From the IMG/VR virus record IMGVR_UViG_3300021440_000076, positions 1-35,963 of that record: a stretch of DNA of 35,963 bases; one strand, 5' to 3'. Below, one piece after another: positions 1 to 35,963 of this stretch. Position 1 is the stretch's first letter, and each line of letters opens with the position of its first letter. The translations under genes were made by a program, and so were the position numbers. Origin of the DNA: a virus. Under the pieces are notes generated by a model that was not told the origin of the DNA, ran no database searches, and saw only the letters and a program-made list of their open reading frames with translations.

Positions 1-12
1 ACTCTGCGTACC
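1..12. repeat. 12-bp terminal direct repeat, left copy
   Basis: The first 12 bases (actctgcgtacc) are repeated exactly at 35951-35962; the next base differs (c here, a at 35963). Joining the ends at this repeat gives an unbroken leftward gene order and an ORF that crosses the join. A circular, permuted contig is therefore the simplest reading. A 12-bp att core flanking a prophage is the alternative. Confidence 0.7.
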
Positions 13-138
13 CGTGACAGATTGGTCGCAGAAGGACCCGCGCCCGGTATCTGCTGCCCCTTGTTGCGCGAAAATGTTGCATGCAACAGCGTCATGCAAC
101 ATCGCGCCGCGCTGCTGAAGAGGGGAACGGGGCACCAT
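1..138 (-). CDS. Small ORF crossing the circular junction (5' part)
   Basis: Unrecognised small protein. The ATG at 138 shares a base with the TGA stop of the preceding gene (TGATGG), the same coupling used by the two genes upstream. Forty-six codons lie here. If the ends are joined at the 12-bp repeat, reading continues in frame for 11 codons to a TAG at 35917-35915, giving a 57-residue product that ends 5 bases before the primase ATG. No motif is visible, and the single HDAVACN stretch with two nearby cysteines is not a recognisable zinc site. It may be a genuine small early protein, or only an open leader that couples ribosomes to the primase. Confidence 0.4.
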   Translation of the reverse strand, partial: MVPRSPLQQRGAMLHDAVACNIFAQQGAADTGRGSFCDQSVTGTQS

Positions 139-332
139 CAAGCCGCACCCCGCCGCTGCCGCGCCTGCCAGTCATCCCGGCAATCCACATCACAGAAGGC
201 CGTGCCCTCAACAACCTCGCCGCAGTTGTGGCAATGGCCGTTGGGCTTCGGTCCTTCGGGGGCTCGAGCCTTCAGTGCGAGCTCGCGGTCAAGCTCTTCA
301 CGGGCGGCGCCCAGGTCGGCGAAGTCGGGCAT
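138..332 (-). CDS. Small zinc-ribbon phage protein (64 aa)
   Basis: Reading starts at ATG 332 (MPDFADLG...), which shares one base with the stop of the upstream membrane peptide. An upstream in-frame extension exists but overlaps other genes and has a nonsense-like arginine/proline composition. The product has an acidic helical N-terminus. Its C-terminal half carries paired cysteines, CHNC and CDVDC about 15 residues apart, the pattern of small treble-clef or DksA-like zinc proteins common in phage early operons. It probably binds nucleic acid or RNA polymerase, but that is inference. It is third in the leftward operon cII-like / membrane peptide / zinc protein that continues towards the primase. 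Confidence 0.65.
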   Translation of the reverse strand: MPDFADLGAAREELDRELALKARAPEGPKPNGHCHNCGEVVEGTAFCDVDCRDDWQARQRRGAA

Positions 333-481
333 CACGCCACCACCAGCACGAGCACAGCCGCGATCAGGGCCAGGGGTGCGCCGAGCACCACGGCGACGAT
401 GATGAGCGCCTCGGGGAGTGATGGCGGCTCGGTGTTCATGCGGCCGACCGGGCGGCGGCTCCGGCGAAGGGGCGCGGCCAT
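332..481 (-). CDS. Small single-span membrane peptide (49 aa)
   Basis: The ATG at 481 overlaps the TGA of the CII-like gene by one base (TGATGG), and the stop at 334-332 overlaps the next ATG by one base. A second in-frame ATG at 439 would give 35 residues. The N-terminus is arginine-rich (APLRRSRRPVGR). It is followed by PPSLPE and then a long uninterrupted hydrophobic stretch of alanine, valine, leucine and isoleucine reaching the C-terminus. That gives one transmembrane helix with a cytoplasmic basic tail. Function is unknown. Phage early membrane peptides can be superinfection-exclusion or anti-host factors, which is a guess from position only. Confidence 0.55.
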   Translation of the reverse strand: MAAPLRRSRRPVGRMNTEPPSLPEALIIVAVVLGAPLALIAAVLVLVVA

Positions 482-864
482 CATGCACGCCCCTTGCGCT
501 TTGCCGTGCCCACGCTCGCGAGCAGCTGCGGCAGCTCGACAAGCAGACCTTGCATGCGCTCGATCGCCTCGTCGCGGCTGGCGCTGGTGTCGCCGCAGTG
601 CTTGGCCACCAGGTAGTAAATGGGGGTGCGGTCGCCCGTCTGCTCGACGTAGCGCTCCAGCAGATCGATGTCGAGGTGGCGCTGCCCGTCGCCCGACAGC
701 ATCACGCTGAGATTGCCCGGCGCCACGTCCAGGTCTTCCGCCGTGCGCTTCAGGCCGCGGCGATACACGCCGGCCGCCATCGCTTCCTTAGCCGAGCGGA
801 AACGCTCCGTCAGGTGCGTGTCCAGGTCGAGCGTCATCTGGATCTGAGAATCATCGATACGCAT
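481..864 (-). CDS. CP76/CII-family phage regulatory protein (127 aa)
   Basis: DNA-binding regulator of the phage 'CII (CP76)' family (PF06892). Its hallmarks are visible: a helix-turn-helix with AEDLDVAPGNLSVMLSGDG at about residues 43-61, followed by HLDIDLLERYVEQTGDRTPIYYL. The ATG at 864 is chosen because AGGAGGTG lies 8 bases upstream; an upstream GTG at 873 would sit inside this ribosome site. The Shine-Dalgarno is bracketed by TGATA/TATCA (865-882), and a 6-bp stem lies at 891-911, so translation may be structure-controlled. Its place downstream of the Cro-like gene and its terminator matches lambda cII. By analogy it should activate lysogeny or replication-linked promoters, but no target was identified. 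Confidence 0.85.
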   Translation of the reverse strand: MRIDDSQIQMTLDLDTHLTERFRSAKEAMAAGVYRRGLKRTAEDLDVAPGNLSVMLSGDGQRHLDIDLLERYVEQTGDRTPIYYLVAKHCGDTSASRDEAIERMQGLLVELPQLLASVGTAKRKGRA

Positions 865-952
865 TGATAACACCTCCTATCAGTGCTTTTCCGTGGTTAT
901 CAGTCCCACGGTTCAAGCTGGAATCGTCAGCAGCGGAAGCCCTCTTCCTGCG

Positions 953-986
953 GAAAAAGCGTCCGCCAGCCCGAAGGCCAGCGGAC
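953..986 (-). terminator. Rho-independent terminator between cro-like and cII-like genes
   Basis: On the leftward strand 986-961 folds into an 11-bp stem (two G-T wobbles) closed by a C(TTCG)G tetraloop. It is followed within two bases by a run of five T (958-954). The position after cro and before cII is that of lambda tR1, so read-through or antitermination would be needed to reach cII-like, primase and late genes. Confidence 0.8.
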
Positions 987-1041
987 CAAGCTCTCCGATA
1001 GGAGGGAGGAGGCAACGGAGAAACGGGAGGCGCGCCCCATG

Positions 1042-1100
1042 CGATCAAGACCAGCAGTCCCACAACAGACCGGCTCTTTCACAGGAACGCGTCTTGATCG
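1042..1100. repeat. Perfect 10-bp inverted repeat in the cro-cII leader
   Basis: CGATCAAGAC at 1042-1051 is exactly complementary to GTCTTGATCG at 1091-1100, with 39 bases between. It begins 10 bases past the Cro-like stop and lies just before the terminator at 986-953, where lambda has nutR. It could form a long-armed RNA structure in the early leftward transcript. No boxA-like element was recognised. Nothing else is convincingly coding in 865-1110. Confidence 0.5.
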
Positions 1101-1110
1101 GTCCATGAGG

Positions 1111-1335
1111 TCAGACAGCCTCGTGGTGTTCGGCTGCAGGCTTCACGCCCTGCGCCGCGAAGTAGTCGGCCAGCCGCTGCACGGTATGCACGCTGGGGTC
1201 GGTCACTGCGCGCTGCGCGATCTTGGCCACCGTCGAAAACGGCACGCCCGACCCGGCCGCGACCTGCCGCTGCGGGATTGCGCGGGCATCGAGACAGGCC
1301 ATCACGTAGTCGTAGAGGTTGGTGGGAGTATCCAT
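1111..1335 (-). CDS. Cro-like helix-turn-helix repressor (74 aa)
   Basis: Small DNA-binding protein. QRQVAAGSGVPFSTVAKIA (about residues 22-40) is a classic helix-turn-helix, followed by VHTVQRLADYFAAQGV. Start: ATG 1335 is preferred over ATG 1356, because the longer form would run through the operator at 1350-1365. No Shine-Dalgarno is evident, so the message may be nearly leaderless. The gene is divergent from the CI-like gene across three operators and upstream of a terminator and the CII-like gene, the lambda cro position. It probably represses the switch promoters during lytic growth. Confidence 0.75.
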   Translation of the reverse strand: MDTPTNLYDYVMACLDARAIPQRQVAAGSGVPFSTVAKIAQRAVTDPSVHTVQRLADYFAAQGVKPAAEHHEAV

Positions 1336-1345
1336 GGCCGTGGAT

Positions 1346-1372
1346 CGTATAGCCATAGATGGCTAATTGCAA
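1346..1372 (-). promoter_or_regulatory. Possible PR-like promoter for the leftward early operon
   Basis: On the leftward strand TTGCAA (1372-1367) and TATACG (1351-1346) resemble -35 and -10 elements with a short 15-bp spacing, and they flank the best operator (1350-1365). Transcription would begin at or just before the Cro-like ATG. TTGCAA is its own complement and could also serve rightward. The weak match and short spacer keep confidence low. Confidence 0.3.
1350..1365. promoter_or_regulatory. Switch operator 1 (perfect dyad)
   Basis: TAGCCATAGATGGCTA is a perfect dyad with 7-bp arms and a 2-bp centre. Four related 16-mers occur at 1373-1388, 1403-1418, 2673-2688 and 2697-2712, giving a consensus TAGCC(A/G)TNNATGG(C/A)TA. 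It is the expected binding site of the CI-like and Cro-like proteins. Confidence 0.75.
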
Positions 1373-1388
1373 TAGCCGCACATGGCTT
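1373..1388. promoter_or_regulatory. Switch operator 2
   Basis: TAGCCGCACATGGCTT matches the operator consensus in both half-sites (TAGCC and ATGGCT) with a degenerate left inner base pair. It starts 23 bp from operator 1, about two helical turns, and contains the upstream candidate ATG (1382) of the CI-like gene. Confidence 0.65.
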
Positions 1389-1852
1389 CTACTTCGTCGC
1401 ATAGTCCATTTATGGATATTTCGGCAGTCATCGCAGCGAACCTCTCAGCCTGGATGGAGGCAACGCCGGAGCTGGAAACGGTTCAAAAAGTCGAAGCCAA
1501 ATCGGGCGTCGGGTTCGGCACTGTTCGCCGCGCACGAAAAGGCGAAGGGAACCTCACAGTCGAAAAACTTGCCGCCATTGCTGCCGCATTTGGCCGCACC
1601 GCCGCCGATTTGGTCACACCGCAGGATGCGTCGTATGCCGCGCTAATACCTTCGTCGAATAGGCAAGCGCCGGCGGTTGCGGCAGAGTCCACCCCATCCC
1701 CATTCATGCGGTGGCCTTTTCCGCATGCCGACCAGCGCGCCTATGAATCCCTGCCTCCCGAAGGCCAGGTGTGGGTGCAAGGCCGGCTTGACGCGGCCAT
1801 CGAGCAGGCCCGGCAGCAATTCGGCACGCAGACCGAGAAACGGTCGGCGTGA
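1382..1852 (+). CDS. CI-like repressor, short form without a peptidase domain
   Basis: Cytoplasmic DNA-binding repressor. The N-terminal half carries a helix-turn-helix of XRE type: VQKVEAKSGVGFGTVRRARKG followed by NLTVEKLAAIAAAFGRTAADLV. The C-terminus (SLPPEGQVWVQGRLDAAIEQAR) is short and helical. At 146-156 residues it lacks the S24 LexA-type peptidase domain of lambda CI, so RecA-driven self-cleavage is unlikely and induction must use another route. Start is uncertain: ATG 1382 or ATG 1412 (MDISAV...), both inside operators and without a clear Shine-Dalgarno. It is divergent from the Cro-like gene. A GTG at 1849 overlapping its stop opens only an 18-codon frame (RRSAQVYKFPTPSRT) that may be a remnant. 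Confidence 0.75.
   Translation: MASTSSHSPFMDISAVIAANLSAWMEATPELETVQKVEAKSGVGFGTVRRARKGEGNLTVEKLAAIAAAFGRTAADLVTPQDASYAALIPSSNRQAPAVAAESTPSPFMRWPFPHADQRAYESLPPEGQVWVQGRLDAAIEQARQQFGTQTEKRSA
1403..1418. promoter_or_regulatory. Switch operator 3 (weaker)
   Basis: AGTCCATTTATGGATA keeps the CCAT-N2-ATGG core of the operator family but departs from it at the outer bases of the left half. It covers the downstream candidate ATG (1412) of the CI-like gene, so occupancy would block that gene's own expression. Confidence 0.55.
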
Positions 1853-2016
1853 CACGGCGCAGCGCGCAGGTCTACAAGTTCCCGACGCCATCGCGAACGG
1901 CGTGACAGACTTCTCGCCTGGTGACGCGAACGCCTCGCGCTGGGAAACAATATCGCCGACGTGCGCCGCGGCATCAAGAAGACGCACAAAGCATTTCGCG
2001 CGGGCTCTTTCGCGCC

Positions 2017-2520
2017 CTACTGCTGCCCCACCCTGTCGCGCATCTGGCGCAGCCGCGCCAGTTCGTCGCGCATGCCCTTCAGCTCAGTTTCGTAGCCGGC
2101 TGAGGTCGCGCTCATCTCCTCGCTGATGCTCTGCTCCCAAGTGGCGCCGGCCAGGTTGTTGTTGGCGTAGCGCTTGCGGTTGCGCAGCTCGGCGAGCTTG
2201 GCGTTCATCTCGTCGATGGTTGCTGCAATCCGTCGCTCCTGCAGGTCGATGTCGTTCTGCAGGAGCCGCCGCCGCACGGCAATGTCGGCCTGCTCATTCC
2301 GCGTGGGCATGCGCCGCGCGCCAGGCGCTGAATTGCCCTGGTGCGCTGCATCGCCAGGCGCGGATCCGGACGCCGGCGACACATCGATCGGCTTGGCCCC
2401 TGCGGCGCATGGCGCATCGGCGAAAACGGTCGAGCCATCCGGCTGCTTGCATTTGTAGACCTGCGCCTGAGCCGGGCCACACATCGCGCTCAGCAGCGTT
2501 GCCACCAGCAACATCTTCAT
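2017..2520 (-). CDS. Secreted DUF4124-domain protein with coiled-coil tail (167 aa)
   Basis: The protein begins with a cleavable-type signal peptide (MKMLLVATLLSAMCGPAQA, cut before QVYKC). The DUF4124 motif follows: VYKCKQPDGSTVFADAPC, about residues 21-38, with two cysteines that could pair. Residues about 75-165 are charged and strongly helical, probably a coiled coil. It should be periplasmic. DUF4124 proteins are host-type proteins of beta- and gamma-proteobacteria with poorly known roles. It stands alone and convergent to the CI-like gene, in the lysogenic-conversion ('moron') position. GGGGTGA precedes the ATG. A hairpin (GCTGGCG/CGCCAGC, 2540-2560) lies in its leader. A shorter paralogue is at 8477-8773. 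The 164 bases between it and the repressor show no convincing gene. Confidence 0.7.
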   Translation of the reverse strand: MKMLLVATLLSAMCGPAQAQVYKCKQPDGSTVFADAPCAAGAKPIDVSPASGSAPGDAAHQGNSAPGARRMPTRNEQADIAVRRRLLQNDIDLQERRIAATIDEMNAKLAELRNRKRYANNNLAGATWEQSISEEMSATSAGYETELKGMRDELARLRQMRDRVGQQ

Positions 2521-2656
2521 TTTTCACCCCGCGTATCGCGCTGGCGGTCAACACGCCAGCTATGAAATAGCCCGTAGATTGCCTGAACGCGCGCCCGACT
2601 ACATCCACCGAAAGTCCTAGCGATCCCCATGACAAGCGGCGCGGCAACCCTTCTGA

Positions 2657-2673
2657 ATTTTTCGTCGAAAAAT
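2657..2673. promoter_or_regulatory. AT-rich palindrome upstream of the PL-like promoter
   Basis: ATTTTTCG-T-CGAAAAAT is a perfect 8-bp-arm palindrome around one central base. It directly abuts operator 4 and sits upstream of the -35 box. It could be an UP-like element or the site of another regulator. It is conspicuous in such GC-rich DNA. Confidence 0.5.
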
Positions 2674-2688
2674 AGCCATATACGGCTT
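2673..2688. promoter_or_regulatory. Operator 4 (OL-like), overlapping the -35 box
   Basis: TAGCCATATACGGCTT fits the same dyad consensus as the three operators at 1350-1418 and overlaps TTGACG (2687-2692). Binding would occlude the promoter. Confidence 0.7.
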
Positions 2689-2714
2689 GACGTGATTAGC
2701 CGTATATGGATAAT
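2687..2714 (+). promoter_or_regulatory. PL-like sigma-70 promoter of the rightward operon
   Basis: TTGACG (2687-2692) and GATAAT (2709-2714) are separated by 16 bp, the best sigma-70 match seen in the window. Two repressor operators overlap it. The transcript would start near 2721 and run through about 100 bases of leader, including GCCGG-TATCT-CCGGC (2769-2783). That is a 5-bp stem with 5-base loop, the shape of a boxB hairpin, but no boxA was recognised. It drives the small-gene operon from 2823. Confidence 0.65.
2697..2712. promoter_or_regulatory. Operator 5 (OL-like), overlapping the -10 box
   Basis: TAGCCGTATATGGATA starts 24 bp after operator 4 and shares AGCCGTATATGG with its complement. 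It covers the spacer and the -10 hexamer of the PL-like promoter. Confidence 0.7.
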
Positions 2715-2822
2715 TGACTCCAACGCATCACCCCTGAGGCGGCCCGGAACCCAGGCCAAGTCTGGCAAGCCGGTATCTCCGGCAGGGGGGCGCCCTACAC
2801 GACATCGACCGAGGAGAACGAC

Positions 2823-3047
2823 ATGAGCAAGACCCTCATCGTCAAGCACACCAAAGACAGGAATGGCAATCCACTGGCGTGCGTGCACAACCTGCCGGGC
2901 GAGGGCGCGGAGTTCAACGCGCAAGGATTGCGCCGCCTGGCCAATCTGCTGAACACCATCGCCGACGAATGCGATTCCGGGGCAGGGCTGGTCCATGCGG
3001 AGACGCGCACGTATGACCCTGAGCTCATTGCGGAAGCGCGCGCATGA
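2823..3047 (+). CDS. Unknown small early protein (74 aa), first of the rightward operon
   Basis: Not recognised. The ATG at 2823 has a strong ribosome site (GAGGAGA, 6 bases away), and the last bases overlap the next ATG (ATGA). The product starts KTLIVKHTKDRNGNPLACVH and has a helical middle (GLRRLANLLNTIADEC), with no membrane segment or metal site. As the first gene after the operator-controlled promoter it would be made earliest after infection or induction. That is where phages place host-takeover or recombination functions, but the sequence gives no specific role. Confidence 0.65.
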   Translation: MSKTLIVKHTKDRNGNPLACVHNLPGEGAEFNAQGLRRLANLLNTIADECDSGAGLVHAETRTYDPELIAEARA

Positions 3048-3385
3048 AAACGATCCGCATGCTGCCGCCCGGCTCGCTGCGCGCCCAGCGGCGCCGCGGG
3101 CGCATCGAAGGGGCTGCCGGCATGGCGTTGATAGCGCTGCTTGCCGGGCTGGCAGCAATCGCCATGACACCCGTCGAGCTGTATCGGGCCGCAACGCCCA
3201 CGCCAAACGCCAGGGCGGCAACGCCAATGCGGATCGGGCGTGAGCCGCTGCCGCCCTGCACCGACATGGGCGCCAAGGACTGCATGGCGGTGGCCGATGC
3301 CACCGTGCGCACCATCCCCGAGCCCGGAACGCTGGTGCTGGTTGGTGCAGCGGCGGCAGGCGCCATGTGGATGGCGAAGCGATGA
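3044..3385 (+). CDS. Putative PEP-CTERM-sorted exported protein (113 aa)
   Basis: The N-terminus is long and basic (QRRRGR), then a hydrophobic segment MALIALLAGLAAIAM (about residues 27-41), plausibly an uncleaved or late-cleaved signal. The middle is proline- and alanine-rich with one cysteine pair (PPCTDMGAKDC). The C-terminus reads IPEPGTLVLVGAAAAGAMWM followed by a final AKR. That has the PEP motif, a hydrophobic span and a short basic tail, the tripartite PEP-CTERM signal recognised by host exosortases. The product may therefore be delivered to the envelope or exopolysaccharide of an exosortase-bearing host. It overlaps both neighbours by 4 bases. A simple two-span membrane protein is the alternative. 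Confidence 0.6.
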   Translation: MKTIRMLPPGSLRAQRRRGRIEGAAGMALIALLAGLAAIAMTPVELYRAATPTPNARAATPMRIGREPLPPCTDMGAKDCMAVADATVRTIPEPGTLVLVGAAAAGAMWMAKR

Positions 3386-3486
3386 GCATGTGGGTGCTGG
3401 CTGCGTTGGTATGGGCCGGGTTTGCAGCGCTGGCCGTTGGTATGTGCGCAATGAACCACCAGGACGACGACGAGGGAACGCCATGA
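3382..3486 (+). CDS. Small membrane peptide (34 aa)
   Basis: ATG 3382 overlaps the stop of the PEP-CTERM gene (ATGA), and its own stop overlaps the next ATG (3483) in the same way. It has one transmembrane segment (MWVLAALVWAGFAALAVGM) followed by a short acidic tail (HQDDDEGTP). Without it there would be a 100-base hole in an otherwise fully coupled operon. Function is unknown; it could act with the exported protein upstream. Confidence 0.6.
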   Translation: MSMWVLAALVWAGFAALAVGMCAMNHQDDDEGTP

Positions 3487-3728
3487 TCGACAGGAGCAAG
3501 ACAAAAACCCGACTGATTGTTGCGCAACTGCACGACATCGCGCAGCGCGAGCAGGACGGCACGCTGCGCACCCTGCTGGAAGACGCCGCCGTGCTGCTGG
3601 ACGAGTACCAGGCAGGGCTGATCCTGGCCACGCCTCACCCGATGACGGGCATGGCGCTTGTGCACAGCCAGGCGCTGGCGCAGATCGACATGGACCACAT
3701 CGACATCACCGAGGAGATTGCATCGTGA
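3483..3728 (+). CDS. Unknown small helical protein (81 aa)
   Basis: Not recognised. The start at ATG 3483 is fixed by the ATGA overlap with the membrane peptide; longer in-frame readings would run across that gene. The product is soluble and mostly helical (LIVAQLHDIAQREQDGTLRTL, read as separate helices, then a LLEDAAVLLDEYQ helix) with an acidic C-terminus (DHIDITEEIAS). The next gene begins on a GTG that shares bases with its stop. The charge pattern suggests a protein-protein adaptor, without real evidence. Confidence 0.6.
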   Translation: MIDRSKTKTRLIVAQLHDIAQREQDGTLRTLLEDAAVLLDEYQAGLILATPHPMTGMALVHSQALAQIDMDHIDITEEIAS

Positions 3729-3958
3729 GCATCTTGAGCCCCATTCGCCGGCTTGCACGCCGCATCAACCGCATCCGCCTTGCCATGGCCGAATCCGACC
3801 TGGCTTTCCTCGAGGCCCGCGCCCCCGTCGTCCTTCAGCAGCAACGCATGCGCGTGGCCGAGCTGCGCATCGCCGCCGTCCTGCACACGCATCGCATCGA
3901 TGCAAACGCGGTGCGCCTGATGGCCGAGCACCGGCAGAAGCGGGCATTGCTGGGCTGA
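3725..3958 (+). CDS. Unknown small basic helical protein (77 aa)
   Basis: GTG start at 3725 overlaps the preceding stop (GTGA). The N-terminus is very basic (SPIRRLARRINRIRLAM), then a long predicted helix with RAPVVLQQQRMRVAELRIA. There is no cysteine or membrane segment. A basic amphipathic N-terminus fits nucleic-acid or membrane-surface binding, but the family is not recognised. The 193 bases after it (3959-4151) hold no convincing gene. They contain a perfect 7-bp hairpin (GCCTGCA/TGCAGGC, 4113-4133) just before the next ribosome site. Confidence 0.55.
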   Translation: MSILSPIRRLARRINRIRLAMAESDLAFLEARAPVVLQQQRMRVAELRIAAVLHTHRIDANAVRLMAEHRQKRALLG

Positions 3959-4151
3959 CACCGACATGAACGACCCCAGCCGCAGGTGGGGACGTAACAG
4001 CGGCAGGCCGGCACGCGACATGCGCCTCCCCCGGCTGTGCGGTATGGCAGCCGGACAAATGCGGCGGGGCCGACCTGACGGCGGGAAAGACCGCACCCAA
4101 CACCACGCCCATGCCTGCAGGGCCGATGCAGGCGACACGAAGGAGACCGCC

Positions 4152-4496
4152 ATGGGCGCACGCCCGTTTACCGACACGCTACGTGCAATCCGCTTCGGCG
4201 AGCTGCAGGACTTGCTGACCGAGGAGCTGAACGCGCTGACCAAACGCTGCACCGAAACCGGCCGCGCCGGCGAGATCGTGCTGAAGATCAAGCTCAAACC
4301 CGGCAAGGGCGGCCAGGTGGAGATCCTCGACGACCTCACCGTGAAGGCGCACAAGCTCGAGCGCGGCACCTCGATCTTCTTTGCCACGCCCGAAGGCAAC
4401 CTGCAGCGCGAAGACCCGCGGCAGATGGACATTGCCGAGCTGCGCCAGGTGGCCGCCGCGCCAGCCGAGCCGCTGCGCAATGTGAGCAACGGCTGA
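4152..4496 (+). CDS. Conserved-looking phage protein beside DUF2303 (114 aa)
   Basis: ATG 4152 is chosen because GAAGGAGA lies just upstream. The same frame is open back to 3966, but that extension is arginine/histidine-rich and lacks a ribosome site. The product has a helical N-terminus (ELQDLLTEELNALTKRC), then a beta-rich core (EIVLKIKLKPGKGGQVEIL, DDLTVKAHKLER, TSIFFATPEGNL). Its place directly before the DUF2303 gene suggests a shared role, perhaps in early DNA metabolism. That is inferred from association only. Confidence 0.65.
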   Translation: MGARPFTDTLRAIRFGELQDLLTEELNALTKRCTETGRAGEIVLKIKLKPGKGGQVEILDDLTVKAHKLERGTSIFFATPEGNLQREDPRQMDIAELRQVAAAPAEPLRNVSNG

Positions 4497-4538
4497 CCGA
4501 TCACCTCTACCTCCACCCCCACGAAGCAAGGACGTCTC

Positions 4539-5378
4539 ATGAACGAAGAAACCCTGCAACACATGAACTCCGGCGTGGCCGAGGCCATTGCCTTCGGCGC
4601 CACGCTGGCCGAACCGAAGCACGCCGACATCGGCGCCGACGACCAGAAGCCCTACATCGTGGTGCCCGACGGCTACCGCGTGGCCGACCTGGAACACACG
4701 CTGGCCTACCCCACGCGCAAGCGCGCAGAGGTGAAGCTAGCGCAGACGAAGGGCTTCATCGATTACTTCCTGAGGCACCGCATCACCGGCGGCGTGAGCA
4801 CGATCTACGGCACCACCGAGCCGCCGAAGTTCGTCGCGATCCTGAACGACCACGGAGCTGGCGTGCCCGGCTGGCGCGATCACATCGCCCGCTACGAATG
4901 CCCGCTGGCGGTGGAGTGGCTGACGTGGACGAAGGTGAACAAGACGCTCATGCCGCAGGCCACGTTCGCCCAGTTCATCGAGGAGAACCTCCCCGACATC
5001 GTCGAGCCGACGGCGGCCGAGATGCTGGAGATCAGCCGCACGCTGGAAGCGAAGAAGAAGGGGAACTTCGCCAGCGGCATCCGTCTGGCCAACGGCGAAA
5101 CGCAGTTCACCTACGAGGAGTCGATCGACGGCACCGCGGCAAAAGGCCAGATGCGCGTGCCGGAAGTGTTCGCGATCGGCATCCCGGTGTTCCACGGCGG
5201 GCCGAAGTATCGCATCGAGGCCCGGCTGCGTTACCGCATCGCCGACGGCGGGGCCCTGTCGATGTGGTTCGACCTGGTGCGCCCGCACAAGGTTATCGAG
5301 GACGCAGCGCTCGAGGTGTGGACGCACATCGAGGAAGCCACCGGCGAGACGATCTTCCAGGGTAATCCGTGGGCGTAA
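4539..5378 (+). CDS. DUF2303 (YfdQ-like) phage protein (279 aa)
   Basis: Recognised as a DUF2303 family member by its overall pattern. It has an N-terminal YIVVPDGYRVADLE segment, a central FIDYFLRHRI...IYGTTEPPKFVAILNDHG region, WLTWTKVNKTLMPQATFAQF, and a C-terminal RIEARLRYRIADGGALSMWF region. The length is usual for the family. DUF2303 proteins occur in phage early or recombination regions, including the E. coli prophage gene yfdQ, and have no established biochemical role. AAGGACG precedes the ATG. This is the largest gene of the rightward operon. A cytoplasmic location is expected because no signal or membrane segment is seen. Confidence 0.8.
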   Translation: MNEETLQHMNSGVAEAIAFGATLAEPKHADIGADDQKPYIVVPDGYRVADLEHTLAYPTRKRAEVKLAQTKGFIDYFLRHRITGGVSTIYGTTEPPKFVAILNDHGAGVPGWRDHIARYECPLAVEWLTWTKVNKTLMPQATFAQFIEENLPDIVEPTAAEMLEISRTLEAKKKGNFASGIRLANGETQFTYEESIDGTAAKGQMRVPEVFAIGIPVFHGGPKYRIEARLRYRIADGGALSMWFDLVRPHKVIEDAALEVWTHIEEATGETIFQGNPWA

Positions 5379-5407
5379 AGCCAAGACGACCATGCGCAGG
5401 ACTCAAG

Positions 5408-5461
5408 CCCGCTTGCGGGATGAGCTTTGTACCTGAGGCGGAAAGCGTAACCGCCACCTGA
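5408..5461 (+). repeat. Two adjacent hairpins in the leader of the HNH gene
   Basis: CCCGC-TT-GCGGG (5408-5419) is followed by GGCGG/CCGCC (5437-5455). The second hairpin is bracketed by a direct repeat ACCTGA (5431-5436 and 5456-5461). This is the only sizeable gap (97 bases) between the DUF2303 and HNH genes, and it could control or mark insertion of the endonuclease gene. Confidence 0.4.
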
Positions 5462-5475
5462 TACACGAGACCACC

Positions 5476-6120
5476 ATGCGACGTCACCACTGGACGCCCG
5501 AACAAACCGAAACGCTGAACGCGATGTACGCCGACCACACGGCCTCGGATATCGCCGCTGTGCTAGGTCTGCACGTTCGCCAGGTGCAGGCAAAGGCTTG
5601 GGGCATGGGACTGAAGAAAACGCCGGAATGGATCGCTGAACGCGGCCGCAAAGTGATGGCCGACCCGAACCACCCCGGCCGCGCCTACCAGTTTCGCCCA
5701 GGCCTGACGCCGCACAACAAGGGCAAGCCGCACCCCTCACGCGGCAGGGCGACCGAGACGCAGTTCAAGCCCGGACACCGCCCGCACACCTGGCGCCCCA
5801 TTGGCGCCAACCGCGTGCGGTCGGACGGCTACCTGGAGCGCAAAACAGCCGACACCGGCTGCACCAGGCGCGATTACGTCACCGTGCACACGCTGGTCTG
5901 GCGCATGCACGGAAGGTCAATACCGGACGGATATGCGCTGTGCTTCATCGACGGCGACAAGAGGAACTTCGACATCAACAACCTCGAGCTGGTCCACCGA
6001 TCGAACCTGATGCGCCGCAACTCGGTGCACCGGCACGGCCCGGAGATCGCAAGCGCCTATCAACTGCTGGGCGCGATCAAGCGCCAACTGAGCCGCAAGA
6101 CCAAGGAGATTACAGCATGA
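5476..6120 (+). CDS. HNH endonuclease, homing type with N-terminal HTH (214 aa)
   Basis: Residues about 5-45 form a helix-turn-helix (WTPEQTETLNAMYADHTASD, then IAAVLGLHVRQVQAKAWGMG) typical of phage HNH enzymes. The nuclease core is in VHTLVWRMHGRSIPDGYALC with FIDGDKRNFDINNLELV, matching the H...N...H/N pattern of HNH_3-type enzymes. It then reads HRSNLMRRNSVHRHGPEI. It probably nicks or cuts DNA and may be a free-standing homing endonuclease within the early operon. It is preceded by hairpins and a direct repeat, and its stop overlaps the next ATG. Confidence 0.85.
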   Translation: MRRHHWTPEQTETLNAMYADHTASDIAAVLGLHVRQVQAKAWGMGLKKTPEWIAERGRKVMADPNHPGRAYQFRPGLTPHNKGKPHPSRGRATETQFKPGHRPHTWRPIGANRVRSDGYLERKTADTGCTRRDYVTVHTLVWRMHGRSIPDGYALCFIDGDKRNFDINNLELVHRSNLMRRNSVHRHGPEIASAYQLLGAIKRQLSRKTKEITA

Positions 6121-6428
6121 GCCACACCGTCAATGACCTGCGCGCCGCGCTTTTCCGCCAGCTCGACGCCCTGCAAGACGGCAAAAAAGACATCGCCGTC
6201 GAGATCAGCCGCGCCAAGGCGATGAGCGACATCAGCCGCACCATCCTCGAGTCGGCCAAGGTCGAGCTCGAGCACCAACGGCTGACCGGCAGCACTGGCA
6301 GCGGATTCCTGGATTCGGCGCCGCTGGCCATCGACTCCCCCGAGACGAGCGCGGCCGCCCAGATCAAACAGACCGCGACTGGCACGGCAGAGACCGTCGG
6401 CAACCGCACCGTTCACAAGCTGCGCTGA
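6117..6428 (+). CDS. Unknown helical phage protein (103 aa)
   Basis: ATG 6117 overlaps the HNH stop (ATGA). The N-terminal two thirds is helical (VNDLRAALFRQLDALQDGKK, AVEISRAKAMSDISRTILES, AKVELEHQRLTG) and the rest is a flexible threonine- and alanine-rich tail. The pattern 'RAALF..LDAL..G....EISRAKAM..I...I..SAKVE' is that of a widespread small phage protein of unknown function. It is often found beside replication or recombination genes. Confidence 0.65.
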   Translation: MSHTVNDLRAALFRQLDALQDGKKDIAVEISRAKAMSDISRTILESAKVELEHQRLTGSTGSGFLDSAPLAIDSPETSAAAQIKQTATGTAETVGNRTVHKLR

Positions 6429-6437
6429 TTGCAACCC

Positions 6438-6632
6438 ATGATCCACCTCCACAACACCGCCCCCGCAGCCTGCCGCACCTGCGGGCACTTCGAGCGGCGC
6501 GAGATCCATGTCGAGCAGAGCGTCGAGCACGATGACGGGTGCCTCAAGCACAAGCCCATGCACGAGCCATGCGCGTGGCACACGGACGGGGCGTTGATGC
6601 GGGTCGATGGAAACAGGACGGTGCGGGCATGA
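6438..6632 (+). CDS. Small cysteine/histidine-rich zinc protein (64 aa)
   Basis: ATG 6438 is preferred over an in-frame TTG at 6429. The product has CRTCGHFE near residue 12 and a second cluster (GCLKHKPMHEPCAWH), four cysteines and several histidines that could hold one zinc. It is probably a small DNA- or protein-binding zinc finger; the target is unknown. The stop overlaps the next ATG (6629). Confidence 0.6.
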   Translation: MIHLHNTAPAACRTCGHFERREIHVEQSVEHDDGCLKHKPMHEPCAWHTDGALMRVDGNRTVRA

Positions 6633-7096
6633 AGCGCCCCGCCACGCTCCCCCGCTGGCTGCAAGCCGGCATCGCGCGTGCCGAGAAAGAGCGCCGCGCC
6701 AACGTCATCGCGCGCCCCATGCGCAACCTCATGGACATGCTGCGCCAGGGCGAGGTGTACGAGATCGACGGCCGGGCCGTCATGCGCATGCCCGAGATCG
6801 ACGAGCAGTTCGCCACCCGCGCGGAGTGGTGCGAGATCGCGCCGGCGATCGAAGGCTGGCGCGACTGCTGGCAGCGGCTCGCGCCGGACATCAGCACGTA
6901 CTACCTCGGCGTGCTCGCCGGCCGGCTGCGCGAGGACAAGCCCATTACGCCGCGGCTGGTCGAGCAGGCGCGCGCGGAGTTCGACGCGACGGTGGCGCGG
7001 ATTGTGGAGATCCCGGACGGACAGATCAGCAGCGCGATTCGCACGACTGAAATCGCTTGGGAGATGGAGAAATTGCAGAGCGAGGGGGCCGCATGA
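6629..7096 (+). CDS. Unknown phage protein (155 aa)
   Basis: Start fixed by the ATGA overlap at 6629. The sequence is soluble, charged and helical (WLQAGIARAEKERRANVIAR, PMRNLMDMLRQGEVYEIDGR, EFDATVARIVEIPDGQI). WCEIAPAIEGWRDCWQRLAPD is followed by STYYLGVLAGRLREDKPIT. No catalytic motif is seen, and the function and family are not known to me. It is one of eight consecutive genes that overlap by four bases. Confidence 0.65.
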   Translation: MKRPATLPRWLQAGIARAEKERRANVIARPMRNLMDMLRQGEVYEIDGRAVMRMPEIDEQFATRAEWCEIAPAIEGWRDCWQRLAPDISTYYLGVLAGRLREDKPITPRLVEQARAEFDATVARIVEIPDGQISSAIRTTEIAWEMEKLQSEGAA

Positions 7097-7368
7097 AGCG
7101 CCAGCCCTTCCCAGTCGGATCCCTCGTCGTCAACACCGGCCGCCTTCGCGGCCAGGGCTACATCTGGCGCGTCGAGGGATACGTAACCTACCAGAGCGGG
7201 CAAGACCGGCGCACCCGAATCACCGCGATGGTCTGCCGCAACATCGGCCCGCTGCACGGAAAGCCGGAGCCGCACGACTATCACATCGGCGGGCGCTTCC
7301 TTTACCGCCCGGAAGACAAAGAGCTGCTCGGCAATGTCAAGCCGGCCTGCCAATTGAACCTGATATGA
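7093..7368 (+). CDS. Unknown small beta-rich protein (91 aa)
   Basis: ATG 7093 overlaps the previous stop. The product starts KRQPFPVGSLVVNTGRLRGQ and continues with beta-strand-like segments (YIWRVEGYVTYQSG, TRITAMVCRNIG). This suggests a small SH3- or KOW-like barrel of the sort found in RNA- or protein-binding modules. That is inferred from pattern only. No signal peptide or membrane segment is present. Confidence 0.6.
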   Translation: MKRQPFPVGSLVVNTGRLRGQGYIWRVEGYVTYQSGQDRRTRITAMVCRNIGPLHGKPEPHDYHIGGRFLYRPEDKELLGNVKPACQLNLI

Positions 7369-7796
7369 CCACCTACACCCTACACATCACCGCCGAGCAA
7401 GCGCACACGCTCAGCCGCGCCTGCGAGCTGCTGGCCCGGCTCGGGATCGGCCAGATCACCGAAGGACTGCGTGAGATTCCGCAGGTCGAGGACATCGACT
7501 GGAGCGACTTCCACGACGATTGCCAGGCCGTGTGCAAGCTCATGAGCAAGTACATGCCGCGCAGGATCGACGGCTGGACATCGAACCTCGGCATCCACCA
7601 CGCTGACGAGGGTGCGCGGCGCGCGTGGGATCTGCACCAGGTGCTGCGCCACCGCCTGGCGTGGGATCTGGCCATCAAAGAAGGCTGGACGGACGGCACG
7701 ACGCGCGACTGGAAACAGATGATGGGCGTGCACTTCGACGATCCGACGCGCGTCTACCCGGAGCCGCTGGCGAGAATTGAGAGGGACGAAGCATGA
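7365..7796 (+). CDS. Unknown phage protein (143 aa)
   Basis: ATG 7365 overlaps the previous stop. The first 40 residues look like a small folded unit (YTLHITAEQAHTLSRACELL, LARLGIGQITEGLREIP). The remainder (WDLHQVLRHRLAWDLAIKEG) resembles a domain common in short phage and plasmid proteins of unknown role. It is acidic and soluble, with no recognisable catalytic residues. The context is only the coupled early operon. Confidence 0.6.
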   Translation: MTTYTLHITAEQAHTLSRACELLARLGIGQITEGLREIPQVEDIDWSDFHDDCQAVCKLMSKYMPRRIDGWTSNLGIHHADEGARRAWDLHQVLRHRLAWDLAIKEGWTDGTTRDWKQMMGVHFDDPTRVYPEPLARIERDEA

Positions 7797-7978
7797 CCAA
7801 GATAGAAATCATTATCACCACCACCGGAACGCACGTCGAGCGCAGGCAAAGCGCGGTTTTCATCGATGGTAGCGGAAGCGTCGAGCACTATATCGAAGCG
7901 ATCCGCGCCGCGATGGTGGCGTCGAGTTATGAGCCGGAAACGGCTGCGCGGGTCCGTTATTGCGAGGCCGACGAATGA
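7793..7978 (+). CDS. Unknown small protein (61 aa)
   Basis: Coupled to both neighbours by ATGA overlaps (7793 and 7975). A beta hairpin is suggested by TKIEIIITTTGTHVERRQSA, followed by a helix (YIEAIRAAMVAS) and an acidic end. The family is not recognised. The regular coupling and the coding-like composition make a real gene likely. Confidence 0.55.
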   Translation: MTKIEIIITTTGTHVERRQSAVFIDGSGSVEHYIEAIRAAMVASSYEPETAARVRYCEADE

Positions 7979-8298
7979 CGCGCGAAGAAAAGCTAGACCG
8001 CCTGCGCGAGTGGGAGGCGCATCTACGCGACTTCACGGCTGCATGGGACGCGCTGCACGCACTGACCGGAACCACAACAAACAGCCCGCTCGGCGACGCG
8101 ACGTGGTGTGTATTCGAAGTCTATACGCGTGCCATCGGGCGAGAGATCGGCGATTTCGAAGACTGGATGTCCTGGCATTGGCTTGAAAACGATCTCGGCG
8201 CGAAAGGGAGAGAGGCCGGCAATCGGCGCGAAACGAGGTCCATCAAGTCGCTGGATGACTTGCTTTGGGCCATCGAACTAGAGGACAGCGAGCCATGA
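7975..8298 (+). CDS. Unknown phage protein (107 aa)
   Basis: ATG 7975 overlaps the previous stop and the end overlaps the next ATG at 8295. The product begins TREEKLDRLREWEAHLRDF and contains LGDATWCVFEVYTRAIGREI and DWMSWHWLENDLG. It is a compact, tryptophan-rich, mostly helical protein. This type is recurrent among hypothetical proteins of proteobacterial phages. No function is assignable. Confidence 0.6.
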   Translation: MTREEKLDRLREWEAHLRDFTAAWDALHALTGTTTNSPLGDATWCVFEVYTRAIGREIGDFEDWMSWHWLENDLGAKGREAGNRRETRSIKSLDDLLWAIELEDSEP

Positions 8299-8552
8299 CC
8301 ATCACCGCCCCCATCACCGGCACCCTGCAGCATGCCGTCGTGAGCGGCGTCGTGCACGAGGGCATCACCGTCAAGACCCGCGACGGCCGCCGGGCTCGGC
8401 TGGCGGTCATCGACGACGATGGCCACATCATCGAGTCCGGCCCGGCCGTCGAGCGCGAGGTGTGGCAAGTGGCTGTTCAGGTGTATCGCAATTTCTGGAA
8501 AGGCCAGGGGCATCTGCGGGTGCTGTCTGGCGCGCGAGGGGAAGGGAAATGA
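8295..8552 (+). CDS. Unknown small protein (85 aa) near the operon end
   Basis: ATG 8295 overlaps the previous stop. Beta-rich N-terminus (TITAPITGTLQHAVVSGVVH) and a middle segment GITVKTRDGRRARLAVIDDD, then a helix (WQVAVQVYRNFWKG). Its last 76 bases are overlapped antisense by the truncated DUF4124 gene coming from the right. The function is unknown. Confidence 0.55.
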   Translation: MTITAPITGTLQHAVVSGVVHEGITVKTRDGRRARLAVIDDDGHIIESGPAVEREVWQVAVQVYRNFWKGQGHLRVLSGARGEGK

Positions 8553-8773
8553 CGCCTGCTGAAACGGTCGAATTCCTGCGGCAGTTCAACGAGTGGCGAC
8601 GCGGCGGCGATGGCGTCGTATCCGCCAGTTGCTGGCGTGACGTCGATGACTTCGGCGCGGCCGCTGCACGGCTCTTGCGAATACACCGTCCGCCCGCCGT
8701 CCTGGCACTTGTAGACCTGCGCGTGCGCGGCAGCAGACAGCGCCAGCGCGATCAGCGGGAACAGGATTTTCAT
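8477..8773 (-). CDS. DUF4124-domain protein, probably 3'-truncated (98 aa)
   Basis: ATG 8773 gives a good signal peptide (MKILFPLIALALSAAAHA) and a DUF4124 motif (QVYKCQDGGRTVYSQEPC, then RAEVIDVTPATGG). This is clearly related to the intact copy at 2017-2520 (QVYKCKQPDGSTVFADAPC, IDVSPASG). An ATG at 8794 would only add a polar leader. After about residue 55 the sequence is antisense to the rightward operon's last genes and loses the helical tail of the paralogue. It is last in the leftward late operon, 27 bases after the tail gene. It may still be exported as a short form, or be dead. Confidence 0.6.
   Translation of the reverse strand: MKILFPLIALALSAAAHAQVYKCQDGGRTVYSQEPCSGRAEVIDVTPATGGYDAIAAASPLVELPQEFDRFSRRHFPSPRAPDSTRRCPWPFQKLRYT
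8549..8614 (+). pseudogene. Truncated start of a small phage gene
   Basis: ATG 8549 overlaps the previous stop. The first 22 codons (TPAETVEFLRQFNEWRRGG) look like the N-terminus of a common small phage protein. Beyond about 8614 the frame merely reads antisense to convergent genes and stays open to 9202, with unnatural arginine-rich composition. The gene therefore appears to have lost its body where it meets the incoming late operon. Confidence 0.45.
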
Positions 8774-8800
8774 CGTGCTCGACTCCGATTGCATGTCGAG

Positions 8801-10576
8801 TCAGTTTCCCGCCCACACGTACGCCGAGTCAACGTCCGTTGTCCACGGGTAGTAGTTGCCGTCGAACACCAGGTCATCGTCGACGATGCGGAACACATCG
8901 ACCGTGCCATTGCCGTCGACGCCCAGGTCGCGGCAGATGACGACGTGCCGATCGGTCATCGACATCGCGTCGTAGCCATAGCCGTTCGCCGGCAGTGTGT
9001 ACGTCGTCACCGGGATTGGCGGGCCTCCAGTCTGCAGGGCCGCCCGGCTGAAAAGCTCGACCCGCGCGACGCCAGACGCCCATCCGGTCACCAGCGTTCC
9101 GACATATCGCCGAGAAATCGCCACATCCTGCACGATATCGTCGCCGTAGTTGAGGTTGCACAGCACTGCATCCGTTGCGTGATTGAGCACTTGGACCCAT
9201 GAGTAGTCGTAGACGCCATACATCACTGCCCATCCGCCGCGCGCCTTGATGTACAGCGCCCCGAGGCGCCATGATGCAGTCCGCTTGAGTGCGCGTGTTT
9301 GCGAATCCAGTATGACGATCTGCTGCGTCGACGGGTTGAGCGCAACAATCTCCGCGCCATCTACCGACAGCGACATGTAGTTCGCCCCGAGGCCGATCGT
9401 CGAGCCATCGTTAGCGTCCAGGATTCGGGGGCTGCCGAATGCTGTTGTGCGCTCGGTCCATGTCTTGCCGCCGAGGAAAATCGCGCCGAAGTTCGTGATG
9501 GCATACCGTGGCGGCCCCTCGAAATTGTCGGCCAGGCGCTCGCCCCATAGGCTCGTCGCGCCGCTCGACGGCTCGAACAGCATCCATTCTGTGTTGTACG
9601 GCTGCGCGACGTCGAACGGGTTGCCGTTGCCGTCGAGCCGCGTGACGATGCGCGACCCCGTGCGCGAGATCACGATCCGGTCGCAGCGCTTTGGGCGCTC
9701 CAGGAAGCCGATCACGCGCGGGTGATCCCACGACTGCCCCTGCAGCTCGACGACCACCCGGTCGCCGACATCGAATACTGCTGCGTTGCACGTCATGTAC
9801 TGCACCGGCACGGCAGCGAGCGACGGCGCGCGGTTGATGTCGAGCTGCTGCGCGCTGGACTTCGCCGGGTCCAGTTCGACATCGGCCTTGTCCGCGCCTT
9901 TGTCGACCGCCGTGAGCGTGCCGGCGCGATAGGTCGGCTTGAATTTCTGCCACCCTGGCAGGATCGCAGCATTGAAAAACGCTTGCGGGCCTGACTGAAC
10001 ATCGCGCGCCACGATCGCGCCATACGGCGTAGCCGGCTTAGGGGCACCGGGCGCGAGCACGATCGCTGTGCTGGCGTCGCCGTACTCTCCCGGAATCTCG
10101 ATCGATGCGACATCACCGGGAGCCGCGTCGTCGGTCGCGTCGGCGCACCAGATGGCGCGCTGCTCATCGAGGACGAGTGCTTCCCATCGCAACTTGTCTT
10201 TTATCGCCTGCGACCGCTCGGTCTTGAGCTGGTCGAGCTGCAGCACGAGCAGCGCGTAGCGCGAGCGCACCTCGAGCAGCGCGCGCATCGCCGCGGTATG
10301 CGCATCCGCCTTGATCTTGAGCGCGCCCGCAGCAGCGCCGGCCTGCGCCGCTGCTGCATACTCACTGACGGCAGTCTCGACGGCCGCAAGGGCGGGCGCC
10401 TCCTCCTGCGCCTTGAATGCGTCAAGCGTGATTTGCCAGCCGGCAATCTGCGCGGCGAGCGCAGCGATGCGCGTCGTCAGCGCCGCGACCTGTGCGTCGC
10501 GCTGCGCGGTACCGAAGTCGAGCCGCACGGTGTACAGCCCATCATCCCCGCCGGACAGGATCGTCGCCTTGCCCAT
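8801..10576 (-). CDS. Tail-tip or fibre protein with coiled coil (591 aa)
   Basis: ATG 10576 (MGKATILSGG...) is chosen because it shares one base with the upstream stop (TGATGG). The N-terminal strand region (GLYTVRLDFGTAQRDAQVAA) leads into an alanine-rich coiled coil of about 120 residues, then a beta-rich body. The body includes FDVGDRVVVELQGQSWDHPR with VIGFLERPKRCDRIVISRT, a small OB-like segment resembling tail-spike or baseplate hubs. The C-terminal 250 residues have repeated strands (LGALYIKARGGWAVMYGVYD, VLNHATDAVLC, NLNYGDDIVQDVAISRRYV) compatible with a beta-propeller. It is probably structural and exposed at the tail end. The family was not identified. Confidence 0.6.
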   Translation of the reverse strand: MGKATILSGGDDGLYTVRLDFGTAQRDAQVAALTTRIAALAAQIAGWQITLDAFKAQEEAPALAAVETAVSEYAAAAQAGAAAGALKIKADAHTAAMRALLEVRSRYALLVLQLDQLKTERSQAIKDKLRWEALVLDEQRAIWCADATDDAAPGDVASIEIPGEYGDASTAIVLAPGAPKPATPYGAIVARDVQSGPQAFFNAAILPGWQKFKPTYRAGTLTAVDKGADKADVELDPAKSSAQQLDINRAPSLAAVPVQYMTCNAAVFDVGDRVVVELQGQSWDHPRVIGFLERPKRCDRIVISRTGSRIVTRLDGNGNPFDVAQPYNTEWMLFEPSSGATSLWGERLADNFEGPPRYAITNFGAIFLGGKTWTERTTAFGSPRILDANDGSTIGLGANYMSLSVDGAEIVALNPSTQQIVILDSQTRALKRTASWRLGALYIKARGGWAVMYGVYDYSWVQVLNHATDAVLCNLNYGDDIVQDVAISRRYVGTLVTGWASGVARVELFSRAALQTGGPPIPVTTYTLPANGYGYDAMSMTDRHVVICRDLGVDGNGTVDVFRIVDDDLVFDGNYYPWTTDVDSAYVWAGN

Positions 10577-11424
10577 CAGTCGCGCGATCCCACGTCGCAA
10601 TACATGTCCGAGCCGTTGCAGTAGTAGTTGATGTAGTCGACCACCATCGGCTGCGCGCCGAGGTATGCGCGATGCCCTGGACGCAGCAGCCAGTCGATAG
10701 AGCACCGGGCCCGCACGCTCGCGCCAGTGACCGACGTCGAGCGCACGCCGACGAGCTGCCGGTCATAGACTGCCGGCGGATCTTCGGCAGCCGTCAAGGC
10801 CGCGCTGTAACCGCTGATCGAGCACGTGTAGCGCAGCGGGCCGCGGTCGAACGACGCGGTACCGAGCGGAGAGCGGACCATCTCGTACTCGATCGCCTCG
10901 CCGCTCGGCATTGCCGCGCGCCGGCGGACGATAAACTCGGTCGCGGCATTGATCGTGTTGACCCACGGTGCGCAGGCTGGGATGACGCACTGCGCGTAGC
11001 AGGCCACGTCGGTCTGCAGCGTGGCCTGCCAACTGCTGATGGGCACGCGGACCAGCCCGCCGGGCGTCACGAGGTCCATGACGTAATGCGTTGTCACGTC
11101 GCCGAGCAGGCCGGTGAAGTCGTGCACGGACAGCAACGCCGGACCCTGAAGCACCGATGGAAACACGGCCCATGATTTCGTGGGCGGATCTCCGCCAATG
11201 ATGGCCGGCGGCTGCAACACAGATGGCACGCTGACGAGAGCGGCCGGCGTGAGCTGCCCGCCGCGGATCGCCGGCGCCTGCAGCACGGACGGCAGCGACA
11301 ATCGCGCCTGCGGCATGCCCTCGACCCATGACAGGCCGGCGGCCGTGCCGGCCGGCGGCGTGTACGACTGCGCGTTTTGCCAGGTGAGGCCGGCAGCCGT
11401 GCCTGTCGGCGGTGTGTAGCTCAT
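10576..11424 (-). CDS. Tail protein with internal short repeats (282 aa)
   Basis: Overlaps the propeller gene upstream (ATGA at 11424) and the next gene downstream. The N-terminus carries two copies of YTPP(T/A)GTAAGL(T/S)W. Three copies of a (L/V/F)PSVLQ(A/P/G)PA motif follow within the first 100 residues. The rest (FTGLLGDVTTHYVMDLVTPG, RVPISSWQATLQTD) looks like a tail-tip structural domain, with RARCSIDWLLRPGHRAYLG near the end. It probably connects distal tail components. No enzymatic motif was seen. Short N-terminal repeats of this sort often act as flexible linkers or docking peptides in virions. Confidence 0.6.
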   Translation of the reverse strand: MSYTPPTGTAAGLTWQNAQSYTPPAGTAAGLSWVEGMPQARLSLPSVLQAPAIRGGQLTPAALVSVPSVLQPPAIIGGDPPTKSWAVFPSVLQGPALLSVHDFTGLLGDVTTHYVMDLVTPGGLVRVPISSWQATLQTDVACYAQCVIPACAPWVNTINAATEFIVRRRAAMPSGEAIEYEMVRSPLGTASFDRGPLRYTCSISGYSAALTAAEDPPAVYDRQLVGVRSTSVTGASVRARCSIDWLLRPGHRAYLGAQPMVVDYINYYCNGSDMYCDVGSRD

Positions 11425-12641
11425 GCCGGCGAGGCCGGAACCACTCGGCCCAGGATCAGGTCGTTGTACTGCGTTCCGGCGTCGTCATCGAGTGCGACGA
11501 CCTGCGTCGGGATCACCGACAGGCAGCGAAACCGATAATCCCCGCTGCCGTCCGTCGTTGTGCTTGCCAGCAGGTTTCCGCCGGCGCGCTCGTACAGGCG
11601 CACGGTGCGACCAACGGCGGGTGAGCCCGCATCGTCGAGCACTGCGTCGGTGCCGCTGGTCACTTCTCGGATGTACGAGTTCGACGACCACGCGCAGGCG
11701 TAACCGAGCGCCGGCAGCGTGGCGCCGGTGATCGTCAGCTTTGACCAGTCCGATACTTGATAGACGGTAGCGAACGGCGTTGTCTCGTGCGCCACCGCCA
11801 GGCGAGCTCCATCTGGCGAAAACTCGCAATCGTGGCCGACACCCGCCGGATTGCCGCCGGTGATCGTAAGCTTCGACCAGTCCGACACCTGATACACCGT
11901 CAAGTAGGGCGATCCGGAGTGCACACAGGCCAGCTTCGTCCCGTCCGACGAGAAATGCACGCCTTCTGGCGCCCCTGCCGGCGCTCCGCCGGTGATCGTG
12001 AGCTTCGACCAGTTCGAGACTTGGTAGACGGTAAGGGATGGCGATGTCGAGTGCCCGAGAGCCAGCTTTGCCCCATCCGGCGACCAAGCGCAGCACTGCC
12101 CGGCGCCGGCCGGCAGGTCCGTAATCGTGACGCTTGCCCAGCTCGACGTGTTGTAGACGGTCAGGAATGGCGACGTGCTGTGCGCGACAGCCAGGCGCGA
12201 TCCGTCCGCACTGAATGCGACTTTGCGCGCCGTTCCCGGCGGCGATGTCATGCTGAAGTTTTTCGTCCACGTGCTTGTATTGTAGACGGTCAGGTAGGGG
12301 CTTGATGGATGCCCGACAGCCAGCAGCGAACCGTCTGGGGACCATGCGGGCTTTCCGATCCCCGCCGCCGGGATGTCCCCGCCGGTCAGAGTGATCGCGC
12401 TCCAGTTGCTGGTGTTGTACACCCGTAGCCGCGGCGATCGCTCGCAGATCATCGCGCACTTCGACCCATCCGGGCTGAATGCGATGCCATAGACGGCGTC
12501 GCCGTTTGGTACGCCCCCTGGCAGATACGCCACATCGACGCAGCGCGTGAGCGACGCCGCGCCGTAGGCGGCGAGCGACAGGACTGGGTAGCTCGAGGCG
12601 TTGAGCCCCGACGTTCCGACCAGCAGCGATCCCTCGGCCAT
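11421..12641 (-). CDS. WD40-like beta-propeller tail protein (406 aa)
   Basis: Residues about 50-325 consist of six full repeats and part of a seventh, each about 43 residues. Each reads (A/V)xFSPDG(S/A)(K/R)LA(V/L)xHSxSPxLTVY followed by W(S/A)xxTITGG. This is a seven-bladed propeller if the N-terminal strand closes the ring. The C-terminal 75 residues (VRLYERAGGNLLASTTTDGS, GDYRFRCLSV) resemble a carboxypeptidase-regulatory-like Ig domain and a short tail. Virion propellers usually bind proteins or glycans, so a receptor-binding or fibre role is likely. The 'TVYxxSxW' strands are almost identical between blades, which points to recent internal duplication. Confidence 0.75.
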   Translation of the reverse strand: MAEGSLLVGTSGLNASSYPVLSLAAYGAASLTRCVDVAYLPGGVPNGDAVYGIAFSPDGSKCAMICERSPRLRVYNTSNWSAITLTGGDIPAAGIGKPAWSPDGSLLAVGHPSSPYLTVYNTSTWTKNFSMTSPPGTARKVAFSADGSRLAVAHSTSPFLTVYNTSSWASVTITDLPAGAGQCCAWSPDGAKLALGHSTSPSLTVYQVSNWSKLTITGGAPAGAPEGVHFSSDGTKLACVHSGSPYLTVYQVSDWSKLTITGGNPAGVGHDCEFSPDGARLAVAHETTPFATVYQVSDWSKLTITGATLPALGYACAWSSNSYIREVTSGTDAVLDDAGSPAVGRTVRLYERAGGNLLASTTTDGSGDYRFRCLSVIPTQVVALDDDAGTQYNDLILGRVVPASPA

Positions 12642-12644
12642 CGC

Positions 12645-13037
12645 TTACCCCATCACCGCGCTGACGACCTCGACCGGCGCGCCGGAAACGATCGTCAGCG
12701 TGTTGAGTACGATTTTCCCGGCGACCGCCACCGCGCCTTGCTGCGCCGGCAGCGCGCAATGCACCGCGCCGGTGCTGTCGCAGATCTGCCCATAGGCTGC
12801 GGTCCCGCCGGCATCCGCGCTCGCATCCTGCCCGGCAATGGAAAACGTGAGCTGCCCGGTTGTGCCGTTGACCGTTCCGCACGGATCGGAAAGCGGAACC
12901 TGCGCCAACAGCACGTCGGCTGCATCGCGAACACGGATGAATCCCGCGCCCGAACCTGAGTCGATCAGGTCACGAAATGTCGTGTGCGCCGCGATCAATG
13001 CGGCGGCGCTGAAGGTGGCAACAGTGGGAGCGGGCAT
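12645..13037 (-). CDS. Tail-associated structural protein (130 aa)
   Basis: Not assigned to a family. It begins PAPTVATFSAAALIAAHTTF and continues with beta-rich segments (GFIRVRDAADVLLAQVPLSD, GTTGQLTFSIAGQD, GAVAVAGKIVLNTLTIVSG), ending PVEVVSAVMG. It sits between a minor tail protein and the propeller protein, with 3-9 base gaps, so it is co-expressed as part of the tail-tip module. Its size and strand content fit a small adaptor. A clear difference from enzymes is the absence of conserved polar clusters. Confidence 0.55.
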   Translation of the reverse strand: MPAPTVATFSAAALIAAHTTFRDLIDSGSGAGFIRVRDAADVLLAQVPLSDPCGTVNGTTGQLTFSIAGQDASADAGGTAAYGQICDSTGAVHCALPAQQGAVAVAGKIVLNTLTIVSGAPVEVVSAVMG

Positions 13038-13046
13038 GCTATGTCC

Positions 13047-13397
13047 TCATGCAAGTTTTTCTCGGACCAGCAACGTGAGCGACGACTCGTCCGCTCCTGG
13101 CCGGTATGTTTCAAGAGCGGCCAGGTAGCAGCCGGCAGGCATAGACAGGCGGATCTGCGCGTACAGCTCGACCAGGCGCGCGATAGATGCCTCGTGCTCA
13201 GCGCTGCGCGGGACCCACCTCAATTCGATCGAGCGGTCGGCTTCGCTGAATCCGAAATCATTGAAAACCGCTCCGCCGTCGAGCGTGGCGACGCGGTTCA
13301 TGCGCCGCCTGGATTCGCCGGTATTGCTGGTGGGCAGCGCATCGATCTCAACCACGCCGAGCGGATCGAATGTAAGGGCGGTCAGCGTCGCGCGCAT
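13047..13397 (-). CDS. Minor tail protein following the tape measure (116 aa)
   Basis: The gene occupies the slot of lambda gpM, immediately after the tape measure with a 3-base gap. The sequence (RATLTALTFDPLGVVEIDAL, SIELRWVPRSAEHEASIARL, YLAALETYRPGADESSLTLL) fits a small beta-sandwich distal-tail protein. Assignment is by position, length (lambda gpM is 109 aa) and fold-like pattern; no signature motif is recognised. Confidence 0.6.
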   Translation of the reverse strand: MRATLTALTFDPLGVVEIDALPTSNTGESRRRMNRVATLDGGAVFNDFGFSEADRSIELRWVPRSAEHEASIARLVELYAQIRLSMPAGCYLAALETYRPGADESSLTLLVREKLA

Positions 13398-13400
13398 GCG

Positions 13401-16193
13401 TCAGACCCCCAGCAACATCTTGAGGCCGTCATTGTTCACGCGGACCTGGATCGAGCGCAGGATTTCCCACATGAACGCCTCGAGATGCGGCTGCAGCCCG
13501 GCGCCGTCGATTTTGATCATGCCTTCGCCTTTCATCATCGCGTCGGTCTGCGCCTTCATCATGCTGATCTGCGCCTTCGTGAGCTCTTCCTGCAGTTTGA
13601 ACGCGGCATCCCGCCGGGTGCTTTCCTTTTCGATTTCGCGCGTCAGCGTGCGCCATTCCTGTAGCCCGAGATTGTCCTTTCCAAGCAGCCCGAGCATGCT
13701 GGTGAGCGTCTCGCCGGTATTGGCGATCGACATATTCACGCTCTCGAACGCCGCCGACATGCGTTTCGTGTCGGCCTCGATCTGCGCGGTGGTGATCTGC
13801 GTCGATGCTTCGATCAGCTTCAGTTTTTCCGCGTGCTGCATCTTCGCCACTTCTTCATTCCAGCGGCGCGTCGCCTCTTCGGCCTTCTTCATCTCCTCGG
13901 CGGTTTTCGATGCCGCAGCCCCCACCGTGCCGAAGCCCTGCGCCTGGCGGTCGATGTTCTGAATCCGCTCTTGATCGGCTTTGCTCAATTCGTCAAAGGC
14001 GCCCTGGAACCCGACGACTGCGCCAGTCGCTTTGTCAATCAGCAGCTTTGACGCAGTGATGCTGTTTCCGAATTTGTCGATTCCTGCACCGGCTTTCTCG
14101 ACCACGCCCCCGCTGGCGAGCATCGCGGCGTTCCATCCGTCAAGCGCTTCGCGGCTTTCGATCGTACGTCGCACAACGGTTCCGAAGGCATTGACATATT
14201 CGGTAATGGGTCCCGTTGTGATCTTGCTGACTGCACCAGCCACGCCGTCGAGCCCGTCGGCCAGCGGTTTCGCGGCGCGCGCAGCGTTCGTCCATGCGCC
14301 GGTAGCGTCATTCCACACCAGCCGGCCGGACTCGACCCCTTGATTGAGTTGGTCGAGCGAGATGCGCACGCCGTCAACCGTGATGCCGATTCCTTCAATC
14401 CTTTCGGCGCCATTCACCAGATCGTATGCCCATGCGCCGAGTGTCGTTTGTGAGCCCGTCAGGCTGCTTGCCAGCTTGTTGAGCGGGTCGTTAAGCGCGG
14501 TGCCAATTGCGTAGCCGGCCGCCCCCGCCGCACCCACGAGGCCGGCGGAGCCCAGCGCGGCAATCAGACCAGGCGCAGCGGCTGCGGCTGCGCGCATGGC
14601 GCCGACGAGGCCGGCGCCCTCTTTGACGATCAGGATGCCAAGCAGCGCATTGAGCGCGGGCAGCGCAATGTCGATCTGCGAAGCGATGCCGCCGATCGTG
14701 CCGGCGAACTTGAATATTTCGGGGTTTGCTTCGGCTGCGCCCTGCCCCACGCGCACCAGCAGATCAAACACCGGCTTCATCGACTCGATGACGCCAGCCG
14801 TGTATTTCGACAGTCCCAGAAATGCCGCGCCGACACCCTCGATGGCTTTCGCCAGGCCGGCGGCGCTGGTGAGGTCCAGCCCGCCGAACAGCAGCCTAAC
14901 GGCATCGATTACCGCCTGGATGCCGTTGCGGAACCCGGACAGGTCAGCCGACTCCAGCGCCGCCGGCAGGTTCTTCGCCACGCGCGCCATCGTCGCCTCG
15001 ATGTCGCCGAAAATGCCTTCGATGTACGCCACAAGATCTTTCAGCGCCCCGCCTTTAACGCTCGCGCCCAGGGCATTGAAGATGCTGGCGATCGCATTGG
15101 CGATGCCACCAAACTCGTCCATCAGCGGCGATCCGATCTCGACCAGCAGCACCTTGAACGCATTGGCTGCTTTCGCGCCGGCCTGCTCGATGCTGCCGGC
15201 CATCTTGCCGAATGCGATGTCGACCGAGCCGGCGGCGTTGCCCATCGAAACCAGCGATTCCTTGAATGTGCTGGCCTGCGCGCCGGTCAGCGTCATCACC
15301 GCGCTGAGGCCCTGCACATCGCCGAACAGCTTGGCCATCTTGTCGGCGCTGCCGCCTGTCGCCGTCTGAACGTCGGTCAGTACGCCCGCGAATCCTTTCG
15401 ACTTCAGCGCATTCGCGTCGAACTGGATTCCCAGCTCGGCGGCGAGCTTGGTCGCTTGCTCGCTGGGCTTGATGATGTTGCTGATGGCGGAGCGCAGCGC
15501 GTCGATCGCCGTGCTGGGCTGGATGCCGGCCGCCGTCAGCGTCGCCACTGCCGCGCCGATCTCCTGCAGACTCACCCCTGCCGTTGCGGCAATCGGCGTG
15601 ATGTTCGCCAGGTACTGCGACAGATCGCCCATTTCGATCTTGCCGTCGGCAATGATCTTGAAGAACAGATCAGACACCGCGCCGGCCTTGTCCGTCGCCA
15701 TCCCGTAGGCGTTGAGCGTGCTCACCAGCACCTCGGTGGTGCCTTTCAGGTCCGCGCGCGTGGCGACCGCCAGGCGCTCGGCCGTGCCGATCAGCTCGAG
15801 CGACTTTCCGTAGGCAACGCCGGAGCCCACCGCGGCGCTGATCGAGTTGGTGATGTCTTCGAGCGAGGCGGTCGAGGTGCTGGCATATCGCAGGATGGCA
15901 TCCCGAAATCCGGCGATCTCCGCATCGCTGGCGTCGAACAGGGTCGAGATCTGACGAAAAGCTGCATCGAAGTCGCCGGCCGTTTTCACCGCGAACGTGA
16001 CCACTGCGGCACCGGCGGCCAGGATCCCGGCCTCGAACTTCACCGCGGCGGACGTGAATTCGCGCATCGGCCCGGTGACGTCGCCCACCGATCCTGACAC
16101 GCTCCGCATGTTGGTCAGCACCGCCTGCGTCGCGGCGGCGGTCTGGTCGACGCCCCTGAAGATCAGTTCCACTACGCGCTGTGCATCGGCCAT
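13401..16193 (-). CDS. Tail tape-measure protein (930 aa)
   Basis: The longest gene of the window and the ruler for tail length. The N-terminus (VVELIFRGVDQTAAATQAVL) and the core (residues about 90-330) match the TP901-type tape-measure domain. Typical segments are ISTLFDASDAEIAGFRDAIL, FFKIIADGKIEMGDLSQYLA and ITPIAATAGVSLQEIGAAVA. A hydrophobic glycine/alanine-rich stretch (about residues 525-570) is the usual membrane-active region. The C-terminal 250 residues are charged coiled coil (EEMKKAEEATRRWNEEVAKM). By the common rule of about 0.15 nm per residue the tail would be roughly 140 nm. It follows the frameshifted chaperone gene, the standard siphovirus order. Confidence 0.9.
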   Translation of the reverse strand: MADAQRVVELIFRGVDQTAAATQAVLTNMRSVSGSVGDVTGPMREFTSAAVKFEAGILAAGAAVVTFAVKTAGDFDAAFRQISTLFDASDAEIAGFRDAILRYASTSTASLEDITNSISAAVGSGVAYGKSLELIGTAERLAVATRADLKGTTEVLVSTLNAYGMATDKAGAVSDLFFKIIADGKIEMGDLSQYLANITPIAATAGVSLQEIGAAVATLTAAGIQPSTAIDALRSAISNIIKPSEQATKLAAELGIQFDANALKSKGFAGVLTDVQTATGGSADKMAKLFGDVQGLSAVMTLTGAQASTFKESLVSMGNAAGSVDIAFGKMAGSIEQAGAKAANAFKVLLVEIGSPLMDEFGGIANAIASIFNALGASVKGGALKDLVAYIEGIFGDIEATMARVAKNLPAALESADLSGFRNGIQAVIDAVRLLFGGLDLTSAAGLAKAIEGVGAAFLGLSKYTAGVIESMKPVFDLLVRVGQGAAEANPEIFKFAGTIGGIASQIDIALPALNALLGILIVKEGAGLVGAMRAAAAAAPGLIAALGSAGLVGAAGAAGYAIGTALNDPLNKLASSLTGSQTTLGAWAYDLVNGAERIEGIGITVDGVRISLDQLNQGVESGRLVWNDATGAWTNAARAAKPLADGLDGVAGAVSKITTGPITEYVNAFGTVVRRTIESREALDGWNAAMLASGGVVEKAGAGIDKFGNSITASKLLIDKATGAVVGFQGAFDELSKADQERIQNIDRQAQGFGTVGAAASKTAEEMKKAEEATRRWNEEVAKMQHAEKLKLIEASTQITTAQIEADTKRMSAAFESVNMSIANTGETLTSMLGLLGKDNLGLQEWRTLTREIEKESTRRDAAFKLQEELTKAQISMMKAQTDAMMKGEGMIKIDGAGLQPHLEAFMWEILRSIQVRVNNDGLKMLLGV

Positions 16194-16199
16194 CGTCGG

Positions 16200-16807
16200 T
16201 CACTTTTGCCGCTGGTTGCGGTCCTTGTAGTAAAGCCCCCACAGGGCGGTTTCGGTGTCGGTGAGGTAGCCTTCGGGGAACACATCCGGCCGCGCCTCGA
16301 ACAGAAACCGCCCGCGCTCTGCGCAGAGAAAGAGCGCCGCCCTTACTCCGGGCTCTTGCCAGAGCGCTTCGGCTTTCCCATCTCCGCACCCTGCCCGGTC
16401 AGGGTGAGGATGTGGTTCGTCAGGTTGAAGAACACCGTCGGGAAGGCCTCGGCCAGGCGCACCGCGACGTCGCGGTTATCGCTACCCAGGGCCGGCGCAA
16501 CCGATCCGGCGGCCAACATCTCGATACGCCGGCTGATGTCGGCCGGCACGTCCTCATCCGAGATGCCCATGGCTGAGCGGATGGCGCCGGCCTTGTCGCC
16601 GTCTCCGGCCAGCGCGGCCACCATGGCCTTGACGTTTTCCAGCCCGCGGTCGGCCGCCTGGTTGGCGCGCCCCAGCTCGGCCGCCGTGAGTCCGCGAACG
16701 ACCCACACGGCCGGTTGGCCCTCGCCGAACCACTGCGCCAGCTCGGGAACCTCGATGGTTTCCTCGCGCGGGCGCAGGGCGGCGTTCAGGAATTTCTGCA
16801 GGTCCAT
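16200..16807 (-). CDS. Tail assembly chaperone GT, made by -1 ribosomal frameshift (202 aa)
   Basis: The zero-frame product (gpG-like, 154 aa) ends at 16343. A canonical slippery heptamer G GGA AAG lies at 16379-16373, the same heptamer used by lambda G/T. After Lys145 a -1 shift opens 57 further codons (AEALWQEPGVRAALFLCAER, then GRFLFEARPDVFPEGYLTDT, then ETALWGLYYKDRNQRQK) ending at 16202-16200, seven bases before the tape-measure ATG. The extension has natural composition and the ALWGLYY ending seen in T-type extensions. The fusion escorts the tape measure while tube protein polymerises. Only the frame pattern is seen; the shift itself is inferred. Confidence 0.8.
16343..16807 (-). CDS. 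Tail assembly chaperone, unshifted form (gpG-like, 154 aa)
   Basis: Cytoplasmic chaperone coating the tape measure during tail assembly. It begins DLQKFLNAALRPREETIEVP and continues WFGEGQPAVWVVRGLTAAEL, which is the Phage_TAC pattern (binding to tail-tube domain proteins). A helical body and RLAEAFPTVFFNLTNHILTL follow. Its place between the tube and tape-measure genes, its length, and the overlap with a -1 extension all agree. It is made in excess over the GT fusion in known phages. Confidence 0.8.
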   Translation of the reverse strand: MDLQKFLNAALRPREETIEVPELAQWFGEGQPAVWVVRGLTAAELGRANQAADRGLENVKAMVAALAGDGDKAGAIRSAMGISDEDVPADISRRIEMLAAGSVAPALGSDNRDVAVRLAEAFPTVFFNLTNHILTLTGQGAEMGKPKRSGKSPE

Positions 16808-16812
16808 GCCGA

Positions 16813-17808
16813 TCAGGACTTGACGTCGAGCGAGGCGACCGACGGCGTAACGGTGCAGGCTGCCGAGAAGCTTCCACCACCGGCCGGGAAGGTGCGGCTG
16901 ATGCCGAGCAGGCCTTGCGTCAACTGCTTGGGCACGCTCTTGTCACGGTCGGGGCGGAACTCGATCCAGACGTTCTTGCCCTTCTGCGCGAGGAAGGAGT
17001 CGGTGATGCCGTCCTTGAGGATGGCGGAAAAGCTCGCCTGCCCCAGCGAAGACGAAGCCGAGCCGACCGGGCCATCGTAGGTGTCGGTGGAGTTGATCGA
17101 ATACGTGGCCTCGGCCGGCACCCAGTCGCTGGTCTGCGGTATCGGGGCAAACAGCGGCGTGCTGCCCTTGATGTAGACCTTTTTCGGCACGTTGCCGGTG
17201 TGGATCAGCGGCAGCGCATCGGCAAACCGCACCTTGCCGGTGGCGTAATCGAGCGAATACACCGGGTAGTCGGCGCGCTCAACGTGCAGGCCGGGCACGG
17301 TGTAGATCTGTGCGGCGGAGACCGGGCCGGCGGTGCTGGTGGTGACGCGAACCTGGCCGATTTCGACGCTTCCCACGGGGATCAGCGGCGGGCCGCCAGC
17401 GGCGCCGCGCGTTTCGGAGAAGGCGGTCGTCGAGCCATCGGTACCGGGCACAACAGTGACGGCGCCGGCTGCGTCGATGGTGACAGAGCACACCTTGGCG
17501 ACATTGGTCGCCGGACGGGTGATGGTGGCGGTGGTGCCGGCCACGGCGACTACGCCGTTAGCATCGGCGCCCGTGGTCGCGGCAGCACTGACGGTGAGCG
17601 CGGCGACGTTCACCACGTTGTTGGTCAAGCTCGAGGTGATGGCGCCGCCGGTCAGCAGGCCATAGGGCGCGACGACAGGCTCGGACCCGGCCGCGTTGGA
17701 AATCGGCGCGAACGAAGCGGCGAAGATGATGTGGTCGCCCGCATCGGCGGCGGCCTCGAACGGATAGGCTGTTTGCCCGGCCTCGTAGCGGATGATGGGT
17801 TGGCCCAT
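16813..17808 (-). CDS. Major tail tube protein (331 aa)
   Basis: Recognised by position and by the C-terminal half (about residues 180-331). That half has YSLDYATGKVRFADALPLIH, ...VPAEATYSINSTDTYDGPVG, SASSSLGQASFSAILKDG and VWIEFRPDRDKSV...QLTQG, a tube-type beta-sandwich. Residues about 50-175 hold an extra low-complexity, alanine/threonine-rich beta region (VNVAALTVSAAATTGADANG), perhaps an Ig-like decoration domain on the outside of the tube. AAGGA lies upstream of ATG 17808. It forms stacked hexamers around the tape measure. Confidence 0.8.
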   Translation of the reverse strand: MGQPIIRYEAGQTAYPFEAAADAGDHIIFAASFAPISNAAGSEPVVAPYGLLTGGAITSSLTNNVVNVAALTVSAAATTGADANGVVAVAGTTATITRPATNVAKVCSVTIDAAGAVTVVPGTDGSTTAFSETRGAAGGPPLIPVGSVEIGQVRVTTSTAGPVSAAQIYTVPGLHVERADYPVYSLDYATGKVRFADALPLIHTGNVPKKVYIKGSTPLFAPIPQTSDWVPAEATYSINSTDTYDGPVGSASSSLGQASFSAILKDGITDSFLAQKGKNVWIEFRPDRDKSVPKQLTQGLLGISRTFPAGGGSFSAACTVTPSVASLDVKS

Positions 17809-17823
17809 GGTCGAGAGTCCTTG

Positions 17824-18264
17824 TCAGGTTTCGTTAATGAGATTGGGATTGCCGCGCACGTGCTGCCACCGCACGCGGATTTGCAGCTCGGCAAAAACGA
17901 ACTTGCCGATTTCGGTTTGTATGCCCTGCCCTGCCAGGTCGAACCCTTCGGCCAGTTCGCCGAACGTCTCGTCCACATGCAGCGCCGTCAGCAGCGCGGC
18001 GAGCATGTCATGTGCCTGCGCGCGCAGCGCGGCCCGCGCGGCGGTGCTGGTCATCGCCGATGTGTCGATAGCGGCCTGCGCCGTGCCGATGCCGATCGGC
18101 GTTACCCAGCCGGACGCCCCGTAGCGCGGCAGCGCCTCATCTTGGCCGTCCTGGACGATGGTCACCGGCAGGTCGCGCTCGTCCTCGGGCGCCGGGATGG
18201 CGTACTCGCCGCCGACGGCCGCCGTGACTGCAGCGAGGAGTTTTTCGCGGACGGGGGCGGTCAT
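17824..18264 (-). CDS. Tail terminator protein (gpU-like, 146 aa)
   Basis: Caps the tail tube so that it stops growing and can join the head. The pattern is typical: an N-terminal helix (PVREKLLAAVTAAVGG), a strand with DLPVTIVQDGQDEA, then GIGTAQAAIDTSAMTSTAAR-type segments. A helix follows with LLTALHVDETFGELAEGFDL and a final strand VFAELQIRVRWQHVRGNPN. The length matches lambda gpU (131 aa) and relatives. It overlaps the upstream tail-completion gene by four bases and lies 15 bases before the tube gene. Confidence 0.75.
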   Translation of the reverse strand: MTAPVREKLLAAVTAAVGGEYAIPAPEDERDLPVTIVQDGQDEALPRYGASGWVTPIGIGTAQAAIDTSAMTSTAARAALRAQAHDMLAALLTALHVDETFGELAEGFDLAGQGIQTEIGKFVFAELQIRVRWQHVRGNPNLINET

Positions 18265-18887
18265 TCCGTCGGCTCCGGCGGGGATTTCTTCGCGAGCAAG
18301 TAGCGCATGGCGTCAAGCAGTTGCGCCTGGTATTCGGCAGACGCGGCCGGCATCACGTCGTCGCGCACGCTGTTGAAGACCTGCGACAGCGACGGCGAAT
18401 TGAGCACGTGGATTTCCCCGTCCTTTTTACGGCGGACGATCGCCAGGGCGTGGCTGCCCTTGAGCACCATGTAGAAAGGCTTGCTCTCGTCGCCACGGCC
18501 GACTTTCACCGCGGCGCCCGTCGGCTTGACCTTGACGTAGTGCCCGCCATACGGCGCCGGCGGGGGCTTGATCCAGCTCACCCCTTCCGCGGCGATACCC
18601 GGCTCGGTCGCATACCGTGACAGCAGGATGCCGCGGGACGGTGTGGTGATCGCGCCGGACAGCGCAGCGCGCGTCGCGCGGCGGATGGTCAGGCGCTCGT
18701 TCACATACGATGCCGTCAGCCGCACTTGGTCGCGAATCGCCCGGCTCGCCAGCGTGCGGATCTTCGGCGCGGACTTGTTGATCGCCACACGAATTGCATC
18801 GGCGGTGTTGCCGCCCACGAACTCGAACAGGCTGATCGCGTCGGCGATTGCCGCGCGGTCGGGCTCGATGGTGAATTCGGTGCTCAT
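18261..18887 (-). CDS. Tail completion protein Z-like (208 aa)
   Basis: Matches the prophage minor tail protein Z (GPZ) family: a helical N-terminus with AIRVAINKSAPKIRTLASRA, IRDQVRLTASYVNERLTIRR, then strands ILLSRYATEPG...GGHYVKVKPTG and FYMVLKGSHALAIVRRKKDG. The C-terminal helix includes LSQVFNSVRDDVMPAASAEY. Lambda gpZ (192 aa) acts late in tail assembly at the head-proximal end. It overlaps both neighbours by four bases. A 37-residue fragment with a similar opening is found upstream of the large terminase (32017-32130). Confidence 0.8.
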   Translation of the reverse strand: MSTEFTIEPDRAAIADAISLFEFVGGNTADAIRVAINKSAPKIRTLASRAIRDQVRLTASYVNERLTIRRATRAALSGAITTPSRGILLSRYATEPGIAAEGVSWIKPPPAPYGGHYVKVKPTGAAVKVGRGDESKPFYMVLKGSHALAIVRRKKDGEIHVLNSPSLSQVFNSVRDDVMPAASAEYQAQLLDAMRYLLAKKSPPEPTE

Positions 18888-19204
18888 GCGGCCAGCACCC
18901 GGTGCTCGAATTCGTCAGAGGCGATGAGGCTGTCGACCGTGAAGGTGCGGCCCGCGTATTCTCCGCTCACGACGTCGAGCACGTCACCGCGGCGCGGCGC
19001 GTCGGCCACTTCGGCCTTGCGTAGCGCAATCACGACCGTCTTTGCTGCCACGGATGCCACCTGCCCATACTGGCTCACGTTGTGGCTGATGGTCGCCGAG
19101 CACTGAATTGCCGCCGAGTCGCGCGCAGTGAAGACCGCATCGTCACCGAAGTGGCTGAAAATGCGTTCAACCGCAACGGCGAACCCGGCAGCAAAGAGGC
19201 TCAT
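18884..19204 (-). CDS. Head-tail joining protein (gpFII-like, 106 aa)
   Basis: Small beta-barrel stopper or joining protein placed between the decoration and tail-completion genes, as lambda FII. Characteristic features are the helical start (SLFAAGFAVAVERIFSHFGD) and the barrel segments VVIALRKAEVADAPRRGDVL and DVVSGEYAGRTFTVDSLIAS. An end with DEFEHRVLAA follows. It closes the head after DNA packaging and receives the tail. Confidence 0.75.
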   Translation of the reverse strand: MSLFAAGFAVAVERIFSHFGDDAVFTARDSAAIQCSATISHNVSQYGQVASVAAKTVVIALRKAEVADAPRRGDVLDVVSGEYAGRTFTVDSLIASDEFEHRVLAA

Positions 19205-19210
19205 CGCTTA

Positions 19211-19555
19211 TCAGGCGCCGGAAGCCGTCACGGAGCCGAGCTTGATCTTGACGGTCGCGCTCGGGTTGTTAGCAGCGGCCACGGCCACGCCTACGTTGAC
19301 CTGGCTGGTCGCGGTGGTATTCACGGCCTTCGAGCCCGGCACCCAGAACACGCGATCACCGACGGCAATCGCCAGCGCGCTGGTCTTGGCGATGTCGACC
19401 ACGCCTTCGACGATAAACTCGCCAGCCGTGCCAGATGCCACGGCAGCGGTAGCCACGCCGAAGAGGCCGGCACCGAACAGGTAGCCTTCGCCCGCGGCGA
19501 CGTTGGCCCCAGGTGTCAGGGTGAGGGTTTTGCCCTCCTGCACAAAGTTGCGCAT
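19211..19555 (-). CDS. Capsid decoration protein, DUF2190 (114 aa)
   Basis: Matches DUF2190: it begins RNFVQEGKTLTLTPGANVAA and continues GEGYLFGAGLFGVATAAV, EFIVEGVVDIAKTSALAIAV, GDRVFWVPGSKAVNTTATSQ, then VNVGVAVAAANN. Members are small cement proteins of phage capsids in the slot of lambda gpD. A strong AGGAG lies 8 bases before ATG 19555. Usually one copy per capsid subunit is expected, so expression should be high. The gene follows the protease-capsid fusion by 55 bases. Confidence 0.85.
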   Translation of the reverse strand: MRNFVQEGKTLTLTPGANVAAGEGYLFGAGLFGVATAAVASGTAGEFIVEGVVDIAKTSALAIAVGDRVFWVPGSKAVNTTATSQVNVGVAVAAANNPSATVKIKLGSVTASGA

Positions 19556-19610
19556 CTCGTTTGCTCCTATGCGGCCGGGCCGTCATGGCCCGGCATTGAG
19601 GGGATGAGTG

Positions 19611-21689
19611 TTAAGCGCCAGCGTTGGTCACGGCGCCGCGGTAATCGATGGCCGCCACGCCGTAATCCAGGCGCACCTTGTAGCGAGTGCCATCGACCGT
19701 GAAGCCTTCCTGCTGCTCGACGAACGGCTCCTGATTGCCGTCGAGGAACGCCACTTCGATGACCGGCGCCTCGTTGGCATCGGCAAACAGGTAGCGACGG
19801 GTGCCCGACAGGCGCGGGGTATCGATGATGTCGCGGAAAAGGCCATTCACCACGTTGGGCTTCTGCAGCTTGTTCGCAGTGTCGGGGTCGTACTGCGCCT
19901 CGTTGATCGAGCGCGCGGTTCCGCCCAGCGCCAGCGGAACGACGAGCGCCGCAGGACGCAGGTCGAGGAAATCGTTCCCACCGACATCGGTCTGCGAGGC
20001 CATCGCAACGCGGTCCAGATCGATTGCGGCCATCGTGATGGCGGCGCCGGTGGTCACGTTGCCGTGCGAGGCATGGAACAGCGTGAGGCCATCGCCCATG
20101 GTCGGGCCAAGGCCGCTGTTCAAGGCGAGCAGCGCATACACGTCGGCTTCCACGGTGCGCTTTGCGGCACGGCCCAGCGCGGCGGCCAGGCCGATGAAGG
20201 CGCCCAGGTCGTCGTTGATGATCGCCTGTCGAGACAGGTTGATGATGTTGCCCTTGGTCGAGGCCGTGACGCTGCCCTTCTCGCCATCCGGAATGGCCTT
20301 GTTGCGGAACTCGCCCAGCTCATTGACCGTTTCCAGGTTGCCCAGCGAGCCGACGCGATAGCGGCCATGCGCGCGGAAGTCGGACACGCTGCCGGCCTTG
20401 CAAAAGCGGTTCCAGGTGTCCGGCGCGGCGGCATAGGCCATCTGCAGCGCCTTGTGCATGGCGTTCTCGAGCAGAACCGTGAAGTCGCCCGTGCCTTGCG
20501 TGAAGGAGGCGGCCACCACCTGCATCTGGTCCATGTGGCCATGCTTGACGCCTGCGCGATCGAGCGAGGCACGCGCGAGGTCGAGCAGCTTGGCGCCGCG
20601 ATGCTGCGAGGCCTGCGCGGCGGCACGCATTGCCGAATCGGCCACGCCGGCACGCGACAGCAGCGAGGCGACGATGCCGGCGCGCTGCTTGTCCATCTCG
20701 TCTTCGACAGTCTCGACGTGCGTTGCGCCCACCGGCTGCACGCCGCGGGCCATGGCGGCCAGGATGCGGTCAGCGGCATCTTGCGGCGTGCACTCGGCGT
20801 CGTCTTCGCACTGCTGCTGGATCTGGGCCAGAGCAGCAACATCGGCGCCGGCCACCTTTGCAGCAGTGGCGAACTGCGCACGGATACCTGCGCGGCGGGA
20901 CTTGTCGGCGGCGAGGATTTCGGCAGCGGTCGGCTGCTTGGCTTCGAGGGCGGCGGTTTGCTGTGCAGCCGCCGGCGGATCGACTTTTACAGTCATGGTG
21001 CTTGGCTCCTTGTGAGCTTGAGAAGCCGCAACAGCGGCGGTTTGCAATGCAGGATGCCGCCCGGCTGCCGACGGGTAGCGGGAAAGCGCGGCCTTGGGGA
21101 TGGCAGCCGATGCGGCAATTGGAATCGCGTCGGTGATCGCGTCGACAAACCCTGCGTCGAGCGCTTCCTGCGCGGTGTACCAGTGGTCTTTTCCGTCTGT
21201 GAGCAGCGCGAGGATCTCGGCCTGATCAAGGCCGGTCTTGGCCACATAACTGCTGCTCATGGCAAGTGCATATTTGTCGAGCGTGTCGGCCATGTCGCGC
21301 ATATCCGCGCTGTTTCCGCTGGCGTAGCCCCATGGGGCATGCACCATCAGCAGCGCGTTGTCGGCCATCTCGACGGTGTCGCCGGCCATGGCGATCAGGC
21401 TGGCGATGCTGTACGCCGCGGCCTCGATGCTGACGGTGATCTTCGCGCCGTGGCGCTTGATGGCGTTGTAGATGGCGATGCCATCGGTGACGCTGCCGCC
21501 GTAGCTGTTGATACGCACGGTGATCTGCTCGGCATCGATGGCGGAGAAATCCTTGACGAAGGACTTCGCGGTAATGGTTTCGTCCCACCAGGATTCACCG
21601 ATGTCACCGAAGATGAAAACCTCGGCGCTCTTCGGCGCATCATCGGCAGCCGCCTGAACGGGCCGGATGGAATACCAGGGTTGCGGCAT
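19611..21689 (-). CDS. Head maturation protease fused to major capsid protein (692 aa)
   Basis: Residues about 20-190 are a ClpP-type (S14) prohead protease: VRINSYGGSVTDGIAIYNAI, a nucleophile Ser94 in AAYSIASLIAMAGD, His117 in LLMVHAPW, and a likely acid near D168. Residues about 230-400 form an alanine-rich helical linker like a scaffold, with TAAEILAADKSRRAGIRAQF. Residues about 410-692 are a Mu-gpT-like major head subunit: MHKALQMAYAAAPDTWNRFC, VNELGEFRNKAIPDGEKGSV, DLGAFIGLAAALGRAAKRTV. An internal ATG at 20996 has AAGGAG nine bases upstream and could give scaffold plus capsid (461 aa) without protease. A dyad promoter element lies at 21736-21763. Confidence 0.85.
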   Translation of the reverse strand: MPQPWYSIRPVQAAADDAPKSAEVFIFGDIGESWWDETITAKSFVKDFSAIDAEQITVRINSYGGSVTDGIAIYNAIKRHGAKITVSIEAAAYSIASLIAMAGDTVEMADNALLMVHAPWGYASGNSADMRDMADTLDKYALAMSSSYVAKTGLDQAEILALLTDGKDHWYTAQEALDAGFVDAITDAIPIAASAAIPKAALSRYPSAAGRHPALQTAAVAASQAHKEPSTMTVKVDPPAAAQQTAALEAKQPTAAEILAADKSRRAGIRAQFATAAKVAGADVAALAQIQQQCEDDAECTPQDAADRILAAMARGVQPVGATHVETVEDEMDKQRAGIVASLLSRAGVADSAMRAAAQASQHRGAKLLDLARASLDRAGVKHGHMDQMQVVAASFTQGTGDFTVLLENAMHKALQMAYAAAPDTWNRFCKAGSVSDFRAHGRYRVGSLGNLETVNELGEFRNKAIPDGEKGSVTASTKGNIINLSRQAIINDDLGAFIGLAAALGRAAKRTVEADVYALLALNSGLGPTMGDGLTLFHASHGNVTTGAAITMAAIDLDRVAMASQTDVGGNDFLDLRPAALVVPLALGGTARSINEAQYDPDTANKLQKPNVVNGLFRDIIDTPRLSGTRRYLFADANEAPVIEVAFLDGNQEPFVEQQEGFTVDGTRYKVRLDYGVAAIDYRGAVTNAGA

Positions 21690-21735
21690 GGGATCGCCTG
21701 CATGGAGATTGACGCTTGCAGGCTATCCGCGCGTG

Positions 21736-21763
21736 TGTCGCACCGTTACCGCATGGTGCGACA
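21736..21763. promoter_or_regulatory. 28-bp dyad upstream of the capsid operon (candidate Mor-like site B)
   Basis: TGTCGCACC at 21736-21744 is exactly inverted at 21755-21763. The element is 23/28 identical to the dyad at 29492-29519, including the non-symmetric CGTTACC. On the leftward strand it is followed by ACGCGCG and GATAGC (a weak -10), then by the protease-capsid ATG 47 bases away. A palindrome overlapping the -35 position suits an activator of the Mor/C family. Confidence 0.65.
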
Positions 21764-21774
21764 GTTTTTATCGG

Positions 21775-22083
21775 TCACCCGCAAAACGCCACCGGCTCGG
21801 GAATTATGCAGAACGCCGTCATCTTCCGGCGGCCCAATACGGTCGTCACCGTATGCGTAACGCTCCCCGATGTGCCGACGATGAATGCCGACACGCCGGT
21901 CGCATCCTGCGCAGGCGAGTCGATCGTCACGCCTCCGGTAGCGGCCCAGGTCGTGGTCTGGATGGCGTCGCCGTCTGACAGCAGATCCGTCAGGTCCAGC
22001 CGATAGTCGAGGACATCGCCCGCGGCCTGCTGGATCGCTAGCGTGCCGTCGGCGCGCAAAAAGAAAGCCGAGCGCGTGGTCAT
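21775..22083 (-). CDS. Fibre-tail adaptor-like virion protein (102 aa)
   Basis: The product has two or three beta strands in an immunoglobulin-like arrangement: DYRLDLTDLLSDGDAIQTTT, WAATGGVTIDSPAQDATGVS, then AFIVGTSGSVTHTVTTVLGR. This is the pattern of small phage fibre-tail adaptor proteins (conserved segments D-WLGxGDxIxSxTW...GVT). It overlaps the repeat protein gene by four bases and is the last gene before the capsid promoter region. Structural role inferred. Confidence 0.6.
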   Translation of the reverse strand: MTTRSAFFLRADGTLAIQQAAGDVLDYRLDLTDLLSDGDAIQTTTWAATGGVTIDSPAQDATGVSAFIVGTSGSVTHTVTTVLGRRKMTAFCIIPEPVAFCG

Positions 22084-23138
22084 GCGCGAATCCTCAAAAT
22101 GCGGTTATGGCTGCGCACGCGCCAGACGCGAGCAGCGGGCGTCACCAGCGCGGCACCGGACAGCGTGCCGAGTGCGGACGCACCAGCGAGCGCGGCGCCG
22201 TCGAGATTGATCTGTGCCGTCAGCGTGCCAGAGGCCAGCGCCGCGGCCAGCGAATGCCCCTCGAGCGCGAGCTGCAGCGTGAGGTCCCCCGTAGCCGACG
22301 ACACCGACGCCGCAGCGCCTGAAAGCAAGATGGGCACGCCGAGCGAGCCCGATGCGGATGCAGTAGCGGTCGCTTCGCCGACGAGGCGGATCTGCGTCCC
22401 TATCAGGCCCGATGCCGCCGCACTGGCCGATGCATCGCCAGCCAGGCCCGACGGCGCCGTGGTCAGTGCGCCAGCCGCCACAGCGGAGGCCACGGCGGAC
22501 CCGTTGAGTCGGACCTGCACCGTCAGCAACCCTACTGCGGCTGCGAGCGCCTGGGCGCTGCCGGACAACTGGATGCCGGTCGTGAGTGTTCCGCCTGCGG
22601 TCGACGCGCCAGATGCAGCGCCGGCCAGTGCCGCCGCACCGCCGACAAGAGCCGCTGCGGCCGTCGCCTGGGCCAGTGCGGCGCCGGAGAGCGTGATCTG
22701 CGTTGTCAGCATGCCGTTGCCGACCGCGACAGCGGCGGCGCTGCCGGCCAGGGTGATGGACGTAGTCAGGGCGGCGGATGCGACGGAGATCGACGCGGAT
22801 GCGCCCGACAGCGGGATCGCGGTTGTGATGGCGGCTGATCCGGAGGCGGCGGCTGTGCCAGATCCGGCGAGGGCTTGCGCCGCTGCCGCCGTCGTGCTCC
22901 ACCCCAACTGCGACACGACCGCAGACACAGTAGCGCCGTCGTCGTAGCAGGCATACGCATCGTAGGCTGTGCTCGCAGACAGTCCGCTGGCATCGGGCGT
23001 GAACTGGTACGTCGATCCACTGCCGGGGTCAGCATCCGAGTCCGTATAGACGGGCGTGCCGGACCATCCGCTGCCGAGCGTGTAAGTCGGAGTCGCTGAT
23101 CCAGCGGGGTAGATGGCGAGGCGGAATGTGATGGCCAT
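22080..23138 (-). CDS. Fibre-like protein with twelve 20-residue repeats (352 aa)
   Basis: The N-terminal 85 residues look like a small beta domain (ITFRLAIYPAGSATPTYTLG, STYQFTPDASGLSAS, AYDAYACYDDG). Residues about 91-331 are twelve tandem units of 20 (two of 21) residues with the form GxAxAxAxAxGxLTTxIxLx, for example GSAAAVAVGNGMLTTQITLS. The regular short-side-chain and hydrophobic alternation implies a beta-solenoid shaft. The C-terminus (RVWRVRSHNRILRIRA) is basic and may be the attachment end. No catalytic residues are visible. It is probably a virion fibre or spike shaft encoded beside a LamG protein. Confidence 0.65.
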   Translation of the reverse strand: MAITFRLAIYPAGSATPTYTLGSGWSGTPVYTDSDADPGSGSTYQFTPDASGLSASTAYDAYACYDDGATVSAVVSQLGWSTTAAAAQALAGSGTAAASGSAAITTAIPLSGASASISVASAALTTSITLAGSAAAVAVGNGMLTTQITLSGAALAQATAAAALVGGAAALAGAASGASTAGGTLTTGIQLSGSAQALAAAVGLLTVQVRLNGSAVASAVAAGALTTAPSGLAGDASASAAASGLIGTQIRLVGEATATASASGSLGVPILLSGAAASVSSATGDLTLQLALEGHSLAAALASGTLTAQINLDGAALAGASALGTLSGAALVTPAARVWRVRSHNRILRIRA

Positions 23139-23142
23139 TTCG

Positions 23143-23898
23143 CTACCTCGTCAGGTCCAGAGTGGCGCGAGCAGTGCTCGACGTGAAATTGTTCATCAGC
23201 AGTCTGGTGAGCGTGATTGCACCAGATGGGAGGCTGTAGAAGTGAACGGGGTCAGCACGGAAGATTTGCCAGGGCGCTATAAACAGCTCCTGCACCATTG
23301 CATCGCTGACCCACCCCAAAAACTGAGCGGCCAAATACGTTTCGATCTGCTCTTTGACAGACTGAAATCCTGATGAGCCATGGGACAGCAGCGTAGCTCC
23401 AGCCCCGGACGAATGTGCCCTTGTTACTGTTGCCGGAGTAAAGCCTGAGACGTCGAGCTGGTGTTGCGTACCGGACTTACGAGCAAAAACACCCTGGGGC
23501 TTTCCCAGGACTGCGGAATCAACCGTTGCGACAAAACCGCCAATTGACCACGAGGCATTGTTCTTGCCTATCCAATACTCTACGCCGGCGCCATTCGATG
23601 CGGTATACAGCACCGTCAGCCCAGTAAGCTGCTTCGGCTCGCAGAAAAGGAATGTGCTGCATACATCCGGCATGGATTTAGTCGTCGTTACTGCTGGTGC
23701 GCCTGTCGCTGCGCAATAAATGCCTGAACCGCCTGCGTATTGCGCAGCGCCAGAGACATTAAACCCGCCGCCCATATAATCGAGCTGAGGGGATAGCGGG
23801 TTAAACGCCCACGCCACGCACCCGATAAACTCCGGCGCAAGCGTCACCCGCCCCTGTGGCTGGATCAGATGCTTGCGCGGTATGTGGATATAAGCCAC
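23143..23898 (-). CDS. LamG/ConA-like domain virion protein (251 aa)
   Basis: The central and C-terminal part fits a concanavalin-like LamG fold as found in phage tail proteins. STFLFCEPKQLTGLTVLYTA, VEYWIGKNNASWSIGGFVAT and HQLDVSGFTPATVTRA are strand-rich. The end ALAAQFLGW-type strand is followed by VSDAMVQELFIAPWQIFRAD, the 'xxNPWQIFxP' tag that closes many phage LamG proteins. Such domains bind glycans or serve as capsid or fibre decoration. It lies in the block between portal and capsid genes, so its place in the particle is not clear from order alone. Confidence 0.65.
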   Translation of the reverse strand: MAYIHIPRKHLIQPQGRVTLAPEFIGCVAWAFNPLSPQLDYMGGGFNVSGAAQYAGGSGIYCAATGAPAVTTTKSMPDVCSTFLFCEPKQLTGLTVLYTASNGAGVEYWIGKNNASWSIGGFVATVDSAVLGKPQGVFARKSGTQHQLDVSGFTPATVTRAHSSGAGATLLSHGSSGFQSVKEQIETYLAAQFLGWVSDAMVQELFIAPWQIFRADPVHFYSLPSGAITLTRLLMNNFTSSTARATLDLTR

Positions 23899-23901
23899 GG
23901 C

Positions 23902-24330
23902 TTACCCCAGCGTCTCTGTGCGATACGCGCCGGTGTTCCCGGATGCGGCGAGCGCAACGCCACAATCGTTCTTGACAACGATCTCGACCTTCGGCGGCAG
24001 GCCCCCTCCGAACGCAGACGCAATCTCCCATGCCGCAGAGGTATGCGCCGACGTGTCGGTCAGGCTGATAGTGCCAATGCGGCGCAGGTTCAATTCGTTT
24101 GCCGTCGCCCCACTGTCGCTGTAATTCGTGCCGTCCAGACTGCTGCGCGCGTAGATATAAACTGCCTTGTTTGCCGATGGTGTCGATCCGGCTTGTGCCG
24201 TGACATGGACCCAGCACAAATGCGGAGGGGTAGCACCAAAGTCGATCACGCCCAGGCTTGCGAAACCACCACTTGCAAGTGAGTTTGCATTTCCGCTCAG
24301 TGCGGTATGCGTGCCATACGAATTAGCCAT
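23902..24330 (-). CDS. Unknown virion-type protein (142 aa)
   Basis: A beta-rich protein starting ANSYGTHTALSGNANSLASG with conserved-looking features HVTAQAGSTPSANKAVYIYA, RSSLDGTNYSD and VEIVVKNDCGVALAASGNT. This pattern ('NKxxxIYARSSLDGTNY...VKNDxGxALxxSGN') is familiar from hypothetical phage proteins in tail/fibre modules. It overlaps the previous gene by eight bases and precedes the LamG gene by three. A single-domain jelly-roll that attaches to the virion is likely, without direct evidence. Confidence 0.6.
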   Translation of the reverse strand: MANSYGTHTALSGNANSLASGGFASLGVIDFGATPPHLCWVHVTAQAGSTPSANKAVYIYARSSLDGTNYSDSGATANELNLRRIGTISLTDTSAHTSAAWEIASAFGGGLPPKVEIVVKNDCGVALAASGNTGAYRTETLG

Positions 24331-24760
24331 TGTTCAGAGCCTCCGAGACTGCGCTGATTTGAATAGGATCAGGCTCAAGGCCAAGCTGCAGCAGCGCGTT
24401 GATGCCCTCTGCGATGCTCGGGACCGCTTGTGCATACGCGGTCATCTGCTGGCGTGAGGCCGGCATACCGATATCGAACGCACCACGCTCAATCAATTTG
24501 AGCAACCACTTGATGTTCGGGTCACTCGCCCCCATCGCCTCCAGCGAGTCGAGGAAAGCGCCGCCATTCAGGGCCATCACAGCCAGGATGGTGCCGATGC
24601 CGATCGGAGTGGACTTGAGCCGAGTACGTCCGACGCTGAGCACCTGTGCGATTGCTACGTCATTGCGAATAGCAAGCAGCGGGTCGAGCTGGGCAATCTC
24701 AGCTTCAGTGAGCGACCGTCCGACGACGGATTCGAGCGCGGATTGTTGTGCAGGGGTCAT
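24323..24760 (-). CDS. Unknown phage protein (145 aa)
   Basis: Helical product starting TPAQQSALESVVGRSLTEAE and continuing IAQLDPLLAIRNDVAIAQVL with SVGRTRLKSTPIGIGTILAV. The 'GR.L...E...L...L..R.D..IA..LS.GRT....' opening is characteristic of a small phage family found next to the 179-residue gene upstream. The C-terminal half is amphipathic helix. The function is unknown; an association with virion or lysis functions is suggested only by synteny. It begins one base after the previous stop. Confidence 0.6.
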   Translation of the reverse strand: MTPAQQSALESVVGRSLTEAEIAQLDPLLAIRNDVAIAQVLSVGRTRLKSTPIGIGTILAVMALNGGAFLDSLEAMGASDPNIKWLLKLIERGAFDIGMPASRQQMTAYAQAVPSIAEGINALLQLGLEPDPIQISAVSEALNNG

Positions 24761-24761
24761 G

Positions 24762-25301
24762 TCAGAACCTGTTCAGCGCGTTGGACACATCATTGACGGT
24801 CAGCGGGCCTTCCCAAATCAACGAACCCGGCGCGGCAGTAGTTCCCGTGCCGGTCGTAAACAGGGTTTCCGCTTTGCTCGCAACGCGCTTGCATGCCGCG
24901 ACCAGCGCGGCTTTGAGCATGTTCTGCGTGCCCGTCAGGTCGTTAATTGTCGTGACCACGTTCGGGTCACGACAATCCCTATTCCTCGACATGACAACAA
25001 ACAGCGTGTCCCGCTTGCCCACAGTCAGCGCGTCCATTTGGGTTGCGCCCTGCATCATTGCCGTGTCCCATTCATTCGGCGTCACCGAGGTTTTCCAGAC
25101 TATGAAAGCGGTCGGCAGGTTGTAGATCCGCGCGACTTCGGTGTCATTGCGCGCTGCGAGCGCGGCGGCGACGGCCGGGTCAGCGTCGGCACGGAGCGCA
25201 GCCACGAGCGTCTGCGCTTGAGCGTCGGTGAGTTGTGCTGCAGCAACCGGGCCGGCGAACAGCGCGGCGAAGGTGAGGATGGCGGTAATAAGTTTTTTCA
25301 T
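24762..25301 (-). CDS. Phage protein of unknown role with an apparent signal peptide (179 aa)
   Basis: ATG 25301 overlaps the preceding stop (ATGA) and has AGGACC upstream. The N-terminus KKLITAILTFAALFAGPVAA is a textbook signal peptide. It is followed by QLTDAQAQTLVAALRADADP, IYNLPTAFIVWKTSVT, and ending segments KRVASKAETLFTTGTGTTAA. The mature part resembles phage proteins that normally begin with 'LTDAQ...LxxxIxAD' and have no signal. Export of this copy would be unusual. It lies directly after a papain-like hydrolase gene. Confidence 0.6.
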   Translation of the reverse strand: MKKLITAILTFAALFAGPVAAAQLTDAQAQTLVAALRADADPAVAAALAARNDTEVARIYNLPTAFIVWKTSVTPNEWDTAMMQGATQMDALTVGKRDTLFVVMSRNRDCRDPNVVTTINDLTGTQNMLKAALVAACKRVASKAETLFTTGTGTTAAPGSLIWEGPLTVNDVSNALNRF

Positions 25302-25708
25302 TTTGCGGTCCTTTCTTTGCAGTAATCCCCGAGCGTCGCCGGGGAATAGAGTTGCGGGTTCGGAATGTCCATCGCAGCGGCGCACCACTCCGAGCAAAAC
25401 CAGCCCGGAGAATTGCCAGCGCGATTGAAGAATTGGCGCTTGAGCAGATCCATCCAGCCGTACAGCTCGTCCTGCGTCTGCGCGTAAAACTGTTTGACGT
25501 GCGCCTCGCTTGCCCACGGCAGCTCGACAAAATCCCATCGCTCCGCGCGCCAGTCGATGCGCTTGGCGCGCACCCCACCATCACGCAGGCTCGACGTGTA
25601 GCCGATGCCGTCGATGACTAACTCGCAGTGCGAGTACGGGCTGCGCGTCCACCAGCGGATCAGCGCGTTGCCGATCTGGCCTTTGCCTTTGTAGAGGGCG
25701 AGGCGCAT
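25298..25708 (-). CDS. Permuted NlpC/P60 (YiiX-like) hydrolase (136 aa)
   Basis: Small cysteine hydrolase with circularly permuted papain-like layout: catalytic His27 in RSPYSHCELVIDG comes first and Cys105 in PGWFCSEWCAAAM last. This is the order of the YiiX/YaeF group of NlpC/P60 proteins. The body (VKQFYAQTQDELYGWMDLLK) is helical. Such proteins in phages may cleave peptidoglycan peptides or lipid-like substrates; the substrate cannot be read from sequence. It lacks a signal peptide, so it is either virion-borne or released by the holin. Confidence 0.7.
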   Translation of the reverse strand: MRLALYKGKGQIGNALIRWWTRSPYSHCELVIDGIGYTSSLRDGGVRAKRIDWRAERWDFVELPWASEAHVKQFYAQTQDELYGWMDLLKRQFFNRAGNSPGWFCSEWCAAAMDIPNPQLYSPATLGDYCKERTAK

Positions 25709-25714
25709 GTCGGA

Positions 25715-26128
25715 TCAGTTGTCGATCTGGAACGTCAGCGCGCCCGCCCCAAAGCTCGGGGCCGCGTCGCCGTTGTTGATCGTCTTCGGCGTGGTCAGCG
25801 CGGCATAGATGAGCATGTTGCCGGCAGTGGCGGCGTCGAAAATGGCCCAATGGGTGACAGACCCCCAGTTAGCAGTCGGCGCAGGGAAGGTCACCGCGCC
25901 GACGTTGCTGGTGGTGCCGTTGCCGCCGGCCGTGGCCGCCCAGTTGGCATCGCCCGGCGCAGTTGCTACGCGGGCGTAACTTCCGCCGGACACCTCGGTG
26001 CCGCCGCCAGCCTCGCCAGGCGCGGCAGTGAACAGGGCCACATGCAGCCCGGCCGGCTTGGTGAAGCTTCCGGTGCGGAAAATATGCTTGATGATTTCGT
26101 CTTCGGTGTAGTTCGTCAGGGCGCCCAT
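25715..26128 (-). CDS. Gp80-like minor tail/fibre protein (137 aa)
   Basis: Closely follows a known family of short phage proteins: NYTEDEIIKHIFRTGSFTKP, GLHVALFTAAPGEAGGGTEV, SGGSYARVA, then VTFPAPTANWGSVTHWAIFD and NMLIYAALTTPKTINNGDAA. These are beta-rich proteins annotated as Gp80-like minor tail or fibre proteins. Length is typical. It is the first gene after the spanins in the block between portal and capsid genes, which suggests that the following genes are virion-surface components too. Confidence 0.7.
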   Translation of the reverse strand: MGALTNYTEDEIIKHIFRTGSFTKPAGLHVALFTAAPGEAGGGTEVSGGSYARVATAPGDANWAATAGGNGTTSNVGAVTFPAPTANWGSVTHWAIFDAATAGNMLIYAALTTPKTINNGDAAPSFGAGALTFQIDN

Positions 26129-26137
26129 GGCGGTCTC

Positions 26138-26389
26138 CTAGTTGTTCGCCGCTGCGCGGCAGGTGTCGTGCATGCGCCGGCAGGCGCCGGCAGCGTCTAT
26201 GACGTCGAATGTCCAGATCACGCCGGCGACTTCATCGGCCGTCGTCAGTGCGGGTAGCGCCGGGCAGGCCATCAGGCACTCGCTCGGCAACTGCTGCGCC
26301 GGCATTGGCTGCGGCAACAGCGGCGTTGAGGTCGCGCAGGCGGTCAGCAGGCACAGCGCAATCAGGGCGGGGAGCAGTGCGCGTGGCAT
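26138..26389 (-). CDS. Outer-membrane spanin lipoprotein (Rz1-like, 83 aa)
   Basis: Signal peptide with lipobox LLTAC (Cys18 would be lipidated), then a short proline-containing periplasmic part (TPLLPQPMPAQQLPSECLMA) with three more cysteines near the end. It is embedded out of frame in the 3' half of the Rz-like gene (overlap 26232-26389), the classical Rz/Rz1 overlapping arrangement. With the inner-membrane spanin it fuses inner and outer membranes at the last step of lysis. Confidence 0.8.
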   Translation of the reverse strand: MPRALLPALIALCLLTACATSTPLLPQPMPAQQLPSECLMACPALPALTTADEVAGVIWTFDVIDAAGACRRMHDTCRAAANN

Positions 26390-26639
26390 TCAACTGCCCT
26401 CGCAGCCTGGCTTCACGAGATGCAGATTCGGCCTGTGCATTTCGTAGCGCTTCGCCTGCCCGACGTGCGGCCTCAGCTTCAGCGTCGAGACGTGCAGCGC
26501 GAGCAGCGGACTCCGCAGCCGATGCGGCACGAGCGGCACAAGCGTCTGCGGCAGTCGATACGCCGTGGCGGTAGCCACCCCAGCCAGCCAGAGCGACAGC
26601 CAGGCAGCCGGCCAGTAGCAGATAGGGAGTCGGGACCAC
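26232..26639 (-). CDS. Inner-membrane spanin (Rz-like, 135 aa)
   Basis: GTG 26639 follows GGAGG by six bases. An ATG two bases earlier is in another frame. One N-terminal membrane segment (PYLLLAGCLAVALAGWGGYR) is followed by a long alanine-, glutamate- and arginine-rich periplasmic coiled coil (ESAARAARLDAEAEAARRAG). The C-terminus (LRDLNAAVAAANAGAAVAER) is overlapped by the Rz1-like gene. It is 10 bases downstream of the endolysin. Together with Rz1 it disrupts the outer membrane. Confidence 0.8.
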   Translation of the reverse strand: MVPTPYLLLAGCLAVALAGWGGYRHGVSTAADACAARAASAAESAARAARLDAEAEAARRAGEALRNAQAESASREARLRGQLNATRTAPRPDCAVPADRLRDLNAAVAAANAGAAVAERVPDGLPGATRTDDGR

Positions 26640-26649
26640 ATTGCGCCTC

Positions 26650-27129
26650 CTAGCCGTCGATGAGGTTGGTTGCGATACGACGAGCCCAGCCGCGCCCAAA
26701 GCTGCTCCACGCACCGAGCCCGACCATGAACTTGAGCCGGTGCCCGTTGAAGCGCTTGGCGAGCTTGTGCGGATCGGCCAGGCGGACGGCAAGCAGCGTT
26801 TTCGGGCCGATGATCCCGTCGTCGGTGGCATGCGCCGCGCGCTGCAGCCAGCGGACGGCGGAACGCACACCAGAATTGACGGCTGCGTCGAACAGGTCGA
26901 AGCGCACGGCATCAGGCATCAGATCGGCCTGCACTGCGTCCCAGTAGTCGCGGCGGTAGATCGCACGCGCGGTGTCGAGCGACAGGTCGTGCATCGGCCC
27001 CAAGTAACTATGCTTGCGTGCAACGGCCTCGGTGATGCCGTACATCGTCTCTCCGCCCGGGTCAGCGCGGTGGTTGCTGTACCCGCCCTCGTGCTGGAGC
27101 AGGCGCTCGAACGCCACGTCGAAATTCAC
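26650..27129 (-). CDS. GH108 endolysin (159 aa)
   Basis: Glycoside hydrolase family 108 (ZliS-like) N-acetylmuramidase. The signature is HEGGYSNHRADPGGETMYGI, with probable catalytic Glu14 and NH segment. A helical domain (YRRDYWDAVQADLMPDAVRF, DLFDAAVNSGVRSAVRWLQR) follows. A C-terminal PG_binding_3-type stretch has DDGIIGPKTLLAVRLADPHK. No signal peptide is seen, so it needs the holin. It overlaps the upstream membrane gene by four bases. Confidence 0.9.
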   Translation of the reverse strand: MNFDVAFERLLQHEGGYSNHRADPGGETMYGITEAVARKHSYLGPMHDLSLDTARAIYRRDYWDAVQADLMPDAVRFDLFDAAVNSGVRSAVRWLQRAAHATDDGIIGPKTLLAVRLADPHKLAKRFNGHRLKFMVGLGAWSSFGRGWARRIATNLIDG

Positions 27130-27383
27130 TGTGCGCCCCTTCGGTCAAACACGGCGATCAGTGCAACGGCAACGAGCAGCATTGCGCTGTAGGTGTCGGG
27201 CGCGGCACGCCCGGCGAGGATGCTGGCCGCGCAGGCCGCGGCAGCGCCGCCCATCACTGCCCACGCGCCGAAAAACGAAAAGTGCGTGCGCCGCGTCATG
27301 CGGTTGATGCGCAGGATGCTCTGCAGCGCAATGACGATCGCCGCGACGAGCTCGATCGTAATGACGATGCCGACGGTCATCAT
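27126..27383 (-). CDS. Membrane protein of the lysis cassette, probable second holin/antiholin (85 aa)
   Basis: Two adjacent ATG codons (27383, 27380) allow starts one codon apart; the first overlaps the holin stop. Three hydrophobic segments are visible (VGIVITIELVAAIVIALQSI; FFGAWAVMGGAAAACAASIL; TYSAMLLVAVALIAVF) separated by basic loops (RINRMTRRTH). The length, the three spans and the place between holin and endolysin fit a second holin or antiholin. No family signature was recognised. Confidence 0.65.
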   Translation of the reverse strand: MMTVGIVITIELVAAIVIALQSILRINRMTRRTHFSFFGAWAVMGGAAAACAASILAGRAAPDTYSAMLLVAVALIAVFDRRGAQ

Positions 27384-27739
27384 TTCGCGCCCCCGATCAG
27401 GCTCGTGATGCGCTTCATCGCAATCGACAGACCACCCCAGCCCAAGCCGAACGCGATGGGGTAGCGCAGCATCTCGTCCGGGACTTTGTTCACTTGCGGC
27501 AGGATGTCGCCCGCAAGCAGCGTGACCGGTGCAGCCATCCATGCGGCGAGCAGCGTGCCGGCGATGACTTGCAGCACACACCCCCACGGACCGGCCTCGT
27601 CCATGCCGCGCAAACTCCAGAGTGCGCCAACGAAAGCCGGGAAGATCAGGTCGGCCGGCAGCCCGGTGGCGACGCCGGCAATCAGGATTCCTGAGCCGAC
27701 GATATGCGCGCCAGCGGCGGTAGTGGCGGGTTCGGTCAT
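27380..27739 (-). CDS. Holin (119 aa)
   Basis: Starts at ATG 27739, overlapping the portal stop. The hydrophobic segments are ILIAGVATGLPADLIFPAFV, VLQVIAGTLLAAWMAAPVTL and YPIAFGLGWGGLSIAM, giving three likely spans in a short protein with a lysine-containing tail. Position (followed by a second membrane gene and endolysin) and topology identify it as the pore former that times lysis. The unusual point is the direct coupling to the portal gene. Confidence 0.75.
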   Translation of the reverse strand: MTEPATTAAGAHIVGSGILIAGVATGLPADLIFPAFVGALWSLRGMDEAGPWGCVLQVIAGTLLAAWMAAPVTLLAGDILPQVNKVPDEMLRYPIAFGLGWGGLSIAMKRITSLIGGAK

Positions 27740-29214
27740 TGCGAACCCTCCGGCGTGCTGTCGTTTGGCATTTCGATCGCCGTCGAGAAGCGTAGGCCAA
27801 GCTCTGCGGCCTTGGTGCGGAAGTCGGCGATCTGCTCAAGCACGTCAGACGGATTCCCGCCGCGGCGACGGATGGCCTCCACTTCGGAGGCAAAGCCCGA
27901 CTGCACGAGGATCTGCCACGCGGTCGCCTCTTTTACTGGGTCAATCCAGGGCATGGCCTGCACGGTATAGAGCGCGTCGTCCTCGGAGCCGGGCTTGAGG
28001 TCTGCGGGCATGGGCACCACGCCGGACAGGTGCGCGGCAACGACGAACTGCTCCCACGCCGGCTGGACGATCTCGCCGGTGAACTCGTCGCACAACACCG
28101 CGTAGTGAATCCACTGCTCGACGAGCTCCTGTCGCTGCGCCGAGTAGCTGCCGTTGTAGTCCTTGCTGATGCTGCTGTAGCTGCCGCCAAGACCGGCAGC
28201 GATCGCGCGCAATTGCCCCTGCCGGAACATGATGAGGTTCGGGTTCGGGCGCTTGCTGTCGATGAGGCCAATCTCTTCGCCAACCGCCAGGTCATCGATG
28301 ATCATGCCGGGGGCGAAGCTGATCTGGCGCTCGCCGGTATTGGTGGCCGCTTCTGGGTCGTACAGGTCGGGAGTGCCGCGCTTCACGTAGGCGGTGAGCA
28401 TGGCGGCGATCTTCGCGGCTACGCGCTCGGACTCTTCGTAGTCCTTGATGTCTTCCAGCCGCGTGATGACGGACGCGAACTCCGACACCCCACGAATCTG
28501 TCCAATGTGGTCGAGCGTGGCCAGGTGTAGCGCGCGATCCCACGGGATGCGCTTCGTGTCGTTTCCGCTGGGCAGGCTGATCGATGCCGCGCTCGTCTTG
28601 AGCACATGGATCGCCAGCGGCTTGCCCCACTGGTTGCGCTCGATGCCTTGTGTGATGTTGCGTGCCGAGTCGTTGTAATCCATCGGCACGAGGTCGGCTT
28701 CGAAGGCCTCGATGGAGAACGGCACGCGGGTGCCGTGATCGAGGTCTGGCCGCAGGCCGGTAATCATCTGCGCGAACACTTCTCCATCGCGCAGCCATGC
28801 GCGCGCCATCGCACGCTGCAGGCGCGACCACGGCAGCCGATGCGTCACTTCTGGCCGACGACACCAGTCGCGGTACGCCTCGAGCAGTTGCGCAGCGTAC
28901 TCGGCGTGGATGCTGCCATCCAGCCGGCGCGGTTGCGGCTCGATGCCGATGCCCTTGGCGCCGACAACGTTATTCACCAGCGTGCGCAGGGCACCGCGGG
29001 CCAGGTCGTGATTGCGCGCAAGGTGACGCGCCTGCGCGCGGATCGCGGTAGCCCCCCGCTGCACCATCTCGTTCTGGCTGCCGCGCTCGCGGTAGAACTT
29101 GCGCATGCGCGACGGCTCGGCGGCTTCATAGGCGGCCAGCGCAGTGCGCGCGGCACGACGCCGCATGGCCCTTACGGGCGAGAAGTAGCCGATCAGCCTG
29201 TCAACCGCATTCAT
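27736..29214 (-). CDS. Portal protein, lambda (gpB) family (492 aa)
   Basis: Dodecameric ring through which DNA enters the head. Family features include an N-terminal RAAYEAAEPSRMRKF-like region (here AAYEAAEPSRMRKFYRERGS) and LARNHDLARGALRTLVNNVV with GAKGIGIEPQPR. These are followed by LPWSRLQRAMARAWLRDGEV, FEADLVPMDYN, and HLATLDHIGQIRGVSEFASV with ITRLEDIKDYEESERVAAKI. GLGGSYSSISKDYNGSYSAQ is a strong lambda-portal signature. The length is usual for the family. It overlaps the joining-protein gene upstream and the holin downstream by four bases each. Confidence 0.92.
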   Translation of the reverse strand: MNAVDRLIGYFSPVRAMRRRAARTALAAYEAAEPSRMRKFYRERGSQNEMVQRGATAIRAQARHLARNHDLARGALRTLVNNVVGAKGIGIEPQPRRLDGSIHAEYAAQLLEAYRDWCRRPEVTHRLPWSRLQRAMARAWLRDGEVFAQMITGLRPDLDHGTRVPFSIEAFEADLVPMDYNDSARNITQGIERNQWGKPLAIHVLKTSAASISLPSGNDTKRIPWDRALHLATLDHIGQIRGVSEFASVITRLEDIKDYEESERVAAKIAAMLTAYVKRGTPDLYDPEAATNTGERQISFAPGMIIDDLAVGEEIGLIDSKRPNPNLIMFRQGQLRAIAAGLGGSYSSISKDYNGSYSAQRQELVEQWIHYAVLCDEFTGEIVQPAWEQFVVAAHLSGVVPMPADLKPGSEDDALYTVQAMPWIDPVKEATAWQILVQSGFASEVEAIRRRGGNPSDVLEQIADFRTKAAELGLRFSTAIEMPNDSTPEGSQ

Positions 29215-29441
29215 ACGCTGCCGCCCGACAGGTTGGCCACAGAGAAATTCAGCCCGCTTCCACCCGCCGCACGCGCCTGCTCGCGAGAGACCTGCGCCTG
29301 CAGCAGGTCGATCGCCTTACGCACCTCCGCCAGCTCGGCCATGCGATGCGTCCGGTCGCCGCTGCGCGCCTCCTGCGCCTGCAGGATGGCAATCTCGGCA
29401 GCGAGGTAGGCGGCAAGGCGGGTTTCGGCTACAGAGGGCAT
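29211..29441 (-). CDS. Head-tail joining protein, gpW/DUF6148-like (76 aa)
   Basis: Small helical protein between terminase and portal genes, in the slot of lambda gpW (68 aa). The pattern VAETRLAAYLAAEIAILQAQ, ...RMAELAEVRKAIDLLQAQVS is typical of gpW or DUF6148 proteins of phages with a GpA-type terminase. It plugs the portal after packaging. It is the first gene after the dyad at 29491-29520 and so the first target of the presumed activator. Confidence 0.75.
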   Translation of the reverse strand: MPSVAETRLAAYLAAEIAILQAQEARSGDRTHRMAELAEVRKAIDLLQAQVSREQARAAGGSGLNFSVANLSGGSV

Positions 29442-29490
29442 AAGGCGCGGCGCACGGCTAGAGGCTGGTGCGACGAAAGTACGCGCGTGC

Positions 29491-29520
29491 GTGTCGCAGC
29501 GTTACCCGTCGGTGCGACAC
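29491..29520. promoter_or_regulatory. 28-30-bp dyad upstream of the portal/lysis operon (candidate Mor-like site A)
   Basis: GTGTCGCA (29491-29498) is inverted as TGCGACAC (29513-29520) around 14 bases. The element spans the TAA stop of the Mor-like gene. It is 23/28 identical to the dyad at 21736-21763. Leftward of it follow ACGCGCG and TACTTT (29481-29476, possible -10), then the joining-protein ATG at 29441. A further half-site (GGTGCGAC, 29467-29474) lies in the leader. Confidence 0.65.
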
Positions 29521-29828
29521 TCTTCGCCGGTCTCGTTCCTTCGCAGAATGCGATAGATAGTGGATCGGCTCTTGCCGTAGCGGCGGGCCAGCACCTGGAC
29601 GTTTCGCCCGTTGTATTCCGCTCTCACCCGCTCGGCGACGTCATCTCGAATCAGAAAGTCCAGTGTGTGCAGGTGGTAAGTCGCGCCCCCATGACCAAGC
29701 CGGGCCGCCCCCATTACCAGCGCATCGGCCAGCGTCTCGGCCGCACCTTGCGGCAGCTTCAGCTCGCGCATCAGCACGTCAGTGAATACATCGGCCAGCG
29801 TTGTGGCCTGCTGAGCGTGTGAGGTCAT
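29502..29828 (-). CDS. Mor-family transcription activator (108 aa)
   Basis: Belongs to the Mor/C activator family of Mu-like phages. The DNA-binding end ERVRAEYNGRNVQVLARRYG with KSRSTIYRILRRNE is the defining HTH. The N-terminal part (TTLADVFTDVLMRELKLPQG, AAETLADALVMG) is the dimerisation region. Mu Mor (129 aa) binds a dyad just upstream of the middle promoter and recruits RNA polymerase. Here the gene overlaps the large terminase stop by four bases and ends inside a dyad repeated once upstream of the capsid operon. The most likely job is switching on the late operons, and perhaps its own downstream unit. Confidence 0.85.
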   Translation of the reverse strand: MTSHAQQATTLADVFTDVLMRELKLPQGAAETLADALVMGAARLGHGGATYHLHTLDFLIRDDVAERVRAEYNGRNVQVLARRYGKSRSTIYRILRRNETGEECRTDG

Positions 29829-32020
29829 AGGCGGCTACTCCAATCGGATTTTGCAATGGCGGAGGTGCGGGCGGGTTGTTTGGGGGGCTGCAGGGGGGTG
29901 AGCGGGGATGCAATCTCGGCCCGATCTGCGACGGCGGGAGCTTCAGCCGCGGCCGGCGGCGGGCGCTTTGCCTGCGGGCCGGCCAGCCTGCGCGCGGCCA
30001 AGGCATAGTTGAGGCAGTCCAGCGCCTCGTTTCGCGGGCGGATCTGCACCCATTCCTGCACCGGGCGCGTGCCACGGAAGCGGGTGACGAGCTTTTCGGC
30101 GGCGAGCTGGGCGAAGTACTCGTCGTCGAACGCCGGCTGGCGCGGAAAATGGATGTAGCCGGGGCCGGGCTGCTGCATCTTCAGGCGGGCATAGAGCAGC
30201 GCCTTGCCCTGATCGACGCCCAGCGGTTCGACCTGCACGCCGCGTTTGCGCTGGCGGCGCAGGCGCTGGCGGCGCACCTTTTCGTCTTCCACCAGCGGGC
30301 GGCCGGTGCCGGCCAGGCCCTTGATCGCGCGGCACCAGCTTGTAGCCCTGACGAAGTCGTACACCATGCTGGTGTTGTAGCCGGAGTCGATGCACGCGAA
30401 CTGCACGCCTTCGTCTCTAAGCGCGGCAGAAAGATCGAACCAAACGTCGTGTTGGGCGGTGTCGCCGGGCAGGATGAGGTGGTCGAGTAGCCAGGCCTCC
30501 TCGCCTTCGCCCCATGCGACCACGCTGACTTCGATGCGGTCCTTCTGCACGTCGCAGCCGGCGGTGATGAGGCTGTACAGCGGGCGGCCATCAGCCGTGA
30601 GCGTGTCGCGGGTGTAGTCCTCAAGCCGGCTGATGAGGCTGATCTCTTCGATGCTGTCGCCCTGCTCGCGCCATACCTCGCCGAGGTAGGTATTCACGAA
30701 GCCCTTCAGCTCGGCCGTGTCGCCCTGGCTGTTGATCCACTTCTGCGCGATCGCGCGCCAGTCGAGGCCCAGGCCGGTGGGCGCGTACAGGGCGTTGAGG
30801 TGGTAGCCGTGCGCCAGCTTCACGCCGGGGCGCTGCGCCACCCAGCGGCCGCGGGCCAGCATGTCGGCCTTGTGGCCTTCGCTGATCTCGGCGCCGCAGT
30901 GGCGGCACACGTACCAGGCGTCGAGCACTTGCGGCAGGTGGTGGGGGTCGTCCTCGGGCGGGGGCGCGGTGCACCACTTCAGGCCGTGGTGGCCGGCCTT
31001 GCCGCCGAACTCGAGGTGCTGGAACTCGTCGCAGTGCGGGCACGGCACGTAGTAGCGGCGCATGTCGGTGCGGCGGTACTCGATGTCAATGCGGCTTTGC
31101 CCTTCCAGCGTCGGCGTGCTGACGAGGTACGTCTTCGCGCGCGAGAAAGTGCGCTGGCGGTTTTCGATCAGCGTCATCGGGTCGCCTTCGCCGCCCACGT
31201 CCCATGGGAAAGCATCGACCTCGTCGCAGATCACATACGGCAGGTGGTCGGAGCGCAGGCTGTCGGGGCTGTTGGCGCCTGCTTTGATGATGCGGGCGCG
31301 GGCGCCGTACTCGAGCAGGTCGCCGCGGTTGGCCTTGTTGCGGCTGGCCGTGGTCACCAGGCTCGACAGAGCCTCAGTCTCGTCGATCATCTTCGCCAGG
31401 CGCGGGTTGAACGATCGGTCGCGCAGCTCGAGCGTTGGCACCACCACCAGCAGATCCTTGTTTTGCAGGTGGTGCATCACGTAGCCGAGCCAGTTGTACA
31501 TGGCCTCAGTGCCGCCGACCCCCGACGACTTGATGAACACCACCTTTCGCACGGGCGAGTGCTCAGAGAGGTCGTCCATGATGTCGCGCAGGTAGGGCGT
31601 CAGCGCCGTGCGCCACGGGCCGGGCGCGTTGGTGCCGGTGCGGATGACGCGATAGCGGTCGGCGTGCTGGCTGACGGTGAGCAAGTCGCGGGGCTTGGCG
31701 CCGCGGGCCATGCGCTCGCCCATCCACGGCAGGCGCGTGGTGGCCGCCTCCAGCGTGTGCCCCAGCTCGCGCAGCACGTCGTGTGCGGTGTCGCTCATCA
31801 GGTAGTGCACGCGCGTTTCGTCGTGCTCGCCTTCGATGGCGGCGAGCCACCGGCCGACGATGGCGTCGAGCGCCTGCAGAATCACCGCGCGCGCTGCGAT
31901 GGAGTCGGCGCGCACGTCGGCAAGATCGCAGGTGTCGCCGAGAAGGCGATCGAGGTCGGCTTGCGCCTGCTCTGCGCGCAAGCGCTCTCGTTCGGCCTGC
32001 AGGTCGGCTAGGTTGGTCAT
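29825..32020 (-). CDS. Large terminase subunit, GpA type (731 aa)
   Basis: Motor and nuclease that packages DNA. The ATPase motifs are a Walker A-like KSSGVGGTEAM (about 164-174) and Walker B VICDEVDAF (about 263-271). Two zinc-knuckle pairs follow, PCPHC and CRHCG. The nuclease region contains ITAGCDVQKDRIEVSVVAWG and ACIDSGYNTSMVYDF, with conserved aspartates. The C-terminus (RNEALDCLNYALAARRLAGP) is typical. Length is as in lambda gpA (641) to related proteins. GpA-type enzymes usually cut at cos sites. It overlaps its neighbours by four bases. Confidence 0.93.
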   Translation of the reverse strand: MTNLADLQAERERLRAEQAQADLDRLLGDTCDLADVRADSIAARAVILQALDAIVGRWLAAIEGEHDETRVHYLMSDTAHDVLRELGHTLEAATTRLPWMGERMARGAKPRDLLTVSQHADRYRVIRTGTNAPGPWRTALTPYLRDIMDDLSEHSPVRKVVFIKSSGVGGTEAMYNWLGYVMHHLQNKDLLVVVPTLELRDRSFNPRLAKMIDETEALSSLVTTASRNKANRGDLLEYGARARIIKAGANSPDSLRSDHLPYVICDEVDAFPWDVGGEGDPMTLIENRQRTFSRAKTYLVSTPTLEGQSRIDIEYRRTDMRRYYVPCPHCDEFQHLEFGGKAGHHGLKWCTAPPPEDDPHHLPQVLDAWYVCRHCGAEISEGHKADMLARGRWVAQRPGVKLAHGYHLNALYAPTGLGLDWRAIAQKWINSQGDTAELKGFVNTYLGEVWREQGDSIEEISLISRLEDYTRDTLTADGRPLYSLITAGCDVQKDRIEVSVVAWGEGEEAWLLDHLILPGDTAQHDVWFDLSAALRDEGVQFACIDSGYNTSMVYDFVRATSWCRAIKGLAGTGRPLVEDEKVRRQRLRRQRKRGVQVEPLGVDQGKALLYARLKMQQPGPGYIHFPRQPAFDDEYFAQLAAEKLVTRFRGTRPVQEWVQIRPRNEALDCLNYALAARRLAGPQAKRPPPAAAEAPAVADRAEIASPLTPLQPPKQPARTSAIAKSDWSSRL

Positions 32021-32130
32021 CGTGCTGTTTGCATCGCTGCGTTGATGGCGATGTGGAACTGCCGGCGCGCGAAGTCATCCAGCCCGCGTGTCACGTCCTT
32101 GATGTTCGAAGACACGTCGATGCGGATCAT
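32017..32130 (-). CDS. 37-residue peptide resembling the start of a tail-Z protein
   Basis: ATG 32130 overlaps the zinc-protein stop and its own TGA overlaps the large terminase ATG. The product (IRIDVSSNIKDVTRGLDDFA, RRQFHIAINAAMQTAR) reads like the N-terminus of GPZ-type tail proteins, in which a similar helix precedes the main domain. It may be a remnant that is kept as a coupling peptide for terminase translation, or a real small protein. Composition is coding-like. Confidence 0.45.
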   Translation of the reverse strand: MIRIDVSSNIKDVTRGLDDFARRQFHIAINAAMQTAR

Positions 32131-32318
32131 TTTTGCCCCCCGGCGCACTCCACGCACATCCAGCCGGCGGCGTTGCGCGTGCAGCCCTTGCGCACCCGCT
32201 TGCGCTGTCCGCAGCGGCGGCAGGCGAAGGTCGGCGCCGTCATCCCGGCGCACGGCGCTTGCCGGGCCGTCTGCGCGCGATAGGCGGTCTCGTTGGCCAT
32301 TTCCAGATAGCTGCTCAC
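32127..32318 (-). CDS. Small zinc-ribbon protein (63 aa)
   Basis: GTG 32318 overlaps the preceding stop (GTGA); an ATG at 32348 would overlap the previous gene without a ribosome site. The second half holds CRRCGQRKRVRKGC and MCVEC, two CxxC pairs typical of a zinc ribbon, with basic residues between. It probably binds DNA or RNA. Its place between small and large terminase genes hints at packaging or HNH-like accessory functions, but no nuclease residues are seen. Confidence 0.6.
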   Translation of the reverse strand: MSSYLEMANETAYRAQTARQAPCAGMTAPTFACRRCGQRKRVRKGCTRNAAGWMCVECAGGQK

Positions 32319-32569
32319 TTGGCGCCCTCCTGCGCCCGCATCCACCACAGATCGGCCAGGCGCTTCTCAGCCGAGAACGACAGTACCGGCGTGACACCGA
32401 CCTCCTGCCGCGGCGCATCGGCCGGGCGCAGGCGGGCGCCGCGCAAACCGTCGATCATTCCGCCCTGGTGGAGCGCGGCTGCGAACTCGCGCAGGTCAGG
32501 CTGCTCGCGCAGCGCGGCGTTGAATTCGCCGACGTTGCCTTCATGGCAAAAAAGCTCGGGGCTGGTCAT
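32315..32569 (-). CDS. Unknown small protein between terminase genes (84 aa)
   Basis: ATG 32569 overlaps the small-terminase stop (ATGA). Soluble and helical (GEFNAALREQPDLREFAAAL, HQGGMIDGLRGARLRP), ending with AEKRLADLWWMRAQEG. No family recognised. The regular coupling and the composition support a real gene. Confidence 0.6.
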   Translation of the reverse strand: MTSPELFCHEGNVGEFNAALREQPDLREFAAALHQGGMIDGLRGARLRPADAPRQEVGVTPVLSFSAEKRLADLWWMRAQEGAK

Positions 32570-33183
32570 GCGTCACCTCGTTGGGTTGCAGCACTGCGCA
32601 GTCGGCGCAGGGCGCGGGGGAATTCGGCGCGCAGGGCGCGGCGCACGGCGCGCAGCTCGAGCACGAGTAGATCGCGCCGGCGGGCGGGGTCCGTCATCAC
32701 CGCCAGGCGGGGCGCCGTCTGGTCGATGACGCGCTCGGCCGCACTGCGGATGATGGCGCCCAGCGCGGTGGCCTCGCGGGCAACGTCTTTGCGGGCGAAG
32801 CGCAGGCCGCGGGCCATGGCCATGCCGAGCTTGATCTGCTGGTTTTCGAGGTGGAGCGTGATGGCCTTGTAGCGGGCGCGCGTGGTGCCGTCGGTATCTG
32901 CGCCTGCTGCGGCGTAAATTACCGGCGTGCGGGGCGGCTGCGCAGCCGTGGCGGCGTTTTCTCTTGGCTGGATGGCCTCGGGTAGAGGCGTGCCGCGATG
33001 GGCGGCGTGACGGGCCGCTACGTCGGTACGTCCGCCTTCGGTGGCCTTGAGCCGCGCGAGGCTGGCTTCGACATCCACCAGGCTTCCGACCATGACCAGG
33101 CGCCCGGACTGGGCGGCACGGGTGACCGTGCTGCGGTTCCAGTTCAGCCGACGCGCGAACGCTGCTTTGTTTTCAAGGGCCAT
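32566..33183 (-). CDS. Small terminase subunit, Nu1-like (205 aa)
   Basis: ATG 33183 has AGGAGAG nine bases upstream. The frame is open much further, but that extension is only the translated repeat region. The N-terminal winged-helix (ENKAAFARRLNWNRSTVTRA, AQSGRLVMVGSLVDVEASLA) is like lambda Nu1, which binds cos. A middle region rich in alanine and arginine and helices (YKAITLHLENQQIKLGMAMA, LVLELRAVRRALRAEFPRAL) follow. It lies directly downstream of the symmetric repeat region, so that region is a natural DNA target. Confidence 0.75.
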   Translation of the reverse strand: MALENKAAFARRLNWNRSTVTRAAQSGRLVMVGSLVDVEASLARLKATEGGRTDVAARHAAHRGTPLPEAIQPRENAATAAQPPRTPVIYAAAGADTDGTTRARYKAITLHLENQQIKLGMAMARGLRFARKDVAREATALGAIIRSAAERVIDQTAPRLAVMTDPARRRDLLVLELRAVRRALRAEFPRALRRLRSAATQRGDA

Positions 33184-33246
33184 CTCGGCTTGCTCTCCTT
33201 TCTTTTCAGGCGTCAGGCGTAGGGGTGAAAACGCGCGCGATGCGAC

Positions 33247-33492
33247 CGCACGGGCACACCGCACGCCACCGCACGGGGTAGCGCACGCCTGAAACCCGCG
33301 TAGCGCACGGGCCGCACGGGCGCACGGGGTGCATACGTGTGCACGTGAGAGGATTTTGTGTGATTGCGCATTTATTGCGCACGCACGTGTGCGCGCGCCT
33401 GCAAGCCCGTGCGCCCCGTGCGGTTCCAGCATTGGCGCGGTGTTCAGGCGTGCGCTACCCCGTGCGCTACCCCGTGCGGTAGCCCGTGCGGT
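33247..33492. repeat. Symmetric iteron-like repeat region; candidate replication origin and/or cos
   Basis: The 308 bases 33184-33491 are non-coding in a genome with almost no gaps. CGCACGG occurs five times on the left (33247, 33270, 33304, 33313, 33321) and its complement CCGTGCG five times on the right (33407, 33416, 33460, 33472, 33484). A 24-bp perfect inverted repeat (33270-33293 against 33443-33466) frames them. Four tandem 12-bp units fill 33445-33492. The centre (33340-33381) is relatively AT-rich, with ATTGCGCA twice (33363, 33374). It lies between the helicase-primase and the small terminase, so it may be an origin, a terminase site, or both. Confidence 0.65.
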
Positions 33493-35909
33493 CATGGCTG
33501 CCCCCCTTGCGTTGCCGCGCGGAATGCGAAGTAGCAGCGGGTGAGCCACTGCGTCTGCGTTTCGTCAGGCCGCTGGGTGTAGTTGGTGGCCGGATCTCGC
33601 AGCGCCGCCGCTGCCAGCGCATCGGCCGCCGGGATGACGAAGCGCTGCCGCACCGGCTTGCCGGTGTAGTAGGTGTCGCCGTAGCGGTCTTTGTGCCCCT
33701 TGACCCAGCCGGGCAGCTTTTCGATGTGACCGGCGAACTGGTTGGATTCACGCGGGAAGCGCACGCCCTCGCGGCGAGCCCACTGCATATAGGCGGTGTA
33801 GAGGTCTGAGCTTCCGCACGGGCAGAACGGCAGCCCGTCGATGTCGCCGGCCTGCCAGTCGAGCAGGAAGCGATCGACCGACTCGCGGTTGGTGTCAATC
33901 AGTTGCGCCTTGGCGCGCGTCATCGGCGGGCGCGTCCATGGCTTGAAGCCTCCCAGGTCGAGGTGCAGCAGGTAGTGGTGAAGGGCTTCGATGCCGCCCG
34001 CGTCGATCTCGGCGGCAACCTCGTCGTAGAAGCCCTCGCTCAACTTGGCCGGCGTCCAGATCACCAGGTGCCGGCGGTCGTCGTTTTCGAGCACGATCGG
34101 CTGCTTCTCGTTTGAGAGAAACACCAGGTTGATGTGGTTCTTCTCGGTGTAGGCCGGCAGGTTCTTCGGGTTGATGCGGATCGTTTCGGACGTGATCAGG
34201 TTCTTGAGGTAGTTCTTGATGTGGTGCATTTCACCGCGGGCGACCACCTCATCGGCTACCCCGAACAGCTTCTGGCCCCAGTCGCTGTTGAACTTGTCCT
34301 CGAGCGCGGACTGCGTGAGCACCACGGCGTGCTTGCCGTAGATCTTCGCGTAGGCTTCAAAGAACCGGCTTTTCCCGGTGCCCTGCGGGCCATGTACGAC
34401 CACCGCACTCTGCATCTTGGCGCCCGTATGCTGCAGCGGATACGCCAGCCAACAGAGCATCCAGCGGTAGATCTCGTCGCCGTTGCCCTCGTTGCAGCAC
34501 AGGTAGCGCAGCAGATCGAGCAGCAGATCGCACTTGCCCTCGCGCGGCTGCGTTGGCCAGCCCTTCCACTTGTTGAGCTTGATGGAGCTGTCTGCCCCGG
34601 TCGGGTCGAAGCCGATCTCGTCGATATAGACGGCGCGCGATTGCCAGGTGGGGTGATCCTTCACGTCGTCCCAGCGCACCCGCGCGGGCAACATGCCGAC
34701 GATCTTCGACTTCTTGACCATCTCCTGCGTCCAGAGGTCGAAGGCAAACTCGCCCGTGCTGTCGTCGACGTGAATGAAGCGCTCGACGATCTGCGCAAGG
34801 CTGAGCGTGGAGACAGCAGTGGGACGTTCGCCCGGCTTGCTCCCCTCCCCCCTTTGCGGGGCCGCCCTGCGCGCGGTAGCGGCCGACGAAACCCACTCCG
34901 CCGAGGCAATGGCGGCGTCGATCTGCGCGCGAACGGCATGCAGGCCGCCTTCGGGCAGCACGTGCAGGTCGTTGAAGTCGGTTGGGCCTTTCTTGGCCTT
35001 GTCGGTGCTGCGCTCGACCGGGAAAGACGGCACCACATAAGCGCCATCTATGGCCAGCGCCGCAGCTTGCGCAGCCTGGACGCCCGTATTCGGATCGGTC
35101 ATGTAGTCGTCGTCGGCGCACACCAGCACGCGCACACCGCGGTAACGCTTTCGAATGGCAGACGCCACCGGCAGCAGCGAACCAGCGTCGAACGCCACCA
35201 CCACCGGCAGCCCGGTGGCCTCGTGGAGGCTGGCACCCGTGGCGAATCCCTCGCACAGCAGCACGATGCCGCCAGCGATCGGGCTGCCGATCTGGAACCA
35301 ATGCCCCTTCTTGATGAGGCCCGGCGGGGTGAAGTCCTTGTCGCGGCCCTTCTTGGCCTTGATGGCCGGGTCGCCGTAGATCACCTGCAGGCCCCAAACC
35401 TTGCCGTCGCCGTCTTGCATCGGCACGACCAGGTTGCCGGATTCGGACACGCGCGCACCGTAGAGCTTGCCCGGCGGCAGGCCCTTGCGCTCGAGGTAGG
35501 CGCAGGCGCCGTTGTCGGAGAGCTTGCCCCACCAGGTCGAAGCCTGGGCGGCGGCCTCCTCGCCACGCTTCAGGCGCTCGGCCTCCGCACGCTTGGCCTC
35601 GAGCACCATGCGTTCGCGGATCGCCGCCATCTGCTGCGCGTCGACCGACTTGCGCTCGCCCTTCGGAAACGGGATCTTGTCGAAGTGGTACTCGGCGCCC
35701 TTGGCATACCCGAAGGTGCCCAGGATCACCGTATCGCCGTTGGACAGCGGCGTCTCGAACAGCCGATACGCGCCCCGCTTTTTCTTGCGGTCGCCGTCCA
35801 TGTAGCAGCGCACCATCTTCGAGGTGCCGATCTGCAGCGGCCCTTCAATCTCGAGGCCGGCCGCCTGCAGCAGCGACAGCACCTCGTCGTAGTTCTTGCA
35901 CAGGGCCAT
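33492..35909 (-). CDS. Bifunctional primase-helicase (Toprim + DUF5906 helicase, 805 aa)
   Basis: Replication protein. The N-terminal third holds zinc-free domains with YGDPAIKAKKGRDKDFTPPG, then a Toprim primase core. Its acidic motif is GGIVLLCEGFATGASL (Glu220) and its metal-binding VLVCADDDYM (about 261-270). The C-terminal half is a superfamily-3-like helicase (DUF5906): Walker A GPQGTGKS (507-514), LFGVADEVVARGEMHHIKNY with the acidic B motif, then LVFLSNEKQPIVLENDDRRH (sensor and arginine finger). It probably opens and primes at a phage origin, the best candidate being the repeats directly downstream. GAGGGG lies about ten bases before the ATG. Confidence 0.9.
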   Translation of the reverse strand: MALCKNYDEVLSLLQAAGLEIEGPLQIGTSKMVRCYMDGDRKKKRGAYRLFETPLSNGDTVILGTFGYAKGAEYHFDKIPFPKGERKSVDAQQMAAIRERMVLEAKRAEAERLKRGEEAAAQASTWWGKLSDNGACAYLERKGLPPGKLYGARVSESGNLVVPMQDGDGKVWGLQVIYGDPAIKAKKGRDKDFTPPGLIKKGHWFQIGSPIAGGIVLLCEGFATGASLHEATGLPVVVAFDAGSLLPVASAIRKRYRGVRVLVCADDDYMTDPNTGVQAAQAAALAIDGAYVVPSFPVERSTDKAKKGPTDFNDLHVLPEGGLHAVRAQIDAAIASAEWVSSAATARRAAPQRGEGSKPGERPTAVSTLSLAQIVERFIHVDDSTGEFAFDLWTQEMVKKSKIVGMLPARVRWDDVKDHPTWQSRAVYIDEIGFDPTGADSSIKLNKWKGWPTQPREGKCDLLLDLLRYLCCNEGNGDEIYRWMLCWLAYPLQHTGAKMQSAVVVHGPQGTGKSRFFEAYAKIYGKHAVVLTQSALEDKFNSDWGQKLFGVADEVVARGEMHHIKNYLKNLITSETIRINPKNLPAYTEKNHINLVFLSNEKQPIVLENDDRRHLVIWTPAKLSEGFYDEVAAEIDAGGIEALHHYLLHLDLGGFKPWTRPPMTRAKAQLIDTNRESVDRFLLDWQAGDIDGLPFCPCGSSDLYTAYMQWARREGVRFPRESNQFAGHIEKLPGWVKGHKDRYGDTYYTGKPVRQRFVIPAADALAAAALRDPATNYTQRPDETQTQWLTRCYFAFRAATQGGQP

Positions 35910-35914
35910 GTTGC

Positions 35915-35950
35915 CTATGCCCCTCGACCTTCGCCTAGCGGAATATCGCG
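35915..35950 (-). CDS. Junction ORF, 3' part
   Basis: If the ends are joined at the 12-bp repeat, the ORF that starts at 138 continues here for 11 codons (RDIPLGEGRGA) to a TAG, five bases before the primase ATG. The in-frame continuation across the join is the main reason to think the two ends are neighbours. Confidence 0.4.
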   Translation of the reverse strand, partial: RDIPLGEGRGA

Positions 35951-35962
35951 ACTCTGCGTACC
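35951..35962. repeat. 12-bp terminal direct repeat, right copy
   Basis: Exact copy of bases 1-12; the single base after it (35963, a) differs from base 13 (c). Confidence 0.7.
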
Positions 35963-35963
35963 A

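Follow-up and report, generated by a model that had tools for sequence, protein, structure and literature searches.

A predicted Mor/C-family late-gene switch acting on two paired dyads in a lambda-like phage

We analyzed a stretch of viral DNA of 35,963 nt (IMG/VR record IMGVR_UViG_3300021440_000076, positions 1 to 35,963; here called the window) and propose that a 108-aa protein encoded in it is a Mor/C-family activator that serves as the phage's single late-gene switch by acting on two dyads, a reading to which we assign a probability of roughly 0.9. The late-switch reading had been put forward in a preliminary description of this DNA and gains support, at the level of sequence, from the pairing of sites, the agreement between the two sites of a genome, a -10 at a fixed distance, covariation with the recognition helix, and co-occurrence of the gene and the sites in relatives. 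Binding, oligomer state, activation, transcription starts, and late timing are predictions that we draw from these features.

In the mechanism that we propose, the activator gene closes the terminase-side unit, and its product would bind, as a dimer or a higher oligomer, to one dyad at the end of its own gene (M site) and another before the capsid gene (C site), the TGTCGCA half-sites of each lying two helical turns apart. The dyads would be read by the N-terminal turn of the recognition helix (R88, S89, T90, R93), and each would stand in for a -35 element, with a -10-like hexamer shortly after it from which the host RNA polymerase would start. The M site would thereby direct transcription of the gpW, portal, and lysis genes and the C site that of the capsid, neck, and tail genes.

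The putative activator gene and the dyads of the window

The 108-aa ORF matches the Pfam family Mor (PF08765) with 35.2 bits (cut-off, 24.9) and phrog_532, which is annotated as late transcriptional activator, and a phmmer comparison with Mor of Mu (1rr7) gave an E value of 2.5e-5. Its AlphaFold model has a Mor/C fold with a C-terminal helix-turn-helix (HTH), in which the predicted recognition helix covers residues 88 to 103, beginning at S87/R88. The top seven Foldseek matches of the model are chains of Mu C and Mor (probability, 0.99 to 1.00; best E value, 2.8e-3), with VIA-align Z scores of 7.6 (C), 6.9 (Mor), and 6.5 (Mor). These structure scores are modest, and the Mor/C assignment is carried by the sequence match. 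No second Mor/C paralogue was found.

The terminase large subunit gene overlaps the start of the activator gene, and the two presumably form a co-transcribed upstream unit (Table 1). The phage combines a lambda-type terminase and portal with a P4-like (P4-type) primase, and no transposase family was found among the ORFs scanned, which were part of those in the window. A non-transposing phage is plausible on these grounds, but the record is possibly incomplete.

Table 1. Features of the window discussed in the text
Feature	Position	Strand	Evidence or remarks
Weak HTH_3 ORF	1382-1852		
Tape measure gene, after the protease-capsid gene	13401-16193		Pfam/PHROG
Neck gene, after the protease-capsid gene	18261-18887		Pfam/PHROG
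Fusion of ClpP-type head maturation protease and major capsid protein, opening late unit 2	19611..21689	-	Pfam/PHROG
-10-like hexamer TAGCCT, C site	21720..21725	-	11 nt past right arm; inferred +1 near 21713
C-site dyad TGTCGCACCATGCGGTAACGGTGCGACA	21736..21763	-	Hexamer arms GTCGCA; 14-bp spacer; AAAAAC before it
Spanin-like lysis ORF, portal stretch of late unit 1	26232-26912		phrog_1403, Rz-like
Lambda-type portal protein, late unit 1	27736..29214	-	Phage_portal_2, 306 bits
gpW-like head-tail adaptor, opening late unit 1	29211..29441	-	phrog_118
-10-like hexamer TACTTT, M site	29476..29481	-	11 nt past right arm; inferred +1 near 29469
M-site dyad TGTCGCACCGACGGGTAACGCTGCGACA	29492..29519	-	Hexamer arms GTCGCA; 14-bp spacer
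Activator gene of the Mor/C family (108 aa)	29502..29828	-	Pfam, PHROG, phmmer, AlphaFold, Foldseek, covariation
Terminase large subunit (gpA type)	29825..32020	-	Pfam GpA ATPase and nuclease

Read on the minus strand, the two 28-mers are identical at 23 of 28 positions, and the next best same-strand match to either of them in the whole window reaches 19/28. A joint pattern allowing up to three mismatches retrieved only the M and C sites from the whole window, and the same pattern written backward retrieved none. The preliminary description had reported both dyads, a stop codon of the Mor-family gene that falls within one of them, and leftward operon starts about 50 bases beyond each, and all of this was borne out: the ATG codons follow at 47 bp (capsid, 21689) and 51 bp (gpW-like, 29441). 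The ACGCGCG that it noted after both dyads is present, as is the -10 hexamer TACTTT of the M site; its candidate for the C site, GATAGC, is two bases off, since alignment of about 90 relatives places the hexamer at TAGCCT.

Directly after the TACTTT hexamer of the M site, an extra GTCGCAC half-site is found (29448-29475, minus strand; CGTCGCACCAGCC), which is kept in the nearest relative (CGTCGCATCAGCC) and was seen only in these two phages. High levels of the activator might damp the M-site promoter through this half-site.

Paired sites and an apparent recognition code among relatives

A direct search of IMG/VR with the 108-aa protein gave no matches because the family diverges fast, and tblastn of GenBank phages gave just weak Mu-type matches. 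After the empty search, the capsid protein was used as bait, which yielded 241 loci, 197 of them without duplicates and 129 with a Mor-family gene, one each. In every genome, two stretches were searched for their best shared 28-mer: the 260 bases preceding the capsid gene and a region running from -80 to +1800 bases around the Mor stop. The best 28-mer match within a genome was 22 to 28/28 in about 95 of the 129 genomes, and cross-genome controls peaked at 18 to 19; a few values of 28/28 were trivial, as Mor adjoined the capsid gene and the stretches overlapped, and they were excluded afterwards. The arms vary between genomes (GTCTCA, GTCCGG, GTCCCA, GTCCAG, GTGCAG, GTAGCA, TTGACA, GTCGCA, and others) and are concordant between both sites of each genome; in about 18 of 90 genomes, they were assigned by hand. 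The spacer ranges from 12 to 16 bp across the family and has the same length at both sites in 88/88 genomes. No third site was found in the DNA examined of 79 of these 88 genomes, and the apparent third sites of the other nine were rejected as antisense matches, several of them the main site read in reverse, which agrees with the earlier proposal of one site per late transcription unit.

The M site lies no more than 60 nt from the Mor stop in 62 of 88 genomes. In the nearest relative (L003; capsid 79% identical), a 195-aa ORF (2972-3559) separates the Mor gene from an intact dyad, and the dyad is therefore not a by-product of coding sequence. This inserted ORF has an unlike composition, and about 0.6 to 1.5 kb also lies between Mor and the site in several other relatives (e.g., L030, L059, L065, and L068); such intervals may represent a slot for cargo under the upstream unit. 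Another relative, L222, carries mixed half-sites, GTCTAG and GTGCAG/GTGCAA, at both sites, as if caught between two specificities.

Co-occurrence of the gene and the dyads in relatives, the check proposed in the preliminary description, was strongly positive, with two sites per genome and none in Mor-less relatives. When a strict site caller was applied to loci that extend 9 kb or more upstream, a site before the capsid gene was present in 51/85 Mor-positive loci versus 0/10 Mor-negative loci (Fisher p = 0.00025; shuffled sequences, 0.5 to 1%). The strict caller found no site in about a third of the Mor-positive relatives, some of which have distant Mor types without a detectable pair. The part examined of MT835566 (capsid about 51% identical) contains neither Mor nor sites.

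We then calculated the mutual information between arm bases and Mor alignment columns, using representatives clustered at 90, 70, and 60% identity. The top column for each variable arm base was 58, 59, or 63, with column 60 ranking second for bases 5 and 6, and the top columns lay in the recognition helix even with 35 representatives less than 60% identical. Columns 58, 59, 63, and 60 correspond in the window protein to R88, S89, R93, and T90, on the first turn of the helix and its next face, and these are the predicted specificity residues. C at arm base 5 accompanies Arg or Lys at column 63, G accompanies Glu, and A accompanies Gln, Ser, or Ala, in residue groupings made post hoc with the training set already seen; the pairing of C with Arg/Lys held in 87/90 genomes. 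At column 59, Ala goes with T at arm base 4, Thr with C, and Ser with either, often in mixed half-sites, and Arg goes with G at arm base 3. On the capsid tree, base 5 and column 63 changed jointly in all nine informative independent pairs (9:0, p = 0.004), and T at base 4 and Ala at column 59 did so in all eight (8:0, p = 0.008). Control Mor columns gave no significance in this test, and base 1 with column 58 and base 3 with column 59 stayed below significance, with too few independent pairs.

In a small set of hold-out genomes, some of them close to training genomes, arm base 5 was predicted correctly in 10 of 11 and half correctly in the last (L335), which has one GTCCAC and one GTCCGG half-site. 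Mor matches from 300 Burkholderiales genomes served as hold-outs only where a site was readable; as a set they were rejected, since most represented other Mor types from loci that do not have this capsid. The operator word thus appears to be largely predictable from the protein across about 90 related phages. With less assurance than for the switch itself, we favor a broader view, in which one Mor-family activator and its two promoters evolve as a locked, widespread late switch: half-sites two turns apart would be bound by perhaps more than one dimer, a four-residue code would predict the operator (Ala, Thr, or Arg at column 59 for GTCT, GTCC, or GTG; Arg, Glu, or Gln at column 63 for C, G, or A at base 5), and the resulting switches would be mutually insulated.

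Predicted promoter anatomy and other readings of the dyads

Among 178 sites (88 M and 90 C), a -10-like hexamer occupies positions +12 to +17 past the right arm in every class, with A as its second base (+13) in 99% and T as its last base (+17) in 99 to 100%. Sites after Mor have the -10 TAGNNT, and those before the capsid gene mostly [CG]A[AC]ACTG. C sites have C or G at the first -10 position and a stronger A-tract immediately before the left arm, and the portal-side M sites have T and a weaker A-tract; these differences perhaps reflect a balance of strength or timing. When the start is set by placing the hexamers at -12 to -7, the dyad would span about -50 to -24, with its center near -36.5, and would cover the -35 position. 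The predicted target promoters therefore carry, in their sequence, a dyad in place of a -35 followed by a recognizable -10. The comparison with Mor of Mu made in the preliminary description holds in this arrangement and fails in geometry: the dyad is larger and nearer to the -10 than that of Mu, and its center would not lie near -43.

The dyads might instead bind another phage DNA-binding protein, such as a repressor, with the Mor-like gene as a mere neighbor. Dyads before operons are typical of repressor operators, and the window does contain a weak HTH_3 ORF. We nevertheless consider this very unlikely, because the arm bases covary with residues of the Mor recognition helix and not with other Mor columns, Mor-less relatives are without sites, and the dyad sits at the -35 position, followed at a fixed distance by the -10.

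Transcription terminators or RNA hairpins are less probable still. The arms can form hairpins, the C site reads on the antisense strand as a hairpin followed by GTTTTT, and the A-tracts before most C sites are T-runs on that strand; the sense strand, however, is without a T-run, and hairpin arms could drift independently at two sites, yet here they agree in each genome and track the protein. The dyads could possibly have a secondary role as antisense terminators. We give the least credence to recombination, integration, or packaging sites, even though directly repeated 28-bp sites with asymmetric cores are like recombinase sites and the HTH of the activator resembles that of serine resolvases. 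The dyads are always found a short distance before gene starts, with a fixed -10; a recombination event at the direct repeats would remove the genes of late unit 1; and Mor, the protein that covaries with the dyads, contains no recombinase domain.

Relation to Mu and lambda

The Pm promoter of Mu has no -35 and contains a 16-bp dyad with 5-bp arms and a 6-bp spacer, centered at -43.5 (PMC4390567), just upstream of which the alpha-CTD binds (PMC4390567, PMC4287176). In the Mu record, Pm directly follows mor, starting at its end, and Plys directly follows C. The putative activator and its promoters share with Mor and Pm the protein family and fold, a dyad that replaces the -35, a TAnnnT-type -10, a promoter starting where the activator gene itself ends, and an A/T-rich stretch just upstream, where Mu has the alpha-CTD bound. 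The geometry is not matched, as the dyads described here have 26 to 28 bp, hexamer arms, a spacer of 12 to 16 bp, half-sites 20 to 21 bp apart, and a center placed near -36.5. Cryo-EM entries 9l0x and 9l0y of Mu each contain four activator chains, and we therefore consider a tetramer on the 26- to 28-bp dyad possible.

Mor of Mu acts at one promoter and is followed by a second activator, C, whereas here two promoters are predicted and no second Mor/C paralogue was found. The arrangement is also like that of C (PMC4461284), where one Mor-family activator serves several late morphogenetic and lysis promoters, the first target lying directly after its gene. C acts at four late promoters and is made under Mor control, whereas one activator seems to do both jobs here; the C operator sequences are unrelated to the dyads of the window. 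With lambdoid phages, including lambda and relatives from E. coli such as mEp043, the window phage shares a lambda-type head module, the capsid being about 33% identical. Lambdoid phages rely on antitermination by Q at one late promoter, as in lambda, in contrast to the two activator-dependent promoters predicted here. The system appears to be a variant of Mu's Mor/C activation, with one activator, two late promoters, and an apparent specificity code.

No prior description of the switch or the code of this lambda-like group was found in the literature searched, which was mostly without subscription papers, so that this absence is weak evidence of novelty. Mor/C activation, known mainly from Mu, would also operate in a large set of lambda-like phages and prophages, of which many are in Burkholderiales. 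About 90 natural activator-operator sets would provide a testable protein-DNA code, late promoters would become readable from sequence, and a supply of mutually insulated activator/promoter pairs would be at hand. The question also arises of how specificity shifts jointly in an essential regulator and at two sites far apart.

Other strong dyads occur in the window. One, at 24946-24976 within the ORF 24762-25538 (minus strand), has the form ATTGTCGTGACC-ACGTTCG-GGTCACGACAAT; its outer TGTCG is like that of the activator sites, but its arms and spacing are different. Near the left end of the record, strong dyads are located at 2676-2709 (CCATATACGGCT...AGCCGTATATGG) and 74-102 (ATGTTGCATG...CATGCAACAT), which are possible operators or terminators.
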